A stretch of 64,000 bases of DNA, taken from Candidatus Gastranaerophilales bacterium (GTDB taxonomy: Bacteria; Cyanobacteriota; Vampirovibrionia; Gastranaerophilales; Gastranaerophilaceae). The position numbers and the translations under genes were made by a program. Every line of letters starts with the position of its first letter. The stretch's first letter is position 1. Shown piece by piece: positions 1 through 64,000 of this stretch. The notes under the pieces were generated by a model. It was given only the letters and a program-made list of their open reading frames with translations, did no database searches and was not told the DNA's origin. The stretch is from contig CANQOQ010000002.1 in the NCBI GenBank assembly GCA_947625495.1, positions 1-64,000 of the forward strand, given 5' to 3'.

Positions 1-3000
1 CGACCGATTCAGATTATGTTATTTATGATGATGCTTCTAATCAATTAAACAACAATATATTTAACAACCCAAAATTAACAGAAAATTACGAAACCGTACA
101 AAATAACAATTTAGCTCCCTCTCAAAATAATAACGGCTTTTTTGCTATTCCTCAAACACAAAATATTCATTTAAATTCTGCTCTATCTGATCAAAGTGCT
201 ATATTATCCGCTAATGCAGGTGTTATGGCATCATCTCTTAATATTAATTCAGCCAATGTGCCTAATCAAACAAATTTTAATCCTGATACTCAAAATCAAA
301 ACCCAATGCCATCTCAATCTGTCAACAACTCTACACAGTCTCCTCTCTCTAATTACCCATCTGAAGATGAAATTAAATCAAGAGAAGAGTCCTTAACAAA
401 AATCGGTATTGGTATAAAATATATTCACAATATTGCTATAGATGATGTTAAATTTGAAAGAGCAACAACCTTATATGAAAAAGGAGTATCGGCTTCTATC
501 ATTCGAAGTAAAACGTTACTTGAGATGAAAGATGTTGATTATAAAAAAGTATTAAATTTATTAGACTATTGTAGTAACATCAAAATCAAAGATATTGCTA
601 TATACAATATTGCTAAATATAATCTTTATAATGATGATAAATATGAAAAAGCATTAAATTTATTAGACTATGGTTATGACGTCACAGATATTTGTACGTA
701 TAATCTTTATGATGATGATAAATATGAAAAAATAGCATATTTTAAAGACAAAGGTGTTGAAATATCTTATACCAAAATGATATTGGATATGTTTTATGAA
801 GAAAACAACAAATATAACAAAATTGTATATTTATTAGATAAAGGTTATAACGTAGAAAAAGCACAAGAATTAGCATATCTTGAAGACAGTAAATATGATG
901 TTTTGGCTTCATTATTAGAAATGGGAGGCGATATAAATTATGTCTACAATTTAAGACAAATCAAAAACTTTGATTACCAAAAAGTATTCTCCATGATTAA
1001 ACAAGGTATTGACGTAAATGATGCAATATATTTTCAAAGAATAATAACAGACAGTAAAGAAAATTTCGAAACATACAATACGGAGAAAAAACTGGAAACA
1101 ATTCATACTTTAGAAAATATAAAAACAAATTTGAAAAAAATAAACTCTCATATAATGGATAAAAAAATAAAACAAATTAATTCTCTAACAGATAGTATAA
1201 ATGAATCCGAAAAACAAAATAGTGATTGGAATAAATTAATTAATCTGACGGAGCAAAAAGGGTTAAGCGCCCATTCTGCAATAATATATAATGAAGCTCT
1301 TTCCGATTATAAAAATATAAACAATATGGCTATATCCGATAAAATAAAATTATATTTTTCTTTAAATTCTTTAAAACCTCAGATTGAAAATATAACAGAA
1401 GCGAAAGAAGAATTAACAAATATAAATTTAATGCTTGACGATTTAAATAAAAATTTAAATCAAGCAATACTCCCGACAGATATTTCGGATGAAGCTCAAC
1501 ACACAATGATGCAGGGATTTTTTGCAAATAATAATAAATCCTTGGAAACTTTATTATCCAATACTGATTTTTCTCAATTTGGGAAACAAGGCTTACCTTT
1601 ACAATATTCAAGAACTGAATTCTTAAGTGATTTAAGCAGTGTTTTGAATGAATTATCCGATTCAGAACAGACTGCCATACTAAATAAACTCGGAATCTCT
1701 CCAATAGAAGGAGGAATATCTAATGGTTATAACGGAATAATTAATGTTAATACAGAAAATACGGAACTTGATTTAACTAACCCAGTTGAAGCGGAAGTAT
1801 TTGAACTCGCTAATAAATTTATCAGAGAAAACTCTGTTGTGACAGGTAATCAAGAACTTGATGAAGCACTTAATTCCTTAATAAAAGGCATGCCTGAATT
1901 TATAAACATTATCGGAAAACAACAGCACGCAACTCAAGAACTCTCGGTTGATGCACATATTCTAAAAGTTTTACAAGAATCAATGGCTAATGAAAATTAT
2001 CAAAATTTATCAAATCTTGATAAAACTGTTTTAAAATTCTCCGTAATATTTCATGATATTGCTAAATCAGAAGGTGTTACAGACCCTGAACATCAAATTG
2101 TTTCGGCATTTTTTGCAAGAAATATTTTGGAAAAATATTCTCTGCCAGTTGATGTCAGAGACAGAATATTTGAACTTATTAAAAACCATCATTGGCTTGA
2201 AGAGTATAATAATAGTAAAATAGATAAAAATTATGCAGCAGCAATGTTCAGACATAAAGATGATTTTTCCATAGCAAAAATAATGGCTGAGGCAGACTTA
2301 AAAGGCGTTAGTGAAAGTTTCTATAGTGACCATAAACAAGCTCTGGATAAAACCGGACCTATCGATACTTCACTAAATAAAATAAATCAAACAGGACAAA
2401 TCGTGTTTACAAGTAAAATTGTTAAACCTGATCTTATTCCTACACAAGAATATAACGGACAGACCTATAAAGTTATTAATTTCTCGCAATTACCAAATGA
2501 TTTTGATTTATCTCAATACGGATTTACTCCAAATACAACACCTGATTCATTGAGATTGTATGTTCACATGGCATCTTCCAAAAAAGATTTTGAAATAGCA
2601 GATTTATTATCCGATGTGGCAAAAGGCGGATTTTTATGCACCTCATATATATCATTAGCTAATAAATCAACCTTCTTCGACCTAAGAACAGGATTAAGCC
2701 TTGAATCTGAAAATGTCAATATTGTTAGTGCAGGGAATGAAAATCAAAGTTCAGGCACCGGTGAAAATAAAAATTTCAAAACTCTAAGTAATATAATTAC
2801 GGGAAATAGTACTTTAAGCCAATATAGAACTATAATACCTAATACTATAAAACAAGAATTAAAGTTGACTAATGAAGAATATAAATTATTCTACGAACAA
2901 TTTGCTAAAACTCAATATGAAACACAAATTAAAGATGACACGGAATATACTATAGGCTCAAAAACAATAAAAGGCTCCGATATTAAAGCTGCTATAAATA

Positions 3001-3185
3001 AAGCAAATGACAATTTAATTTTAATTGAAGGAAGAACAAAACATAATGAATCAAACCTGTATAATCCTAAAATAAATGCCGTAGTCGCAAAATATAATTC
3101 TTTAGAAGACTTTGCAGAGCTTCATCCGGATATATTAGAGTTTGCACAAACTCATAATCTGCCTATTTATTTATTAGGTGAATAA
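1..3185 (+). CDS. Large repeat and HD-domain protein (5' end outside window)
   Basis: The reading frame is open from base 3 to the stop at 3183-3185 with no stop upstream, so this is the C-terminal 1,060 residues or more of a protein whose start lies before the window. The first ATG inside is at 225. The N-terminal part is Asn/Gln-rich. Then (about bases 430-1050) come five or six degenerate units of 33-40 residues of the form D-x-KYEK-x-LxLLDxGYDV, similar to helical repeat proteins. A helical linker follows. An HD phosphohydrolase-like domain (about 1920-2220) shows VDAHILKVL, FHDIAKSE and LIKNHHW, i.e. the histidine and His-Asp metal ligands. The last 300 residues match nothing I recognise. 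There is no TM segment or signal in the visible part. HD domains cleave phosphomonoesters or diesters; the substrate here is unknown. A regulatory or effector-like role is only a guess. Confidence 0.85.
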   Translation, partial: TDSDYVIYDDASNQLNNNIFNNPKLTENYETVQNNNLAPSQNNNGFFAIPQTQNIHLNSALSDQSAILSANAGVMASSLNINSANVPNQTNFNPDTQNQNPMPSQSVNNSTQSPLSNYPSEDEIKSREESLTKIGIGIKYIHNIAIDDVKFERATTLYEKGVSASIIRSKTLLEMKDVDYKKVLNLLDYCSNIKIKDIAIYNIAKYNLYNDDKYEKALNLLDYGYDVTDICTYNLYDDDKYEKIAYFKDKGVEISYTKMILDMFYEENNKYNKIVYLLDKGYNVEKAQELAYLEDSKYDVLASLLEMGGDINYVYNLRQIKNFDYQKVFSMIKQGIDVNDAIYFQRIITDSKENFETYNTEKKLETIHTLENIKTNLKKINSHIMDKKIKQINSLTDSINESEKQNSDWNKLINLTEQKGLSAHSAIIYNEALSDYKNINNMAISDKIKLYFSLNSLKPQIENITEAKEELTNINLMLDDLNKNLNQAILPTDISDEAQHTMMQGFFANNNKSLETLLSNTDFSQFGKQGLPLQYSRTEFLSDLSSVLNELSDSEQTAILNKLGISPIEGGISNGYNGIINVNTENTELDLTNPVEAEVFELANKFIRENSVVTGNQELDEALNSLIKGMPEFINIIGKQQHATQELSVDAHILKVLQESMANENYQNLSNLDKTVLKFSVIFHDIAKSEGVTDPEHQIVSAFFARNILEKYSLPVDVRDRIFELIKNHHWLEEYNNSKIDKNYAAAMFRHKDDFSIAKIMAEADLKGVSESFYSDHKQALDKTGPIDTSLNKINQTGQIVFTSKIVKPDLIPTQEYNGQTYKVINFSQLPNDFDLSQYGFTPNTTPDSLRLYVHMASSKKDFEIADLLSDVAKGGFLCTSYISLANKSTFFDLRTGLSLESENVNIVSAGNENQSSGTGENKNFKTLSNIITGNSTLSQYRTIIPNTIKQELKLTNEEYKLFYEQFAKTQYETQIKDDTEYTIGSKTIKGSDIKAAINKANDNLILIEGRTKHNESNLYNPKINAVVAKYNSLEDFAELHPDILEFAQTHNLPIYLLGE

Positions 3186-3272
3186 ATTAGTTAAATTGAC
3201 ATTTATAAAAAAAACATTAAGAATTATTAAAATAAATTATTATTTTTAAAATCAATATGATAACGTATAAAT

Positions 3273-4256
3273 ATGACAAATATTAACTGGAGCGGATTCG
3301 TAAGTAATTTAGCAAAAAATTATAACGGAATTACGAATAACCGTATAAATAGCAATCAAGAACAAAATATAACACAAAAGCAAAACGGGCAAAATACAGC
3401 AGCAAATACACTGCTGCCTAATACCGTGCAGCAAATAGTACAAACATCTGCGGAACTTGCAATGCTGAATCAACAGCAAACAGTTAATATGCTTAAAGAA
3501 CTGCTGAGTTTTCCGAAGAACTTTGAACAATTGCTTTCCCAATTAACAACAAACTCTCAAGTGTTGAATCAGCAGACTATTTTGATGCTTCTGGCTTCTT
3601 CCATTGATTTGGGCAGATTATCTTCAATGCTCAAAAATAATGCAAAAGATGCAATGTCAAACTTATATCAAATGCTTGCAGGATTTAATCAGATAGGTTT
3701 GAGTTTAAAAGATGAACAGCTCTCTGAACTCACAAAACTGATATCTTTTGTTGCCGCATCATCAACATCGGATGTTCAAAGCTTAAAAACAACAATGCTT
3801 ATGTATTTGCCTTGGCTTCCTTTAACAGATCCCGATGCATTTAAACTGGAAATAGGTTCAAAAGGTTCGGATTCGGGCTTTGATTCTGATGACAGTATAA
3901 CCGTGCTTATTACAACCGTAAATTACGGCAATCTTCAGGCGGATATTTACAAAACCTCTCAAGACGGTATAAGAATAGATGTAACTTCATCTCAAACTTT
4001 TCCCGTCAATTTACTTGATGAACTAATGAAACAAGAAAGTAAAAAGTATAATATAAATATAAACATGTTATATGACAAGAAACAAACATTTAATAAAGAA
4101 AAAAATGAACAGTCAAAAACTCAGGTTGCAATGAATACAAGCCCCGGTGTTAATCCGTTTTTAATTGCAATATCATCTGCTTTTATAAAAAATGTTCATA
4201 ATATTGATGAAAAAGAGAATATTAAAGAAACAAGAAAAGAGAAACTTGAATCATGA
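3273..4256 (+). CDS. Hypothetical protein upstream of radA
   Basis: 327 aa and not recognised. The first 60 residues are Asn/Gln-rich and probably disordered. Residues about 60-190 are helical and leucine-rich, with repeated LL/QQ stretches. Residues about 195-255 look like a compact beta-rich domain (ITVLITTVNYGNLQADIY). The C-terminal 70 residues are Lys/Glu-rich. No signal peptide or TM segment is visible. The stop overlaps the radA start by four bases (ATGA at 4253-4256), so the two are probably translationally coupled. The overall shape (disordered N-terminus, helical middle, small C-terminal beta domain) recalls flagellar hook-length control-type proteins, but I see no diagnostic motif and no flagellar genes nearby. 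Confidence 0.75.
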   Translation: MTNINWSGFVSNLAKNYNGITNNRINSNQEQNITQKQNGQNTAANTLLPNTVQQIVQTSAELAMLNQQQTVNMLKELLSFPKNFEQLLSQLTTNSQVLNQQTILMLLASSIDLGRLSSMLKNNAKDAMSNLYQMLAGFNQIGLSLKDEQLSELTKLISFVAASSTSDVQSLKTTMLMYLPWLPLTDPDAFKLEIGSKGSDSGFDSDDSITVLITTVNYGNLQADIYKTSQDGIRIDVTSSQTFPVNLLDELMKQESKKYNININMLYDKKQTFNKEKNEQSKTQVAMNTSPGVNPFLIAISSAFIKNVHNIDEKENIKETRKEKLES

Positions 4257-5626
4257 CAAAGATAAAGACAAAATGGGTATGTCAAAATTGCGGATACGAA
4301 ACTCCTAAATATATAGGTAAGTGTCCCGATTGCGGAAGCTGGGGTACACTTATAGAGGAAACTGAAGTTATAAAGCCTCAAAATACCGTAAAAACAATGG
4401 ATTTAGATGATACACCCGTTTGTCTTATAAATGAAATAGAAGTAGATGAAAGTATAAGAATCCCGACAGGCTTTGAAGAACTGGACAGAGTACTCGGAAA
4501 CGGGCTTGTACAAGGCTCTTTAGTCCTCTTAGCGGGTGACCCCGGTATAGGTAAATCAACTCTTGTACTTCAAATGGCGGGTAATATTTGTAAAAACGGG
4601 AAAAAGCTTTTGTATGTTTGTGCGGAAGAATCAGGCTCTCAGGTTAAATTAAGAGCAAAAAGACTTAATGTTAACTCTGATAACCTCTATGTATATGCCC
4701 AGACTAATTTGGAAGCCGTACTTTCCCAATTGGATACGGTAAAACCTGATATTCTCGTGGTTGATTCGATTCAATCAATATATACAGCTAACATAACGAG
4801 TTCCTCAGGCAGTGTATCTCAAATAAGAGAATGCACAAATGCTTTAATGGATGTGGCTAAAAATAAAAACATTACCGTAATTGTTATCGGGCATGTAACG
4901 AAAGACGGCAACATCGCAGGCCCTAAAGTTTTAGAGCACATGGTAGATACGGTTATATATTTTGAAGGAGACAGATATAAATCTCAAAGGCTTTTAAGGT
5001 CAATCAAAAATCGTTTCGGTTCTACAAATGAAATAGGTGTCTTTAATATGGCAGAATCGGGGTTAGAAGAAGTTACTAACCCAAGTGAACTTTTTATGAA
5101 AGAAAAAACGGATGAAAATACCCCCGGAAGCGTAATAATTGCGACAAAAGAGGGTACAAGGGCTTTGTTGGTCGAAGTCCAAGCACTTGTAGGTGCTACT
5201 TCATACCCCTCGCCAAGGCGTGTTTCTACGGGGATTGAATTTAACAGACTGCTTCAAATTATTGCGGTTCTCGAAAAAAGAATCGGGCTTAATCTGTCAA
5301 AACACGATGTTTATGTTAATGTAACGGGCGGAATAGAAATAGATGAACCTGCTGCGGATTTAGGTATTGCCCTAGCCATTGCCACTTGTTTCAGAGATGT
5401 TACGGTAGACCATGATGCGGTTATTATAGGTGAAATAAGCTTATCGGGTGAAATAAGAAATGTATCCGATATAGAAAAACGCATTTATGAGGCACAAAAA
5501 CTGGGGTTTAAAAAAGTAATTGTGCCTAAAATGAATAAAAAATTAATTGAAAAATATGATATAGAAATAATCCAAGTGCCCAGATTAATGGATGCTATAG
5601 CTAAATGCGTGTCAAAAAAGCTATAA
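4253..5626 (+). CDS. radA: DNA repair protein RadA
   Basis: 457 aa, the normal length for the family. RadA is a RecA-like branch-migration ATPase that processes recombination intermediates. Visible parts: a four-cysteine zinc finger (CxxC at residues 10-13 and 24-27), Walker A GDPGIGKS (95-102), the Walker B-like strand ILVVDS (about 167-172), the RadA-specific KNRFG motif (252-256) and a C-terminal Lon-protease-like domain (about 350-457). The start ATG overlaps the stop of the preceding unknown gene. The 3' end overlaps the convergent thrC stop by six bases. No oddities. Confidence 0.97.
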
Positions 5627-6688
5627 ATTTATAACCTTTAAGATTTCTTTCAAGTCTGCATTTGTTTTCTTAACTTCAGCATTGGAATATTTAATTGCGC
5701 TGTCAGGGTCTTTAAGTCCGTTACCCGTTAAAATGCATACACAGGTTGAACCTTCTTTGATAACTCCCTGTTTATGAGCCTTAATTAATCCTGCAACGGA
5801 AGCGGCAGAACCGGGTTCAGCTAAGATTCCTTCAGTTGAAGCCATTAATTTATATGCTTCAATTATTTCAGGGTCTGAAACGCAGTCAATAGTACCATTT
5901 GATAAATCTCTTGCTCTTTCTGCCTGTTTCCAGCTGGCAGGATTACCTATTCTGATAGCTGTTGCAATTGTTTCAGGGTGAAGTATTCTTTCACCTCTAA
6001 CTATGGCAGCTGCGCCTTCGGCTTCATATCCCATCATTTTAGGTAGATGTGAAGATTTCTTTAAAGCATAAAATTCTTCATACCCTTTAAAATAAGCGGT
6101 AATATTACCTGCATTCCCGACGGGTATAAAATGATAATCCGGAGCATCGCCTAAAGCCTCTACTATTTCAAAAGCTCCAGTTTTTTGTCCTTCAATTCTA
6201 TACGGGTTAACGGAGTTAACCAAAGTTATCGGAGAATTTTTGGAAATTTCAATAACCATTTCAAGTGCTTCATCAAAATTACCTTTAATGGCAATAATTT
6301 CAGCACCGTACATCATTGCCTGAGAGAGTTTACCGAGCGCAATATAACCGTCAGGAATAAGAACAAAAACTCTAACCCCCGCTTTAGCACCGTATGCAGC
6401 AGCTGCTGCACTTGTGTTTCCCGTAGAAGCACAAATAATAGCCTTTGAACCATCCTCAACAGCTTTTGTAACAGCCATTGTCATGCCTCTGTCTTTAAAA
6501 CTTCCGGTAGGATTAGCACCTTCGTATTTTAAATATACATCAGCTTTTAATCCTATTTTCTTTGCCAGATTATCCGCTTTTATTAAAGGGGTATTTCCCT
6601 CATTCAATGTGATAACGGGTGTAGTATCCGAAACAGGCAAATATTGTCTGTATTTATTTATAAGTCCCTGATAATGATTCTTTTCCAT
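5621..6688 (-). CDS. thrC: Threonine synthase
   Basis: 355 aa PLP enzyme converting O-phosphohomoserine to threonine. The PLP-binding lysine lies in SFKDRGM (Lys65), the phosphate-binding loop is ASTGNTSAA, and a C-terminal ILTGNGLKD is present. Its length fits the short (about 350 aa) bacterial class. AGGAG lies seven bases before ATG 6688. It follows hom by nine bases on the same strand, forming a hom-thrC operon for the last steps of threonine synthesis. No homoserine kinase (thrB) is in the window. Confidence 0.96.
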
Positions 6689-6697
6689 AAAATTCTC

Positions 6698-7969
6698 CTA
6701 ATTCATTACCCTTAAAAGGTTATCTATATTTTTGATTTTTTCTGATTTTAACAAGTCTTTTAAAGCATTTTGAACATCAGATTCCTTGCTCAATTCAGTT
6801 ATAACAACGATTTCAGCAGTATTATCTTCATTAATACCTTTTTGCATAATTGTTGAAATGTTAATATTATTATTGCCGCATACAGTACCGATTAAGCCTA
6901 TAACACCGGGGTTATTGCTTGCATTAATTGCAATATAATACTCGTTATAAGTATCACCTATATCAATTTGATTAGCATTTTCATTGTGGTTACATACTGA
7001 TTGAGGGAGCGGCTTATCAGATGTTTCAAGCTCGGAAGCCAAAACAAGTATATCCCCTACAACCGAGCTTGCAGTAGGTTCAGCACCTGCTCCTGGGCCT
7101 GTTAAAACCAGCTCGCCTACTGGATATCCTTTTAACATTATCGAATTAGTTGCATTATTTACTTTTGCAAGTAAATGTTTCTTTGCGACAAGCATAGGAT
7201 GAACTCTTACATCTATTGAACCATCATCAAGCACCTGACCTAAGGCTATAAGCTTAATTCTGTATCCTAAATCTTCCGCCGCTTTAATATCATGGGCGGT
7301 AATCTTTGTGATTCCTTCTCTGTATATTTTATCTATTGAAACTTTTTTGTTGAAAGATATCGTGGATAAAACAGCTATTTTATATGCCGCATCAAAGCCT
7401 TCGACATCACCCGTCGGGTCAGTTTCGGCATAACCAAGTTCCTGAGCCTGCTTTAGTGCTGTTTCATAAGATAAATTTTGTTCATGCATTTTGGTTAAAA
7501 TATAATTGGTAGTACCGTTTAAAATAGCGGCAATTTTAGAAATTTTATTTGCACATAATATCGTTTTTATAGGCATTATTATGGGAATACCGCCTGCGAC
7601 GGCAGCTTCATACAGAATAATTACGTTTTTTTCTTTCGCAAGCTGAAATAATTCGCTTCCTCTTTTAGCCAAAAGCTCTTTATTAGCGGTAACTATGTGT
7701 TTACCGTTGTTTATTGCCGTCGTCAGAAGTTCAAAAGCAGGGTTAACTCCGCCTGCTACTTCTATTACAACATCTATATCAGGATTATTAACTATATCAA
7801 AAGCATTTTCGGTTAATAACGAGGTATCAAAATTCTCTATTTCTCTTTTTTTATTTATATTTTTTACTGCTATTTTTTTTATTTCAATTTCTTTATGCGA
7901 TTGTAAAACCTTATAAACACCAGTTCCGACAGTGCCGAGGCCTATAATCCCGACTTGTAATTTTTTCAT
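6698..7969 (-). CDS. hom: Homoserine dehydrogenase
   Basis: 423 aa. It reduces aspartate semialdehyde to homoserine with NAD(P)H, the branch point to threonine and methionine. An N-terminal Rossmann motif GLGTVG (residues 10-15), the catalytic core with NGTTNYIL and PTGDVEGFDA, and a C-terminal ACT domain (about 345-420) are visible. The ACT domain implies allosteric control, classically by threonine in this enzyme family. It is not fused to aspartate kinase. AGGGAGA precedes ATG 7969. It is the first gene of the hom-thrC unit. Confidence 0.96.
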   Translation of the reverse strand: MKKLQVGIIGLGTVGTGVYKVLQSHKEIEIKKIAVKNINKKREIENFDTSLLTENAFDIVNNPDIDVVIEVAGGVNPAFELLTTAINNGKHIVTANKELLAKRGSELFQLAKEKNVIILYEAAVAGGIPIIMPIKTILCANKISKIAAILNGTTNYILTKMHEQNLSYETALKQAQELGYAETDPTGDVEGFDAAYKIAVLSTISFNKKVSIDKIYREGITKITAHDIKAAEDLGYRIKLIALGQVLDDGSIDVRVHPMLVAKKHLLAKVNNATNSIMLKGYPVGELVLTGPGAGAEPTASSVVGDILVLASELETSDKPLPQSVCNHNENANQIDIGDTYNEYYIAINASNNPGVIGLIGTVCGNNNINISTIMQKGINEDNTAEIVVITELSKESDVQNALKDLLKSEKIKNIDNLLRVMN

Positions 7970-8056
7970 AAATTCTCCCTGAAATATATACTCAGTCAGC
8001 TTAATTTAAACATAATAATAATTAAAAAACACCTGTTTTTATGTAAAAAAGGACAT

Positions 8057-8085
8057 AGTATAAAGATTTGTTACAAAATTAAGAA
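8057..8085 (-). promoter_or_regulatory. Possible sigma70 promoter for hom-thrC
   Basis: On the minus strand a TTCTTA -35 (8080-8085) and a TATACT -10 (8057-8062) are 17 bases apart. This would leave an untranslated leader of about 80 bases before hom. I see no clear riboswitch or attenuator fold in it. Confidence 0.35.
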
Positions 8086-8093
8086 CTTCTGAA

Positions 8094-8123
8094 TTTCACT
8101 TATTTTAAATGTTTTTATATAAA
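8094..8123 (+). promoter_or_regulatory. Possible promoter for the small repeated-peptide ORF
   Basis: TTTCAC (8094-8099), an 18-base spacer, then TATAAA (8118-8123). Transcription would start near 8130, about 30 bases before the ATG at 8160 and back to back with the hom promoter. Confidence 0.35.
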
Positions 8124-8159
8124 TGTGGAGAAAACCATCGGGGATATTGGGGAATCATT

Positions 8160-8390
8160 ATGGAATTACAATATGTTTCATTATTAAGCAGCAGCAAAAA
8201 CTCAAATTATGTTTCTTTACTGTCATCTTCTAATATGGGAGGAGAAACGGCAGGAAGTGTTGCAAATATATTCATAAATTCTTTTAATATAGCATTTATG
8301 GGAGGGGAAACAGCAGGTTCGGTCGCTTCAAGCTCTTTTGGTACAACATGTTCAACATCCACCAGCGGTTCATATTCTGCTGTTGCATAA
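8160..8390 (+). CDS. Small Ser/Gly-rich peptide with two internal repeats
   Basis: 76 aa starting at ATG 8160. I prefer this start over the upstream in-frame ATG 8109 because a GGGGA Shine-Dalgarno lies eight bases before it and a plausible promoter maps to 8094-8123. The peptide contains YVSLLSSS twice (starting at residues 5 and 17) and MGGETAGSVA twice (residues 26-35 and 46-55). It ends in a Ser/Thr/Gly-rich tail with a single Cys. No TM segment or ordinary signal peptide is visible. It is followed at once by a strong terminator, so it forms its own transcription unit. Repeated modules of this kind recall multi-core peptide precursors, but no maturation enzyme is adjacent. It could also be a short surface or regulatory peptide. 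Function unknown. Confidence 0.6.
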   Translation: MELQYVSLLSSSKNSNYVSLLSSSNMGGETAGSVANIFINSFNIAFMGGETAGSVASSSFGTTCSTSTSGSYSAVA

Positions 8391-8405
8391 TTTCTGTACA
8401 CAAAA

Positions 8406-8441
8406 AAAAGAGGGTGCTTTTTTGAAAAAGCACCCTCTTTT
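8406..8441. terminator. Bidirectional intrinsic terminator
   Basis: A near-perfect 16-bp stem (AAAGAGGGTGCTTTTT and its complement) with a 2-4 base loop, flanked by A-tracts and T-tracts. It lies between the small peptide ORF (+) and the convergent zinc-ribbon gene (-) and can serve both strands. Confidence 0.9.
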
Positions 8442-8451
8442 GTATTTAACA

Positions 8452-8733
8452 TTATTGTTGATTTTCAGCTTCTTTAATTGCAGCAAAACAGTCTTTGCAA
8501 TATACTTCCTTACCTTCAATTGGTTTAAAAGGAACTTTAGTCTGACAGCCGCATTTTGAACAAGTTACTTCATATAATTTTCTTCTGTTTTTTTGTCTTC
8601 TGTTCTTTCTGCATTCAGGGCAGCGTTTAGGTTTATTTACAAGACCTCTTTGTGCATAGAATTCTTGTTCACCTGCCGTAAACACAAATTCACTTCCGCA
8701 ATCTTCGCAAATAAGTTTTTCATCTTCGTACAT
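8452..8733 (-). CDS. Double zinc-ribbon protein (CxxC-x17-CxxC type)
   Basis: 93 aa with two treble-clef or ribbon units. The first (residues about 8-43) has CEDC and CPEC and matches the zinc-ribbon family found in many small bacterial proteins. A basic linker (RKNRRQKNRRK) follows. The second (about 58-84) has CSKC and CKDC 17 residues apart, the arrangement named CxxC-x17-CxxC. A strong AAGGAGAAA site precedes the ATG. The basic, zinc-bound design suggests nucleic-acid binding, but its role is not established. Confidence 0.85.
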   Translation of the reverse strand: MYEDEKLICEDCGSEFVFTAGEQEFYAQRGLVNKPKRCPECRKNRRQKNRRKLYEVTCSKCGCQTKVPFKPIEGKEVYCKDCFAAIKEAENQQ

Positions 8734-8979
8734 TTTTGGGTTTCTCCTTAGTTTGGTAAATTCTTGTAAATAATTTGCGATAGAAATTAAATTTTAAACT
8801 GTTTAATTACTAGTTAGTTATCTACATTTTTAATTGTATAATTTAATACTAAATTTAGCAATACGGTAGTAATATTAAAATATTAAGTAATGTAAAAAAA
8901 AAGACAAAAAGGTATGCTAATTAGCAATAATATTATTTTAGGATGTTTAACATGACGGGTATGTATCTGTGAGGAAATA

Positions 8980-10101
8980 ATGGTCTATTCTCTAGGGGTT
9001 AAAGGTCAAAACAATATAAAGAATATTCAAAATATTTCTTTCGGGAAAAAAGAAGAAAGAAGTAAGAGTAAGTGTGAAAATAAAGACGCAATATTAGCCG
9101 AAGAACACGCTAAACACCCTATAGGAACAGGATTAAAAATAAACACGGAAAAACTTTTTAACGCATTTACCAAATATCCGAAAAAAGGCATGGAAGGAAG
9201 CAAAAACGCTAACTTTTATGAATTTCTGACAATGGGTTCCGTGCCATATATAATCGGCAGTTTGATGATGATGGCAGTATTTAATTTTGCAAACAGATAT
9301 TTTGACACCCCTTCATCAGTCAATGCCTCTAAACTCGGCAAAAAAATGGCACTGGGTGTAGTTGCTTACGGCATATTAAAAAACATTTCAAAGAAATTTA
9401 TTGAATTACCCGTTAAATATAAATACGGTATAGATGTTAATCTTCCGTATAAAAAGATAATTAATGAACTGCCCGAAGAAAATAACAAAGATAATTTAGT
9501 TACTCATGAATATCATAAAGTATTTGAAAGCGTAGATTTCCCCCGCTGGGATTTATTATATGACAATAAATACTACGGAGATAAAAGAAACGGTTATTTT
9601 GAAAAAATAGCAGAAAAATATGGTTATAAAGAAGGAGAATTAGACTATTCCGACCAAAAAATGAAATCGAAAATAAAAGAAACAGTAACCAAAACAAAAC
9701 TATTTTCAACGTTATCATCATATCTGTGGGCAGCAACGGGTGTAGGAATTGCTCTTCAAAAGCCGTGGGAATCCATGGTATTTAACCCGAAACAAAGGAT
9801 AACAAATTTAAAAAATCATATAGAAATAGCAAAAATTGCAAAAGAACAAGGCAGAAAGATTGCAAAATACAAATTTTTCCCTCAAGATTTCTTTAATAAA
9901 CTTATTAATAGTTGTAAAGAATTTGTTAATAATAGCAATAAAGCCACTAAATATGCGGGCAGAGGGCTAATTGGAGCTGCTGTTCTTATGACTTTATTAG
10001 GCAATTTTTTCACTTTAAATAACTTTAATAAAGATAAGGGGTCTAAAACTCAGGCATCTACATCTCTGATAGATGAAAGTAAAGAAAAGGTAGTTTGTTA
10101 G
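8980..10101 (+). CDS. Membrane protein of unknown function, paralogue of the next gene
   Basis: 373 aa and not recognised. It has a polar N-terminus with an ISFGKKEE motif, hydrophobic segments at about residues 90-108 and 120-135, a pair around 245-262, and one near the C-terminus (about 325-345). After the second segment it has ELPVKYKYGIDVNLPYKK, which aligns with QLPLKLRTGVDIHQKY in the next protein, so the two look like distant paralogues. GAGGAAATA precedes ATG 8980. The GA of that site overlaps the stop of a six-codon ORF starting at 8953, which could couple translation. First gene of a four-gene operon with a GH13 protein. Confidence 0.8.
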   Translation: MVYSLGVKGQNNIKNIQNISFGKKEERSKSKCENKDAILAEEHAKHPIGTGLKINTEKLFNAFTKYPKKGMEGSKNANFYEFLTMGSVPYIIGSLMMMAVFNFANRYFDTPSSVNASKLGKKMALGVVAYGILKNISKKFIELPVKYKYGIDVNLPYKKIINELPEENNKDNLVTHEYHKVFESVDFPRWDLLYDNKYYGDKRNGYFEKIAEKYGYKEGELDYSDQKMKSKIKETVTKTKLFSTLSSYLWAATGVGIALQKPWESMVFNPKQRITNLKNHIEIAKIAKEQGRKIAKYKFFPQDFFNKLINSCKEFVNNSNKATKYAGRGLIGAAVLMTLLGNFFTLNNFNKDKGSKTQASTSLIDESKEKVVC

Positions 10102-10103
10102 TA

Positions 10104-12455
10104 ATGAGTAACTTATTGAATGCAATAATATCCAAACAAACCGTTAATCCTAAAGCACAGGACAAAATACCTGCCTTTACTTTTGATTCTGACGGAAAAA
10201 CAAAACCTGCAGAATATAAAGGGAAATTATTACCATCAAGAATCATCGGTTCTCCTGTTGAATATGTAAAAGATTTGAAAAAAGACGTAATAAGTATAGG
10301 CAGAGCAGCAAAAGGCAAAGCAAACGACCATGAACTGGGTAGAATTAATGACTTAGCAATGAAAATGGGCTCATTTGCATTAGCAACATACCTGTTTATA
10401 AAAAATCCCCTTAAGTTGAACAAGGCAATGGAATTTGCCGGATTTACAACATTTTTTACTTCAATGGCACTTTGGCCGAAATTGGCTATTCAACTTCCTC
10501 TAAAACTCAGAACAGGTGTCGATATACATCAAAAATATATAGACTCTCAAGGCAGAAAAAAAATGCTTTTCCAAGATCCGCAATATGATTTGACGGATTT
10601 ATATTCTCGTGAAGACTTGGATATGCTGGGAAACAAACTTAAAGTAAATAAAAACCTGCCGGACAGAGACAATTTTATAAAGCAAAGAGCTAAGAAAACT
10701 GCCGTTCAAGGCAACACTTTATGGATGATGACGGCAGGCTTTGCAACTCCCTTAATGAGTGCTTTGGGTTGTAACCTTCTTGAAAAGCCAATTGGTAAAG
10801 CAATTGAAAGTTATGATATTATTTCTTCAACTCTAAAACTTAACAGAGGTGTTACTACAGGACCAATATCAAATTTAAAACAAACATTAGCAGATAATTC
10901 TCTCAGAAAGTTCCTGCAAAAAAATGCAGACAGAGTAATGGATGAATCATTTATCTCCGAATTGTCATCAAAATTAGGGAAAAACTCCAACTCGGCTGTT
11001 ATTATTGATGCAATCAAGGATGAAATTTCTTCTCTCAAACGCAATGTAAAAATTGACGAACAATTTATTAAGGAAGTTTTATCAGGCGTAATTAATGAAG
11101 ATACATTAAATAAATTAAATGATGGTCAAAAAACATTATTAAATCAAGCAATGGAAGAAGGATCTTCTTCAAGAATTGCCGATATTTTAATTGATTCAAT
11201 GCAAATTACCAAAAAGCATGACAGAATTAAATTAAATAAAAACATAGTTAATTTATTGGATAATGCAAAAAAATCAAAATCCGTTCCGGTATTAAGAGAC
11301 ATAACGGATAAAATCAACATAATTAATAATAATATAAAGGAATTTGCCGCAGAAAAAAATCTGCTTGATAAATATATTTCAGCAAAAATAGGAGATAAAT
11401 CCGGTACATATATTGCAAATCAATGGAGCAGAGTTGGTAACAAATTTGTTAAATTGTTAAAACTCAGTGATAAAGAATTAAAATTAATATCAGAAGGCAA
11501 TATGGATATTTTAACAAATAAATTATCCTCTCTGGCTTCTTCTGATGTTGAATATGACAACGTTATAAAAGAACTGTTGGATTTAATTAATGATTATGAA
11601 GCAAAAACAGGAAGTACTTTTGTTTCGAAAATAAAACAAAAATCAAATGAAATATGTACAAAAGCAAGCAATAATATGAATTCAAACGGATTAGAAAAAC
11701 TTGCTAAAAGGATATCTTCGGAAGTTCAAAAAGGAACTCTTGAAAACAGTATAAATATCAATGCACAAGAAAGAATAACGGGAGCTCAATCCTCATTCTA
11801 CAGATTAATTCAATCGCTGGATTTATTTAAAAGAATAAAGAGCGGAAAACTTGAACGCCAGTTAGCGGAAATTCTCAAAGCAGAAGGACGCGAAATTGAC
11901 AAAGAACAAATAAAAAAACTTACAGATGCTTGCCAAAATGTTATTCTTAATGCTACAACAACGGATTATGTTGAAAAATTAAGGAGTTCAGCTTTCAATT
12001 TATCCGAATTTGAATACAAGACCGTTATGAGAGTATTATTTGATAACGGACTGGAAGATGATGTAACTTCATCACTGCAGCAAAGCCTTACTAACTGTAA
12101 TATCGGTATTGACAGAGCTAAAGAAATGCTTGAAGGTTACAGAAAATATAAAGATGAAGTTATGAATAAAATAGCCAACTGGCAAAATAATATTACTCCT
12201 GAATTATCAAGAAGAACAGTTTCGGGAGTAACAAACAGCGCTAATGCTGTTGAAAGAAACAGTTTGGCAGGTAAATCAATTAAAAATTATATACAAGATT
12301 TATCAAAACAAGTATATAATTCTCACAAATGGCTGAAAATATTTGGTATTTCAATGGCAGTTTTAACAGCGGTAACTCTAATAGCAGGACTTGCCATCGG
12401 AAGAAAAAGTAAAATGGAAAAACAGGTAGAGGAAGAAAGCAAGAAAAATGGCTAA
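10104..12455 (+). CDS. Large membrane protein of unknown function with long helical region
   Basis: 783 aa from ATG 10104, two bases after the previous stop; a TTG nine bases upstream is in frame but less likely. Hydrophobic segments lie at about residues 90-105, 115-130 and 205-225, and a strong single TM near the C-terminus (WLKIFGISMAVLTAVTL). Between about 240 and 740 the protein is highly charged and helical with heptad character. The QLPLKLRTGVDIHQKY and LWMMTAGF segments correspond to positions in the preceding protein. It overlaps the next gene by eight bases. No known domain recognised. Confidence 0.8.
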   Translation: MSNLLNAIISKQTVNPKAQDKIPAFTFDSDGKTKPAEYKGKLLPSRIIGSPVEYVKDLKKDVISIGRAAKGKANDHELGRINDLAMKMGSFALATYLFIKNPLKLNKAMEFAGFTTFFTSMALWPKLAIQLPLKLRTGVDIHQKYIDSQGRKKMLFQDPQYDLTDLYSREDLDMLGNKLKVNKNLPDRDNFIKQRAKKTAVQGNTLWMMTAGFATPLMSALGCNLLEKPIGKAIESYDIISSTLKLNRGVTTGPISNLKQTLADNSLRKFLQKNADRVMDESFISELSSKLGKNSNSAVIIDAIKDEISSLKRNVKIDEQFIKEVLSGVINEDTLNKLNDGQKTLLNQAMEEGSSSRIADILIDSMQITKKHDRIKLNKNIVNLLDNAKKSKSVPVLRDITDKINIINNNIKEFAAEKNLLDKYISAKIGDKSGTYIANQWSRVGNKFVKLLKLSDKELKLISEGNMDILTNKLSSLASSDVEYDNVIKELLDLINDYEAKTGSTFVSKIKQKSNEICTKASNNMNSNGLEKLAKRISSEVQKGTLENSININAQERITGAQSSFYRLIQSLDLFKRIKSGKLERQLAEILKAEGREIDKEQIKKLTDACQNVILNATTTDYVEKLRSSAFNLSEFEYKTVMRVLFDNGLEDDVTSSLQQSLTNCNIGIDRAKEMLEGYRKYKDEVMNKIANWQNNITPELSRRTVSGVTNSANAVERNSLAGKSIKNYIQDLSKQVYNSHKWLKIFGISMAVLTAVTLIAGLAIGRKSKMEKQVEEESKKNG

Positions 12456-14184
12456 TTATATTGACAGACATATTCAAATAACACCATTGCCTCAGATTCA
12501 TACATCTGTGGAATCTGTTTCCGCTGCTCCTCAGAATTATACGGTAAAAAAATCTGAGCCTTTGGGTACAAATATTCTTGAAAAATTTTTACAAAATCAA
12601 GGTCTGATTTCAGCTGCACAAGTAAATCAAGTCAATCTGACACAAACAGACAACACATATAAAAATAATCTAAGAACTAAATTTAAAAATAATGATTCCA
12701 AAATAATGGGCATAATAATAAGAAACTTTGGTGCAGAAGATAGAACAGGCAATCAGCTTTTAAGAGAAGGCGACATAAGAGGCAATTTTAATAATGCGGT
12801 AAAAAGATTGGATGAATTAAAGGGACTTGGAATTAATACACTGCATGTACTTCCCGTAAATCCTCCCGGTAAGGAAAATGCGATGGGAACAGCAGGTTCT
12901 GTATATGCACCTATGGATTTTCTTCAAATAGACCCCGCATTGGATGATAAAACAGACCCAAGAACAGTTAGAGAAGAATTTAAAAGCTTTATAAACGAAT
13001 GTCATAAACGCGGAATAAGTGTAATGCTTGATTTACCAAGCTGTGCTTCTTATGATTTATTTAAAAAACGTCCCGAATTAATGGCATTTGAAAAAGACGG
13101 TACACCAAAAACTCCGGGCGGTTGGAATGATATCAGAATGTTCAGTCCGTGGAAAGATGAGACTAAAAAAGAATTAAATCCCGAATTGCTTCAAATGCAC
13201 AAAGATTTTGTTGATATGTGTATTGATTTAGGTGTTGACGGTATTCGTGCAGATGTATCAAGAACTAAACCTACAGAATTTTGGGATATATTAATAAACT
13301 ATTCAAGGAGCAAAGACCCAGAATTTGCTTGGCTTGCTGAAAGCTATACTTATGAGGACGCTTCACCTCAATTGAATATGGATTATGACAGACCCCAAGA
13401 TGCTCTAAAAGCAGGTTTTGACAGTTATTACGGCCAGTATCATATTTTCCATGAATGGACAAAAGCTAATGAACTTATAGACTACGTAAGACAAAATATT
13501 AATATGTCGCAGGAACTTGATAAAGGTAAATCTTTAATAGGTTCATTCGGCACCCATGATGATATATCAATTATGAACCACGGCGGTGTTACATATTCCA
13601 ATTTGGTTTCAGGACTTCAAGCTACTCTTCCTATGTTGAATCCATACTACTTTGACGGATATCAAACAGGCGACGATTACATATATGACTTCGAAGGAAC
13701 TACAGATAAACAAACCGATACCGATTCTGAAGAATGCACCGTTCACAGAGGAAGACCCGACATATTCAATTTTTCAAGACCTTTAATAGGTAAACATCCC
13801 GAAATCGGTGAGTTTATGAAAGATACTTTAAATGTAAGAGAACAATACAAAGACATTTTAACTAAAGGTTCTTTCATACCGCTTCCTGTTTCAAAAAATA
13901 AAAATGATCAAATAATAGCATTTGCAAGACATCTGAACGGTAAAACTCTCATTGTTATTGCAAACAGAGATGTAAACCACAGACAAAGCGGCTCTGTTGA
14001 AATACCCGGATTAAATGAATCACAAAAATTAAATAATTTATTCCCTTCAACAGGTGAAAATTCTGTTTTCCAAGCCGGAAACGGGAAAATAAATACTGAT
14101 TTAGGTCCGGGAAGAATTCATTTATTTGAAGTAAACACTCCAAACATTGAACAATCAGGTCTGGAAGTTCTAAAACAAAAATAA
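12448..14184 (+). CDS. Divergent GH13 alpha-amylase family protein
   Basis: 578 aa. A disordered N-terminus (about 80 residues) is followed by a TIM-barrel of the alpha-amylase superfamily. Region II is DGIRADVSR (nucleophile Asp), region III is FAWLAESY (acid/base Glu) and region IV is SFGTHDD (third Asp). Region I reads VMLDLPSCASYD and lacks the usual Asn-His, so the -1 subsite is altered. A small beta domain closes the C-terminus. No signal peptide, so probably cytoplasmic. GH13 enzymes hydrolyse or transfer alpha-glucans; substrate not predictable here. The start overlaps the upstream gene by eight bases, tying it to the two membrane proteins. Confidence 0.85.
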   Translation: MANYIDRHIQITPLPQIHTSVESVSAAPQNYTVKKSEPLGTNILEKFLQNQGLISAAQVNQVNLTQTDNTYKNNLRTKFKNNDSKIMGIIIRNFGAEDRTGNQLLREGDIRGNFNNAVKRLDELKGLGINTLHVLPVNPPGKENAMGTAGSVYAPMDFLQIDPALDDKTDPRTVREEFKSFINECHKRGISVMLDLPSCASYDLFKKRPELMAFEKDGTPKTPGGWNDIRMFSPWKDETKKELNPELLQMHKDFVDMCIDLGVDGIRADVSRTKPTEFWDILINYSRSKDPEFAWLAESYTYEDASPQLNMDYDRPQDALKAGFDSYYGQYHIFHEWTKANELIDYVRQNINMSQELDKGKSLIGSFGTHDDISIMNHGGVTYSNLVSGLQATLPMLNPYYFDGYQTGDDYIYDFEGTTDKQTDTDSEECTVHRGRPDIFNFSRPLIGKHPEIGEFMKDTLNVREQYKDILTKGSFIPLPVSKNKNDQIIAFARHLNGKTLIVIANRDVNHRQSGSVEIPGLNESQKLNNLFPSTGENSVFQAGNGKINTDLGPGRIHLFEVNTPNIEQSGLEVLKQK

Positions 14185-14196
14185 CGGAAAGATATT

Positions 14197-14490
14197 ATGA
14201 AGGTTTCTTTTAATACAAATTATACAAAAATAAGATTTTGCAATAACAATACTAAAAATACCGATATTGCTGCTACAGCTTATGATAAAGAAATAAAGAA
14301 AGCTAAAGTCAAAAAGGCTGTTTCAGAATGTTCAACAATAGCCGTGGCTGTTGGTATTCTATATTTTGCTATGAAAAGAAATTTTAAATTTAACAGAATA
14401 AAAAATGCAAATAAAAAATTAGAAGAAGCTGCAAATGTACTTCTTCCGGAAATTAAAATGACTCTTCCGCCAAAAGATTCTTTATTATAG
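14197..14490 (+). CDS. Small single-TM hypothetical protein
   Basis: 97 aa. A short polar N-terminus beginning MKVSFNTNYTKIRF, a TM segment at about residues 46-62 (TIAVAVGILYFAMK), then a basic, helical C-terminus. It lies 12 bases after the GH13 gene behind a GGAAAG site and ends the operon; its stop overlaps the convergent deoC by six bases. The VSF start resembles several other unknown proteins in this window. Confidence 0.65.
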   Translation: MKVSFNTNYTKIRFCNNNTKNTDIAATAYDKEIKKAKVKKAVSECSTIAVAVGILYFAMKRNFKFNRIKNANKKLEEAANVLLPEIKMTLPPKDSLL

Positions 14491-15129
14491 AAGTTTAACT
14501 CCCGAGCTTGTTCCAAGCCTTGAAGCACCTGCATTAATAAGTGCTAATGCTTTTTCTCTGTCTTTAATTCCGCCTGAAGCCTTTATTTTGACATTTGTAT
14601 TTTGAAGTATTTTATGCATTAATTCTACGTCTTCTACTTTTGCACCGACACCGTTTTTAACAAATCCCGTCGAGGTCTTGGCAAAATCCGCACCTGATTT
14701 GTTTATTAATTCGCAAGCTTTTACGATTTCATCTTTTGTTAAAAGGTCTGTTTCTATTATTACTTTCAAAATATGGTTATTGCATGCTTGTTTTACCGTT
14801 TTAATATCGTTCTCAATATAGTTATAATCTTTATCTTTCAGGGCTTGAACGGATATTACCATATCAATTTCATCAGCTCCGTTTTCTATTGCCTGTTTTG
14901 CTTCAAAAGCTTTTGTCTCTGTTGTCGTTGAACCCAGAGGAAATCCTACAACGGTTACTATTTTTACATTACTTCCTTTAAGATATTCATTTGCAAGTTT
15001 CACATTTTGAGGATTTACACAAACACCTAAAAAACTATATTGTTTTGCTTCGTCAAAAACTTTTATAAGTTCAGATTTTGTTGCATCTTGTTTTAAAAGA
15101 GTATGTTCTATATATTGATTTATATCCAT
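14485..15129 (-). CDS. deoC: Deoxyribose-phosphate aldolase
   Basis: 214 aa class I aldolase cleaving 2-deoxyribose-5-phosphate to glyceraldehyde-3-phosphate and acetaldehyde. The Schiff-base lysine lies in FAKTSTGF and the second active lysine in KIKASGGI. VKIVTVVGFPLG and EIDMVI are typical DeoC strands. Full length. Last gene of pilT-recO-deoC, three bases after recO. Confidence 0.95.
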   Translation of the reverse strand: MDINQYIEHTLLKQDATKSELIKVFDEAKQYSFLGVCVNPQNVKLANEYLKGSNVKIVTVVGFPLGSTTTETKAFEAKQAIENGADEIDMVISVQALKDKDYNYIENDIKTVKQACNNHILKVIIETDLLTKDEIVKACELINKSGADFAKTSTGFVKNGVGAKVEDVELMHKILQNTNVKIKASGGIKDREKALALINAGASRLGTSSGVKLL

Positions 15130-15132
15130 TTT

Positions 15133-15897
15133 CTACCTTATACTTTCTAATATTTGAGTGGTTTTAAACCTTTTGGGTGAATAATATTCAATATATTTTT
15201 TTAACAAATTAATACAGGTATCAAGAATTTTTTCCGTTACCAGATTATCATATTTTGTCGCAGATAAAAAATCTTCCTTTAAAAGAGTATTTAAAAATTC
15301 TGTTATTTTATAAGGTATTTTTACTTTTTTAGCAATATCAGAAGCACAATCGGCACAAAGTATTCCGCCTTGTTCTATAGAAAAATATATATCTTCATTT
15401 TTTATTTGTTTTGAACATTTTAAACAATTTGAAAGTTCAATTGAGTAGCCTGTAATATCCATAATTTTCAGCTGAAATTTAAGGACATAAAGCATTGTCT
15501 GTTCTTTAGTTTTAGTATTTGCAAGTTTATCAAGAAGCGAGTAGAAAAGATTATATATTTCTTCGCTGTTTGGGTCATTTTCAATACCGAAATTTGCAAT
15601 TATTTCACTTATATACATTGCATAAAAAAGCTTATTCATATCGCTTCTAAGATTTAAAAAGGTATTTAAAGCTTCAGCCTGACAGATAGTATCAAGATTT
15701 CTGCCTTTATTAAGCATCAACTTGTTAGCAACAAGCATATCCATTCTTCCGCCAAGTTTACTTGTTGTTTTTTTTATACCTTTAGCCACACCTTTTATCA
15801 AGCCTTTTTCTTTTGAATACATAACTATAATTTTATCAGCTTCACTAATACTGTAGGATTTAAGGTTTATAACATTTGTAGTGAATTGTTCTTTCAT
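15133..15897 (-). CDS. recO: DNA repair protein RecO
   Basis: 254 aa from ATG 15897. An upstream GTG at 15912 is also in frame but would overlap pilT; GAAGG about ten bases before the ATG supports the shorter form. An N-terminal OB fold (residues 1-80) and a helical C-terminal part with a four-Cys zinc site (CLKC and CADC) are visible. RecO loads RecA on gapped DNA with RecR and anneals strands. One base separates it from pilT. Confidence 0.93.
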   Translation of the reverse strand: MKEQFTTNVINLKSYSISEADKIIVMYSKEKGLIKGVAKGIKKTTSKLGGRMDMLVANKLMLNKGRNLDTICQAEALNTFLNLRSDMNKLFYAMYISEIIANFGIENDPNSEEIYNLFYSLLDKLANTKTKEQTMLYVLKFQLKIMDITGYSIELSNCLKCSKQIKNEDIYFSIEQGGILCADCASDIAKKVKIPYKITEFLNTLLKEDFLSATKYDNLVTEKILDTCINLLKKYIEYYSPKRFKTTQILESIR

Positions 15898-15898
15898 T

Positions 15899-16987
15899 TT
15901 ATAAACCTTCACTTCCGGAGAATACGCCTTTTATAAGATGTATAAGCTCATTAGGATTATCTGAATTATTAATTGCCGTTTCTTGAGTTATAAGATTATT
16001 TTTATACAATTCATAAAGTGATTTATTAAATGTAATCATATCATTATAACTGCCTTTTTGAACAAGTTTATAAATTTCTTCAAGTTCATTTTTAATAATA
16101 AAATCTTTAATTGTAGGAGTAGAAAACAATATTTCAACAGCGGGAATTCTGCCTTTAGAATCAGCTTTTAGCAACAGTTTTTGTGATATTGTTCCTCTAA
16201 ATACTTCCGCAAATTGACTTCTTACAATTTCACGTTCTATAGGTTCAAAAAAGCTCAATAATCTGTTTATGGTATGTACTGCATTATAAGTATGCATTGT
16301 TGCGATAACAAGATGCCCTGTTTCAGCGGCAAACAGAGCACTTTTAACAGTATCCCTGTCCCTGATTTCACCTATTACAATTACATCAGGGTCTTGTCTT
16401 AAAGTATATTTTATTCCTTCTTCATAATTTTTAGTATCAAGTCCTATTTGTCTTTGAGTAAAAATTGATTTTTTACTTGTATAAACATATTCAATAGGAT
16501 CTTCAATAGTAACAATATGTTTTTGATAGTTATTATTAATAAATTCAATAATAGAAGCAATGGTAGTTGATTTACCCGAACCAGAACTTCCGGTTACAAG
16601 TATAATACCGTTATCAAGACTTGTAAATTTTTCCAAACTTTCAGGAAGATTTAATTCTTTAAGTGTCGGTATATTAAATGATATAACCCTTATATTTAAA
16701 GAATATTTACCAAAAGTTCGTGCCAAATTAATCCTGAATCTTGCCGCTCCTTTTAATTCATAAGGATAATCAAAATCGGAGGAGTCTAAAATTTGTTTTT
16801 GTATTTCTTGTGGTGCTGTTGTTTTTATAGCCTGTATTATATCCTCTTGAGTAACAGCGGACAGATTTGTTTTAAGTATTTTGCCATTTACTCTCATTGC
16901 AGGAACTTCACCCGTTATATAATGAATATCCGATGCTTTGAGTTCTACTGCTTTACTAAGCAGTGTATTTATATTATATTCTTCCAT
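15899..16987 (-). CDS. pilT: Type IV pilus retraction ATPase PilT
   Basis: 362 aa. PilT hexamers depolymerise type IV pili and power twitching. Walker A GSSGSGKS (residues 133-140), the Walker B region VIVIGEIRDRDT, the His box GHLVIATMHT, and a C-terminal DMITFNKSLYELY segment are visible. The AIRNLIRE motif typical of many PilT C-termini is not evident, so a PilU-like or other PilT-family role is possible. It lies apart from other pilus assembly genes, though a prepilin-like gene is at 36126. Confidence 0.88.
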   Translation of the reverse strand: MEEYNINTLLSKAVELKASDIHYITGEVPAMRVNGKILKTNLSAVTQEDIIQAIKTTAPQEIQKQILDSSDFDYPYELKGAARFRINLARTFGKYSLNIRVISFNIPTLKELNLPESLEKFTSLDNGIILVTGSSGSGKSTTIASIIEFINNNYQKHIVTIEDPIEYVYTSKKSIFTQRQIGLDTKNYEEGIKYTLRQDPDVIVIGEIRDRDTVKSALFAAETGHLVIATMHTYNAVHTINRLLSFFEPIEREIVRSQFAEVFRGTISQKLLLKADSKGRIPAVEILFSTPTIKDFIIKNELEEIYKLVQKGSYNDMITFNKSLYELYKNNLITQETAINNSDNPNELIHLIKGVFSGSEGL

Positions 16988-17113
16988 TTTTTATTTCACC
17001 CGTATTTAATAACAGTATATTATTTTTTTTATGAATAAAAAATAAATTTACATTTAAAAAATTAATATTATGTAATGTTTTTGACTATTACGTGTATTTG
17101 TTGTGTAATTAAA

Positions 17114-17238
17114 ATGTCCGAGCAAAATTTTACGATAAGCCACGAAGTGGTGAGAGTAAGATTTTGTGAGTGGCATATTCAAAAGGTGAGCACTCGTACA
17201 GCGACGAGGAGTCGGTGGTAGAGTGCGACACTAGATTA
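17114..17238 (+). repeat. Dispersed intergenic repeat, short copy (C)
   Basis: 125 bp between pilT (-) and smc (+). It keeps both ends of the 227-bp element seen at 40137 and 55635 (TGTCCGAG at the left, GCGACACTAGATTA at the right) and the first hairpin (AAATTTTAC to GTAAGATTTT with CCAC/GTGG inside), but lacks about 100 bp of the middle. A second compact stem (GCACTC to GAGTGC) replaces it. Confidence 0.8.
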
Positions 17239-17265
17239 TGATTATTAAGGCATGCGAAAAAATAA

Positions 17266-20200
17266 ATGTACATAAAAGAACTTGAAGTCGACAATTTTAA
17301 ATCATTTGCAAGTGATGTTACAATACCGTTTTTAAAAGGGTTTACAACTATATCGGGGCCCAACGGTTCAGGGAAAAGTAATATCATTGATTCTATATTA
17401 TTTGCTTTAGGGCTTGCCAGTGCCAGAAATTTAAGAACGGAACAACTATCCGACTTTATTTCCACGCACAATAAAAGGAATGAAGCTTACGTTAAAGTTA
17501 TTTTTGAGCCTGAGGACAATAATGAAGAACCTATTACCGTTGCAAGAAGAATTAAAAAATCATCTCAAGGGTTCAACAGCGTCTATTATTTGAACGACCA
17601 AATTACAACATTAACAGACATACATACAAAACTTGAAAAATACAGAATTACTCCTAACAGCTACAACGTTATGATGCAGGGTGATGTTATGAGTATTACA
17701 AACTGTTCTAGTATTGAAAGACGTAAAATTATTGATGAAATAGCAGGTGTTGCAGACTTTAACAGAAGAATAGATAAGGCTAAAGAAGAACTGTTAACCG
17801 TTGAAGAAAGAGTCGAAAACGCTAATCTTATATTAACCGAAATTGAATCCAATATTGAAAGACTTGCACAGGAAAAAGAAACGGCTTTAAAATATCAAAA
17901 ATTAAAAACGGAAAAATTTCAGCTTGAAAGTCAAATTACTACCGTTAAATATTTTGATATTAAACGTAATCTGGAGTTAACTCATCAAAATATTCTTGAA
18001 TTTAATAAAAAGAAAAAAGATGAAGAATTAAACCTTAAAAAACTTGAAGAAAGCCTTGTTGAGATAAAGAAAAGATATAATGAAATATCCGAGCTGGTTA
18101 AAAATAACGGTGAAGCTGAACAAATTGAAACTAAAAAAGAACTCGAAGAATTAAAAGGACAAATTTCACGTAAAAACCTTGCAATAAGTTCCGTTGAAAA
18201 AACTATTCATGACGACTTAAAAACTATTGAAAATTCCAAAAACGGAATTGAAAACCACAGGGAAAAAATAGAAAAAATTAATTTAAAAATCGAAGAAAAA
18301 AAAGTTGAAATCTCACAGATTGAAGAAAATATTAAAATTCAGGAAGCAGAGTTAAAAAGAATTTTAGAGGAAGTTTCAGGTCTTAATAAAAATGCAGATA
18401 AACAGCTTGAAGAAAGAAACAACTTAAAAAAAGAATTGGAAAAACTAAAAGAAGAAGAATGGAATATAAAGTCTGAGTCGCTTCCATTAGAGTCTGAACT
18501 TACTTCAATGAAAAAAGAAATAGAAACAGCTAAAAAGACTTTATCCGATTTAACTTCATTTAAAGCCAATTTTAAAGACAATCAGGATAAATTAAATCTG
18601 CAGGTTGAAGAACTGACTAAAGAGCTTGCCGATTATAAGCTTGCACAAGAAAATATAATGTACAATCTGGATAAAAATAAAAATGAAATATCAGATATGA
18701 TGTATGATATTCAGCTTGTACAGAAAAAAATTGTAACAATAGAAGCACAAAAAAGTGCTTATGAAGAGATTAATTTAGGCAGAGCAATTGATTCAATATT
18801 AAAAGCAAAGATTAAAGGTGTACACGCTCCTTTATTGCAGCTTGGAAGTGTTGATAAAGAATATTCAACCGCACTTGAAGTCGCAATGGGCTCGAGAATG
18901 AAAAACATAGTTGTTGATGATGAAGATGTCGCAAGGGTATGTATTGATTATTTAAAATCAGCAAGAGCCGGAAGTGCAACATTTCTTCCTCTTAACAGGA
19001 TGAAAAAAACTCCATCAAGCCTAAAAATCCCCAAAGAAAAAGGTGTTGTAGATTTTGCAATAAACCTTGTTGATTTTGATGATAAGTATCTCGACGTATT
19101 TTTCTATGCTTTGGGTGAAACTTTAATTGTTGACGATTATGACAGCGCAAAAAGATTAATAGGCAAATACAGACTCGTAACTCTTGACGGCAGTTTATTT
19201 GAAAAATCAGGCGCCATAACAGGCGGCGACAGACGTGATACGGGGCTTAAATTCTCACAAAATCAGGACGAAGAATTAACTAAGTATAAAAAGAAATTTC
19301 AAGAACTTCAAAGCCAATATGAATCACTGCAAAAAACAAGAGAAGAATTAGAGTCAAAACAGGAAAAAATAAGAACAAATTATTCAAATACAATGACAGC
19401 ACTAAACGGTGCCAAAATTGAACTTTCAAATCTAAACAATAATCAGGGGAATAACGAAGAAAGAATTAATGAATGCAATAAAATAATTAAAGAATCCGAA
19501 CCTAAAATAAAAAATATTGAAAATAAGCTTGAAAAATATGAAGAAAAACTTGTTTCCGTTAATGAACAAATGCTTTTGCTTCAGGATAAAATTACCGAGA
19601 TAGAAAGTAAAATGACGGAAGGCGAGCTTAAAAAGCTTAAAGAAATGACTTCTGCCATTGAAAATCAAATTAAAGAATACCAGAATAAAATACTTAAATG
19701 CAACAATGAAATTAATGAATCAAAACGTGATATTGATTTTAATAATGAACTAATTAAAACAAAAGAAGAACAAATTGAAAGACTTATAAAAGATAATGAA
19801 CTGGCAGAAAATGATAAGTTAAAATACGCTTCTGAAATCAAAGATATTGAAGAAAAGACAAAAGTTTTGGAAGAAAAGATATCAGCACTTTCAGAAAAAT
19901 TGATTCAGCTTCAAAAGCAAAGAGATTTGATACAAGAAGAACTTTTAACCGCAGAAACAAATAAAAACAAGGTTTCAAATGAAATAGACAGAATATCAGA
20001 GCAGGTGGAATCATTTAAAGCAAGAAGAAGAGAACTTGAACCGCAATTAGAAGAAATACAAACCGAATTAAAAGAAAATCAGGTTGATATAAATGCACTT
20101 TCTCCGACGGAGATTTCAACTGAAGAAATAACAGGCAGAATTCAGCGTCTTCAAAAACGCATGGAAGAAATGGAACCTGTTAATATGCTTGCCATTGAAG

Positions 20201-20763
20201 CTTATGACAACATAAAAGCAAGACAGGAAGAGAAAAAAGAACAAATAGCGACACTAACAAATGAACGCAAACAAATTCTTGACAAAATGACAGGTTATGA
20301 ACAGGTTAAAAAAGAAACCTTTATGAAAACATACAACAATATCAATGAAAATTTCAAAGATATATTTGCACGTTTATCTGAAGGAGAAGGCACTTTACTT
20401 CTGGAAAATCCGGAAAATCCGTTTGAAGGCGGGTTAACTATTGAAGCACAGCCCAGAGACAAGAAGAAACAAAAGTTAGGAGCCATGTCGGGCGGTGAAA
20501 AATCTTTAACAGCATTGGCTTTGGTATTTGCAATTCAAAAATATCTTCCCGCACCATTTTATGCACTTGATGAAGTTGATGCTAATTTAGACGGGATTAA
20601 TGTAGAACGTTTGGCGGATATTATTCAGCAGCAGGCAAAAAATACGCAATTTATAGTAGTTAGTCACAGAAAACCTATGATAGAATCAGCTAATAGGACA
20701 ATAGGTGTAACTCAAAAAGAACACGGGAAAACTCGTGTAACAGGCGTCAAATTTAGGGACTAA
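17266..20763 (+). CDS. smc: Chromosome segregation ATPase SMC
   Basis: 1165 aa. Walker A GPNGSGKS is at residues 31-38. Two long coiled-coil arms flank a hinge at about residues 505-660 (GVHAPLLQLGSVD to GAITGGDRRDTG). The C-terminal head carries the signature MSGGEKSLTALAL and Walker B FYALDEVDA. SMC dimers with ScpAB extrude and organise chromosomal DNA. The Shine-Dalgarno is weak (AAGG about 15 bases upstream). A dispersed repeat lies just before the gene. ScpA follows after seven bases. Confidence 0.98.
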   Translation: MYIKELEVDNFKSFASDVTIPFLKGFTTISGPNGSGKSNIIDSILFALGLASARNLRTEQLSDFISTHNKRNEAYVKVIFEPEDNNEEPITVARRIKKSSQGFNSVYYLNDQITTLTDIHTKLEKYRITPNSYNVMMQGDVMSITNCSSIERRKIIDEIAGVADFNRRIDKAKEELLTVEERVENANLILTEIESNIERLAQEKETALKYQKLKTEKFQLESQITTVKYFDIKRNLELTHQNILEFNKKKKDEELNLKKLEESLVEIKKRYNEISELVKNNGEAEQIETKKELEELKGQISRKNLAISSVEKTIHDDLKTIENSKNGIENHREKIEKINLKIEEKKVEISQIEENIKIQEAELKRILEEVSGLNKNADKQLEERNNLKKELEKLKEEEWNIKSESLPLESELTSMKKEIETAKKTLSDLTSFKANFKDNQDKLNLQVEELTKELADYKLAQENIMYNLDKNKNEISDMMYDIQLVQKKIVTIEAQKSAYEEINLGRAIDSILKAKIKGVHAPLLQLGSVDKEYSTALEVAMGSRMKNIVVDDEDVARVCIDYLKSARAGSATFLPLNRMKKTPSSLKIPKEKGVVDFAINLVDFDDKYLDVFFYALGETLIVDDYDSAKRLIGKYRLVTLDGSLFEKSGAITGGDRRDTGLKFSQNQDEELTKYKKKFQELQSQYESLQKTREELESKQEKIRTNYSNTMTALNGAKIELSNLNNNQGNNEERINECNKIIKESEPKIKNIENKLEKYEEKLVSVNEQMLLLQDKITEIESKMTEGELKKLKEMTSAIENQIKEYQNKILKCNNEINESKRDIDFNNELIKTKEEQIERLIKDNELAENDKLKYASEIKDIEEKTKVLEEKISALSEKLIQLQKQRDLIQEELLTAETNKNKVSNEIDRISEQVESFKARRRELEPQLEEIQTELKENQVDINALSPTEISTEEITGRIQRLQKRMEEMEPVNMLAIEAYDNIKARQEEKKEQIATLTNERKQILDKMTGYEQVKKETFMKTYNNINENFKDIFARLSEGEGTLLLENPENPFEGGLTIEAQPRDKKKQKLGAMSGGEKSLTALALVFAIQKYLPAPFYALDEVDANLDGINVERLADIIQQQAKNTQFIVVSHRKPMIESANRTIGVTQKEHGKTRVTGVKFRD

Positions 20764-20770
20764 GTGAATA

Positions 20771-21643
20771 ATGTTAAATCCGCAGGAAGTTAATAATTTT
20801 TACATTCAAAGCTCGACTAAATCTTATACTAAGGATTTAGGATTTAATCCTGACGATATTTTAAACAAGCCGTCAGAAGAACTGGACGGAATTGAAGTTT
20901 TGGTTCAAATGGCGAAACAGGGAAAAATTGACCCTTGGAATATAGATATTGCTGATATTGCCGATAAATATATGCTGCACATATCAGAAAGTAAATCCAA
21001 TAACTTAAGATTAAGCGGAAGAGCATTATTTTTTCTTGCAGTACTTTTAAAATTAAAATCTAATATTCTGGTAGGGCTTGACCCTATGGAATTCGAGCCT
21101 CATGAAGAGTTTAATCCCGAATATGATGACTCTGATGATTCAAGGTTTTCTGATGACCTTTATTATCAGGATTATTATCCGGATAATGTTATACCTATTG
21201 AGGATATTATACAGAGAAGAACCAGTGTTAAATTAAACAGAAACAGAATTGTCACATTAAAAGATTTAATAAGACAGCTTGAATTTTATGAACAATTAGA
21301 CAAAAGACAAGCAATAAAGAATTCGCTTGAAAGAGCCAAAAGAAGAGTCAGAAATTATGCAAATATGACTTCTGACGATATTATAAATCTCGCGCATGAA
21401 GAATACATTGAAAGCAGTATTAAAATTCTCCACGAAAATTTAATAAAGATTTTTGAAAAAGAAGAAAAAGTGGAATTAAATACACTTACTCTGCTTGGAT
21501 TAGATAAGATTTCAGCCTATATAGCACTTTTGTTCTTAACGGCAGAAAGTGACTTTGACCTTGAACAGGAAGAATTTTATTCGGATTTATATGTGGTAAA
21601 AAATAAAGAAGCCGGGAATATACAAGAAGAGAAGACGGCATAG
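20771..21643 (+). CDS. scpA: Segregation and condensation protein A
   Basis: 290 aa kleisin. The N-terminal SMC-neck-binding part shows LVQMAKQGKIDPWNIDI and LRLSGRALFFLAVLLKLKS, both family hallmarks. An acidic middle (about 105-140) and a C-terminal winged helix (LTLLGLDKISAYIALLFL) follow. It bridges the two SMC heads. It sits between smc and scpB, so the whole condensin is made from one operon. Confidence 0.95.
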   Translation: MLNPQEVNNFYIQSSTKSYTKDLGFNPDDILNKPSEELDGIEVLVQMAKQGKIDPWNIDIADIADKYMLHISESKSNNLRLSGRALFFLAVLLKLKSNILVGLDPMEFEPHEEFNPEYDDSDDSRFSDDLYYQDYYPDNVIPIEDIIQRRTSVKLNRNRIVTLKDLIRQLEFYEQLDKRQAIKNSLERAKRRVRNYANMTSDDIINLAHEEYIESSIKILHENLIKIFEKEEKVELNTLTLLGLDKISAYIALLFLTAESDFDLEQEEFYSDLYVVKNKEAGNIQEEKTA

Positions 21644-21652
21644 AGGTATAAT

Positions 21653-22168
21653 ATGGATTTAAAATCAAGAATTGAAGCTGTATTATTTGTTACCGGAAAA
21701 GCCGTTGATTTAAAAGAAATTGCGAAAATTCTTGAAGTCGATGAACAGGAAGTTGAAGAAGCAATGCTCTCTTTAATTGTAGATTATTCATCCCGAGACG
21801 GCGCACTTGAAATAGATGATGAAAACGGCTATATAATTCAAGTTAAAGATGAATATATGGATATAGTAGAAAAATTATGCCCTGTTGATATATCAAATGC
21901 CGTCTTAAAAACTTTAACGGTTATTGCACTTAAAGAACCCATAAGACAAGCTGAACTTAAAGAATTAAGAGGTGCATCTGCTTATGAACATGTTCAGGAG
22001 CTTGTAGATAAAGGGCTTATAAACAGAAAAAAGGATAAAAACGGTCGTTCTTATAATTTAAAGACCACGCCTAAATTTGCGGAATATTTTAAGATTAAAG
22101 GCAATTCAGATATTTTATCTAAACTGGAAACAAAAAAATTGTCAGAATTATTGGAACTTAATAAATAA
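21653..22168 (+). CDS. scpB: Segregation and condensation protein B
   Basis: 171 aa with two winged-helix domains. Visible are RIEAVLFVTGKAVDLKEIAKI, TLTVIALKEPIRQAELKELRG and a C-terminal GLINRKKDKNGRSYNLKTTPKF. ScpB dimers bind ScpA and regulate the SMC complex. AGAGG precedes the ATG. Ten bases separate it from scpA. Confidence 0.94.
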   Translation: MDLKSRIEAVLFVTGKAVDLKEIAKILEVDEQEVEEAMLSLIVDYSSRDGALEIDDENGYIIQVKDEYMDIVEKLCPVDISNAVLKTLTVIALKEPIRQAELKELRGASAYEHVQELVDKGLINRKKDKNGRSYNLKTTPKFAEYFKIKGNSDILSKLETKKLSELLELNK

Positions 22169-22183
22169 TTTTAAGGAGAATAT

Positions 22184-24001
22184 ATGGACGATATGAACAA
22201 AAATAATTCGGATGACTTTGAATTTAAAGATTATCCTGAAAACAATAACGAAAATCCGGCACAATCATCTCAATATGAGGGATTTGAAGCATATAAAGAC
22301 AATAATACCAATAGTGAAGAAGTACCAGAATTTATCGAAACTCCCAATATATCTGAAGATAATCCGAAAAAAGATATATCAAAACTGCAATCCTTTGCAA
22401 AATCTTTAACGGAAGATGATGATGAATATGAAGATGAACAAGAACAAAATGATTTAAAAGAAAAACAAAAACGTAGAAGAGAAAGAGAAAAACAAAGAAT
22501 TGCCGAAGAAGAAAAAAAACGTAGAAAAAGTTTGATGAGTACTATTATAGTATTTTTAATATTGCTTATTGTAATAGCCGGCGTATACATGACATTAATA
22601 AATTCCATGCCTGACAAACTGTTAAAACAGGGTAAGAAATATTTGGAAATTCAGAATTATGATAAAGCACTTTCAATGTTTAGAAAAATAACAGACACAG
22701 ATCCGTTTAACAATGAAGCAATTTATTATCAGGCACTTACCCTTTCAAAAATGCCTGTAAATAATGAGACACAAAAAGCTTTATACGAGATATCGCAAAT
22801 GGAGGACTGTGAAGAAGCGAGCATATTTGCAGACAGAGTATTACAAAACATGAAAAGACAAATAGACAAACAAGTCGGCTCTAATTATGCAGGAAATGCT
22901 TTATATAATGATGTATTATTCAGATGGAATACAAATGAACCCATAACATATTTTATAAACAATGTTAACGGCAGTGACGGTAAATATTCTAATGAAATAA
23001 GAAAAGCATTTAATATTTGGTCCGGAGCTTCTAACGGTCAAATTATATTTAAAGAAATTCTAAGCAATAATGCAAATATCATTGTATATCTTATTGATAA
23101 AACAGGAGAAGATGACGGACTTATAGGCGAAGTTAAACCTATTATTACCGGTAAGAGATTAAACAAAGTAAATATTAACTTAAACACTAAAACATCTAAA
23201 GGAAGTAACTATCCTCTTAATACATTTAAAGTAGTAGCGGAACATGAAATAGGGCATGCACTTGGTATTTGGGGACACAGTTATAATCCTGATGATATTA
23301 TGTATGAAACAGGCGATTATATAACAAAAGTTCCTGCTAATAAAGGGTTAAGCAAAAGAGATGTTAATACTTTAAATCTTGTATACAGTTTAATTCCGGA
23401 TGTAATAAATACACCTATTAAACCTCAGGAATATAAAAATTTACTTTCTCATTATATTGTTACATCAATACCCGGAGATGATTTTGAACTTGAAACACAA
23501 AGAAAATTTTCTCAAATAAAAAACAATAATGATATTGTTGAATGGGTTAATCTGGGTATAAGATATGGTGAAGCAAATCAATTCAATCGTTCAAATTCGA
23601 TTTTTAACCGTGTTGTATCTATGACGGGAAATGATAAAGCTAACAGATTCGTTGTATTATATAACCTTGCAAATAATTATTACAAAATGAAAAACTATAA
23701 TATTTCAAGAAAATATTTAAACTTAGCCACAAGTTATAAAAGCGACTTGGATACTCAAATTTTGGATGCATATCTTGATACAAGAACAGGAAGAAAGGGT
23801 ATAGCACTAATAAAGCTTGTTGAACTAAATGATAAATATCCTGATAACATTGAAGTAGCCGTAAAATTAGCGGAAATATACCGCAGTGATAAAAAGAAAG
23901 ATAAAGCAAAAGAAGTAATTGATAAACTTATAAAAAACAACTCTGCGGCAGCAAGAGATTTACGTGTTGAAAAATATCAAAAATATGCACTAAAGAAGTA
24001 A
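22184..24001 (+). CDS. Membrane-anchored TPR protein with matrixin-like metalloprotease domain
   Basis: 605 aa. An acidic, disordered N-terminal region (1-85) and a basic stretch come before a single TM segment (about 118-138). A TPR-like pair (about 144-185), a zinc-protease domain (about 235-410) and C-terminal TPR units (about 440-600) follow. The zinc site is HEIGHALGIWGH from residue 354, followed by the Met-turn DIMY. That HExxHxxGxxGH form is familiar from bacterial matrixin (M10A) homologues. The basic side precedes the TM, so the protease and TPRs should face outward. AAGGAG precedes ATG 22184. It follows scpB by 15 bases, an unusual partner for condensin. The substrate is unknown. 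Confidence 0.85.
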   Translation: MDDMNKNNSDDFEFKDYPENNNENPAQSSQYEGFEAYKDNNTNSEEVPEFIETPNISEDNPKKDISKLQSFAKSLTEDDDEYEDEQEQNDLKEKQKRRREREKQRIAEEEKKRRKSLMSTIIVFLILLIVIAGVYMTLINSMPDKLLKQGKKYLEIQNYDKALSMFRKITDTDPFNNEAIYYQALTLSKMPVNNETQKALYEISQMEDCEEASIFADRVLQNMKRQIDKQVGSNYAGNALYNDVLFRWNTNEPITYFINNVNGSDGKYSNEIRKAFNIWSGASNGQIIFKEILSNNANIIVYLIDKTGEDDGLIGEVKPIITGKRLNKVNINLNTKTSKGSNYPLNTFKVVAEHEIGHALGIWGHSYNPDDIMYETGDYITKVPANKGLSKRDVNTLNLVYSLIPDVINTPIKPQEYKNLLSHYIVTSIPGDDFELETQRKFSQIKNNNDIVEWVNLGIRYGEANQFNRSNSIFNRVVSMTGNDKANRFVVLYNLANNYYKMKNYNISRKYLNLATSYKSDLDTQILDAYLDTRTGRKGIALIKLVELNDKYPDNIEVAVKLAEIYRSDKKKDKAKEVIDKLIKNNSAAARDLRVEKYQKYALKK

Positions 24002-25303
24002 AGCATATAAATCGTATTCATCAGCTCCCGTTATTTTAGCGGTGACAATGTCACCGGGGATGGCGGGAGTTGTTGTTTTAATATAAATTAACCCGTCTAC
24101 TTCAGGTGCATCTTTATAAGTTCTTGCTATAACAATATCATCTTTCTCTGATACCGATTCAACAATACATTGTATTTTTTTGCCGATTAACTTTTGATTA
24201 ATATCTTTTGAAATTTCCTGCTGAAGCTGCATTAATTGTTTTTTTCTATGTTTTTTTACTTTTGATGGTATCTGAGGTTTAAGGTTATAGGCTTTTGTAT
24301 TTTTTTCTTTTGAAAATTCAAAAACACCGAGTTTATCAAATTTCATATCTTTTATAAAGTTATAAAGTTCATTAAAATCATCCTCGGTTTCCGTGGGGTA
24401 GCCTGCAATAAATGTAGTTCTTATTGATACACCTTTTATTATCTTACGGATTTTTTTTATAAGTTTTTTATAATCCAATATGGGCCTGTTCATGGCTTCA
24501 AGTACGTTTTTGCTGACGTGCTGGAGTGGAACATCAATATATTTAACTACTTTATCAAGTGAATTTATTGTATTTAAAAGGTCATCAGTTAAAAGTGAAG
24601 GATAAGTATATAAAATTCTTATCCAGTTTAAATTTTCTATTTTATTAAGCTCAATTAAAAGTTCTTTTAATGAAGGTTTACCGTAGATATCTTTACCGTA
24701 GCTTGTAGTATCCTGCGCAATAAGACAGATTTCAGATACGCCTTTTTTAACAAGGCTTTTTACTTCATTAACTATATTTTCAATTTTTCTTGATTTATAA
24801 GGGCCTCTTAACTGCGGTATTACGCAGTAACCGCAATTAAAATCGCATCCGTCTGCTATTTTAACGTAACTGCTTGCCCCCATTGTAATTTGCTGTCTTT
24901 CAACGTCCTCGGGATATTCATATATTGGCTTTTCTTTAACCGAATAAACAGGCTTCTTTTTATCTTTTGTTATTTTTTTCACGGTATCAACAATCTTATC
25001 AATATCAGAAGTCCCCAAAAATGCCATAGCTTCAGGTATTAAATTTTTTAATTCTTCTTTGTATTTTTGAGGCAGGCAGCCCGTAATAATTATCTTTTTT
25101 CCCGCATTTATCATATCAAATATGGATTTAACAGATTCTTTTTCCGCATCATGAATGAAAGAGCAGGTATTTATAATAACAATATCGGCTTTTGTTTCAT
25201 CAAGTGTTATTTTATAGCCGTTTTGGATTAGTTCACCAAGCATTAATTCAGAATCAACAAGGTTTTTAGCACATCCGTGGTTTATTAAAGCAATCTCTCT
25301 CAT
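23990..25303 (-). CDS. rimO: Ribosomal protein S12 methylthiotransferase RimO
   Basis: 437 aa radical-SAM enzyme that methylthiolates an aspartate of ribosomal protein S12. The N-terminal cluster cysteines (Cys11, Cys47, Cys76), the radical-SAM CDFNCGYC (Cys153, 157, 160), VPLQHVSKNVLEAMNR and a C-terminal TRAM domain are visible. DVPLQH and the short TRAM favour RimO over MiaB. The start overlaps the upstream stop by one base (TAATG). The stop region overlaps the convergent protease gene by 12 bases. Confidence 0.93.
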   Translation of the reverse strand: MREIALINHGCAKNLVDSELMLGELIQNGYKITLDETKADIVIINTCSFIHDAEKESVKSIFDMINAGKKIIITGCLPQKYKEELKNLIPEAMAFLGTSDIDKIVDTVKKITKDKKKPVYSVKEKPIYEYPEDVERQQITMGASSYVKIADGCDFNCGYCVIPQLRGPYKSRKIENIVNEVKSLVKKGVSEICLIAQDTTSYGKDIYGKPSLKELLIELNKIENLNWIRILYTYPSLLTDDLLNTINSLDKVVKYIDVPLQHVSKNVLEAMNRPILDYKKLIKKIRKIIKGVSIRTTFIAGYPTETEDDFNELYNFIKDMKFDKLGVFEFSKEKNTKAYNLKPQIPSKVKKHRKKQLMQLQQEISKDINQKLIGKKIQCIVESVSEKDDIVIARTYKDAPEVDGLIYIKTTTPAIPGDIVTAKITGADEYDLYALLL

Positions 25304-26814
25304 TATATATTCTTTCTTTTAAATATCTTAATTCCGTTAATTTGGGCTGTCTGATTGTATTCATTTTTTATCATCTCATAAAAAATACCCGCATAGTCAT
25401 AAAAAGAGTTATAACCGTATTCAACCGTGCTTAAAGGCAGAATGATAAAGCAGTCTGTAGGATTGTTTTTAAAATGCTCAATTACTGTTTTTTCACCGAA
25501 TGTATCTTTATAGAATAGAGGAATCAACGTATAGTAAAAATTATCGGAATTTCTGTCCGTTATAAAATTAATCATTGCGCCTTCAGGCAAAACAACAACT
25601 TTATCGTGTTCATTTGTATAATTTAAAATATAATCTGAGATAAGTTTAATCGGCTCGCCATCTTTTTTAAAGGTATAAATATAACCTTTTTGTGTTTCAA
25701 GTTTATAGTTTTTATATTTAAGAGATGAAAAATCTTCTATTACAAATAGACCTGTTAATAAAATCAAGATTATATATATAATTTTTTTGTTTCTAAAAAA
25801 TATTATAAATGTTAATAAGCAGACGGGAAGAAGGAAAGTTCCCATGTGTTCGATATTTAAAAATACAATAAATTTTATTGAGGCAAGAATTGAACACAAT
25901 AAAAACACAAACAGCGGTTTATCTTTATATATTTCTTTTATGTTTTTTAAAACAAGTATTATGTTTGCTATTGGTAAAAATCCCAAAATTCCTTTTATGG
26001 GGTTATTAATTAAAACGGCAATAATTGTTTTAAGGCTGAAAAAGTTGCCGAAGTTTGAATAAAATACTTTCATACTGTCAGCATTTGCCATTTTTTTCAT
26101 TAAATAAAAAGCGTTTAATAAATCTGAAATTGTAAGCCCTTCTATAAACAATATCCCGAAAGAAATAATCGGAACAATACAAAAAGATAATAATGCAGCT
26201 ATTTTTTGTTTTATGTTTAAAGGTTTTAAGAAAAATATCGTATAAACAATCACTAACGGATATAATATAAATTCATATTTATTTAATATGCTTACACCCA
26301 TAAACAGGCATGAAATGTATAATAAACTTACTTTTTCAGTTTTTATGTATTTAATTAAAAACAATAGTGAAATTAAAAAACTTGAAAGCGCATAAACCAT
26401 TGCATAAGAATATGTAATGTTTGAGTTATAAAGAAATGTTGAAAAAACAAGAGAAAACATGGTTAACAGACACATCAAAAAAGATAATGTCTTATTTAAA
26501 AATTCTCTTGAAATAAAAAATAAACTGACAATTATTAAAAAGGAGTTAATAATCCCTGCAATATAAAGTGTCGTTATTTTTTCACCAAAAAAGTGAAACA
26601 AAAGGGCATTAAACTGGTATGAAATAGGACCATAAATATTAAAAATATCTTTATATAAGACATGCCCCAGATTAATCTGCTGCGGAATATAGAATTCTCT
26701 ACCCGTATCAACCGATAAAAGCCCCTGATGCAGGTAAAAAAAAGGAAGAAGTGCAAGGAATATAATAAATAAAACTGATATTAACATCCAATCACTTTTT
26801 AAATACTTCTGCAT
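25303..26814 (-). CDS. Polytopic membrane protein, GT39/ArnT-like glycosyltransferase
   Basis: 503 aa with about ten TM segments. The first periplasmic loop has VDTGREFYIPQQINLG and IYGPISYQFNALLFHFFG, the Asp-containing loop pattern of lipid-linked sugar transferases of the GT39/PMT/ArnT superfamily. A soluble C-terminal domain (about 365-500) follows. Such enzymes move a sugar from a polyprenyl phosphate to a protein or lipid outside the membrane. Donor and acceptor cannot be told. It lies two bases after mutS and overlaps rimO. Confidence 0.75.
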   Translation of the reverse strand: MQKYLKSDWMLISVLFIIFLALLPFFYLHQGLLSVDTGREFYIPQQINLGHVLYKDIFNIYGPISYQFNALLFHFFGEKITTLYIAGIINSFLIIVSLFFISREFLNKTLSFLMCLLTMFSLVFSTFLYNSNITYSYAMVYALSSFLISLLFLIKYIKTEKVSLLYISCLFMGVSILNKYEFILYPLVIVYTIFFLKPLNIKQKIAALLSFCIVPIISFGILFIEGLTISDLLNAFYLMKKMANADSMKVFYSNFGNFFSLKTIIAVLINNPIKGILGFLPIANIILVLKNIKEIYKDKPLFVFLLCSILASIKFIVFLNIEHMGTFLLPVCLLTFIIFFRNKKIIYIILILLTGLFVIEDFSSLKYKNYKLETQKGYIYTFKKDGEPIKLISDYILNYTNEHDKVVVLPEGAMINFITDRNSDNFYYTLIPLFYKDTFGEKTVIEHFKNNPTDCFIILPLSTVEYGYNSFYDYAGIFYEMIKNEYNQTAQINGIKIFKRKNI

Positions 26815-26816
26815 AC

Positions 26817-29396
26817 CTAGTCCTTATTAAAGGTTAGAGTTAATTGAGGAACATCAATTTGGCTGTTTTTGGATTTTTTGGAGGATAAATCTTTTGAATA
26901 GTCTTTTTGCATTCTGTTCATAAGATTTTGCGCTTTAGAAATAACGCTGTCAGGCAGTCCTGCCATTTTAGCCACCTGAATACCGTAGCTTTTACTTGCG
27001 CTTCCTTCAACCACTTTTCTTAAGAAACATATTTCGCCATTTTCTTCACTTAGTGTAATTCTGTAATTTTTTATCTGTTCAATAGTTTTCGGCATAACGT
27101 TTAATTCGTGATAGTGAGTCGCAAATATTGTTCTAGCTTTAATATTTTTTGCAATGTATTCGGCAACCGACCATGCAATGGCTACTCCGTCATAGGTTGA
27201 GGTGCCTCTGCCTATTTCATCAAGCAGAATCAAGCTTTTCTCGGTTGCAGTATTTAAGATATAAGCAGTTTCACTCATTTCCACCATAAAAGTAGACTGA
27301 CCCAAAGATAAATCATCAACAGCCCCGACACGGGTAAAGATTTTATCAACAATACCAATTCTTGCATAAGAAGCCGGAACAAATGAACCTATTTGCGCCA
27401 AAAGAACTATTAGTGCATTTTGTCTCATATAGGTGGATTTACCTGCCATATTAGGGCCTGTAAGTATCATGAACTGTGTATCTTCAAAATTTTTGGTGTC
27501 TGCAATAAGTTTTAAATCGTTAGGTACGTACTCTCCCATAGGCAGAATTTTTTCGACAACGGGGTGTCTGCCGTCTTTAATGTATAATTCATCCGAATCA
27601 ACAATTTCAGGTTTTATATAATTAGATTCAATAGCGGTTTGAGCAAATGAAAGAATAACATCAACTTTAGAGAGGAAATGCGCAGTTTCCTTTAGTAAAT
27701 CAACATAACTTTTTGAGTATTCAACCAAATCATTATAAATTTTTTGCTCAAGTTCGTTTGCTTTATATTGGGCTGAGAGAACATCATTTTCATGTTTTTT
27801 AAGTTCTTCCGTCATAAACCTTTCAACATTGGTCAATGTTTGTTTTCGCACATAATTAACGGGAACTTGAGAAAGATTAGATTTTGTAATTTCAATAAAG
27901 AACCCGAAATTCCTGTTATAAGAAACTCTGAGGTTTTTAATTCCGGTTTTTTCTTTTTCATTTTCTTCAAAATTTTTAAGCCACTCTTCCCCGCCCGTTA
28001 AAAGACTTCTATAATAATCTAAATCAGCATTGACATTTTCATTAATAACACCGCCGTCTTTATAGTTATAAGGCGCATCTTCAGATATTGTTCTATTTAT
28101 AATAGAAGCAAAATCTACCAGCTCGCTGCTGTTTTTTATAAAACCGTTCAGATATTCATTTTCAAAATTTTTAAAAATACTTTCAAAATTTGGTATTAAA
28201 GAAAGCGTATATTTAAGTGCAAGAAAATCTTTAGGATTAATACTTCCGTTAGAAAGTTTAACGGCAAGTCTTTCTATATCGCAGATTTTATTTAGAAGAT
28301 TAGACAAATTGATTCTGTCATTAGGTTTTTTAATAAGTTCATCAACGGCATTTTGTCTTTTTTGAATTTCAACAATATTTTTAACCGGCTGCATAATCCA
28401 GCTTTTTAACAATCTTGAACCCATTGACGTTTTTACGTTATCTATAGCCCAATATAGACTTCCGTATTTCTGTTTGTCTCTTGAAGTTTCAATTAATTCT
28501 AAATTTCTTCTTGTATTTGCATCAATTGATACAAATTCAGATAAAGAATAAGGTGATATTATATCAAACTTAGGAATATTGCCTTTTTGAGTTGCAATAA
28601 TATAATCTATAACTGCCCCTGCCGCAAGAAAAGCCTGTGTATATTCAGAAAATCCGAATGATTCAAGTGATGTAACATTAAATAATTTTTTAATATTATT
28701 TTTTGCTTTTTCTTCATCAAAAGATGAATACGACATTAAAGTACAAGGATAATTTAAAGTAATTTCATCAGGCAAATCCGGTTTTTCATCGGGTACTATT
28801 TGGAAAGGAAGCACTTTCTGTTTTTTTGCTGGAACAAGTATTTCAACAGGTTTTATTCTGGATAATTCAGACAAAATATCTTTTAAAGTGCCTTTAGTTA
28901 CTTTAAATTCCCCCGTTGAAATATCGGTATAAGCAAGTCCATAAATATTATTTACATTAATAATAGCAGCTAAATAATTATTACCTTCAGCATCAAGAAG
29001 ATTAGTTTCCGTAATGGTGCCTGCGGTAATCATTTTAACAATATCCCGTTTAACAAGACCTTTAGCTTCTTTGGGATCTTCCAATTGTTCACAAACAGCA
29101 ACTTTAAAGTTTTTCTCCAACAATTTTGGGATATAAGTATTAAGAGATTTAACGGGAATTCCTGCCATAGGAACTTTACCGACAGTTCCGCAATCTTTAT
29201 GAGTCAATGTAAGATTTAATTCCCGATTAAAGACTATGGCATCTTCACAAAATCCCTCATAAAAATCTCCCATTCTGTATAATAAAACAACTCCCTGATA
29301 ATTTCTTTTTATATCAAGAAACTGTTTAAGCATGGGAGATGCATCTTCATAATTTATATCGCAACTGTTAGAATTCTTGATTTCTTCATTTATCAT
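26817..29396 (-). CDS. mutS: DNA mismatch repair protein MutS
   Basis: 859 aa. The N-terminal mismatch-binding domain has the GDFYE element (Phe-x-Glu) near residue 43. Connector, lever and clamp domains follow. The ATPase shows Walker A GPNMAGKSTY, Walker B LILLDEIGRGTS and a FATHYHEL switch. MutS recognises mispairs and recruits MutL, which is not in the window. The Shine-Dalgarno is poor, but the start fits family homologues. Confidence 0.97.
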   Translation of the reverse strand: MINEEIKNSNSCDINYEDASPMLKQFLDIKRNYQGVVLLYRMGDFYEGFCEDAIVFNRELNLTLTHKDCGTVGKVPMAGIPVKSLNTYIPKLLEKNFKVAVCEQLEDPKEAKGLVKRDIVKMITAGTITETNLLDAEGNNYLAAIINVNNIYGLAYTDISTGEFKVTKGTLKDILSELSRIKPVEILVPAKKQKVLPFQIVPDEKPDLPDEITLNYPCTLMSYSSFDEEKAKNNIKKLFNVTSLESFGFSEYTQAFLAAGAVIDYIIATQKGNIPKFDIISPYSLSEFVSIDANTRRNLELIETSRDKQKYGSLYWAIDNVKTSMGSRLLKSWIMQPVKNIVEIQKRQNAVDELIKKPNDRINLSNLLNKICDIERLAVKLSNGSINPKDFLALKYTLSLIPNFESIFKNFENEYLNGFIKNSSELVDFASIINRTISEDAPYNYKDGGVINENVNADLDYYRSLLTGGEEWLKNFEENEKEKTGIKNLRVSYNRNFGFFIEITKSNLSQVPVNYVRKQTLTNVERFMTEELKKHENDVLSAQYKANELEQKIYNDLVEYSKSYVDLLKETAHFLSKVDVILSFAQTAIESNYIKPEIVDSDELYIKDGRHPVVEKILPMGEYVPNDLKLIADTKNFEDTQFMILTGPNMAGKSTYMRQNALIVLLAQIGSFVPASYARIGIVDKIFTRVGAVDDLSLGQSTFMVEMSETAYILNTATEKSLILLDEIGRGTSTYDGVAIAWSVAEYIAKNIKARTIFATHYHELNVMPKTIEQIKNYRITLSEENGEICFLRKVVEGSASKSYGIQVAKMAGLPDSVISKAQNLMNRMQKDYSKDLSSKKSKNSQIDVPQLTLTFNKD

Positions 29397-29406
29397 AGCT
29401 ATACTT

Positions 29407-29435
29407 AATGTAATATAAATTCAGGTATTTTTCAA
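29407..29435 (-). promoter_or_regulatory. Possible mutS promoter
   Basis: On the minus strand TTGAAA (29430-29435) and TACATT (29407-29412) are 17 bases apart, just before the mutS start. This predicts a very short leader. Confidence 0.35.
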
Positions 29436-29455
29436 TTAAAAATGAAGGAGTTTTA

Positions 29456-30082
29456 ATGAAAGGTTGTCTAAGTATTATAATTAAAACAGTTATAGCCGTA
29501 CTTGTATTTTTCGGACTTGTTTATATAGGAGCAGTAGATTTTATAAAGGAAAAAATAAATGAAAAAACAAATCCGCCTCAAGAAGAATTAATTGATAAAA
29601 CAAAAGATATTGTTGATTTATCTGAAATTGACGAAGAATACACAATAGATAAAAACCTTAAAATATTAAAAAACCGAATGATAATAGCCGAACACAATGC
29701 TTCCGGTCAAAAAATGATTATAATTGAACCGAGAAAAGAAAATATAATTACAAAAGAAGATATTGAAAGCGATGATTTTCAGGAAAAACTTGAAAATATA
29801 CTTAAAAAATATAAATATCAGCTTATAAAATTCAACAAAATAGAAACAGAAAAAAAAGGAAAATTTGAAGGTTTATCACAAGAAATACCATATACAAAAG
29901 TAAAAGTTGAAATAGCAAATCTTCCGGTTAAAGATATGGAAGGGATTATAGGTATAGCAGAACTTGATAACGGTAAAAATTTGATAATCATTTCGGCAAA
30001 TGAAAAGGGAAAATATTCTCAAATCGTAACGGAAGCATTTTTTAAGAAAGTAAATAAATGCAAAAACAATACGAAAGATTAA
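29456..30082 (+). CDS. Hypothetical protein with N-terminal TM anchor
   Basis: 208 aa. An N-terminal TM or uncleaved signal (residues 5-27, SIIIKTVIAVLVFFGLVYIG) is followed by a soluble, charged alpha/beta domain with no recognised motif (AEHNASGQKMIIIEP; IGIAELDNGKNLIIIS). AAGGAG lies six bases before the ATG. The last 25 bases overlap ribD, so the two are probably co-transcribed. Function unknown. Confidence 0.7.
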   Translation: MKGCLSIIIKTVIAVLVFFGLVYIGAVDFIKEKINEKTNPPQEELIDKTKDIVDLSEIDEEYTIDKNLKILKNRMIIAEHNASGQKMIIIEPRKENIITKEDIESDDFQEKLENILKKYKYQLIKFNKIETEKKGKFEGLSQEIPYTKVKVEIANLPVKDMEGIIGIAELDNGKNLIIISANEKGKYSQIVTEAFFKKVNKCKNNTKD

Positions 30083-31155
30083 TGAGAAGATGTATAAAGC
30101 TTGCAAAAAGAGGATACGGCAGAGTATCACCAAATCCGCTTGTAGGCGCAGTTATTTTTGATGATGATTTTAATATTATATCGGAAGGCTGGCATGAAAA
30201 ATACGGCGAAAACCATGCCGAAAGAAATGCAATTTTAAAAGCTAAAGGGGATTTAAAAGGTAAATCCATAATAGTAAATTTAGAACCATGTTCACATTTT
30301 GGGAAGACCCCGCCATGCTGTGATTTAATTATTGAAAAAGGATTTAAAAGAGTTATAGCGGGCATGACAGATCCTAATCCAAAGGTAGCAGGAGAAGGTA
30401 TAAAAAGGCTTAAGAGGGCAGGCATTGAAGTAATAGTTGGGGTTCTTGAAGATGAATGCCGGAGCCTTAATAAAATATTTTTGAAAAATCAAATAAAGAA
30501 TGAACCTTATATAACAATTAAAACAGCTTCAACACTCGACGGTAAAATTGCAGCCAAAACAGGTTCTTCAAAATGGATTACGGATGACGCCTCAAGAAGA
30601 GAAGTACAGAAACTAAGAAATATTTATGATGCAATTTTAACATCATCTTCAACTGTTATAAAAGACAATCCTTCATTAACATGCAGGTTGAAAAAAGGCA
30701 GAAATCCAATAAGAATAATACTTGATACAAATCTTAACACCTCAAAAGACTCAAAAGTATATAATAATGACGGAACAAGAGTTATTGTTGCCGTTTCAGA
30801 TAAAATATCCGATAAACAAATAAAAAATCATGCCGAAAATGCTGAATTTGTAAAATGCCCTTTGAAAAACGGACATATAGACATAAAAAAAGCCGTACAA
30901 ATATTGTATGAAAAAGGTATAAAAAGTATACTCGTTGAATCCGGAGGAATGCTTAATAAATCTTTTATTGAAGAAAATCTGGCTGACGATTTAATACAAT
31001 TTATTGCTCCCAAAATACTGGGTGATAAAGAAGCATACAATTTTGTTTACGGTTTTAGCAGAAATAATATATCGGAATGTAACAATTTAAAAATAATATC
31101 GACTAAAATACTAAAAAACGATATAATATTACACAGTGTTTTTGAAGGGAAATAG
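30058..31155 (+). CDS. ribD: Bifunctional riboflavin deaminase-reductase RibD
   Basis: 365 aa. The N-terminal deaminase has the zinc ligands in NHAERNAI and EPCSHFGKTPPCC. The C-terminal reductase (about 145-365) has ITIKTASTLDGKIA and VESGGMLNKSF. It performs the second and third steps of riboflavin synthesis. No other rib genes are in the window. The start overlaps the upstream unknown gene. Confidence 0.95.
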   Translation: MQKQYERLMRRCIKLAKRGYGRVSPNPLVGAVIFDDDFNIISEGWHEKYGENHAERNAILKAKGDLKGKSIIVNLEPCSHFGKTPPCCDLIIEKGFKRVIAGMTDPNPKVAGEGIKRLKRAGIEVIVGVLEDECRSLNKIFLKNQIKNEPYITIKTASTLDGKIAAKTGSSKWITDDASRREVQKLRNIYDAILTSSSTVIKDNPSLTCRLKKGRNPIRIILDTNLNTSKDSKVYNNDGTRVIVAVSDKISDKQIKNHAENAEFVKCPLKNGHIDIKKAVQILYEKGIKSILVESGGMLNKSFIEENLADDLIQFIAPKILGDKEAYNFVYGFSRNNISECNNLKIISTKILKNDIILHSVFEGK

Positions 31156-31175
31156 GTTCTGTCAGGGAAAAATAC

Positions 31176-31499
31176 ATGATTAAAAATGTTTCACAAAGCA
31201 AAATATTTTTTACATCGCAAAATGCAGTTAATAACGAAAAGAAACAAAATAATTATAGGACAGCTGCACCTGCCATTGTAAAATATGCTGACAGTTTTGT
31301 AAATCATTCTGTAAAATCAACCCCTGTACTTATAGGTATGACATTTTTATGGTCATTAATAGATAATGCATCAACGGCTATACCTGTAAGAAAAGCTTTG
31401 GTAAGAAATATAAAAGGATTTTTCTTACCGGTTTTAATCGGTTCATCAGCACTATTAACTTATTTGGAAAACAAAAAAACTAAAAATGCCGAAAAATAA
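31176..31499 (+). CDS. Small membrane hypothetical protein
   Basis: 107 aa with a polar N-terminus (MIKNVSQSKIFFTSQ) and two weak hydrophobic segments (about 48-64 and 84-97). AGGGAAAA precedes the ATG, 20 bases after ribD. It resembles in layout the other short unknown membrane proteins of this window. Not recognised. Confidence 0.6.
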   Translation: MIKNVSQSKIFFTSQNAVNNEKKQNNYRTAAPAIVKYADSFVNHSVKSTPVLIGMTFLWSLIDNASTAIPVRKALVRNIKGFFLPVLIGSSALLTYLENKKTKNAEK

Positions 31500-31521
31500 A
31501 ATTTTATTGTATAATTAAATC

Positions 31522-33120
31522 ATGACACAAGACTTAGCAGAAAAAATATATAATTTACAAAAAAGTGTACTGGAGCTTCACAATCTTTTTGATTTGAATA
31601 TGGTAGCAAACCAGTCTCGCTCGGTTGAAGATTTACTATCAAAAGTATCTGTTTTAATAAAATCATCTCTGGGACTTAATAATATAAGATTTTTTCTGAA
31701 CAATAACGGAATATTTCAAACAAAGAATATTGCCTCCGGAAATGACTTAGATTTTGAATTTAACTCAGATAACGCTCCGTTTTTGCAAAACAATAATGAA
31801 GAATTAATAAAAATAATAAATCAAGACGGGACATATATATACAGCGCTTTTTGGAATACTTATAAATTAGGCGAGCTTGAAAGCGAATATATAAAAATAT
31901 TTTATAATGATGATATGCCGTTTTGTGTTGCTTTTATCGGGAAAAAGGAAGATAAAACCGATTTTAACGAAGATGATATCAAATATTTAAATCAAATTTT
32001 TAACTGTATAGATCCGATACTTAGAAAGTTTATAAAAACACAAGAGCAGGAAGCTAAGATTTTAGATTTAAATAAGACGCTGCATAATTTATCTATATTA
32101 TATAACATCTCACAGGCAGTTAATTTTATAGATGATTTAAAAAGATTAATAAGCGTTATCCTTGATAAAGCTATTGATACCATAAATGCGGAAAAAGGCT
32201 CATTAATGCTGTATGATTCGTCTGATAATACTTTGCAGGTAAAAGTAGTATACGGATTAAAGGACAAAAAATACGAAGACGATATAAACAACGGACTCAT
32301 AGAATGCCGTAAGATACCGCCAGACAGCGGAATAGCAGGAAAAGTATTTACGGAAAAGAAATCAATAATTACCAATTTGGGAGGCAGAGACCCCAGATTT
32401 GACCAATTTAGCGGTGATGATAATATATCCTCTTTAATATGTGTTCCGTTAATAGCAAAAGGTGAATGTATAGGTATTATAAATATTACGAACAAGAAAA
32501 ACGGAAAACTTTTTAATAAAAAGGATTTAGAATTCGTAGAGGCACTGGCAAATCAGGCTGCTATTGCGGTTGATAATGCACAGTTATATGAACTTGCTAC
32601 AAAAGACGGTTTAACAAAATTATATATTCATAGGCACTTCTATTTCTTATTGGAATCTGAAATAAAAAGGGTGCAGAGATATCACCATGTATTATCACTA
32701 ATAATGATGGATATAGATAATTTTAAACATGTAAATGATACATACGGTCACTTAGTAGGTGATATGGTATTAAAAGAAATAGCATCAACAATACAAAAAA
32801 CTATAAGACACGTGGATATACCGGCAAGATACGGCGGAGAAGAATTTACGGTAATACTGCCTGAAACTGCCGCTTTAAATGCCGTTACAATTGCGGAACG
32901 CATAAGACAAAAAATAAGCGAAATAGAAGTTAAAGTTGATGAAAATACAATAATAAGACCTACGGTAAGTATAGGAATATCGGAATATCCGAATGCGGCC
33001 GATAACATAACTGAACTGATCGATTGGGCTGATAAAGCTTTATATACTTCAAAAGAAAACGGGAAAAACTGTATTCATCTTTATTTTGACGGTCAGTTTA
33101 CAAGATATAATCCTTCTTAA
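31522..33120 (+). CDS. GAF-GGDEF diguanylate cyclase
   Basis: 532 aa. The N-terminal region (about 1-175) looks like a degenerate GAF-type sensor. A clear GAF domain spans about 190-350 (NAEKGSLMLYD; PPDSGIAGKVF; SLICVPLIAKGECIGIINITNKK). The catalytic GGDEF domain follows (about 365-525) with DIDNFKHVNDTYGHLVGD and the active loop RYGGEEF. RHVD five residues before GGEEF is a product-inhibition I-site, so both c-di-GMP synthesis and feedback look intact. No TM segment. A TATAAT lies at 31510-31515, only six bases before the ATG, and no Shine-Dalgarno is seen, so the transcript may be leaderless. Confidence 0.93.
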   Translation: MTQDLAEKIYNLQKSVLELHNLFDLNMVANQSRSVEDLLSKVSVLIKSSLGLNNIRFFLNNNGIFQTKNIASGNDLDFEFNSDNAPFLQNNNEELIKIINQDGTYIYSAFWNTYKLGELESEYIKIFYNDDMPFCVAFIGKKEDKTDFNEDDIKYLNQIFNCIDPILRKFIKTQEQEAKILDLNKTLHNLSILYNISQAVNFIDDLKRLISVILDKAIDTINAEKGSLMLYDSSDNTLQVKVVYGLKDKKYEDDINNGLIECRKIPPDSGIAGKVFTEKKSIITNLGGRDPRFDQFSGDDNISSLICVPLIAKGECIGIINITNKKNGKLFNKKDLEFVEALANQAAIAVDNAQLYELATKDGLTKLYIHRHFYFLLESEIKRVQRYHHVLSLIMMDIDNFKHVNDTYGHLVGDMVLKEIASTIQKTIRHVDIPARYGGEEFTVILPETAALNAVTIAERIRQKISEIEVKVDENTIIRPTVSIGISEYPNAADNITELIDWADKALYTSKENGKNCIHLYFDGQFTRYNPS

Positions 33121-33228
33121 AAATATAATTTGTAAATAATCCTAAACATTTCATTATGTTAAATAATCTTATATGAATTATTGCAATATAATTGTAATGT
33201 AAGTAAATAATATTCAAAGGTAAAAATC

Positions 33229-33711
33229 TTGAAAACGGCGATATATCCGGGGAGTTTTGATCCTATAACAAAGGGGCATTTGGATGTTCTAAAGAGGGCA
33301 TGCGCCATTTTCGATAAAGTAATACTGGTAGTATCAGTTAATATGAATAAAAAAAGTTTTTTACCGCTTGAAGACAGATTAAAACTTATAAAAGAGAGCT
33401 GCAGTGATATTGAAAATGTCGAAATAGACAGCTATGACGGATTAACAATAGAATATGCAAAAAAAAGAAATGCCAATGTATTAATAAGAGGACTGAGGGC
33501 GGTATCTGATTTTGAGTATGAAATGCAGTTATCACAGGCAAACAGTGCGCTGTCATCCGATATACATACGGTGTTTTTAATAACAAAACCAAAATACAAT
33601 TTTATATCATCCGGTACGGTAAGAGAAATAGCACTAATGAAAGGCGATGTATCCAAATTTGTACCGGAGCCGGTAGCAAAATACTTAGAAAATAAATATA
33701 TGAAAGGTTAA
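33229..33711 (+). CDS. coaD: Phosphopantetheine adenylyltransferase
   Basis: 160 aa. Joins ATP and 4'-phosphopantetheine to dephospho-CoA. YPGSFDPITKGHLD (nucleotide-binding TxGH), RGLRAVSDFEYEMQ and ISSGTVREIA are all present. The start is TTG 33229, set by AAAGGT about nine bases upstream and by the usual N-terminus of the family. It heads a unit with the coiled-coil gene and dnaB. Confidence 0.96.
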   Translation: MKTAIYPGSFDPITKGHLDVLKRACAIFDKVILVVSVNMNKKSFLPLEDRLKLIKESCSDIENVEIDSYDGLTIEYAKKRNANVLIRGLRAVSDFEYEMQLSQANSALSSDIHTVFLITKPKYNFISSGTVREIALMKGDVSKFVPEPVAKYLENKYMKG

Positions 33712-33715
33712 AACC

Positions 33716-34291
33716 ATGACAGAACTGAGAGTAAGTCATTTAATAGATGAAGCGGATGAATTATTAGATAATAAATTCCATGTTGGAAGTTATTGTTTAT
33801 TTATGAACACGGATGACTTGCAGGATATATTAGGAAAAATAAGAGCTATTCTGCCGGAAGAAATAAGAACGGCTGAAATGATTTTGAAAAGACGTGATGA
33901 TATATATCTTGAAGCTCAAACAAGAGCAGACAGAATAATTAACGAAGCACAAAATACAGCGTCAAATATATTGAGTGAATCAGAATTAATAAGAGCTGTT
34001 AGAGAAAAAGCTGCAAAAATTCAAGAACAAGTAAAACAAAGCTGTGAAGAAATGAAAAATAAAGCGACGGAAGAAGCAGAAGCAATAAGAAGAAGCGCAT
34101 ACCAAGAAGCAATGCAGACAAGAGAAGGTGCACAATCTTATGCGGAAGAAGTTCTTGAAAAATTAAATAATACTATTGAAGAATCGCACAGAATAGTAAG
34201 AAACGGACAAGAATATTTATACGCACAAAAGAATAAAATGCGTGAAAACAACCATGAAGCCAATGCTGAAAAACAGGCTTATGCGGAATAA
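33716..34291 (+). CDS. Coiled-coil protein between coaD and dnaB
   Basis: 191 aa, Glu/Ala/Lys-rich. A short N-terminal domain (1-60: VSHLIDEADELLDNKFHVG) comes before a long helix (about 75-190) with heptads and an ARADRIINEAQ pattern like ATP-synthase b-subunit or DivIVA-type coiled coils. No TM segment, so it is not an F0 b subunit. Four bases after coaD. A cell-division or scaffold role, as for DivIVA-like proteins, is a guess. Confidence 0.75.
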   Translation: MTELRVSHLIDEADELLDNKFHVGSYCLFMNTDDLQDILGKIRAILPEEIRTAEMILKRRDDIYLEAQTRADRIINEAQNTASNILSESELIRAVREKAAKIQEQVKQSCEEMKNKATEEAEAIRRSAYQEAMQTREGAQSYAEEVLEKLNNTIEESHRIVRNGQEYLYAQKNKMRENNHEANAEKQAYAE

Positions 34292-34330
34292 AATTTAAAA
34301 GGAATGTAAGACTGATTAATCGGAGGTAAT

Positions 34331-35695
34331 TTGCCAAGTAAACTTGCAAAACAAAATGAAGCAGGTATGCTTAAATTACTGCCGCAAAGTATAGAAGCAG
34401 AAGAAGCTGTACTGGGGGCAGTACTTGTTAATCCTGTGTCGTTAGGACGAATTGTTGAATTTATTAAACCTGAAAGTTTTTATAAACCGGCTCACAGAGT
34501 TATTTATGAAGCTATGCTTGAATTATTCAAGAAAAATGAACCTATAGATATTGTTACCGTGTCGGAGTTTTTGAGGAATGAAGAAAAACTTGAAGAAGCA
34601 GGCGGAAGGGCGTATATTAACGATTTGGCACTTAATGTAGTTACAACGGCAAATGTTGAGTTTTATGCAAAAATCGTACAGGAAAAAGAAATAAAACGTG
34701 CGCTGATAAATGCAGGTTCTGAAATTGTTTCAATGTCTTATGAAAATGAAGAAACCGATATTGTTTTAGACAACGCACAAAAATTGATATTTAATATAGC
34801 ATCACAAAAAGATACGAGTGATTTAGTACCAATACAAGATTTAGTCGTATCAAGCTATGAGCAGATAGAATACAGATATAACAATAAAGATGATTTAGTC
34901 GGTGTCGACACGGGTTTTTACGATTTAAACGCATTAACATCAGGATTTCAGAAATCGGATTTAATCATACTGGCAGCACGTCCTTCTATGGGGAAAACAG
35001 CACTTGCCTTAAATTTAGCACAAAATGTAGCATTAAAAGCGAAAAAAGCCGTTGCAATATTTTCATTAGAAATGCCTAAGCAGCAGCTTGTAAAACGTAT
35101 GTTATGTTCAGAAGCGGAAGTAGATACGCAAAGAATAACGTCAGGTCACATGCAGGCTAAAGACTGGGAAAAACTAATGGATGCCATGACAAAGTTTGCG
35201 GATGCAAAAATATATATAGATGATACATCAGGCGTAACTGCAACTGATATAAAAGCAAAATGCAGAAGATTAATGATAGAAGAAAAAGATTTGGGTCTTA
35301 TTGTAATAGATTATCTACAGTTAATGGAAGGCGGAGGAAATCCCAATGACCGAAACCAGCAAATATCAGCGATTTCCCGTTCGTTAAAGAGTTTAGCAAG
35401 AGAACTTGATGTTCCTATAATTGCACTGTCACAGTTATCAAGAGGTGTAGAAGCCAGAAACGATAAGCGCCCGATGCTGTCTGACCTCAGAGATTCAGGT
35501 GCAATAGAACAAGATGCTGATATTGTTATGTTTATATACAGAGATGAATATTATAATAAAGATAACGTTGAAAATAAAGGCAAAGCAGAAATTATTATTG
35601 CAAAACACAGAAACGGTCCTGTAGGAAATATTAATTTACTGTTCCAATCAAACATTACCAAGTTTAAAAATCCGACAAAAACAAACGAGTTTTAG
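34331..35695 (+). CDS. dnaB: Replicative DNA helicase DnaB
   Basis: 454 aa. N-terminal DnaG-interacting domain (LLPQSIEAEEAVLGAVL), then the RecA-like helicase with Walker A ARPSMGKTA, Walker B LIVIDYLQLM and SRSLKSLARELDVPIIALSQLSR. The start is TTG 34331 behind GGAGG with a four-base gap; the next in-frame ATG (codon 13) would cut into the conserved N-terminus. No intein. The 3' end overlaps a small convergent gene by four bases. Confidence 0.97.
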   Translation: MPSKLAKQNEAGMLKLLPQSIEAEEAVLGAVLVNPVSLGRIVEFIKPESFYKPAHRVIYEAMLELFKKNEPIDIVTVSEFLRNEEKLEEAGGRAYINDLALNVVTTANVEFYAKIVQEKEIKRALINAGSEIVSMSYENEETDIVLDNAQKLIFNIASQKDTSDLVPIQDLVVSSYEQIEYRYNNKDDLVGVDTGFYDLNALTSGFQKSDLIILAARPSMGKTALALNLAQNVALKAKKAVAIFSLEMPKQQLVKRMLCSEAEVDTQRITSGHMQAKDWEKLMDAMTKFADAKIYIDDTSGVTATDIKAKCRRLMIEEKDLGLIVIDYLQLMEGGGNPNDRNQQISAISRSLKSLARELDVPIIALSQLSRGVEARNDKRPMLSDLRDSGAIEQDADIVMFIYRDEYYNKDNVENKGKAEIIIAKHRNGPVGNINLLFQSNITKFKNPTKTNEF

Positions 35696-35919
35696 GCTTC
35701 AATAAATAATCTTCTGCCTACAATATTAGGCTTTCCATTATAATAACCTGCAAAATATCCGCCTTTAACAGGTCGGTTTACAGCATAATTACTTCTTGAA
35801 GGAGCTTGTATAAAAGGATTTTCAAACGGATTATACCCTGTTTCTTGTTTTATGGAGGAAGTTTGTGTATTGGGAATATAGAATACTTGTGATACCAAAT
35901 TTTTTAAACTGTTTATCAT
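35692..35919 (-). CDS. Small hypothetical protein
   Basis: 75 aa with no TM segment. The middle is Pro/Asn/Tyr-rich (NPFENPFIQAPSRSNY) and the C-terminus Gly/Tyr-rich (KGGYFAGYYNGKPN). AAGGAAAA precedes the ATG with good spacing. It is convergent with dnaB and divergent from the prepilin. Probably disordered; function unknown. Confidence 0.6.
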   Translation of the reverse strand: MINSLKNLVSQVFYIPNTQTSSIKQETGYNPFENPFIQAPSRSNYAVNRPVKGGYFAGYYNGKPNIVGRRLFIEA

Positions 35920-36047
35920 TTTATTTTTTCCTTATTTACACATATTTGTTTAATAAAATTTTTTATTTTGTCATATTATGACATTATATATAATACACTT
36001 TTCTTAACATAAAAAAATGGTATTTTTGTATGAATGCTTTGATATAA

Positions 36048-36077
36048 TTGACAAATTTTGGGAATAAAGTATATAAT
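36048..36077 (+). promoter_or_regulatory. Sigma70-type promoter of the prepilin gene
   Basis: A perfect TTGACA (36048-36053), an 18-base spacer and a perfect TATAAT (36072-36077). Start expected near 36084, giving a leader of about 42 bases with GAAAGG before the ATG. It is the strongest consensus promoter I see in the window. Confidence 0.8.
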
Positions 36078-36125
36078 TGTCATATACAAAAGTCTTAATA
36101 AAAAAAGAATGAAAGGTATTAAATT

Positions 36126-36743
36126 ATGAGAAAATCAGGTTTCACTTTGGCCGAAGTATTGTTAGTATTGGTCATAATTGGTGTAGTTGCATCTTTGACA
36201 ATACCGACATTAATGAGTAATACAAGTGGAAACGAATATAAAGCCGCATTAAAAAAAGCTATAGCAACAACAGGTAACGCACTTACAATGCATTATGCAC
36301 TTGAAGGATTAACTGCACAAGATTATTCTACTGCAACAGACCTTGTAAATTATTTATTCAAAGAAAGGTTAAGTACAATAGAAGGTGCAAGTACTTTTAC
36401 GGATTCTGCTGCATGCGGCGGCGCCACTTTTACTACAGCTGACGGTATGATATTTTGTGTAACAAACTTTGCATCAGTATCGACTTCAACAGAAGGAGGG
36501 GCAAGTAATGAAGTTTGTGATTCCTATAGTAAAATTCCTTGTGCACAATCTACAACTATGCCTAATTTATGGATAGATGTAAACGGTGCTAAAAAACCAA
36601 ACAGAAGAACTATTTCTTCAAGTGCTCCAAAAGATATTTATCAAGCAATGATATATGCTCAAAGAGTTGTTCCTTACGGAACTCCTACACAAGGTGTTAT
36701 GTTTGATAACGCTAATACGGTAACAAGTTCATCATCAACATAA
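36126..36743 (+). CDS. Type IV prepilin-like protein
   Basis: 205 aa. A short basic leader MRKSG is followed by FTLAEVLLVLVIIGVVASLTI: the prepilin peptidase site (cut after Gly5), methylated Phe and Glu at mature position 5. The rest is a secreted, Ser/Thr/Ala-rich pseudopilin-like domain with four cysteines (about residues 97-140). It is monocistronic with a strong promoter and terminator, which suggests high expression. It could be a major pilin or a pseudopilin; pilT at 15899 could act on such a pilus. Confidence 0.9.
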   Translation: MRKSGFTLAEVLLVLVIIGVVASLTIPTLMSNTSGNEYKAALKKAIATTGNALTMHYALEGLTAQDYSTATDLVNYLFKERLSTIEGASTFTDSAACGGATFTTADGMIFCVTNFASVSTSTEGGASNEVCDSYSKIPCAQSTTMPNLWIDVNGAKKPNRRTISSSAPKDIYQAMIYAQRVVPYGTPTQGVMFDNANTVTSSSST

Positions 36744-36763
36744 TAAAAATTAAAATAAGATAA

Positions 36764-36798
36764 AAATCCCGTATTAATAATAAATACGGGATTTTTTT
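36764..36798. terminator. Intrinsic terminator after the prepilin gene
   Basis: Stem AAATCCCGTATT with AATACGGGATTT, loop of seven A/T bases, then a T-run. It also offers an A/T-flanked stem for convergent gatB, whose stop is at 36810. Confidence 0.9.
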
Positions 36799-36809
36799 AA
36801 TTTTCTTTA

Positions 36810-38270
36810 TTAGCCGTCAAGAGCAGATTTTAAAAGTTTATTTAACAATTGAGGATTAGCTCTGCCTTTAGTTTCTTTCATGACTTGTCCGACAAAGAAA
36901 CCGAATAATTTATCTTTACCGCCTCTATAAAGTTCTACTTGTGACGGATTAGCCGATATAACTTTATCAATAATAGTTTTAAGTGAAGCTTCATCTGAAA
37001 TAACACTCAAACCTTGTTTTTCGACTATAGCTTTAGCGCTTCCTCCGTCTGTTAATAAAGTTGTAACTATTTGTTTACCTATATTATTTGAAATGGCACC
37101 CGTTGTAACTAACTTTATGAGTTCTGAAAATGATTCAGGAGTTAGTTTAGTTTCTTCAAGAGTAACTTTTTCTTCTTTTAAGTATGCCGCAATTTCTTTC
37201 ATTAAGAAGTTATCAGCGACTTTAGGGTCAGCACCGAGTTCAACGGCTTTATCATAAAAGAGTGCAATATCCTGCTGTTCCACCAGAACATTGGCATCAT
37301 AAGGTGTAAGCCCGTATAAAACATATCTTTGTCTTCTTGCATGAGGAAGTTCGGGCATTTTTTCCGCTATAGAATTAACCCATTCTCTTGAAATTTCAAG
37401 CGGCATTAAATCAGGATCAGGGAAATAACGGTAATCATGGGCATCTTCTTTACCTCTCATGGATTTGGTAACGCCTTGATTATCATCCCAGAGCCTTGTT
37501 TCTTGAACAACCTCTTCACCTGCTTCAACTATATCAATTTGTCTGTCTATTTCATATTCAATAGCTCTTTGAAGTGCTTTAAAGCTGTTAACGTTTTTAA
37601 TTTCGGCTCTTGTACCGAATTCCTTCTGACCGACGGGTCTTACTGAAATATTTGCGTCGCATCTCATTGAGCCTTCTTCCAAGTTGCCGTCACAAACACC
37701 TATATATCTTAGTGTTGTTCTAAGTTCTTCCATATATGCTCTTGCTTCATCGGATGAGCGCATATCGGGTTCGGATACTATTTCAAGAAGGGGTGTTCCG
37801 GCTCTGTTTAAGTCGACAAGAGAGTAGCTTGAACCTGCTATACCCGATGAACCCATGTGAACAAGTTTACCTGCATCTTCTTCCAAATGAGCTCTTGTAA
37901 TTCCTATCCTTTTACCTTCTATATCAATATAACCGTTAACACAAATCGGCTGGTCATACTGTGAAATCTGATAGCCTTTCGGAAGGTCCGGATAAAAGTA
38001 TTGTTTTCTGTCAAATTTACAGTATTGAGGGATTGTACAGTGAAGTGCCAATCCTGTTAATATACCCATATTAACAACTTCTTTATTTAATACGGGCAGA
38101 ACCCCCGGCATTCCGAGTGTTACGGGGCTGACCTGCGTATTTTGTTCGTTGCCGAATTCCGTTGAATCACATGCAAATATCTTAGATTTTGTTTTTAACT
38201 GTGCATGAACCTCTAACCCAATTACAACTTCATATTTTTTTCTTAACTCTTCCATTAATGAACCGGCCAT
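36810..38270 (-). CDS. gatB: Aspartyl/glutamyl-tRNA amidotransferase subunit B
   Basis: 486 aa. GatB, with GatA and GatC, amidates misacylated Glu-tRNA(Gln) or Asp-tRNA(Asn). The start of the cradle domain VIGLEVHAQLKTKSKIF, the KYFYPDLPKGYQISQYD-type segment and the C-terminal YqeY-like domain ending PQLLNKLLKSAL are visible. GAGGT precedes ATG 38270. gatA and gatC are not in the window. Confidence 0.97.
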   Translation of the reverse strand: MAGSLMEELRKKYEVVIGLEVHAQLKTKSKIFACDSTEFGNEQNTQVSPVTLGMPGVLPVLNKEVVNMGILTGLALHCTIPQYCKFDRKQYFYPDLPKGYQISQYDQPICVNGYIDIEGKRIGITRAHLEEDAGKLVHMGSSGIAGSSYSLVDLNRAGTPLLEIVSEPDMRSSDEARAYMEELRTTLRYIGVCDGNLEEGSMRCDANISVRPVGQKEFGTRAEIKNVNSFKALQRAIEYEIDRQIDIVEAGEEVVQETRLWDDNQGVTKSMRGKEDAHDYRYFPDPDLMPLEISREWVNSIAEKMPELPHARRQRYVLYGLTPYDANVLVEQQDIALFYDKAVELGADPKVADNFLMKEIAAYLKEEKVTLEETKLTPESFSELIKLVTTGAISNNIGKQIVTTLLTDGGSAKAIVEKQGLSVISDEASLKTIIDKVISANPSQVELYRGGKDKLFGFFVGQVMKETKGRANPQLLNKLLKSALDG

Positions 38271-38340
38271 ATTTAAAACCTCTATTTATCCCTCATTTTC
38301 TAAAATGATAACACGAATATAAAATAATAAAAATATAATT

Positions 38341-38369
38341 TTGAAATAGTTATACAGCTGTAGTAAAAT
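38341..38369 (+). promoter_or_regulatory. Promoter of the secreted-protein/Crp unit
   Basis: TTGAAA (38341-38346), 17 bases, TAAAAT (38364-38369). The ATG at 38385 follows GAGGTGG. Predicted leader about 10 bases. Confidence 0.55.
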
Positions 38370-38384
38370 AATAGAGGTGGTTTT

Positions 38385-39515
38385 ATGAAAAAGAAAATTA
38401 TTTCATTATTAATATTGTCAGCACTATCTGTATCATATACAGTGCCTATAGTATATGCGCAAGAGCCGTTTCAGGGTCATATTGAAGAAACGGAAACAAA
38501 GCCGTACAATGATAAAAAAATATTTACAAATGAAGTAAAAAGACTTGATGAAACAAAGACCATAAATTTAACCGTTTCACAAGTTCTGGCAGGTACCACA
38601 TCAATAGAAGGGGATGAATTTTTTGCCGTTGTATCTGATGATGTTTTAGCAGGCACGGGAGTACTGCTTCCCATAGGAACAGTTGCTCATGGCAGTATTA
38701 AAAACATAGTAGACCCAAAACGTATGGGGCGTGACGGATATATAGAATTATCTTTTGATTATTTGATTACGCCTGACGGCAGAGAGATACCTATTGAAGG
38801 GAATATGACATCAAAATTGACTCCGGCTAAATCAATAGTTCAAAAAGCGGGAGAAGATTTGGCATATACGGCAGTTGGCGGTGTTTACGGTGCTGTTGCC
38901 GCAATGGAAATTGCGGGACTTGAAGGTGCTATTGTAAGCCAAGGCTATACCGTGATAGGAGGAGCTGCTCTTGGAGGTGTAATTGCACTCGGATTAAGCT
39001 TGTTCAGAAAAGGTAAAGATGTTTTAATTGCCCCCGGTGACGAAATTAAAGTTAAAATTAAAAGCAGCGAAGCAATCCCTGTTATGACTCATGAAGCCGT
39101 AAGACAGGATGAAATTAAATATGAGGGGCTGGATGTTGATATAACGGATATTTTTCTTGAAGAAGATCCGTTCGGTAATTTAAATACCATCTCAATAGAT
39201 TTAATAATTAAAAATCAATCGGATAAAGACTTTTCAGCATTTGATATAGCACTTGTAAATGATTTAAGGAACTCATACACTCCTTCTATTTTTACGGATT
39301 ATAAAAACTCACTGGCAATGAAAAATATAAAAAAAGGTGAGAATGTTTCGGGGATTTTGTCCTTTTCCGTTGATAATCCCAAAAGACAGCATTGGCTGGT
39401 ATTTTATGACAAAAGAAATCATAAACCGCTTGCTAAAATCTCTATTGATAACGCCAAACATGATTTAAATATTACTAATCTTGAAAAGAAAAAAAAGAGA
39501 CATAAAAAAGTATAA
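38385..39515 (+). CDS. Exported protein, paralogue of the gene at 48730
   Basis: 376 aa. Signal peptide MKKKIISLLILSALSVSYT ending near VYA-QE (cut about residue 25). A beta-rich domain (about 55-150) carries GTGVLLPIGTVAHGSI and YIELSFDYLITPDGREIPIEG. A Gly/Ala-rich hydrophobic stretch (about 165-210) follows, then SLFRKGKDVLIAPGDEIKVKI. The same order of motifs occurs in the 234-aa protein at 48730. This one adds a C-terminal domain (about 250-365). Outer-surface or periplasmic location is inferred; function unknown. It overlaps the Crp-like gene by one base. Confidence 0.8.
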   Translation: MKKKIISLLILSALSVSYTVPIVYAQEPFQGHIEETETKPYNDKKIFTNEVKRLDETKTINLTVSQVLAGTTSIEGDEFFAVVSDDVLAGTGVLLPIGTVAHGSIKNIVDPKRMGRDGYIELSFDYLITPDGREIPIEGNMTSKLTPAKSIVQKAGEDLAYTAVGGVYGAVAAMEIAGLEGAIVSQGYTVIGGAALGGVIALGLSLFRKGKDVLIAPGDEIKVKIKSSEAIPVMTHEAVRQDEIKYEGLDVDITDIFLEEDPFGNLNTISIDLIIKNQSDKDFSAFDIALVNDLRNSYTPSIFTDYKNSLAMKNIKKGENVSGILSFSVDNPKRQHWLVFYDKRNHKPLAKISIDNAKHDLNITNLEKKKKRHKKV

Positions 39516-40132
39516 TGCTTGATATTGATTTATTTGAAAATATTGAAAATAGCGAGATTTTAAAAATTTTAGAGTGTTTCGGAATAATAACTAAAGTTTT
39601 TAAGAAAAATTCTTATATATTAAAAACGGGCGGAAAAATTGATTTTCTCGGCGTTATCCTTGACGGAAACGCACAAATAATTAAAAACGGCAGCATAATT
39701 GAAAATCTTAAAACAAACGATATTTTCGGTCATAATATAGTATGTTTAGGCGAAAACAAAAGCCCTGTTGATATTATAGCTATGTCAAACTGTGAAGTTC
39801 TTTTTCTTCCGTTTGAAAGAGTTGTTACTCCCTGTGATAAATTATGCTCCTATCACTTAAAATTAATAAAAAACATAATGAAAATGATATCTAAAAGGAA
39901 CTCATTATTAAATGATAAGATAGATATCATAGGTCAAAAAACAATAAGAGATAAGATTTTGGCTCTTTTAAGAACACATTCGAAAGGAGATGGCGTTTTT
40001 ACAATACCATATACGAGAGAAGAAATGGCAAGATTTCTGTGTACGGATAGGTGTGCATTGTCAAGAGAACTTTCCAAAATGCAAAATGAAGGTATATTAA
40101 AATTTCGTAAGAATTATTTTGAATTGTTATAG
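39515..40132 (+). CDS. Crp/Fnr-family transcriptional regulator
   Basis: 205 aa. The N-terminal cyclic-nucleotide-binding-like barrel (about 10-120) has GVILDGNAQIIKNGSIIENL and FGHNIVCLG, but the phosphate-binding arginine of true cAMP sites is not evident. The C-terminal winged helix has YTREEMARFLCTDRCALSREL as recognition helix. No Fnr-type N-terminal cysteine cluster. Coupled to the exported protein (TAATG), so it may regulate that gene or respond to its state. Confidence 0.88.
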   Translation: MLDIDLFENIENSEILKILECFGIITKVFKKNSYILKTGGKIDFLGVILDGNAQIIKNGSIIENLKTNDIFGHNIVCLGENKSPVDIIAMSNCEVLFLPFERVVTPCDKLCSYHLKLIKNIMKMISKRNSLLNDKIDIIGQKTIRDKILALLRTHSKGDGVFTIPYTREEMARFLCTDRCALSRELSKMQNEGILKFRKNYFELL

Positions 40133-40136
40133 CCTG

Positions 40137-40363
40137 AATTTAATCTAGTGTCGCAACATTACGCTTGCTGTCTTTAAATTACTTTACGCTCGGTCTTGTC
40201 GCTCCTTCGGCTACCGCCTTGACTCGCTTCCAACCTCGCTTACCGAACTCCGTTCGTACGTAATTTCGCTCCTCGCAACCGTAAAGTTGCTCACCTTTTC
40301 AAAATGCCACTCGCAAATTTTTACTCACACCTTCGGCTTATCGTAAAAATTTACTCGGACAAT
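40137..40363 (-). repeat. Dispersed intergenic repeat, full copy (A)
   Basis: 227 bp between the Crp-like gene and obgE, in inverse orientation to the copy at 55635-55861, which has exactly the same length and near-identical sequence. Read on the minus strand it runs from ATTGTCCGAGTAAA to GCGACACTAGATTAAATT. It holds several short hairpins (GCAAC/GTTGC, GGC/GCC around GATA or similar, and a long AAATTTTTAC stem) and a purine-rich run of GCGA/GAAG words. Not coding. Confidence 0.9.
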
Positions 40364-40378
40364 TTTTTGTAATATAAT
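40350..40378 (+). promoter_or_regulatory. obgE promoter using the repeat's edge
   Basis: TTTACT (40350-40355), inside the end of the dispersed repeat, is 17 bases from TATAAT (40373-40378), which lies just outside it. AAAGG precedes ATG 40398. Confidence 0.5.
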
Positions 40379-40397
40379 ATTTTAAAAGGTCAAAGGA

Positions 40398-41663
40398 ATG
40401 TTTCTCGATAAAACAAGAATAAAAATCCTTTCAGGTAAAGGCGGCAACGGAATTGTTGCCTGGAGAAGGGAAAAATATGTTGATAAAGGCGGCCCTGCAG
40501 GCGGTAACGGCGGCAAGGGCGGTGACGTGTACCTTGTTGCAACCGAAGATATGTCTACATTAATGGACTTTCAATACCAATCCGTCTTTAAAGCCGAAAA
40601 CGGAGAAAACGGTTATATAAAAACTCAGCACGGAAGATGCGGAAAGGATTTATATATTAAAGTACCTGTGGGAACCGTAGTAAAAGACACTGATTCGGGT
40701 AAAATCATTGCCGATTTGAATAAAGACGGACAGATTGTACTTGCCGCAAAAGGCGGCAGAGGCGGAAGGGGCAATGCTTGTTTTGCCACTGCTCAAAAAA
40801 GAGCTCCGCAGTTCTGTGAACCCGGTGAAAGCGGTATCGAAAGAAATCTTGAATTTGAACTGAAACTTATTGCGGATGTGGGGCTTTTAGGTATGCCTAA
40901 TGCGGGTAAGTCTACTCTGATAAGTGCAATAAGTTCGGCTAAACCTAAAGTAGCTGATTATCCTTTTACAACCATTGTTCCTCATCTTGGCGTTGTCAAA
41001 AAACAAAACGGCGACGGATATGTTGTGGCTGATATTCCCGGGCTTATTGAAGGCGCTTCAGAGGGTATAGGTTTGGGGCATGAATTTTTGAGACACGTTG
41101 AAAGATGCCGTTTCCTTATTCATCTGGTTGATATTACACAGGAAAGCCCATTGAAGAACTATGAAATAATTAATTCCGAACTTAAAAAGCACTCGGAAGA
41201 ACTTTCAAAAACCTATCAGGTTATAGCTTTAAATAAAATAGACTCTGTTGATAAAGAAACTCGGGAAAAATATTTGGGCGAATTTAAAAAAATATCTGAT
41301 GATGTATTTTTAATTTCGGCAGTTACGGGCGAAAATATTAAAGAATTTTTAAATTTTATTGAAAAGAAAGTTGAAGAGATTCCTAAACACATTATAGAAA
41401 TTGATGTTGAAGAAGACAATGACGCTTTTGACAACGATGACAGCTCATTTAATATATATAGAACAGATAAACACACATTTGTAGTAGAAGGCGGGAAGAT
41501 ATTCAGACTTGCAAACGTCACTGACGGGAGAAATACGGAACAGTTATACAGATTCCAAAACATATTAAAATCAATGGGAGTTTTTGACGCACTAATTCAA
41601 GCAGGTGTTCAAGAAGGCGATGTAATTAAAATAGGACATCTTGAATTTGATTATTTATTTTAA
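40398..41663 (+). CDS. obgE: GTPase ObgE/CgtA
   Basis: 421 aa. Glycine-rich Obg fold (1-158), G domain with G1 GMPNAGKST, G3 DIPGLIEGA and NKID, and a C-terminal OCT domain (about 345-421). Obg proteins bind the 50S subunit in late assembly and link to the stringent response. Complete. Confidence 0.97.
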   Translation: MFLDKTRIKILSGKGGNGIVAWRREKYVDKGGPAGGNGGKGGDVYLVATEDMSTLMDFQYQSVFKAENGENGYIKTQHGRCGKDLYIKVPVGTVVKDTDSGKIIADLNKDGQIVLAAKGGRGGRGNACFATAQKRAPQFCEPGESGIERNLEFELKLIADVGLLGMPNAGKSTLISAISSAKPKVADYPFTTIVPHLGVVKKQNGDGYVVADIPGLIEGASEGIGLGHEFLRHVERCRFLIHLVDITQESPLKNYEIINSELKKHSEELSKTYQVIALNKIDSVDKETREKYLGEFKKISDDVFLISAVTGENIKEFLNFIEKKVEEIPKHIIEIDVEEDNDAFDNDDSSFNIYRTDKHTFVVEGGKIFRLANVTDGRNTEQLYRFQNILKSMGVFDALIQAGVQEGDVIKIGHLEFDYLF

Positions 41664-41669
41664 TTTTAA

Positions 41670-42602
41670 TTAAACGTGTTCAAACTTTCTGTCGGGTTTT
41701 ATTATATGAACATTTCTGGTTTCAGAAAGATTTTGTCTTGCGTTTGCGAGTTTTTCTTTTTGTTCTTTAGATATACTTCCTGATGAAATCAGCCTGTCAA
41801 TAAAATTATTATTTAATTTAACAGCCTTTTGAAGTGCGCCGATTTCTTCTAAAACCTCTTTTACTTCGACAAAATCATAGGCATAACCTCGTTTAGATTG
41901 ATAAGTAAGCACTTCACCGTTTGGCGATTGTATATTTTGTCCGCCCTGTTCAAAATAGAGCCTGAATACCGATTTTAAATCCTGCATTTCAGACTGCATA
42001 ATCTGTACAGCCTGCTGTATTCTTAAGTATCTTTCGAAAAGATAATCTATATTATCTAACTGTTGAATTTGCCAGGCGTATTTTTTTTCGTAAAGTTTTT
42101 TTAATTCGGGATATGCTTTAGCTAAACCTTCCGTATCAGCCATGGCTCTATGACGTGTAGAAAATTCAATGTTAAATTTGTTCATCAAGCTTTCAAGTCC
42201 GCAAGATTCCAATTCGGGATAAATTTCTTTAAACATCATCTGAGAATCTATTCTGGCGTTTGTAATGGGTTTACCCGTCTGTCTTAAGCTTGCTTCATTA
42301 ATAAATGAATAATCAAAAATAGCGTTATGAGCAACTATCGGGTAATCACCAATAAAATCTAAAATCAAAGGCATAACTTCAGCTTCAGTTGGTGCATCTT
42401 TAACATCATCTTCTGTTATTCCGTGAACAGCTATACTTGATTTTCTGATATGCTGCTCGGGGTTAATAAGAGTTTCAAACCTGTCTTTCATCTTGCCGTT
42501 TTCTAAACGGATAGCTGCAAACTCAACCATTCTTTCTTTAGTATAATCAAGTCCTGTAGTTTCAACATCAAGAACGATTTCAATACACTTTTTTCTTGGC
42601 AC
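41670..42602 (-). CDS. DEDDh 3'-5' exonuclease (DNA polymerase III epsilon-like)
   Basis: 310 aa. The N-terminal exonuclease domain (about 6-170) has ExoI VLDVETTGLD, VHGITEDDV, ExoII AHNAIFDYSFIN and ExoIII HRAMADTEG, i.e. the DEDDh set. The C-terminal 130 residues are helical and charged with no known domain. Start is GTG 42602 behind GAGG. It could act as proofreading subunit (DnaQ) or in repair/RNA processing. The long C-terminal part is not the usual epsilon tail. Confidence 0.85.
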   Translation of the reverse strand: MPRKKCIEIVLDVETTGLDYTKERMVEFAAIRLENGKMKDRFETLINPEQHIRKSSIAVHGITEDDVKDAPTEAEVMPLILDFIGDYPIVAHNAIFDYSFINEASLRQTGKPITNARIDSQMMFKEIYPELESCGLESLMNKFNIEFSTRHRAMADTEGLAKAYPELKKLYEKKYAWQIQQLDNIDYLFERYLRIQQAVQIMQSEMQDLKSVFRLYFEQGGQNIQSPNGEVLTYQSKRGYAYDFVEVKEVLEEIGALQKAVKLNNNFIDRLISSGSISKEQKEKLANARQNLSETRNVHIIKPDRKFEHV

Positions 42603-42687
42603 TGCCTCAAATCTCCATATATGTATATAATATCATAAACATTTATAAGGAGCAAAATTAATAATCAGACTTAGTTAATTAATAGAC

Positions 42688-42716
42688 TTGTTTTATTAAT
42701 ATATCGGTAGTAATAT
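42688..42716 (+). promoter_or_regulatory. Possible promoter of the oxidoreductase operon
   Basis: TTGTTT (42688-42693), 17 bases, TAATAT (42711-42716); start expected near 42723, about 23 bases before the first ATG. Confidence 0.4.
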
Positions 42717-42745
42717 TTAGAGAGATATAGAAACAGGTTTATTTT

Positions 42746-42952
42746 ATGGGAAGAATAGTATTAAACAGAGATAAATGTAAAGCCTGCTATTTATGCATTG
42801 ACGCATGTCCTAATAAGGTTTTAGGTGCGGATGAGAATGTAAATGCTTTAGGATATTATCCTATGGCAGTTAATCATCCTGAAAAGTGTGTAGGCTGTGC
42901 CATTTGTGCAAGAGTTTGTCCTGATATTGCAATTGAAAAGGTATACAGATGA
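42746..42952 (+). CDS. 2-oxoacid:ferredoxin oxidoreductase, delta (2x[4Fe-4S]) subunit
   Basis: 68 aa with two CxxCxxCxxxCP clusters: CKACYLCIDACP (about residues 11-22) and CVGCAICARVCP (about 52-63). It passes electrons from the catalytic subunit to ferredoxin. It overlaps the next gene by four bases. First of four genes of the complex. Confidence 0.93.
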   Translation: MGRIVLNRDKCKACYLCIDACPNKVLGADENVNALGYYPMAVNHPEKCVGCAICARVCPDIAIEKVYR

Positions 42953-44049
42953 AAAGAGAGAAAGAACTTTTAAAAGGGAATTATGCTATAGCACAAGCTG
43001 CTGTTGAAGCAGGCTGTCAAAGTTATTTTGGATATCCTATTACACCGCAGAGTGAGATAGGTGAATATTTAAGTTCAAAAATGCCTGAACTGGGCAGAGC
43101 ATTTGTAGCTGCAGAAAGTGAAGTAGCAGCAATAAATATGCTTTTAGGTGCAGGTTCAACAGGCGTTAAAGCCATGACATCTTCTTCATCATGTGCAGTT
43201 GCACTAATGCAGGAGGGTTTATCTTTTATAGCAGGTGATGAAATACCTTGCGTATTGGTTAGTGTTATGAGAGCAGGCCCGGGGCTCGGCTATATATATG
43301 CTTCTCAAGGTGACTATTATCAGGCTACAAAAGGCGGCGGCAACGGTGATTATAAAATCGTTACATTTGCTCCCGCAAGTGTTCAGGAATGTGTTGATTT
43401 AACATACAAATGTTTTTATGTTTCTCAAAAATACAGAACGCCTGTATGTTTATTAGCAGACGGAATGCTAGGTCAAATGATGGAACCTGCTGTTGTGGGT
43501 GAATATCCTTATGAAGAAATTGACCAATCATCTTGGGCATTAGACGGTGCTAAGGATAGAGAACCAAGACATATTGCTTCAATTGAAAGAGAAGAAGAAA
43601 CCTTAAGAAAAAGAGTTGTTAAGATATTTGAAAAATATAAACAAATATTAGAAAACGAAAATCTGTTTGAAAAGTACGAAACAGAAGGTGCAAAACTTGT
43701 TATAACAGCATTCGGTTCCGTTGCAAGAATAGCAAAAGCAGCAGTTAAAATGGCAAGAAAAAACGGGTTAAAAGTAGGATTATTCAGACCAATTATGCTT
43801 AATCCGTTCCCCGAAAAATTAGTTGCCGAAATTGCACAAAAAGTAGACGGAATACTTGATATAGAACTTAATTGCGGACAAATGCTTCAAGATATCAAAG
43901 CAAGTATTGCAGGATTAGCAAAAAGTATCCCTGTTGAATTTTACGGCAGACCTGCAGGTGTTATGATGACTGTTGAAGAAATATATAAACAAATAGAAGC
44001 AATCTATAAGAAAATGGATGAAAAGAAATATGGAACAGCTTGTATATAA
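42949..44049 (+). CDS. 2-oxoacid:ferredoxin oxidoreductase, alpha subunit (VorB/KorA type)
   Basis: 366 aa. The N-terminal pyrimidine-type domain has KGNYAIAQAAVEAGCQSYFG and YPITPQSEIGEYLS. AESEVAAINMLLGA follows, and a C-terminal transketolase-like domain has LFRPIMLNPFPE. The complex oxidatively decarboxylates a 2-oxoacid with CoA and ferredoxin and is oxygen-sensitive. The N-terminus is closest in memory to the 2-oxoisovalerate (VorB) branch, but 2-oxoglutarate (KorA) is possible. The alternative cannot be settled by eye. Confidence 0.92.
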   Translation: MKREKELLKGNYAIAQAAVEAGCQSYFGYPITPQSEIGEYLSSKMPELGRAFVAAESEVAAINMLLGAGSTGVKAMTSSSSCAVALMQEGLSFIAGDEIPCVLVSVMRAGPGLGYIYASQGDYYQATKGGGNGDYKIVTFAPASVQECVDLTYKCFYVSQKYRTPVCLLADGMLGQMMEPAVVGEYPYEEIDQSSWALDGAKDREPRHIASIEREEETLRKRVVKIFEKYKQILENENLFEKYETEGAKLVITAFGSVARIAKAAVKMARKNGLKVGLFRPIMLNPFPEKLVAEIAQKVDGILDIELNCGQMLQDIKASIAGLAKSIPVEFYGRPAGVMMTVEEIYKQIEAIYKKMDEKKYGTACI

Positions 44050-44779
44050 AAAACCCGATTCAATAAGAGATGATTTTAAAATAAGCTTTTGCCCAGGCTG
44101 TGACCATGGCTTAGCTGTTAAACTTGTTGCGGAAGTATTGGATGAACTCGGAGTTAGAGAAAAGACAATAGGAATCGCTTCTGTCGGATGCAGTGTATTT
44201 TCTTATGACTTTTTTAATGTAGATATTGTAGAATCACCACATGGACGCTCGTTAGCTGTGGCAACCGGAGTAAAACGCTCTAAACCCGATAAAGTCGTAT
44301 TTACATATCAAGGTGACGGAGATTTAGCTTCAATCGGTTTGGGTGAAACAATTCACGCTATGACAAGAGGTGAAAAAGTCACTGCCATTTGCATAAATAA
44401 TACAACATACGGTATGACGGGAGGTCAGGCAGGACCTACAACATTAATTGGGCAGGTAACTACAACAACAACGCAAGGACGTAAAGTTGAAATATCAGGA
44501 TACCCTTTAAAAGTGTGCGAAATATTAAAAGAAGTAGACGGAACAGCGTTTGTAGCTAGAGTTACACTTGACAATCCCGCCGCCATAATAAATGCAAAAA
44601 AATGTATAAAAAAAGCTTTTGAAGCCCAATTAAAAGGATTAGGAACAGGTTTTGTAGAAATACTCGCAACATGCCCGACAAACTGGAAAATGACGCCACA
44701 GGAAGCTCATGCAAGAGTAAGAGGCGAAATGTCAGAAGTATTTAAACCCGGAATTTATAAAGATAAGGTAAGTGAATAA
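44030..44779 (+). CDS. 2-oxoacid:ferredoxin oxidoreductase, beta subunit (TPP-binding)
   Basis: 249 aa from ATG 44030; another in-frame ATG at 44018 would add four residues. The TPP-binding motif GDGDLASIG ... NNTTYGMTGGQ is clear, as is FCPGCDHGLAVKL near the N-terminus. It holds thiamine diphosphate where the 2-oxoacid is decarboxylated. Overlaps both neighbours. Confidence 0.93.
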   Translation: MEQLVYKKPDSIRDDFKISFCPGCDHGLAVKLVAEVLDELGVREKTIGIASVGCSVFSYDFFNVDIVESPHGRSLAVATGVKRSKPDKVVFTYQGDGDLASIGLGETIHAMTRGEKVTAICINNTTYGMTGGQAGPTTLIGQVTTTTTQGRKVEISGYPLKVCEILKEVDGTAFVARVTLDNPAAIINAKKCIKKAFEAQLKGLGTGFVEILATCPTNWKMTPQEAHARVRGEMSEVFKPGIYKDKVSE

Positions 44780-45315
44780 TGGATTCAAATGTATTAATAG
44801 CAGGATTTGGCGGTCAGGGTGTATTATTTATAGGTCAATTGCTTGCAAATGCCTGTATGAATGAAGGATTAAACGTAACATGGTCACCTGCATACGGTGC
44901 TGAAATGAGAGGCGGTACGGTTAATTGTACCGTTTGTATGTCAGATGACGAAGTTGCATGCGCTTTTGTAGCAGAGCCTGAAAACGTTATCGCACTCAAT
45001 GCTCCTTCTTTTGAAAAATTTGAATCAAGAATTAAACCGGGTGGAATGATTGTTGTAAACTCTTCTTTGGTTAAAACTAAACCAAAAAGAGATGATATTA
45101 CATATAAATTTGTTCCTATGACAGAAATTGCTCATAAAAACGGGCATGAAAAAATGGCTAATATAGTTTCTTTAGGTGCTTTTATAAAAGTTTTTCCCGT
45201 AGTAACAAAAGAAGGCATAATTGCTACAATGAAGAAAAAATTAACAGGGAAAAAAGCTTCTATGCTTAACGGAAACATCCAAGCACTTGAAGAAGGTTTT
45301 GAATTAGTAAATTAA
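44779..45315 (+). CDS. 2-oxoacid:ferredoxin oxidoreductase, gamma subunit
   Basis: 178 aa. ILIAGFGGQGVLFIGQLLA and PAYGAEMRGGTVNCTV are hallmark gamma-subunit motifs. Start overlaps the beta stop (TAATG). Completes the DABC complex, so a full enzyme is encoded. Confidence 0.93.
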   Translation: MDSNVLIAGFGGQGVLFIGQLLANACMNEGLNVTWSPAYGAEMRGGTVNCTVCMSDDEVACAFVAEPENVIALNAPSFEKFESRIKPGGMIVVNSSLVKTKPKRDDITYKFVPMTEIAHKNGHEKMANIVSLGAFIKVFPVVTKEGIIATMKKKLTGKKASMLNGNIQALEEGFELVN

Positions 45316-45324
45316 TACAAAATA

Positions 45325-46071
45325 TTACTGGTTTTTATATGAATAAAGAAAATTTTCTTTCAAAAATTTTGCACATTCACTGCTGTTCATTACTTCTGTA
45401 GATTCTTTTGTATAAGCATCTCCAAAATAAGTAACTTCATAATTGCCGTTATCAAGTTCTTTTATTGTTCCTGCACAAAGTCCATATTTAGGATTTAATA
45501 TTTCATCTTCGGTTATTTCTCTTGTGTGCGGTTCCGCTCCCATAACAACAGCCATTGATGTTAAATAATATTTTCCGTCTTCACCTTTTGTTATATTATT
45601 TGAAACCCCGGCAAGATCGGGTTTTATAATCATAGAGCCGTCAGAGAGTTTTAAACTATTTTTAAAAGTATCTTCAAATTCCAACCCTGGATTAACAGAA
45701 CCGGTTTTATTTCCTGCACTCTTATTTGTATGATTTATATTAGGGAAATAAGATTGAGCTGTAGAACTATTTACGGAAGGTAATTCTTCTGTTAGTTTAT
45801 TCATAAAAGCATCAAAATTCATAAACTCGCCTTTTATATTTCCTTGTTCATCAGGTTTGGCAGTTTTATCAAATACAAAAATACCAGTTAACTCTTTTCC
45901 ATTCTGTTTAAGAGTAATTTTTTTTGCTACATATGTTTTACCGTCATTTTTATTTTTCCATTCGACATTTTGGAAGTTTTCTAATTGATTATCATTTTTT
46001 TTCGACTCGGTTTTGTGTGAATTAGCGGGAGCAACATTTATACCATCAAAATTATTTCCTATTGTATTCAT
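45325..46071 (-). CDS. Hypothetical protein
   Basis: 248 aa, soluble, with a polar N-terminus (NNF, NSHKTESKKNDNQ) and a beta-rich middle (KTYVAKKITLKQNGKELTG). A C-terminal part has GKYYLTSMAVVMGAEPHTRE. A strong AAGGAGAAATT site precedes the ATG. No known domain recognised. The 107 bases upstream are extremely AT-rich and hold no clear feature. Confidence 0.7.
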   Translation of the reverse strand: MNTIGNNFDGINVAPANSHKTESKKNDNQLENFQNVEWKNKNDGKTYVAKKITLKQNGKELTGIFVFDKTAKPDEQGNIKGEFMNFDAFMNKLTEELPSVNSSTAQSYFPNINHTNKSAGNKTGSVNPGLEFEDTFKNSLKLSDGSMIIKPDLAGVSNNITKGEDGKYYLTSMAVVMGAEPHTREITEDEILNPKYGLCAGTIKELDNGNYEVTYFGDAYTKESTEVMNSSECAKFLKENFLYSYKNQ

Positions 46072-46178
46072 TATTAATTTCTCCTTTTATTTTTTACTAT
46101 AATAAAAAAAATAAAAATTTAAAATTGATATAAATTATTAAAATTTAAAAAAAAATTAATTTAACTTTACAATAAAAA

Positions 46179-46808
46179 TTAAATACTTATAGTAACTCTG
46201 GAACCTTCTTTATGATAATTTCCGCCGCCGCAAATTGTTTCAATAACCTTTAAAAGGAATTCTCTCGGTGCATCCATTTGATTAATGTAAAATTCCTGAT
46301 TGCCTAAATGCCTTATTTTAATAATAGCTTTAGCGTTTTTATCGGCGGGAACATAAAGAGAAGCAACTTCCATATCAAGTAGTTTTTGCTCAATTTCATC
46401 ATTAAACCCATGGATTAATTCAGGAATTGTACCTTTTATGGCAATAATTCTGCCGGTAAAAAGGGGAACATCTTTTTCTCTGTGAAGTGCTTTAGGACTA
46501 TCTTTCATATTAGAAACAAAACTGATAGAATGCCATAGGATATTTAAAAGCGCTATATGTCTTTGTTTATCATATTCATAATAAATATTTTCTGACGGAA
46601 TACCCCTTACAGTGAAAGATTGTTTTAAATATTCAACGGTTAATGCCATATTTTCAACCATTTTATCAAATAAAACAGCAGTATTAGCATTAGATTGCTG
46701 ATATTCAAGAAATTGCTTATACATATGAGCCGATACAAGACTCATACGTTCTTGTATAACTGACGACTTTCTTGCCGTTGTTTCTAAATCATCAAAATTA
46801 CCGCTCAA
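46179..46808 (-). CDS. Hypothetical protein
   Basis: 209 aa from a TTG start at 46808, chosen because AAGGA lies seven bases upstream. The N-terminal half is helical (SSVIQERMSLVSAHMYKQFLEY). The C-terminal half looks alpha/beta (GRIIAIKGTIPELIHGF, AKAIIKIRHLGNQEFYI) and ends with GGGNYHKEGSRVTIS. No signal or TM segment. Not recognised. Confidence 0.7.
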   Translation of the reverse strand: MSGNFDDLETTARKSSVIQERMSLVSAHMYKQFLEYQQSNANTAVLFDKMVENMALTVEYLKQSFTVRGIPSENIYYEYDKQRHIALLNILWHSISFVSNMKDSPKALHREKDVPLFTGRIIAIKGTIPELIHGFNDEIEQKLLDMEVASLYVPADKNAKAIIKIRHLGNQEFYINQMDAPREFLLKVIETICGGGNYHKEGSRVTISI

Positions 46809-46933
46809 AGAATCCTTCTCTTTCTAATTACATTTTATTAAAAAATTTATCTTTATAAAACTATTTTAATCTTTTTATTACAAAAACAAATAATTAATTT
46901 ACAATAACATTATTTTTTGGTTGAATTTAAGAT

Positions 46934-47869
46934 ATGAAGATAGTAATAGTCGGCTATGGCGAAATGTTTACTTCGTTAATAGCGGGGTTAATAAACACTA
47001 AACATGAAATAGTCGGAGTGTTCAGGCAGGAAAATATTATTTTTGCTTCGTGGTCAAGATTGCTTCATGATTTCTTATTCCCTTCTGCTGACAGGATATT
47101 TACAAAAACACTGGGATTATATGACATTAAAGCCAAAAGCGTTAATTCAAAAAAATTCAGAGATGAAATAAAAAGATTAGAGGCTGATATAATAATTACA
47201 GGTTCGTGGGGCGAAAAATTTTCAAATGAAACAATAAAATCTCCCAAACTCGCCTGCATAAATACACATCCTGCACTGCTGCCAAAGTATAGAGGTCCAA
47301 ATCCTTATTTTTACACAATACTAAACGGCGAAGAAAAAAGCGGTGTTACTTTTCACCTTATGTCCGATAAATATGATGAAGGTGACATTCTTCACCAATG
47401 GAGTATTAACATAAATAATGAAGAAACGGGATTAAGCCTTAAATTAAAGTGCTGCGAAACTGTCAGAAAAGAAGTTTCAATATTAATAAACAGCATTGAA
47501 GAAAAACTTAAAACAGCTATAAAACAAAATAATTTAGAAGCGAGTTATTATCCTCAAATTACCCTGAAAGATTGTATATTAGATTTTAAAAATGAAACAT
47601 CCGTTCAAATATCAAGGAGAATAAGAGCCTTAACTCCTTGGCTCAACTGCCATATACCATATAAAGATGAATTTTTTGAAATCGGCAGTTATAAGATTTG
47701 TGATTTTTCATCCGAAAAAGCACCTTCTACAATAATTAAAAAAACAAATAAATCCTTATTTATAGTATGCAGCGACTCAAAAGTAATGGAATTTTCAAAT
47801 TTAAAATTAAAAAGACCACTTTTAAGTCCATTTACAAGCTTATATATAAAATATTTTGTTGATGTATAA
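46934..47869 (+). CDS. Formyltransferase-family protein (Fmt-like)
   Basis: 311 aa. The N-terminal formyltransferase fold shows the catalytic Asn/His in INTHPALLPKYRGPNPY and Asp in DKYDEGDILHQW. A C-terminal domain (about 210-300) resembles Fmt_C. It differs from canonical methionyl-tRNA formyltransferase at the start (IVGYGEMFTS instead of the usual FMGTP) and has RGPNPY for RGAAP. It may be a sugar-nucleotide or other N10-formyl-THF-dependent formyltransferase rather than Fmt. The true fmt may lie elsewhere. Confidence 0.8.
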   Translation: MKIVIVGYGEMFTSLIAGLINTKHEIVGVFRQENIIFASWSRLLHDFLFPSADRIFTKTLGLYDIKAKSVNSKKFRDEIKRLEADIIITGSWGEKFSNETIKSPKLACINTHPALLPKYRGPNPYFYTILNGEEKSGVTFHLMSDKYDEGDILHQWSININNEETGLSLKLKCCETVRKEVSILINSIEEKLKTAIKQNNLEASYYPQITLKDCILDFKNETSVQISRRIRALTPWLNCHIPYKDEFFEIGSYKICDFSSEKAPSTIIKKTNKSLFIVCSDSKVMEFSNLKLKRPLLSPFTSLYIKYFVDV

Positions 47870-47891
47870 TAATTAAAAAATGAGGTTAACA

Positions 47892-48719
47892 ATGTTAGAT
47901 ACAAGTACGATATATGAAGTAGTAACTTTTGCAATCGGAGATACAAAAGCAGGTTCTAAAATGGGGAAACTCCAAGTTAAAAATCTTGAAGATTCAACAC
48001 TTCTTAATTGTATATTATGGGAAGAAACACTTAACAGGCTGGATCCAATGCTTTTTAGAACTAATAATCATATAAAACTTACGGGGACATATAACGAAAA
48101 ATATAATAATTGTCTTATCTCAGACATAACACTTGTAAAAGAAGCAAAATTAGGTTTAGATGAAGCGCAGAGAAACGATTTATTCAATAAAATAACGGAA
48201 TATATAAATACAATAACAGATAAGAAGCTGGCAGAATTTGTATCGGCATTGTTGTTTGAACATGAAAAGGAATTTAAACTGGCGCCTGCCGCTAAATTAA
48301 TGCACCATAACTATATAGGCGGTCTATTACAGCATACGTACGAATGTTTAGACATTGCAAAAACAATATTAACTAAATGCAATAATAAATTAAATCCTGA
48401 TAAAGTTTATGCTGCTTGTATTTTACATGATTTCGGCAAAATATTTGAATACAATGTGGATTTAGAAACAGGATTAATAGAATATAACGAAGATTTTAAA
48501 AAAGATTGGAGAACCCATTCACAATGGGGATTTTCTATATGTATGAATGAAAATTTTAAAGATATAGCTAAAATGATAGCTGCACACCACGGAAGAACCG
48601 ATTGGGGTGCATTAATTGATTTAAACGACAAGGATGCAGAACCTTTTATGTATATAATTCACCATATTGATGATTTATCTGCTAAATTTGGTAAAATATC
48701 CATATCTGATATAAGTTAG
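47892..48719 (+). CDS. OB-fold/HD-domain 3'-5' exoribonuclease, YhaM-like
   Basis: 275 aa from ATG 47892, selected because TGAGGT lies six bases upstream; an ATG at 47880 is also in frame. The N-terminal OB-type nucleic-acid domain (about 5-80) is followed by an HD domain with APAAKLMHHNYIGGLLQHT, CILHDFGKIFE and AAHHGRTDWG. This order and AAKxxHH..GGLLxHT match the YhaM/CBF1 family, which degrades single-stranded RNA or DNA from the 3' end. A TATAAT overlaps the stop of the preceding gene (47865-47870). Confidence 0.87.
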   Translation: MLDTSTIYEVVTFAIGDTKAGSKMGKLQVKNLEDSTLLNCILWEETLNRLDPMLFRTNNHIKLTGTYNEKYNNCLISDITLVKEAKLGLDEAQRNDLFNKITEYINTITDKKLAEFVSALLFEHEKEFKLAPAAKLMHHNYIGGLLQHTYECLDIAKTILTKCNNKLNPDKVYAACILHDFGKIFEYNVDLETGLIEYNEDFKKDWRTHSQWGFSICMNENFKDIAKMIAAHHGRTDWGALIDLNDKDAEPFMYIIHHIDDLSAKFGKISISDIS

Positions 48720-48729
48720 GGGCATAAAA

Positions 48730-49434
48730 ATGAAAAAAATTTATTCAATAATAACGATTGTTTTATTATTTATGATGATGTCATTTAATCAAGCATACAG
48801 TGCTGTTGATAAACAAATAAACGCCAATATAAAAACAAAAAGAGTACCTGAAGGTACTGTTATAAAACTGAAATTACTTGACCCTATAAGTTCTATAGCT
48901 ATGGAAGAAGGCGATAGCTTCAATTTAATGGTAGTAGAAAATGTCAAAGCTGATGATTATGTAGTAATACCAAAAGGAACAGTGGTAAGAGGTTCAATAG
49001 AAGAAGTAAAAAAACCTTCAATGTTATATAAAGGCGGAATGGTTCGTTTATACTTTGACCATATAGTAAGTTCAACAGGGAAACAGGTAAGATTTTCAGC
49101 CGGACTATGTAATAACCCCAATATTACTTATGACGGCGCATTGAGTTCAAAAACAACATATTCAACGGCAATAAGCCAAACTACTCAAACTTCTAAAAAT
49201 ATAGTAACAAAACCTACAAACTGGGCATGGGAAAAGGGTGAAAACGTATTAAACGGCAAAGCAAAATATGTATTTGCACCTGCTGCCGCTATTGTTAGCG
49301 CGCCTGTTGCAGGTATTTATTTTGTAGGTGACTCTATTGCGGATATATTTAAAAAAGGTAAAGATATCAGCATTAATCAGGGTGAAACTATTCAGGTTCA
49401 ATTACTAAAACCTGTTGACATGCCGGTATATTAA
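48730..49434 (+). CDS. Exported protein, paralogue of the gene at 38385
   Basis: 234 aa. Signal peptide MKKIYSIITIVLLFMMMSF ending near YSA-VD (about residue 26). The beta domain has LKLLDPISSIAMEEGDSFNL, VIPKGTVVRGSIEEV and MVRLYFDHIVSSTGKQVRF. The end has FKKGKDISINQGETIQVQLLKP. The pattern and order match the larger exported protein at 38385, without its extra C-terminal domain. AGGGG precedes the ATG. Periplasmic or surface location inferred; function unknown. Confidence 0.8.
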   Translation: MKKIYSIITIVLLFMMMSFNQAYSAVDKQINANIKTKRVPEGTVIKLKLLDPISSIAMEEGDSFNLMVVENVKADDYVVIPKGTVVRGSIEEVKKPSMLYKGGMVRLYFDHIVSSTGKQVRFSAGLCNNPNITYDGALSSKTTYSTAISQTTQTSKNIVTKPTNWAWEKGENVLNGKAKYVFAPAAAIVSAPVAGIYFVGDSIADIFKKGKDISINQGETIQVQLLKPVDMPVY

Positions 49435-49435
49435 T

Positions 49436-49984
49436 ATGTTTTTGAGAAAATTCTTTGTTAACTGCTTTTTTATAATATCAAAATCATTGGATATTATAAG
49501 ACTAAAAAGAGAAAAGCAAATAGCACGGATATTGTTTAAAAATGCTCTAACAATATCAACAGCGGAATCCTGTACGGGCGGACTAATAAGTTCAAGATTA
49601 ACAGACGTTTCAGGCTCCAGCAGTTATATTTATCAAAATTTTGTAACTTATGCTAATGAAGCAAAAAAAATTATATTAGGGGTAAATGCCGACACAATAA
49701 ATAAAAACGGTGTTGTAAGTGAAGAAGTTGCCATAGAGATGGCAGAAGGCTTGAGAAAAAAATATAATTGCTCAATTTCGATAGCAACAACAGGAATAGC
49801 AGGTCCATTAGGCGCTGTCGAAAATAAACCGGTCGGACTCATTTTTATTGCAATATCAAACGGGAAAACAACAAAAGCATACAAACATATTGCAAATCCT
49901 CTGTTATCAAGACGACTTATGAAATATGAATTTTCAAATAAAGCACTTGATTTTTTATCAGACTTTTTAAATGAAAATTATTAA
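49436..49984 (+). CDS. CinA C-terminal domain protein (NMN amidohydrolase-like, PncC)
   Basis: 182 aa from ATG 49436, one base after the previous stop; ATG 49415 would overlap it. After a hydrophobic/basic N-terminal 25 residues the CinA-C domain has ISTAESCTGGLISSRLTDVSGSSSY-type sequence, NGVVSEEVAIEMAEG and TTGIAGP. This family deamidates nicotinamide mononucleotide to nicotinate mononucleotide. The N-terminal MoaB-like half of full CinA is absent, as in stand-alone PncC. The hydrophobic start is unusual and could tether it to the membrane. Confidence 0.88.
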   Translation: MFLRKFFVNCFFIISKSLDIIRLKREKQIARILFKNALTISTAESCTGGLISSRLTDVSGSSSYIYQNFVTYANEAKKIILGVNADTINKNGVVSEEVAIEMAEGLRKKYNCSISIATTGIAGPLGAVENKPVGLIFIAISNGKTTKAYKHIANPLLSRRLMKYEFSNKALDFLSDFLNENY

Positions 49985-50598
49985 TTGTTATACTTTCTGA
50001 CATCAAAATATTTAAAATGAGTAAAAGGCCAGAACAAGACTTTAGCTCTGCCAATAAATCTGTCTTTTTTAAGCACGCCCCAATATCTTGAATCAGTTGA
50101 ATTGCCTCTGTTATCACCCATCATAAAATATTCATCTTCACCTAAAACCAGAGGACCGCAGAACATATTGTCTTTACATTGTGTATATTCAAATCTGTCT
50201 TGAATATAGGGTTCATCAAGAACTTTATCATTAATTAAAACATCGGAAGAACCGTCAGGATTATGAACCACTTGTATTTTATCTCCGGGGAGTCCTATAA
50301 CACGTTTAATAAAAGCAACATCTTTACAGAAAAATCCCGTATATCTTCTAAATAAAGAAAGAGGGTCATATTTTAAATCAACTTCAGGCGGATAGAAAAT
50401 CATAATATCGCCTCTTTTTGGAGAAGAATAAAATCTGGATACATTCTCAACTATGACTCTGTCTCCCTCAACTAACGTAGGATGCATGGAAGCGGAAGGA
50501 ATCCAACGGACTTCACCTATAAAAAATCTTATTATTATTAATGCAACTACCACAAAAACTATCGTTTCCACTGCTTCTTTTAACATTGATTTATTCAT
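49981..50598 (-). CDS. lepB: Signal peptidase I
   Basis: 205 aa. One N-terminal TM (about 10-26). The catalytic serine lies in SASMHPTL and the lysine in FIKRVIGLPGDKI. The conserved MGDNRGNSTDSRYWG box is present. Cleaves Sec signal peptides on the outer face of the membrane. Its ATG directly follows the polyprenyl synthase stop. Confidence 0.96.
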   Translation of the reverse strand: MNKSMLKEAVETIVFVVVALIIIRFFIGEVRWIPSASMHPTLVEGDRVIVENVSRFYSSPKRGDIMIFYPPEVDLKYDPLSLFRRYTGFFCKDVAFIKRVIGLPGDKIQVVHNPDGSSDVLINDKVLDEPYIQDRFEYTQCKDNMFCGPLVLGEDEYFMMGDNRGNSTDSRYWGVLKKDRFIGRAKVLFWPFTHFKYFDVRKYNN

Positions 50599-51501
50599 TT
50601 AAACCGCCTTGTATAAATTTTCACATAATTCAACTAACTTAATTTTATATTGATTATCGCTTATAAATTTCAATGAAGCAATAGCATTAAGAGAATATTG
50701 CCTTATTAAATCATAAGTTTTTTGAATAATTTCAGGATAAAGTGCTAATTTAGAAATTATTTCTTCTTTTGAAAGACTTTCGACATCACCCGTAATATTA
50801 TTTAAAAATATCACGGGAGCGGTATATATGCCGTTATAAATATCACTAAAAGCCTGCTTTGTTGTATCAGTATTCAGAATATTTATTAAATCATCTTTTA
50901 TTTGAAAAGCTATACCAAAGTTGAGCGCAAAAGAACATAATGCTTCACATTCTTTAATATCAAGAATCTTACACAATGAATCAATTGAAGCAATAAAGAG
51001 TTGAGCGGTTTTATTTTTGGATTTTTCAAAATAAGTATTAAAATCAGGAACTTTATTCAACAAAAAATATTGATTAATTTCAGCAAGACACATTAAAGAT
51101 AATGACTTAGAAAATACATCAAATATATCAATATTATTAAATTTATTCAAAATCCGATTAGCCATAACAAGAAGCAAGTCGCCTGCAAGCACACTTAAAT
51201 TATTACCGATAGAAACATTAAGTGAAACTCTTGCCCTTCTGATTTTGGCATTATCAATAATATCATCGTGGATTAATGTTGCATTATGAATTAATTCAAC
51301 AGCAGCTGCAAGATTAATTATTTTTTCATCAATATCATTATTTAAAGCTTTTGTAATTAAGAAAATTAATACAGGTCTTAATCTTTTAGATTTGGCATTT
51401 ATAAAATCACAAATATCTTTTGTTATACTATTTGAATATTTTTTAATTTCATTATTTAAAGCAATATCTAATTTTTCTAAATCATTACTTACAAGATTCA
51501 A
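50599..51501 (-). CDS. Polyprenyl diphosphate synthase
   Basis: 300 aa trans-prenyltransferase. The first Asp-rich motif is LIHDDIIDNAKIRR (DDIID), and GNNLSVLAGDLLL follows. The second motif reads FQIKDDLIN, so the last Asp of DDxxD is Asn. The family extends farnesyl or geranylgeranyl diphosphate for quinone or carrier lipids. The product length cannot be read from sequence. Adjacent to lepB, probably co-transcribed. Confidence 0.9.
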   Translation of the reverse strand: MNLVSNDLEKLDIALNNEIKKYSNSITKDICDFINAKSKRLRPVLIFLITKALNNDIDEKIINLAAAVELIHNATLIHDDIIDNAKIRRARVSLNVSIGNNLSVLAGDLLLVMANRILNKFNNIDIFDVFSKSLSLMCLAEINQYFLLNKVPDFNTYFEKSKNKTAQLFIASIDSLCKILDIKECEALCSFALNFGIAFQIKDDLINILNTDTTKQAFSDIYNGIYTAPVIFLNNITGDVESLSKEEIISKLALYPEIIQKTYDLIRQYSLNAIASLKFISDNQYKIKLVELCENLYKAV

Positions 51502-51609
51502 TTTAAAAACCTCTTAAATCTGATTCGGTATGGCAACCATCCGATATTAATTTTAATATAACAAAATTTTTTATGTTTACATTTTATAATAAAAAAGATA
51601 AGAGAAAAT

Positions 51610-51969
51610 ATGAATATAATAAATAACATACAGGATATAAAACAGAGTAAATTTGAATATAAAAAGAAAGATAATAATATTCAAACGTCACAAATCGGGT
51701 ATAAAAAAGATGTACTTGATATATTAAGTGAAAAGGTAGTAAACAAGAACGATTTAAAAGATATGGTAACAACGCCCAGAGCAATATTTAAAGGATATCT
51801 GTGTTTTACAGCCGGTACAGCCATAAATACAATAGGCAGCATAATTAAAAAAGAAAAGATTTCAAATCCGTTAAAAATAATCGGAACAATTATTTCCATA
51901 TACGGTACATATAATTTTGTAAAACCGTATTTAATAAGAAATTCGCAATTGACTAAAAAAGAAAAATAA
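51610..51969 (+). CDS. Small membrane hypothetical protein
   Basis: 119 aa. A polar N-terminus (about 1-55) is followed by two hydrophobic segments (about 60-75 and 85-105). GAGAAAAT precedes the ATG. Not recognised; resembles the 107-aa protein at 31176 in layout. Confidence 0.6.
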   Translation: MNIINNIQDIKQSKFEYKKKDNNIQTSQIGYKKDVLDILSEKVVNKNDLKDMVTTPRAIFKGYLCFTAGTAINTIGSIIKKEKISNPLKIIGTIISIYGTYNFVKPYLIRNSQLTKKEK

Positions 51970-51999
51970 TTTACTCTAATAATAAAAAGAGGAGGAAAA

Positions 52000-52197
52000 A
52001 TGCGAAGCGTATTATATTGGATTATAGTTATTGCATTAATATATTGTGCATATTCAGCAGGCTGGTTTAACAGTATAATGAATTATTTTACGGATTCGGC
52101 AAAATTTTCAAAACAAGAAAAAGTAATATATGAAGAAGACGGGAGTGTCACCAAAGTAAGATATAAAAACTTTATTGACATTTTAACAGGAAAATAA
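52000..52197 (+). CDS. Small single-TM protein
   Basis: 65 aa. N-terminal TM (about 4-20, VLYWIIVIALIYCAYSAGW), then a charged tail with VIYEEDGSVTKVRYKNFIDIL. GAGGAGG precedes the ATG, so translation is likely strong. Function unknown. Confidence 0.65.
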   Translation: MRSVLYWIIVIALIYCAYSAGWFNSIMNYFTDSAKFSKQEKVIYEEDGSVTKVRYKNFIDILTGK

Positions 52198-52200
52198 TAC

Positions 52201-52228
52201 TTGAAAAAAAACTTTGTGCATGTATAAT
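52201..52228 (+). promoter_or_regulatory. tRNA-Gly promoter
   Basis: TTGAAA (52201-52206), 16 bases, TATAAT (52223-52228); start expected near 52235, about a dozen bases before the tRNA. Confidence 0.75.
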
Positions 52229-52246
52229 AGAAAGCACGAAGCTAAT

Positions 52247-52318
52247 GCGAGAGTAATTCAGTGGTAGAATGCTTCCTTGCCAAGGAAGATGTCGCGAGTT
52301 CGAGCCTCGTCTCTCGCT
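52247..52318 (+). tRNA. tRNA-Gly (GCC)
   Basis: 72 nt cloverleaf. The acceptor stem GCGAGAG/CTCTCGC, anticodon stem CTTCC/GGAAG around the TTGCCAA loop, and T arm with GTTCGAGCC are all visible. Discriminator base T; CCA is not encoded. Confidence 0.95.
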
Positions 52319-52356
52319 AATAAAAGAGCCATACCGTCAGGTAGGGCTTTTTTATT
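52298..52356 (+). repeat. Direct repeat copy 1: tRNA-Gly 3' end plus terminator
   Basis: 59 bp from the T loop of the tRNA through the terminator's T-run, repeated exactly at 52455-52513. This copy belongs to the intact gene. Confidence 0.9.
52324..52353 (+). terminator. tRNA-Gly terminator
   Basis: Hairpin AGCC-A-TACC / GGTA-G-GGCT with loop GTCA, followed by six T. Confidence 0.85.
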
Positions 52357-52454
52357 GCGTTAATAAAGGTGAAGAACGAGCGACAGAGCGATACAAAGCG
52401 AACAGCTGAGCTATAGCGAAGCTTGTGAGCCTGTATCCGAAACGAAGTGTAGGT
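52357..52454. other. Spacer between the two tRNA-end repeats
   Basis: 98 bp, non-coding, with many GCGA/GAAG words (GAACGAGCGACAGAGCGATA). It contains AAAGGTGA, a word shared with the dispersed 227-bp repeats, and a similar composition. I see no ORF or RNA fold in it. Together with the flanking repeats it fills the 52198-52534 gene-free stretch. Confidence 0.6.
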
Positions 52455-52513
52455 GTTCGAGCCTCGTCTCTCGCTAATAAAAGAGCCATACCGTCAGGTA
52501 GGGCTTTTTTATT
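52455..52513 (+). repeat. Direct repeat copy 2: orphan tRNA-Gly 3' end plus terminator
   Basis: Exact 59-bp copy of 52298-52356, offset 157 bp. There is no 5' half of a tRNA before it, so it is not a second tRNA gene. The terminator stem (52481-52510) is intact and also borders the convergent small membrane protein. Confidence 0.9.
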
Positions 52514-52534
52514 TTTAAAGTATTTATATACAAT

Positions 52535-52771
52535 TTATCGGTTACAATTTCCCGCCTCAATATCTGATACTTTATCATTAATAGACATAATAAGATAAAT
52601 TATAAAGAAAACAAATATAAAACTAACCAATCCTGCCCACAAGACGCCTAAACCTGCCCAAAGTCCCTGAGAACTAATCATCATAACCGTAGATACAATT
52701 AAACCGATAAGAGTCAGTATTGCCATTATATCGACAAAAAACCTGCCAAATTTAACAACTAAATTTTTCAT
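52535..52771 (-). CDS. Small two-TM protein
   Basis: 78 aa with TM segments at about 13-33 and 38-62 (GLGVLWAGLVSFIFVFFIIYL) and a short acidic tail with NDKVSDIEAG. AAGGAGA precedes ATG 52771. Function unknown. Confidence 0.7.
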   Translation of the reverse strand: MKNLVVKFGRFFVDIMAILTLIGLIVSTVMMISSQGLWAGLGVLWAGLVSFIFVFFIIYLIMSINDKVSDIEAGNCNR

Positions 52772-52871
52772 AATTTCTCCTTTTATATAACCTTCTTTAT
52801 AATACTTTTTTTATATGAGTAATTGTATTAATAAACAAGGTAGTTTATAAGATTAATAGGAGTAAATTAAA

Positions 52872-53951
52872 TTATTCTTTTTGGATATCAATATTTTCGC
52901 TAACTCTAACATTGCCTTGTTCAGAAGGCAATTTTAAAAATTTGAAATCCCATGTAGAAAAACAATTTCTACCGGAAGCAATATAGCTTAACTGAGCTTT
53001 TGTTGAATCAAAAATTTCTTTTTTATCATCAGAAACTTCATCATTTTGAAGATAATGAACTGTAAGCGGTTTAACGGTAGGGTCGAAAGCTACCCAACCG
53101 TAATTATCAAAATATACTTCAACCCAGCCGTGCTTAGGAAATTCGTTTCTCGCAATATTTCCGCAAACCATTCTTGAGGGGATATTTTTTGCTCTTAATA
53201 AAGCTATCATTAATGCGGAATACTCGCTGCACTTACCTTGTTTTATTTTCAAGGTTTCTTTTGCACCCAGATTTTTTGGAATTAAAGTATATTTTATGTT
53301 GTTTTGAAGATATTTATAAACATTATTGATAATTTCTTGTTTTGTATTTCCCTCAATATTTTGAGCTATACTTTGAATTTGTTTATCATCGGATTCTATA
53401 AATTCTTCGGGAGCTAAATATCTTGATAAATTATTTTCTTTTTCGGAATTTTTATTTAATATTTTAGCGGTATATAAATCATAAGTCCTGATATTAGCAA
53501 TTCCTTCAACAGTTATTGGCAGTTTTTGGGGTTTAATATCATTAAAAACGAATTGAGCTATATTATTAGTCCCGTCATGAAAAGTCTTAGAGGGTTTTGG
53601 CGTAATATTAAGTTCTGAAATATACTGTTTTTCTGCTTCATCAGAAGGTATCTTCACTTCAAAAAATAAATATTTAGCATTACAACCAATATTTAGGGTA
53701 TATGTATATTTAAACTTATATTTTTCAAAAGGCTTAATTTCCTTATGTTTTTCGATATTTTGAACGGTTTCAACGGCCAGCTTTTGAGTATCTTCTATTT
53801 TTTCCTTATAAAAATTACCTGTATTTTCCGCAATATTATTTACACTATTTTGTGAAAATACAATATACAGTTCATAAATAATACCTGCGATTAAAAGTAT
53901 TACAAGGATATGAAATAATAAAGTATAGTCTTTTTGTTTTTTCTTTTTCAT
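52872..53951 (-). CDS. Membrane-anchored transglutaminase-like protein
   Basis: 359 aa. N-terminal TM (about 9-29). A beta-rich middle (about 70-180) precedes a transglutaminase-like core. The catalytic Cys is in KQGKCSEYSALMIALLRA, His in FPKHGWVEVYF and Asp in GWVAFDPTVKP. Such bacterial domains are usually cysteine proteases or amide-processing enzymes. The orientation puts the core outside the membrane. Confidence 0.85.
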   Translation of the reverse strand: MKKKKQKDYTLLFHILVILLIAGIIYELYIVFSQNSVNNIAENTGNFYKEKIEDTQKLAVETVQNIEKHKEIKPFEKYKFKYTYTLNIGCNAKYLFFEVKIPSDEAEKQYISELNITPKPSKTFHDGTNNIAQFVFNDIKPQKLPITVEGIANIRTYDLYTAKILNKNSEKENNLSRYLAPEEFIESDDKQIQSIAQNIEGNTKQEIINNVYKYLQNNIKYTLIPKNLGAKETLKIKQGKCSEYSALMIALLRAKNIPSRMVCGNIARNEFPKHGWVEVYFDNYGWVAFDPTVKPLTVHYLQNDEVSDDKKEIFDSTKAQLSYIASGRNCFSTWDFKFLKLPSEQGNVRVSENIDIQKE

Positions 53952-53974
53952 AGACTACAACATTATATCAAATT

Positions 53975-54373
53975 TCAGCCTTTTAAGAAAGGAATAGTAA
54001 AAGAATCAATATTAATTATATCGCCAAGTTTTTTACTTATATTATTTATTTCGTTGTCACGTTGATTAAACAATGGTTCTATGGCTTCAATATTAAAATC
54101 ACCGAACTGCATTAATTCAGCTGATTTTTCTCTTATTTTTACTGCAGTATCACGTAATATTTTAAATTCAGGATGCTTTTCACTAATAACTCTGCTGCAA
54201 TATTTTGAACCGGCAATAAACATATCACTATCATTATTTGCCAATAAAACAGTTTCAGGTATTCCTGTTATTTTAGATAAAAAAGAACCCGTTGCATATT
54301 TTTTCCCCGAAATGATATTTGCAACTTCTCTTGTACTGAATGACCTTGAAAAAGACACTTTATTTACAGTCAT
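53975..54373 (-). CDS. Hypothetical protein
   Basis: 132 aa from ATG 54373, chosen because AAAGG lies about eight bases upstream; a longer start at 54406 lacks one. It begins MTVNKVSFSRSFSTREVAN, and the rest is mostly helical. No known domain. The VSF beginning recurs in other unknown proteins here. Confidence 0.6.
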   Translation of the reverse strand: MTVNKVSFSRSFSTREVANIISGKKYATGSFLSKITGIPETVLLANNDSDMFIAGSKYCSRVISEKHPEFKILRDTAVKIREKSAELMQFGDFNIEAIEPLFNQRDNEINNISKKLGDIINIDSFTIPFLKG

Positions 54374-54448
54374 ATAACTACCTTTCTTTAATGATAAATA
54401 AATCACAAAAAAAGAAAATTTACCATATATGAGGTTGCAAATGCAACT

Positions 54449-54664
54449 TTATTTGTAATCCCAGCAGTTTATATTCCCGCAATATCTGCAGACGGCATGT
54501 TTGTTCATAAATTGCAAATCCGGAATAAAGGTATAGCCATCAACATTTATCTTGATATCTCCATTTTGAGTATAAGAAATATCAAAAGATTTACTGCCCT
54601 TATATTCAGGACTGAACATAAGTTCAAACGTATCATTTGAATTACATTTTTTACACTTAAACAT
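54449..54664 (-). CDS. Small zinc-binding protein
   Basis: 71 aa with CKKC near the N-terminus (residues 4-7) and CRYCGNINC near the C-terminus, separated by a beta-rich stretch (IKINVDGYTFIPDLQ). The four or five cysteines suggest a zinc ribbon. AGGGAT precedes the ATG, eight bases after the upstream membrane protein gene. Function unknown. Confidence 0.65.
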   Translation of the reverse strand: MFKCKKCNSNDTFELMFSPEYKGSKSFDISYTQNGDIKINVDGYTFIPDLQFMNKHAVCRYCGNINCWDYK

Positions 54665-54672
54665 ATCCCTGA

Positions 54673-55593
54673 TTATCCGATTGCTCTTTTAATTATTTCA
54701 TCGGTATTTTTTGAAAATTCTTTAATTTTTTCATTATCATATAATCTGTATAACTCTGTAAAACAAGAACATCTAAATGGCAGAGTAAAACCTATAATTA
54801 TAAAAGAAAATATATTTTCAACAAACATTTTTGAAATATATAAAGGAGATAAATTATCAATCAAATAATTTTTCAAAGAATAGTCTAAATTTAAATTATT
54901 AACATAATCGCTAATCGGGATTAAGTTAAAAAACTTCTCACAGCTTACAATCAAAAATGAATAGAAAGAAGATTTTTCAATAGCCCAAATCAGAAGCGAA
55001 GGCAAAAACATATAAGTGACGACAAAACATAATAAAATTAATGTAATTGTAGGCAGTAAATATGATTTTGTGAGATTAAAACTTCTTTTAACAACCTGAA
55101 ACGGATTTAAATCCGATTCAAATGCAAATATCTGAAATGTAAGACATAAAAATATTCCTAAAAGCGGAACTAAAAGCAGAACGGTAACAATCAGCATTAA
55201 GATAATATATTTAAATAATTTTCTTTGAATAACAGCATTATTTTCTTTAAAATTTATTTTTTTTACTGTTTTTTTATTATTATGTGTATAAAAAAGGATA
55301 TTTAAAGCCGAAAAATTAATAATGTAATCATAAAAAGCTTTAACAAAAACCAAAAGCAAAACTGCAATTGAAATAAGATAGATAACACTCATTGTTCCTA
55401 AAGAATTAAAACTTCCCGAATTGATTGTAAAAAAATATGTTAAGACAAAAATGAGAGCTAAAGAAAAGATTTGTCCAAAAATAGGGAAAGCGAGTGCTTT
55501 TGAAGTCTGATCAAGATACAGAAAATATGAACGTATACTTGAAAAGAAAATTTTAAAAACACCTGTAAATTTATTTGATTTTTTCTTTGGCAT
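54673..55593 (-). CDS. Polytopic membrane protein of unknown function
   Basis: 306 aa with about six TM segments and a small cytoplasmic loop near residues 95-120. The central ESDLNPFQVVKRSFNLTKSY is like the amphipathic helix of the membrane-domain proteins that shape or regulate envelopes (DUF975/YIP1-like layouts), but I cannot assign a family. GAGGAAGT precedes the ATG. Confidence 0.7.
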   Translation of the reverse strand: MPKKKSNKFTGVFKIFFSSIRSYFLYLDQTSKALAFPIFGQIFSLALIFVLTYFFTINSGSFNSLGTMSVIYLISIAVLLLVFVKAFYDYIINFSALNILFYTHNNKKTVKKINFKENNAVIQRKLFKYIILMLIVTVLLLVPLLGIFLCLTFQIFAFESDLNPFQVVKRSFNLTKSYLLPTITLILLCFVVTYMFLPSLLIWAIEKSSFYSFLIVSCEKFFNLIPISDYVNNLNLDYSLKNYLIDNLSPLYISKMFVENIFSFIIIGFTLPFRCSCFTELYRLYDNEKIKEFSKNTDEIIKRAIG

Positions 55594-55619
55594 ACTTCCT
55601 CTTTTTCAATTTTTATATT

Positions 55620-55648
55620 AGCATACATATATAGATTGTCCGAGTAAA
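55620..55648 (-). promoter_or_regulatory. Promoter at the left edge of repeat B
   Basis: On the minus strand TTTACT (55643-55648, inside the repeat) and TATGCT (55620-55625, outside) are 17 bases apart, upstream of the 306-aa membrane protein gene. Confidence 0.4.
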
Positions 55649-55861
55649 TTTTTACGATAAGCCGAAAGTGTGAGTAAAAATTTGCGAGTGACGTTTTGAA
55701 AAGGTGAGCAACTTTACGGTTGCGAGGAGCGAAATTACGGACGAACGAAGTTCGGTAAGCGAGGTTAGAAGCGAGTCAAGGCGATAGCCGAAGGAGCGAC
55801 AAGACCGAGCGTAAAGTAATTTCAAGACAGCAAGCGTAATGTTGCGACACTAGATTAAATT
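55635..55861 (+). repeat. Dispersed intergenic repeat, full copy (B)
   Basis: 227 bp between divergent genes, the same length as the inverse copy at 40137-40363 and differing at only scattered bases. Conserved left end ATTGTCCGAGTAAA, right end GCGACACTAGATTAAATT. It contains a long AAATTTTTAC/GTAAAAATTT stem, GCAAC-TTTACG-GTTGC, GAAC-GAA-GTTC and GGC-GATA-GCC hairpins. There is no ORF. Confidence 0.9.
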
Positions 55862-55870
55862 TAATATAAT
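55842..55870 (+). promoter_or_regulatory. Promoter at the right edge of repeat B
   Basis: TTGCGA (55842-55847, inside the repeat), 17 bases, TATAAT (55865-55870, outside). The ATG of the PHP gene begins at 55877, seven bases after the -10, so the message would be leaderless or nearly so. Confidence 0.45.
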
Positions 55871-55876
55871 TTTAAC

Positions 55877-56518
55877 ATGAGACGTGAAGAATTAGAAAAA
55901 CTGTTAAAATCTTTTGAAGAAAAGGATTTTTATAAAAATACGGACTTACATATACACTCAAATGAGTCAGACGGGAAAATGAGTGCGTATGAGATAGTTT
56001 CTCAGGCAAAAGAAAGAAATTTAAAGTATATAGCAATATGTGATCACAACAGTATAGACTGTTATTTAAATACAAACATTTTAAGTGAAAAATTTATAAT
56101 ACCGGCAGTTGAATTTGACTGTATTTATAAAGGCACGCTAATGCACATTTTAGGCTACGGCATTGATATAGACAGTAATGAAATAAAAGAATTGTGTGCA
56201 AAAACAAAGAGCGGAAAAACATTTAATCTGATAAGATTATTAAAATTACGTTCACCAAAGAGAGTAATTGAGGCAATAAAAAAATCAGGCGGGATAGCAG
56301 TGTGGGCACATCCTGCTTGCTGCTGGGGCAATATAGAAAATATAGCAAAAGATTTAATAAACTTTGGTCTTGACGGAATGGAGGTTTATTATCCTTATAA
56401 CGGACTTCGGGGTATACTTAAATTTCACTCAAAAGAACATATCTTAGATATAGCTAAAAAATATAACTTAATACAAACAGGCGGAACGGATTCTCACGGG
56501 AAAAAGCTGTTAAGCTAA
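55877..56518 (+). CDS. PHP-domain phosphoesterase
   Basis: 213 aa. TDLHIHSNESDGKMSAYE gives the HxH and Asp metal ligands; CDHNSIDC, WAHPACCWG and GGTDSHG supply the others. This is the layout of the short YciV/TrpH-like PHP proteins (3',5'-nucleoside bisphosphate or oligonucleotide phosphatases). No Shine-Dalgarno is visible. Its last four bases overlap the convergent TPR gene. Confidence 0.88.
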   Translation: MRREELEKLLKSFEEKDFYKNTDLHIHSNESDGKMSAYEIVSQAKERNLKYIAICDHNSIDCYLNTNILSEKFIIPAVEFDCIYKGTLMHILGYGIDIDSNEIKELCAKTKSGKTFNLIRLLKLRSPKRVIEAIKKSGGIAVWAHPACCWGNIENIAKDLINFGLDGMEVYYPYNGLRGILKFHSKEHILDIAKKYNLIQTGGTDSHGKKLLS

Positions 56519-57066
56519 TCTTCCGTAATAGTTTGAATATAAGCTTTTATCCCTTTAGTAATTAAAAGATTCGGTTCTTTATCGCAAAAGTCATCAAGCA
56601 TGGTAATTCCTGTTGTAACCTGCCCTGTTTGGATATACAAAAGCCCTGCCGCAACGGTATTTAGTGCAGATGAATCATCATTTTTATATTTTTCAAGCAT
56701 TTTTTCAGCAATACCGAGTTTTTTATAATTTTCGACCATATTAAGATAATAGTCAAAACATAATATATTTAAGCTGACAGCTTTCTCAAAACAAGGTTTT
56801 GCAAGATTATCATATCCGATTTTCTCATAAGTTTTTCCCAAATTAACATAATAAACGGCACTTGCCTGTGAATTAGGATTTAAATCTATGGCAATTTGAA
56901 ATTCTTTTATGGCACCAAAATAATACTTTTCTTCAAGATAAATAAGCCCTTTATTATTATGTCTGTATGCATTTTTTTGAGCATCTATAAGTTCATCCGC
57001 AAAAACACAAGAAGCAAACAAAAGACATATAAAACAACATATAATAATCTTTTTTATTAAATGCAA
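56515..57066 (-). CDS. Exported TPR protein
   Basis: 183 aa. N-terminal signal (about 1-24) LIKKIIICCFICLLFASCVFA with likely cut before DE; FASC is a poor lipobox. Two or three TPRs follow (about 33-120: HNNKGLIYLEEKYYFGAIKEF; YYVNLGKTYEKIGYDNLAK). A periplasmic scaffold is likely. It overlaps the MBL gene by 10 bases. Confidence 0.8.
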   Translation of the reverse strand: MHLIKKIIICCFICLLFASCVFADELIDAQKNAYRHNNKGLIYLEEKYYFGAIKEFQIAIDLNPNSQASAVYYVNLGKTYEKIGYDNLAKPCFEKAVSLNILCFDYYLNMVENYKKLGIAEKMLEKYKNDDSSALNTVAAGLLYIQTGQVTTGITMLDDFCDKEPNLLITKGIKAYIQTITED

Positions 57067-57995
57067 ATTTCCATTCCTTCTTTTGCAAGAAAATAGTTCT
57101 TATTTTTAGATTTAAATGAATTTTCAATAAAAGTCAATTTATCATCATTATAAGAAGGGTCGAAATGGAAAAACGCTAATTTTTTGACATTAGCATTAAC
57201 AGCAGTATCAAAAGCCATATCAAAAGTGGAATGACCAAATCCCTGTTTAGGTATAACAGGTGATAAATAGTCTTCCGTAGTATATTGGCTGTCATGAATG
57301 AGTAAATCCGCATCTTTAGCAAATAATTCAAGGCGTTTTGCTCCGCCCTGATAGCATTCGGTATCCGTGGCATACACCAGAGTTTTACCTTTATACGAAA
57401 TTTTAAAACACATAACTCCATAATTAGGGTGTGAATTAGATTTTAAAAATGATATTACTACTTCATTATTTTTTGAATTAAAATCCGAAGAATTTGAGAT
57501 TCGTTCTACATAAGGCATTTTAGAATCTTTATCAAATTTTATTATTTCAGATTCATTTATATCTCTAATTAAAAAATCAGCAGTATTATCATAAATATTA
57601 ATAGGGAATGATTTACCGTAAATTAATTCAGAGAGTGTATCATCAAGACAAGAGTCAATACCGCTGTAGCCAAAGAGAGAAAGTTTTGTAGTTGCAATAT
57701 TAACAGGTTTAAAAAAGTTCAATCCCTGTATATGGTCCTGATGAACATGGCTTAACAGAACAGTAACAGAAATAGGGGTTCTGTCGGAAATATTTTCACC
57801 CGAAGAAAGATAATCTTTATAAAGTTTATCACCTAAAGAAATCATACCGCTGCCACAGTCAAGAATAATATGCTGACAGCCTGCTGTAATTTCTACACAG
57901 GATGTATTCCCGCCATATTTAAGAAAATCTTTACTGCAAACAGGGTAAGACCCTCTTACTCCCCAAAATTTAACTTTAAAATCTTTCTGCACCAT
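57057..57995 (-). CDS. Metallo-beta-lactamase-fold hydrolase
   Basis: 312 aa from ATG 57995, preceded by GAAGG; a TTG at 58010 is an alternative. KVKFWGVRGSYP at the start, then VLLSHVHQDHIQGL (HxHxDH), a YATDTECY strand and HSTFDMAFD. The metal site looks complete. Related proteins are annotated as phosphodiesterase or RNase Z-like; substrate unknown. Cytoplasmic. Confidence 0.85.
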   Translation of the reverse strand: MVQKDFKVKFWGVRGSYPVCSKDFLKYGGNTSCVEITAGCQHIILDCGSGMISLGDKLYKDYLSSGENISDRTPISVTVLLSHVHQDHIQGLNFFKPVNIATTKLSLFGYSGIDSCLDDTLSELIYGKSFPINIYDNTADFLIRDINESEIIKFDKDSKMPYVERISNSSDFNSKNNEVVISFLKSNSHPNYGVMCFKISYKGKTLVYATDTECYQGGAKRLELFAKDADLLIHDSQYTTEDYLSPVIPKQGFGHSTFDMAFDTAVNANVKKLAFFHFDPSYNDDKLTFIENSFKSKNKNYFLAKEGMEICI

Positions 57996-58042
57996 ATTTG
58001 AAGCCTTCAAAACAACATTAATTAATGATACTTCATTAATAA

Positions 58043-58987
58043 TTATTTGTCCATAATAATAACATTGTTTCTGTCTTGAGGTCTGCCATAGTATATTTTA
58101 CCGCCTAAAGTCAAAATTTTAGTTTTTTTCTGTAAATCTTTTAAATTAGTTTCATGAAAATCAAATTTAAAAATAACTTTTTTAAATTTATTATCGACGG
58201 TAATAACCCTGAATGAATTAGGATAACCTGCAAGAGTAGGAGAAGAAACATGCAAAATATGACCACGTTTTGTAATTTTAGCTGCATGATAATGGCCTGA
58301 AAATATAGCAATAGGCATTTTATACTTATCTAAAACAGCCTTAAATTCATTATCATTAAGTATTTTATGATTAGGAGCATCATAAGGAGGTAAAAGCGGG
58401 AAATGAAGAAATATCAATACGACATCATTTTTAGACTCGGATAAAAGTTCATCAAGCCAGCATAACTGTTCTTGAGTAATTTTACCGTTAGAGGAAATCC
58501 CTTTATTTTTTGCGCCGTCCAGAACTATAACTCTAAACCCCGGTTTAGGCTTAAAAGTATAATATGTTGAATCGAATTTATAATTAGGATTAACTTCTTT
58601 TAATATTTCAACATATTTAGCTTTAGTAAGAAAACCCGACGTAGTGGTATCATGGTTTCCCATAGCAAAATACCACGGGTAATTCATCGTGTTAAGAATT
58701 TCTGAAACCGCATATAATGAATCTTTTTGTGGTTTATCAATAAGATCACCGGTTATAATAACAAAATCAACTTTTTTTTCACAATTAATCTGTTTAACGG
58801 CGTCTAGAAGTAAAGGCCTTGTTTTTGATAATAATTTATAAGATGTATCTTCTTGGACTTGCGCAAAATGAACATCAGACAGCTGAACGAATTTAACTGT
58901 TCTTGAAAAAGATGGTAAATCCGTTATAAAGAACATTAAGGCTACAATAAAAAATATATAAAAACAATCTTTTAAAAGCTTTTTCAT
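58043..58987 (-). CDS. Exported calcineurin-like metallophosphoesterase
   Basis: 314 aa. An N-terminal signal/TM (about 9-25) is followed by the phosphoesterase motifs LSDVHF, ITGDLID, MGNHD, FLHFP and FSGHYHAA. The two-metal site is complete. Predicted outside the cytoplasmic membrane. Substrate unknown. Confidence 0.88.
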   Translation of the reverse strand: MKKLLKDCFYIFFIVALMFFITDLPSFSRTVKFVQLSDVHFAQVQEDTSYKLLSKTRPLLLDAVKQINCEKKVDFVIITGDLIDKPQKDSLYAVSEILNTMNYPWYFAMGNHDTTTSGFLTKAKYVEILKEVNPNYKFDSTYYTFKPKPGFRVIVLDGAKNKGISSNGKITQEQLCWLDELLSESKNDVVLIFLHFPLLPPYDAPNHKILNDNEFKAVLDKYKMPIAIFSGHYHAAKITKRGHILHVSSPTLAGYPNSFRVITVDNKFKKVIFKFDFHETNLKDLQKKTKILTLGGKIYYGRPQDRNNVIIMDK

Positions 58988-59031
58988 AAGAAAATTATAT
59001 CAAAAAAAAATTTATTGTATAAAATAAAAAT

Positions 59032-60279
59032 ATGAAACATACGGAAGTAAAAATTAAATCAATAATAATATATACAATTATAATCTTTGTGTTAGTAGTG
59101 TGTGCAGATATAATAATAAGTCCCAAAAGGATTATACAATGCAAAATACTGCCAAAGCAATTAAACAGCTTGACTTATACTCAAAAAATCGCACCTCAAA
59201 GACTATACATAAATGTATGGCGCATTGTAAAAAATGAATATGCCGATAAAACAATGAATAACCAGAATTGGTATAAATGGCGCAACAGATATTTAAAATA
59301 TATAAAGACGGACGAAGATGCCTATCTTGCAATAAATACGATGTTATCAAGCCTAAATGACCCTTATACCAAATTTTTTCCGCCCGAAATGTTTTTTAAA
59401 CAAGAAGAAATTATGGATTCTACCGTATCAGGAATTGGTATTATTGTTGACAAAACAAATAACGGTCTTGTCGTTAAAAGTGTTATCAATAATTCTTCGG
59501 CTGAAAAAAATGACATAAGAATCAATGACATTATTATAAAAATCAATAATAATGATGTTTTATCCAACCAACTTGAAGAAATTTTAAAATCAAAAGATTT
59601 TGTTGAAAATAAAACAATAAATCTGACAATAAAAAGAAATAACAAAATTTTAAATAAAAAAATTAATAAATCAAAAATTCCCATTGAAACAATGAAATAT
59701 GAAATAACAAAAGAGAATATAGCAATAGTAACAATAAGAACAATAATGGGAACAAAAGCGGTAAATGATTTTGCTGATATACTTGAAAAAACGAATAATA
59801 CTAATGCGATGATAATAGATTTAAGAGATAATTACGGCGGAGTATTGTCAAATGCCATAGAAATGGCAAACGAAATGCTCAATAACCAAATTATAGTAAA
59901 TATAGAATCCAAAAATAATAAAATACAAATATACGCTGACAGTGAAAATAAATACAAAAACAAACCCGTAATAATACTTGTAAATAGGCATACCGCATCA
60001 GCGGCGGAGATATTGGCTGGTACTTTAAAAGAAAACTTGAATGCCGTACTGATAGGAGATTACACATACGGCAAGAATGCGATTCAACAAGTTATACCAC
60101 TGCATAATAATACGGGATTATTAATAACATCAGCAAAATATCTGCTTCCGTCAGGGAAAGACATTCATCTAAAAGGAATAACTCCAGATATATATATGAG
60201 CAGTAAGAAATATACAAATAAAGAAGTAAAAGAAGCCGCCGTAAAATTAGCCAATAAGATAGTGAAAAAAAACATATAA
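59032..60279 (+). CDS. S41 family C-terminal processing protease (CtpA-like)
   Basis: 415 aa. N-terminal signal/TM (about 10-30), a PDZ domain (about 128-205: GIGIIVDKTNNGLVVKSV) and the S41 core with MIIDLRDNYGG, nucleophile Ser in NRHTASAAEI and general-base Lys in YTYGKNAIQQ. It trims periplasmic or lumenal proteins at their C-termini. Full length. Confidence 0.93.
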   Translation: MKHTEVKIKSIIIYTIIIFVLVVCADIIISPKRIIQCKILPKQLNSLTYTQKIAPQRLYINVWRIVKNEYADKTMNNQNWYKWRNRYLKYIKTDEDAYLAINTMLSSLNDPYTKFFPPEMFFKQEEIMDSTVSGIGIIVDKTNNGLVVKSVINNSSAEKNDIRINDIIIKINNNDVLSNQLEEILKSKDFVENKTINLTIKRNNKILNKKINKSKIPIETMKYEITKENIAIVTIRTIMGTKAVNDFADILEKTNNTNAMIIDLRDNYGGVLSNAIEMANEMLNNQIIVNIESKNNKIQIYADSENKYKNKPVIILVNRHTASAAEILAGTLKENLNAVLIGDYTYGKNAIQQVIPLHNNTGLLITSAKYLLPSGKDIHLKGITPDIYMSSKKYTNKEVKEAAVKLANKIVKKNI

Positions 60280-60290
60280 TATGATATAAT
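60262..60290 (+). promoter_or_regulatory. Extended -10 promoter of the 6S-like RNA
   Basis: GTGAAA (60262-60267), 17 bases, then TGATATAAT, i.e. an extended -10 with TATAAT at 60285-60290. Start expected near 60297. It overlaps the end of the S41 gene. Confidence 0.65.
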
Positions 60291-60296
60291 GTTAAT

Positions 60297-60459
60297 GCTC
60301 TATACGGGTATTTATTTTGTTCCTACATCTTGATTAATAGGGAAAGAAGACTCTCATAACAATGCAGTAGACCTGCCATCGCAGCAGGAAACGGATTTGT
60401 TAAGGCGCTTACCCACCTGTGGAGCTTTCACAGGTAACAAAATCATACTTGTATAGGGC
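60297..60459 (+). ncRNA. ssrS: Probable 6S RNA
   Basis: 163 nt non-coding region with an extended -10 promoter in front. The ends form a long closing stem: GCTCTATACGGGTAT (from 60297) pairs with ATACTTGTATAGGGC (ending 60459), including G-U pairs, and TTTTGTT pairs with AACAAAA just inside. A large internal bubble follows, with an ACCTGTG/CACAGGT hairpin on its 3' side, then an apical stem (AACAA/TTGTT and CCTGC/GCAGG). Closing stem, central bubble with 3'-side hairpin and apical stem are the 6S RNA architecture, which mimics an open promoter and sequesters RNA polymerase. The assignment rests on the fold, size and position only. Confidence 0.55.
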
Positions 60460-60774
60460 TTAATTATATGAAAAATATCTTTCAAAATCTACATCGTCAA
60501 AATTACACAAAAGCCTATATACATCATCATCTTCATCCATTTTCTGGAATTTATATTCATCAAATTTCCATAATTTTGGATTAATTCCGCATACCCTTAT
60601 AATTTCTTTATCAAGCAGGATATTAAGTTTTTTCTTAACAATATCCAGAGGCATTTCAAGCAATTTAGAAAGTTCGACAGCAGAAATTCCCTCGGCTCTC
60701 GAGCATTTTTCGGGAGTGAGAAACATAAGTTCAAGACCTACTTTTTTTAATTCTGTGTCTTCTATTGTATCCAT
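60460..60774 (-). CDS. Small winged-helix-like protein
   Basis: 104 aa. A helix-turn-helix-like stretch is visible at about 28-62 (GISAVELSKLLEMPLDIVKKKLN; LLDKEIIRVCG), then an acidic tail. GGATAAGAAA precedes the ATG. Its stop abuts the 3' end of the 6S-like RNA. It may be a DNA-binding regulator; the target is unknown. Confidence 0.65.
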   Translation of the reverse strand: MDTIEDTELKKVGLELMFLTPEKCSRAEGISAVELSKLLEMPLDIVKKKLNILLDKEIIRVCGINPKLWKFDEYKFQKMDEDDDVYRLLCNFDDVDFERYFSYN

Positions 60775-60899
60775 TTTCTTATCCGTTATTCAAATGTCAT
60801 GTTCGGCAGTTTTTTAAAATACTTTAATTTATTTTACTTTAAATATATTTTTTTTTCTTTAATTATTGTACAATCATTATGGTTAATCGGGAACTTTTT

Positions 60900-63017
60900 A
60901 TGGCAGAGTACAATATTTGTTACAGTTTAGATTCAAAATATGCTGAGCAGCTTGCTGTTTCCATTTCTTCCATATTAAGAAATTCATTAGATAATGAAAA
61001 TATCAGATTTTATATTCTTGATGGCGGATTAACAAAGCAGGATAAAACAAATATAGAATTATTAAAAAATATTAAGAATTTTGAAATTAACTATATTGAA
61101 ATAAATCCGTCAGAGTTTAAGAACTGCCCATTGTTAAAGGATAAAGATAACAAATATAAAAAATATCACGTCACGCTTCCTACATATTTCAGGTTCAAGC
61201 TGGCTTCAATATTTGATAAATCAGATAAAATTTTATATTTGGACTGCGATGTAATAATAAATAAATCATTAAAAACACTTTACGAAACAAATATAAAAGA
61301 TACGGCGGCCTTAATGGTTTTGGATGCCGAAAGCAAAAGAGAAGCTGAAAGATTAAATTTAGAAAAATATTGTAATGCCGGTGTAATGCTTATTAATCTT
61401 GACTATTGGCGAAAAAACAATGTAGAACAAAGGCTGTTTGATTATGCAAAAAACAATGCCGATAAAATATTATGGCAGGATCAGGATGTTATAAATGCCG
61501 TATTAGAAAACGAAATAAAAACCATAGATAACAAATGGAATTTCCAATATTTTCAATATGAAAATATTGATATAGAGAAACTTCCGAAAATCGGGATTTT
61601 TCATCTTGCCGGAAGATTTAAGCCTTGGCTTATGGCTTTTGAACACCCTTTGTATGATCTTTATTATTTTTATCTCGCTAAGACCGCTTGGAGAAACAAA
61701 ATAATCAAATACAAAGAGAATGCAAGCGGTAAAACTTTAAAAAATAATATTGGCGGCAATATTACAAATATACTTGTTAATGCTACTGATGAAGATATTC
61801 AAAAAATTTATTCGGAAATAAACAAAATATATGAACTTAAATCCGATTTAACCTCTCAAACCGATGAAAAAGTTTCTAAAGTTTATGATGAAATTTCTAA
61901 AAACTATGACTATACTAATCAGCTTTCAAATGAGCTTAAATCCTCAATTATTGACTCCGAGCAGCGCTCTAATGACTCTATTAACTCGCTTAAATCCGAT
62001 TTAACCTCTCAAACTGATGAAAAAGTTTCTAAAGTTTATGATGAAATTTCTAAAAACTATGACTATACTAATCAGCTTTCAAATGAGCTTAAATCCTCAA
62101 TTATTGACTCCGAGCAGCGCTCTAATGACTCTATTAACGCTCTTAAATCTGATTTAAATGCTCAATCTGACGAAAAGGTTTCTAAAGTCTACGATGAAAT
62201 TTCTAAAAACTATGATTATACCAATCAATTATCTGATGAACTGAAATCTTCTATTATTGACTCTGAGCAGCGCTCAATCGGCTCTATTAACTCTCTTAAA
62301 TCTGATTTAACCTCTCAAACCGATGAAAAGGTTTCTAAAGTCTACGATGAAATTTCTAAAAACTATGATTACACTAATAAATTATCAAATGAGCTTAAAT
62401 CTTCAATTATTGACTCTGAACAGCGTTCAATCGGTTCTATTAACTCTCTTAAATCCGATTTAACCTCTCAAACCGATGAAAAAGTATCTAAAGTCTATGA
62501 CGAAATTTCTAAAAACTATAAATACACGGAAGAACTTGTTAATAAAGCTGAAAATAATACAAAAGCAAACATAAATGAAATACAAACAATGAAATTTGAT
62601 ATTTCTAATAAGGCAAAAGATTTATATATATACATGAATGAACAATTTACCGGTTTATTCAGCGAATTTAACGAAAGCCATAAACTTTTAAATGATAAGA
62701 TTGAAAATAAAAGTATTGAAAATAATAAAAAACTTGAATCTGCCGTTGAAAACACTAAAGTGTTTAATCAAGAATTGAAAAATAATACGGAATCTGCCAT
62801 AAATACTTTTAATGAAAAACTGCAAACCATAGAAAACCAATATAAACAACATATATCAGAACTGCAAAATACTTTTAACGAGCAGCTAAACAGTCAAAGA
62901 GTTAAATATGAAAAAAAATTATCAGACTTAGAAAATATAATTGCTGCCTTTGAAAACAAATATGAATTAAAAAAAGAAAGTATTTTTGATAAATTAAAAA
63001 AGAGCATGAAAAAATGA
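60900..63017 (+). CDS. GT8-family glycosyltransferase with coiled-coil tandem-repeat tail
   Basis: 705 aa from ATG 60900. An ATG at 60879 is in frame, but TACAAT at 60869-60874 places the likely transcript start near it, and GGGAA precedes 60900. The N-terminal GT8 domain (about 1-260) has YNICYSLDSKYAEQLAVSIS, the DxD site in LYLDCDVIINKSL, YCNAGVMLINLDYWR and IFHLAGRFKPW. GT8 enzymes transfer glucose or galactose from UDP-sugars. From about residue 313 four exact-length 51-residue repeats plus a partial one form a coiled coil, then a further helical tail to the end. No TM segment or signal. The following gene overlaps by four bases and shares the tail motif. Confidence 0.88.
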   Translation: MAEYNICYSLDSKYAEQLAVSISSILRNSLDNENIRFYILDGGLTKQDKTNIELLKNIKNFEINYIEINPSEFKNCPLLKDKDNKYKKYHVTLPTYFRFKLASIFDKSDKILYLDCDVIINKSLKTLYETNIKDTAALMVLDAESKREAERLNLEKYCNAGVMLINLDYWRKNNVEQRLFDYAKNNADKILWQDQDVINAVLENEIKTIDNKWNFQYFQYENIDIEKLPKIGIFHLAGRFKPWLMAFEHPLYDLYYFYLAKTAWRNKIIKYKENASGKTLKNNIGGNITNILVNATDEDIQKIYSEINKIYELKSDLTSQTDEKVSKVYDEISKNYDYTNQLSNELKSSIIDSEQRSNDSINSLKSDLTSQTDEKVSKVYDEISKNYDYTNQLSNELKSSIIDSEQRSNDSINALKSDLNAQSDEKVSKVYDEISKNYDYTNQLSDELKSSIIDSEQRSIGSINSLKSDLTSQTDEKVSKVYDEISKNYDYTNKLSNELKSSIIDSEQRSIGSINSLKSDLTSQTDEKVSKVYDEISKNYKYTEELVNKAENNTKANINEIQTMKFDISNKAKDLYIYMNEQFTGLFSEFNESHKLLNDKIENKSIENNKKLESAVENTKVFNQELKNNTESAINTFNEKLQTIENQYKQHISELQNTFNEQLNSQRVKYEKKLSDLENIIAAFENKYELKKESIFDKLKKSMKK
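61836..62526 (+). repeat. In-gene tandem repeat, 153-bp period
   Basis: Units begin at 61836, 61989, 62142, 62295 and 62448, all 153 bp apart; the last is truncated. Each encodes 51 residues containing LKSDLTSQTDEKVSKVYDE and ISKNYDYTNQLS. The first two units are nearly identical at DNA level and later ones drift at third positions. Confidence 0.95.
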
Positions 63018-64000
63018 ATACCCAAAAAATATCAATAGCTGTTATATATAAAAGAGATGATGAAAGAATAAAAGAATTTCTTTCTAAATTAATAAATCAA
63101 ACATTCAAAGATATGGAAATTATCTTAGGTGCCTACGGAGACGGAGACTATACCCCCGAATTAATCAATTCATCTAAAATTAAACATATTAATTTTCCTG
63201 AAAATAATGATTTCGAATCCGTTAAATATGCACTAATTAATTTATTATCCGGAGAATATATCTGTATTCTTTCTCCCGAAACGACTATAACAGAAGATTA
63301 TATCCAAAATCTTTATACCGAAACTTTCAAAAATAACTGCTCAAAAGCAGAAATAAAGCAAAATAAACTTTATAAAAGAAATTTTATTGAGAATAATTCA
63401 AATATTGAAGAACTGATTAATAATAAATACCAAAAAGGATTTGAAGAACTTAAAATTTCACAAAAAGAACAATTAGATGAATTCTATAAAAATACCGATA
63501 CTGCTATAAATAATAAAGTTTATGACTTAACAATCAGATTTAATAACCTTGAAAAAAATATATATGACAAAGAAAAACAAATAGAAGAAAATACCAAAAA
63601 TATTACACAAAATGCTATGAATTCCATTCAGGAGAATAACTCTCATATATACTCAGATATTTCAAAAGTTTATGATTTTATTAACTCAGAATCTAATAAA
63701 AGAGGAGAAGAAATTAATAAAATATATAATGAAATTACCAATAATTATAAATATACCGAAAATTTAATTAATGAAACAAAAGAAGAATTCAGAAATGAAA
63801 TCAATCAGATTTACAACAAAATTAATGAAACGGTTAACGAGCAAAAAGTAATGTATAATAATCTCGAAAAACTGGTTGAAGTAACCAGAGACGAATTAAC
63901 CGAAAAAATGGAAATACTGTCAGGTTTTAATCCTTCAGAATCCAAAACTAATATAAATACAATTTCACAAATAAACTCACTTGAAAAAACCATTCAAAAT
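63014..64000 (+). CDS. GT2-like protein with coiled-coil tail (3' end outside window)
   Basis: The frame is open from ATG 63014 to the window's end (329 codons). The ATG overlaps the previous stop (ATGA). The first 110 residues follow the GT2 pattern: ISIAVIYKRDDERIKEFLSK, LINQTFKDMEIIL, YALINLLSGEYICIL. But the usual Asp-Gly-Ser-rich and DxD segments are reduced (GAYGDGDY; no clear DxD), so it may be inactive or a scaffold. Then a long charged coiled coil begins, with KIYNEITNNYKYTENLINE, closely like the repeat in the upstream protein. Confidence 0.8.
   Translation, partial: MNTQKISIAVIYKRDDERIKEFLSKLINQTFKDMEIILGAYGDGDYTPELINSSKIKHINFPENNDFESVKYALINLLSGEYICILSPETTITEDYIQNLYTETFKNNCSKAEIKQNKLYKRNFIENNSNIEELINNKYQKGFEELKISQKEQLDEFYKNTDTAINNKVYDLTIRFNNLEKNIYDKEKQIEENTKNITQNAMNSIQENNSHIYSDISKVYDFINSESNKRGEEINKIYNEITNNYKYTENLINETKEEFRNEINQIYNKINETVNEQKVMYNNLEKLVEVTRDELTEKMEILSGFNPSESKTNINTISQINSLEKTIQN

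Follow-up and report, generated by a model that had tools for sequence, protein, structure and literature searches.

Repeated ETxG peptides of the Gastranaerophilales: a selected gene family with a putative ancestral membrane-peptide partner

Background

Positions 8160-8390 of the DNA stretch studied here (64,000 nucleotides from a Candidatus Gastranaerophilales bacterium, below called the window) hold an open frame for a 76-residue peptide built from repeated modules. Is this a real gene, does it stand by itself, and what could such a peptide do? A literature search returned no account of small proteins in Gastranaerophilales, nor any occurrence of the string ETAGSVA, which the peptide contains twice. 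Below, G000 denotes the window's genome and G000-G040 the 41 sampled genomes of its genus.

Results and discussion

A real peptide gene under selection

The gene (8160-8390, forward strand) was delineated by translation, homologue search and family alignment. Translation from the ATG at 8160 bears out the layout that had been predicted: two copies of YVSLLSSS (8172-8195 and 8208-8231) precede two copies of MGGETAGSVA (8235-8264 and 8298-8327), all on the forward strand, and the peptide, which has one Cys, ends in an S/T/G/C-rich tail (8328-8387, same strand) with the semi-conserved C-terminus GSYSAVA. A longer frame of 93 residues in the ORF listing starts at 8109, which falls within a conserved promoter block; in comparison with family members, the start codon of the relatives lies at the position equivalent to 8160 and not 8109. 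Just ahead of it a Shine-Dalgarno-like stretch is present as predicted (8148-8159, forward strand), with GGGGA 7-8 nt 5' of the ATG and AGGAG in most relatives.

Conservation is concentrated in the repeat. Among 24 aligned sequences, A31 and G32 of the first MGGETAGSVA copy are invariant and E29, T30 and A35 are kept in at least 90%, while E50, T51, A52, G53, S54 and A56 of the second copy are all invariant. The N-terminus varies across the family; still, most genus relatives retain a pair of the Y-V-S-L-L / V-S-L-F-S type, and most genus members show the C-terminal pattern [FY][STCN][AV][IVM]A. A terminal Cys is found in 6 of 60 family ORFs (the remainder end mostly in Ala). By eye no signal sequence is visible on the 76-residue peptide, and a search for known RNA elements across the window matched a tRNA only.

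Selection on the peptide, proposed originally from the repeats, is borne out as well. Between the two copies of MGGETAGSVA, 8 of 30 bases but none of 10 residues differ; between those of YVSLLSSS it is 12 of 24 bases and none of 8 residues, with AGC versus TCN serine switches among the changes. When an equal number of changes was placed randomly, the peptide remained unchanged in 2 (MGGETAGSVA) and 0 (YVSLLSSS) of 200,000 trials, a generous null given that the repeats came to notice through their residue identity. Since the copies differ in bases and never in residues, it is the peptide that is kept. In addition, of the 12 closest pairs, 10 have pN/pS values of 0.13-0.44 (the other two 0.94 and 1.19), and the median over 253 pairs is 0.61; distant pairs and the two closest outliers were judged misaligned or saturated and kept out of the selection claim, and L026 and L032 were omitted from the table. 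Relatives carry open frames or the unit is cleanly missing, and no broken peptide frame was seen at occupied or empty sites in the genus. Judged from its sequence, 8160-8390 is a real, selected peptide gene. The gene is short and of low complexity, yet a non-coding or chance ORF, its DNA retained for another reason, is hardly credible in view of the synonymous repeat divergence, the pN/pS values of the closest pairs, the open frames of the relatives and the motif maintained across families.

A family specific to Gastranaerophilales

Searched with the single peptide, 26 of 147 genomes match, at one place each. Within the genus, the peptide or a diverged member is carried by 27 of the 41 genomes (23 by single-peptide search, G008, G019 and G033 by profile, G040 by site reading). 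A profile of 24 sequences (E <= 0.05) finds the family in 133 of 383 Gastranaerophilales genomes, with up to 3 matches per genome, and all 70 matching genomes in a phylum sample of 386 (second profile, E <= 0.01) belong to this order. From 84,980 species' genomes at least 8 relatives were obtained; among those listed, 7 are titled Gastranaerophilales and one only 'Bacterium'. The homologues and variable repeat number that the original prediction proposed to look for were thus found, the motif E[TS]xG[ST][VIL]A being present in 1-7 copies per peptide: L070 has seven copies, and L072 (G052) has six FGGESAGSVA-type tandem units of 10 residues each. Fetched regions L136 and L141 contained no motif ORF; L132, L133 and L140 were left out of the analysis.

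The suspicion that the family may be new is upheld by the absence of matches to Pfam, NCBIfam, PHROGs and PDB chains. ETxG peptides solidly qualify, as far as sequence searches reach, as a Gastranaerophilales-specific family, previously unnamed and, as far as searched, undescribed. A phage or plasmid origin was rejected, as a search of plasmids and viral contigs returned no relative of the peptide.

Some further occurrences were noted. In genus g25, two longer proteins (L074:559-993, minus strand; L075:5974-6381, plus strand) have SFCGGETAGSVA at the N-terminus, followed by a membrane span and an amphipathic C-terminus, so that the motif is also present in another architecture. A genome from another family of the order holds a VAPT tandem-repeat ORF (L172, about 8277-8640, minus strand). 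The string GESAGS resembles the nucleophile elbow of esterases, a likeness that we take as chance resemblance of a short string.

A putative composite promoter and a shared terminator

Upstream of the gene we find a putative composite promoter (8069-8127, forward strand) consisting of a TGTTACAAAA block, a GAATTT block and a GTTTTTATATAAATGTG block, the blocks and their spacing being common to the family. The element TTTTTATA[TA] is present upstream of 45 of 60 distinct ETxG ORFs, and a weaker site upstream of 6 more (these ORFs were chosen by motif expression from the retrieved loci and form a selection, not a complete census). Anchored alignment of the 45 upstream regions gives TtAAgaa.TGTAAcaAAA-N-tGAatTt-N-aaA.tGTTTTTATATA.aTgtaa with constant spacing. 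When up to 3 mismatches are allowed, the window's own genome has 3 matches to the full pattern and the backward control 2; the best match (1 mismatch) is the site of the 8160-8390 gene. A simple sigma-70 scan yields 11 sites against 10.6 expected, thus nothing beyond chance. The promoter-like sequence claimed earlier therefore stands on block conservation across species, which supports a putative promoter common to the family, and draws nothing from the sigma-70 scan.

The GTTTTTATATAAATGTG element is also seen in the window's genome at L085 (G000:C4:73402) and L087 (G000:C8:32142), whose products, of 172 and 216 residues, gave no Pfam match above cut-off. It recurs in L065 and L066 with relatives of the L085 product. 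This suggests, at the level of sequence, a small regulon.

On the other side of the gene, a bidirectional terminator-like hairpin with a 17-nt perfect inverted repeat lies at 8406-8441, and a consensus terminator scan assigns it to the minus strand. The hairpin with its T-run remains at the empty sites of relatives that have no peptide gene, and because it persists there we regard it as common to the convergent zinc-ribbon gene, which it also, perhaps mainly, serves. The strong terminator that had been assigned to the unit is thus real, but it is not the peptide gene's alone.

Genomic neighbourhood and presence/absence

The zinc-ribbon gene (8452-8733, minus strand) encodes a zf_Tbcl / CxxC-x17-CxxC protein (PF13451 1e-22, PF23477 1.7e-16, TIGR04272 6.7e-17) and adjoins the ETxG locus across genera and families. 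At the other end lies a divergent homoserine-dehydrogenase-like (hom) gene (6698-7969, minus strand), named by eye from its sequence, as were all neighbours without a Pfam match. It is syntenic in most genus relatives, and the peptide gene is mostly situated between hom and the zinc-ribbon gene.

A zinc-ribbon probe of 17 genus genomes in which the peptide match was absent or weak found the gene in 14. Ten of these 14 sites are cleanly empty: hom and the zinc-ribbon gene are 106-203 bases apart there, and 495-920 at occupied sites (10 measured, including the diverged G019, G040 and G008). The latter three account for 3 further probed sites (G019 with GTAGTIA-type repeats), and in G021 the zinc-ribbon gene has another context. 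There, at L196, a 193-residue CHAP-type amidase-like ORF (by eye) stands beside it and the peptide is absent. Genes for ClpP, GrpE/DnaJ and GroESL adjoin the peptide locus in single lineages.

Probably one half of an ancestral bicistron

Outside the genus, a single-span membrane peptide of 46-49 residues directly follows the ETxG gene at 8 of 10 loci (it was not seen at L078 and L081). A profile of this membrane peptide (E <= 0.05) matches 33 of 98 genomes, many of them weakly. From 41 rows of that search 15 loci were chosen, the rest being mostly weak matches in long frames, or family f1 loci that were already covered; at all 15, spread over several families, an ETxG-type peptide (ETAG, ETSG, DTTG, ESTG or similar) precedes the membrane peptide. 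Its C-terminus, of the type ISAF[DN][GA], is conserved across families, and neither Pfam nor PHROGs gave a noteworthy match for the peptide. In size and topology it matches single-span microproteins such as CydX and KdpF; unlike these, it adjoins an ETxG peptide at each of the 15 loci and no large complex is encoded alongside.

In the window's genome no match to the membrane-peptide profile was obtained, and none was seen in the stretch downstream of the peptide gene; the membrane peptide therefore cannot be essential to the ETxG peptide there. Given the bicistron in other genera and families, the ancestral unit would have been two-gene, reduced to one in this genus; on the best reading, the window gene is the first half of an order-wide bicistron that has lost its second. 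Among the features by which we propose to recognize ETxG bicistrons, repeats in a short S/G/A/T-rich peptide and the composite promoter are both found at the 8160-8390 gene. The unit is thus self-contained, as first described, in so far as it is a single gene in this genus, but this appears to be a derived state.

A neighbouring protease and a proposed mechanism

In other lineages a short HtrA-like protease is found near the peptide. The form in L135 (4999-5712) belongs to Trypsin_2 (PF13365, 1.1e-32); its relatives measure 215-238 residues, share ~60-65% identity within the order and show no further domain beyond the protease domain. The protease is all but universal in the order and, at E <= 1e-15, matches 95 of 98 genomes. 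Best matches in order members reach E <= 2e-74, excepting G002 (no match), G015 (gene cut at a contig end) and G037 (weak match), and those in class outgroups are at best 2e-45, mostly in longer frames. An ETxG peptide lies beside the protease at 5 of 20 protease loci (G091, G094, G097, G099 and G051) and a diverged one at G044; the remaining 14 have no ETxG neighbour. A further case is G314 (L073), and the zinc-ribbon gene is beside the protease at 6 of the 20 loci. The adjacency is convergent and not operonic, it is not seen in the window's genus, and it may be one ancestral arrangement kept by descent. As the simplest reading of these gene orders, the ancestral locus would have had the peptide, then the membrane peptide, followed by the convergent zinc-ribbon and protease genes, the zinc ribbon being retained in the window.

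Our preferred reading, put forward tentatively, is that the ETxG modules are linear motifs handled by a conserved partner, with the HtrA-like protease as the leading candidate and the membrane peptide assisting. Each E[TS]xG[ST][VIL]A module would be a short linear motif, bound or cut singly by a partner conserved across the order, and the number of modules would set dose or valency; the short Trypsin_2 serine protease could be this partner and the membrane peptide its anchor or regulator. HtrA-type proteases prefer Val or Ile ahead of the cut site, and by analogy the [VIL]-A pair closing each module would suit such cleavage. The neighbouring protease belongs to Trypsin_2 like HtrA/DegP; it differs from these as an order-specific short form with the protease domain only, linked to the peptide by neighbourhood. 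It is because of gene neighbourhood only that the protease is named as lead partner. Several observations stand against it: an exported protease would face a peptide without a visible signal sequence (by eye), 14 of 20 protease loci have no peptide neighbour, and the membrane peptide is missing from the window's genome. The protease is, moreover, equally common in genomes without the peptide, so that presence/absence does not connect the two.

Alternative readings

According to the original prediction, the multi-core layout recalls ribosomally made peptide precursors. The repeats, spacers or S/T/G/C tail would then be modified by a distant enzyme, excised and exported, which we hold to be possible but doubtful. 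Short peptides with near-identical modules in variable number are also typical of cyanobactin and plesiocin-type graspetide precursors, the tail resembles azole-type cores, with many ETxG members having a G/S/C-rich tail like the linear azole peptides of the microcin B17 type, and a putative promoter of its own as well as up to 3 matches per genome would fit. Nonetheless, no maturase or transporter was recognized among the listed neighbours (by eye, some via Pfam), in line with the statement made at the outset that a modifying enzyme is lacking next to the gene, and conservation lies in the repeat and not in an N-terminal leader. Unlike the cyanobactin and plesiocin-type precursors, ETxG peptides have a membrane-peptide partner and are not associated with YcaO or graspetide ligases; against the microcin B17 type, most tested peptide-bearing genomes lack a YcaO cyclodehydratase and the ETxG repeat, not the tail, is conserved.

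YcaO matches occur in 16 of the 41 genus genomes; the peptide is found in 11 of these 16 and in 16 of the 25 without YcaO (Fisher p = 1); carriers G045, G056 and G058 gave no YcaO match either. As 16 of 27 peptide-bearing genus genomes have no YcaO match, YcaO was rejected as a general partner. A graspetide was likewise rejected (MvdD-type ATP-grasp ligase in 6 of 58 genomes and none in the window's genome). SPASM proteins are present in 53 of 58 genomes but missing from G106, which is 88% complete and carries the bicistron; the window's genome has 12 SPASM matches, those listed all being on other contigs. The SPASM distribution is uninformative, and a ribosomally made, modified precursor is not established. 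Double-glycine leader cleavage (GG|ETAG) was rejected because outside the genus E is preceded by P, V, A or other residues.

Two observations on such enzymes are recorded for their own sake. Three YcaO-family genes are found in the window's genome (G000:C1:199391-205158 and C22:10923-11984; L130, L131), with no ETxG ORF or obvious precursor beside them among the ORFs listed. At G000:C11:47662-52847, at least 3 SPASM radical SAM frames lie within about 5 kb, and similar clusters occur in many relatives.

AlphaFold2 gives the 76-residue peptide a mean pLDDT of 38.5 from the single sequence and 41.9 when 9 sequences are used, thus no confident fold; the peptide is apparently disordered and motif-bearing, although such low predicted scores also arise from shallow alignments. 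It might be argued that a G/S/A/T-rich peptide for which no fold is predicted, and which has 10-residue tandem repeats in G052 (L072), is a low-complexity polymer with a structural role, comparable to silk or amyloid, which would build assemblies on the surface or inside the cell and be anchored by the membrane peptide. We consider this quite unlikely: in most members there are no more than two or three modules, with variable spacers between them, no secretion signal is visible, and the nearly invariant E-T-A-G-S-V-A is kept more strictly than would be expected of a bulk polymer. A small antagonistic or signalling peptide, with the ancestral membrane peptide providing self-protection or export in a bacteriocin/immunity-like manner, would agree with the two-gene layout and with the repeated clean absence between species. 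It is very unlikely, however, as the C-terminus of the membrane peptide is conserved across families, contrary to typical immunity proteins, the window's genus lives without the membrane peptide, and plasmids and viral contigs yielded no relative.

Conclusions

Returning to the linear-motif reading, its fullest form would be an undescribed ancestral Gastranaerophilales system in which the peptide and membrane peptide act together with a protease that cuts or senses ETAGSVA, leading to a secreted or signalling product. Such a three-part system is unlikely on present grounds; if true, product dose would be tuned by repeat number. At a single site the gene is absent from 10 genomes and present in many others, and these natural pairs allow a comparative test of the effect of the peptide. 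Gastranaerophilales are gut-associated, non-photosynthetic relatives of Cyanobacteria, and in the ETxG peptides they have a family with its own putative promoter and a probable ancestral partner.

Follow-up and report, generated by a model that had tools for sequence, protein, structure and literature searches.

Three adjacent genes, the first of which lies at the 3′ end of the window (the whole stretch of 64,000 nucleotides that was analyzed, positions 1-64000 of a 220-kb contig in a genome of 1.88 Mb that is 97% complete), encode glycosyltransferase-like proteins with coiled-coil tails, and these tails are homologous and separately conserved in the three genes across the genus. The second gene of the three is predicted to encode a GT2 that has lost its activity. 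Coiled-coil-organized glycan assembly is known already; what is new here is that several enzymes carry one lineage-restricted tail family, that a dead glycosyltransferase is conserved beside them and that each cassette has a single C-terminal cap.

The seven-gene operon and its distribution

The two overlapping genes that were initially annotated at the edge of the window turned out, when the contig was read past position 64000, to be the first two genes of a seven-gene operon, with gene 2 ending at 64111 (Table 1). The four-base overlap described for the pair is present as an ATGA at positions 63014-63017, where gene 2 starts inside the end of gene 1, and in 20 of 22 loci the spacing between gene 1 and the next gene is from -16 to +7 bases. 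The enzyme content of the operon consists only of GT8 and GT2 genes, and genes 3-7 show an expansion of the operon through duplication. On the 3′ side of gene 7 lie a gene for a 170-aa protein and then ftsZ, and none of the adhesin or accessory Sec genes that mark a serine-rich-repeat adhesin glycosylation cluster were seen among the inspected ORFs adjoining the operon. Elsewhere in the window, three proteins of 786, 376 and 306 aa (10095-12455, 38385-39515 and 54673-55593, respectively) gave no Pfam match.

Table 1. Coordinates of the operon, its neighbor, its domains and tail elements, and the empty sites in related genomes.
Feature	Position	Strand	Evidence
104-aa protein, divergent neighbor of gene 1, outside the cassette	60460..60774	-	order-wide presence; borders the empty site
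Gene 1: GT8 with coiled-coil tail, 712 aa	60879..63017	+	ORF; PF01501
GT8 catalytic domain, gene 1	60912..61631	+	PF01501; nearest solved structure LgtC, E=3e-26
Tail-module tandem array, gene 1	61836..62519	+	Tandem Repeats Finder: 153-bp (51-aa) period, 4.5 copies
C-terminal cap, gene 1 (FNEQLNSQRVKYEKKL...), with a basic amphipathic end	62859..63014	+	cap profile; charge, moment
Gene 2: predicted truncated pseudo-GT2 with coiled-coil tail, 365 aa	63014..64111, stop beyond window (in-window 63014..64000)	+	ORF; PF00535; AF2
The one tail module in gene 2 (KIYNEITNNYKYT)	63719..63757	+	pattern match; conserved at residues 237-255 in orthologues
Gene 3: GT2 with tail, 595 aa	64113-65900, beyond window		ORF, Pfam
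Gene 4: plain GT2, 397 aa	65893-67086, beyond window		ORF, Pfam
Gene 5: plain GT2, 402 aa	67090-68298, beyond window		ORF, Pfam
Gene 6: GT2 with C-terminal coil, 465 aa	68291-69688, beyond window		ORF, Pfam
Gene 7: N-terminal coil, then GT2, 497 aa	69696-71189, beyond window		ORF, Pfam
Empty sites	L158 2668-3684; L159 5080-6084

Gene 1 is, as the initial annotation had it, a GT8 protein with a coiled-coil tail: PF01501 matches residues 12-251 practically over its full length (profile positions 1-250 of 253, E=5e-44, 151 bits against a cut-off of 24.3), and the array of tail modules follows. The metal site DxD (D122-C123-D124) and the HxxGxxKPW nucleotide site (H242, G245, K248, P249 and W250) are invariant across 13 orthologues. 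In its catalytic domain and in both of these sites gene 1 resembles LgtC-type GT8 and the GT8 enzymes of LPS and adhesin glycosylation (PDB 1g9r, 5gvv and, for WbbM, 6u4b), whereas the match to these solved relatives covers only the GT8 domain, which was the query used, and not the tail. The five motif cores of the gene 1 tail lie at residues 335, 386, 437, 488 and 539. Across species this tail varies with repeat number from about 140 to 1040 aa, and the repeat numbers may be under-counted in G105, G158, G209 and G123, since the array fragments these metagenome assemblies and their contigs (L071, L074, L079, L080) end within it.

In other genera of the family the GT8 domain is fused to other globular domains (L147 4011-5876, L148 4648-6621, L146 3842-6061), which by eye are LicD-like, glycosyltransferase-like and stealth-like; these fusions suggest that GT8 is reshuffled frequently in this order. 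The long GT8 proteins of other genera were also considered as distant relatives of gene 1, and were set aside because those inspected are globular fusions without such tails.

Gene 1 is present in 15 of the 18 genomes of the genus, the source genome included, and gene 2 in 14 of them, with one more contig stopping within gene 1. Of the three genomes of the genus that lack gene 1, two have an empty site, in which a distance of 153-171 bp separates the 104-aa gene from the 170-aa gene and ftsZ, and in these two the cassette is missing as a whole unit. Partial sets were found as well: the genus-mate G126 has genes 1-3 only, and in G199, which belongs to a second genus, gene 1 and a tailed GT2 stand with two further genes at a different genomic place, with no gene 2. 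The 104-aa neighbor gave one match in each of 233 of the 241 genomes of the order, and none in Pfam or NCBIfam. It is a core gene of Gastranaerophilales, and this order-wide presence rules it out as a regulator that would be the specific partner of the operon.

A tail module shared by genes 1, 2 and 3

The tail module is rich in tyrosine, with the consensus [VI]YxE[ILV][TSG]x[NS]Yx[YF]T and the core VYxEIxKNYxYT. The common motif that had been noticed in the first two proteins is indeed found in both tails, as KVYDEISKNYKYTEEL in gene 1 and as KIYNEITNNYKYTENL in gene 2; gene 1 carries five copies of the module, gene 2 carries one and the gene 3 orthologues carry 0-7 across species. We built a tail profile from the gene 1 units alone and applied it to the gene 2 and gene 3 proteins, to shuffled tails and to other ORFs. 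The profile recovered all 20 gene 2 proteins of the set (E from 3e-13 to 2e-6) and 20 of 26 gene 3 proteins at E<1e-3, while 400 shuffled tails gave no match and the 826 other ORFs gave none that was unrelated, and the likeness of the tails is therefore beyond chance.

The module is confined to genes 1-3 or to their fragments (70 loci, 922 ORFs; many copies are cut by contig ends), and in the 241 genomes of the order that were searched, tail matches at this locus occur in 13 genomes. The sole match outside the locus in the order, a CheA-like kinase of G207 (E 3e-5, 33% identity), was judged to be due to chance. Among 84,980 species we obtained 46 confirmed relatives, all of them either from Gastranaerophilales or from unlabelled gut or 'Cyanobacteria' MAGs in which this locus is present; Candidatus Avigastranaerophilus faecigallinarum is a named carrier. 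Beyond the two proteins initially annotated, one further enzyme, the gene 3 GT2, has a tail of this family, and in the collections searched the motif was not common in unrelated coiled coils. The possibility of a generic coiled-coil feature was rejected, since all matches but the one in G207 lie at this locus, and a phage origin of the module was set aside, as the search of viral contigs gave no relative. No counterpart of the tail was found in Pfam or NCBIfam.

Concerted evolution between gene 1 and gene 3 of one genome was looked for and not seen: modules of the two genes from one genome resembled each other no more than those from different genomes (2 of 28, with 1.2 expected). Recent exchange of modules does not, thus, explain the likeness between gene 1 and gene 3, and the lack of homogenization indicates that each of the two genes keeps its own conserved copy.

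The distances between modules (33, 40, 44, 47, 48, 51, 62, 65, 66 and others) share one helical phase, with a best-fit period of 3.675 residues per turn that none of 5000 random sets fitted as well, and the periodicity of the hydrophobic core in the tails is 3.61-3.67 residues. The tails are predicted to be a coiled coil of the hendecad type and not of the plain heptad type. Core-type (hydrophobic) residues account for a fraction of about 0.3 of the tail, which would fit a coiled coil better than a helix lying on the membrane; an apolipoprotein-like match (E=3e-4) was also obtained, weak and under Pfam's cut-off. The AF2 model of gene 2, which is that of a near-identical orthologue (L102), comprises a GT-A half domain of strands and helices at residues 6-121, a helix at 129-303, with the highest confidence at about residues 180-250, and a second helix at 312-364. 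In the model of gene 1 the GT8 domain is good, and the tail is helical at low confidence (pLDDT mostly 30-50) and uninformative. Across species the length of the gene 1 tail showed no correlation with that of the gene 3 tail (rho -0.24, n=16), which rules out matched lengths and a simple equal-length zipper.

Gene 2 and the C-terminal cap

Gene 2 had been annotated as degenerate and GT2-like; the relation to GT2 stands, but the protein is more than degenerate, because every orthologue seen has a dead half domain. PF00535 scores 30.5 bits on gene 2 and covers residues 8-108 only, that is the nucleotide-binding half of GT-A, and a Foldseek search gave GT2 matches (E 5e-6). The site of DxD reads SPE, LEN, IDN, VNP, LTA, ISS and so on in the orthologues, none of which has retained DxD; the domain lacks its middle part, and the acceptor half has been lost together with the ED catalytic-base region. 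After residue ~108 comes a remnant, NKLYRRxFLEN, which corresponds to WNKLYRKSFL of the active paralogues, and the coil adjoins it immediately. The solved GT2 enzymes CgT/GalT1, SpsA, TarP and TagF (PDB 5hea, 1h7l, 6h1j and 3l7i) are similar to the gene 3 domain, which looks active, and to the half domain of gene 2, and genes 4-7 are assigned to this family by Pfam. Gene 2 differs from the CgT/SpsA group in that only the nucleotide-binding half has been kept, the catalytic residues have been lost and a coiled coil has been joined. On this sequence evidence, gene 2 would be a conserved, catalytically dead GT2 that can hardly transfer sugar.

In a tree with long branches, a branch supported at 100/100 sets the GT2 remnants of gene 2 apart as one group, and because of this grouping the truncated GT2 probably had a single origin. 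With respect to the closest relative, dN/dS is 0.15 for gene 2 and likewise 0.15 for the GT8 of gene 1, and gene 2 is, as judged from such comparisons, under purifying selection. The idea of a decaying pseudogene was discarded in view of this dN/dS value and of a similar open length in 20 distinct orthologues. Mean pairwise identity within gene 2 is 61% in the tail module, 43% in the GT remnant and 36-37% in the other coil, suggesting that selection keeps the tail first. In the comparison with L102 (900-1997), dS is 0.43 for gene 2, compared to 0.15 for the gene 1 GT8 and 0.17 for the gene 3 GT2, as if gene 2 had a separate history or had undergone recombination.

The cap has the consensus NQQR[IV]KYExKLxxMEN plus a basic end. 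It is found exactly once per cassette in all 16 complete loci, of which 11 have it on gene 1 and the other 5 on gene 3, these loci being related, so that the count does not stand for 16 independent events. In the swapped loci, where the cap is on gene 3, the gene order is 1-3-2 and the gene 1 tail is short; these loci do not form one group in a quick, weakly resolved GT8 tree. The last 26 residues of genes 1, 3 and 6 have a net charge of +4 to +9 and are mostly amphipathic, and gene 2 is without such an end. The coils of genes 6 and 7 were also considered as copies of the gene 1 cap, and this was not retained, the motif resemblance being weak and significant only for the tailed GT2 of G199.

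Possible roles of the shared tails

At the cytoplasmic face of the inner membrane, GT2 enzymes and GT8 enzymes of the LgtC type extend lipid-linked oligosaccharides by single sugars, and an LgtC-type GT8 usually adds one sugar in oligosaccharide building. The genome encodes one Wzy_C protein and an LpxC (E=3e-64) that indicates a lipid A pathway, and no ABC-2 exporter membrane protein (PF01061) was detected in this 97% complete genome by a search that was positive in 14 of 14 control genomes. The suggestion made initially, that the matching tails assemble together, is partly supported by the homology, separate conservation and locus restriction of the tails and by the one cap per cassette. As the best explanation, we consider it an even chance that the seven genes are an accessory glycan-assembly cassette in which the enzymes are physically grouped, with the dead GT2 as organizer. 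The tails of genes 1-3 would bundle together in the cytoplasm, with the fairly constant tail of gene 2 serving as adaptor and the tails of genes 1 and 3 as arms of variable length, and the capped, basic ends would sit on the inner membrane. Organized by the dead GT2, such a bundle would hold the GT8, the GT2s and the lipid-linked acceptor in one place, where an oligosaccharide could be built stepwise, the product being most plausibly the outer lipid A-core or lipooligosaccharide, or another lipid-linked surface glycan. Translational coupling, the next start codon being only a few bases away from the stop of gene 1, favors a co-translational assembly of the gene 1 protein and its neighbor. In favor of the grouping we count the restriction of the module to genes 1-3, the selective upkeep of gene 2 with its well-conserved tail module, the common helical phase of the modules, the one cap per cassette, the close gene spacing, the separate conservation of the modules of genes 1 and 3, the absence of the cassette as a unit in two genus-mates and the presence of LpxC. 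We count against it the lack of a length correlation between the gene 1 and gene 3 tails, the low-confidence model of the gene 1 tail and the partial sets in G126 and G199.

Some active glycosyltransferases need an inactive homologue or partner, as is the case of GtfA-GtfB and of EryCIII-EryCII (PMC3391682). The cassette is similar in concept to these pairs, but the suspected contact here would be through coiled-coil tails and no sequence relation is expected. For the O-polysaccharides of Klebsiella and E. coli, the enzymes of glycan assembly have been described as brought together by membrane-associated scaffolds of coiled-coil type, in which the coil of one protein sets the glycan length (PMC11231755). 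The statement in the initial annotation that no system of this architecture had been described was thus too strong, even though the described systems use a different export route. Gene 1, as predicted from its sequence, resembles WbdD/WbdA, WbbB and the K. pneumoniae O4/O7 terminators in having an N-terminal enzyme, a long coil and a basic/amphipathic C-terminus. In the WbdD/WbbB type, however, the coil is on one protein and the system depends on an ABC transporter, whereas here one module family is on three adjacent proteins, one of them the dead GT2; the search for an ABC2 exporter in this genome found none, and no sequence relation was seen. In the literature searched, which lay outside most subscription journals, we found no description of a pseudoenzyme/coiled-coil glycosyltransferase scaffold like this one, nor anything to the point on the glycosyltransferases of Gastranaerophilales.

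The main rival explanation, which we regard as unlikely, is that the tail of gene 1 (of gene 3 when swapped) acts as a ruler or spacer, setting the distance of a terminating enzyme from membrane-bound polymerizing GT2s and hence the length of the glycan, as in the described precedent of Klebsiella O4/O7/O12 and E. coli O9 (PMC11231755). The N-terminal enzyme, the coil of widely varying length, the basic amphipathic C-terminus and the one capped tail per cassette are all consistent with it. The precedent systems, however, need an ABC transporter, and no ABC2_membrane protein was found here, with controls at 14/14; moreover, tails are also found on a pseudoenzyme and on a second enzyme, and the single sugar usually added by an LgtC-type GT8 does not fit. 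A shade less likely again is that the tails form homo-oligomers only, their likeness coming from an old duplication of the tail onto neighboring enzymes. This would agree with the operon growth through duplication to which genes 3-7 point, with the uncorrelated tail lengths of genes 1 and 3 and with the related GT2 CgT having been solved as a hexamer by itself (5hea), but it leaves unexplained why the dead gene 2 is kept by selection with its tail module best conserved, and why the cap is on exactly one of the two enzymes.

It is more improbable still that the tail is a localization tag, with the Tyr-rich module binding a common partner, such as a membrane patch or a polar or septal protein, to which each enzyme would be brought separately. 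The short conserved core, repeated in varying number, does resemble a binding motif, and hendecad helices can lie on membranes, as the weak apolipoprotein-like match would recall; the hydrophobic fraction of the tail is nevertheless typical of coiled coils and not of membrane helices. The position of the cassette next to ftsZ, which could also speak for such a tag, is explained by insertion beside core genes, and in the second genus the cassette lies elsewhere.

Starting from the grouping of the enzymes through their tails, we tentatively envisage, as a possible though rather doubtful extension, an assembly line in which the enzymes of a pathway are placed on a common hendecad rod by interchangeable tails, with a dead glycosyltransferase as organizer and one swappable cap, and in which evolution would alter the pathway by moving enzymes between tails and not by altering active sites. 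The natural series of tail lengths and the swapped enzyme orders can separate the scaffold and ruler models, and VYxEIxKNYxYT is a marker of the cassette in uncultured gut bacteria. If the tails co-assemble, the cassette would be a clean, sequence-tagged case of glycan-pathway channeling in which each member is recognizable by its tail, and a structural role would be assigned to a conserved dead glycosyltransferase; surface sugars may then be built on a dedicated protein scaffold.
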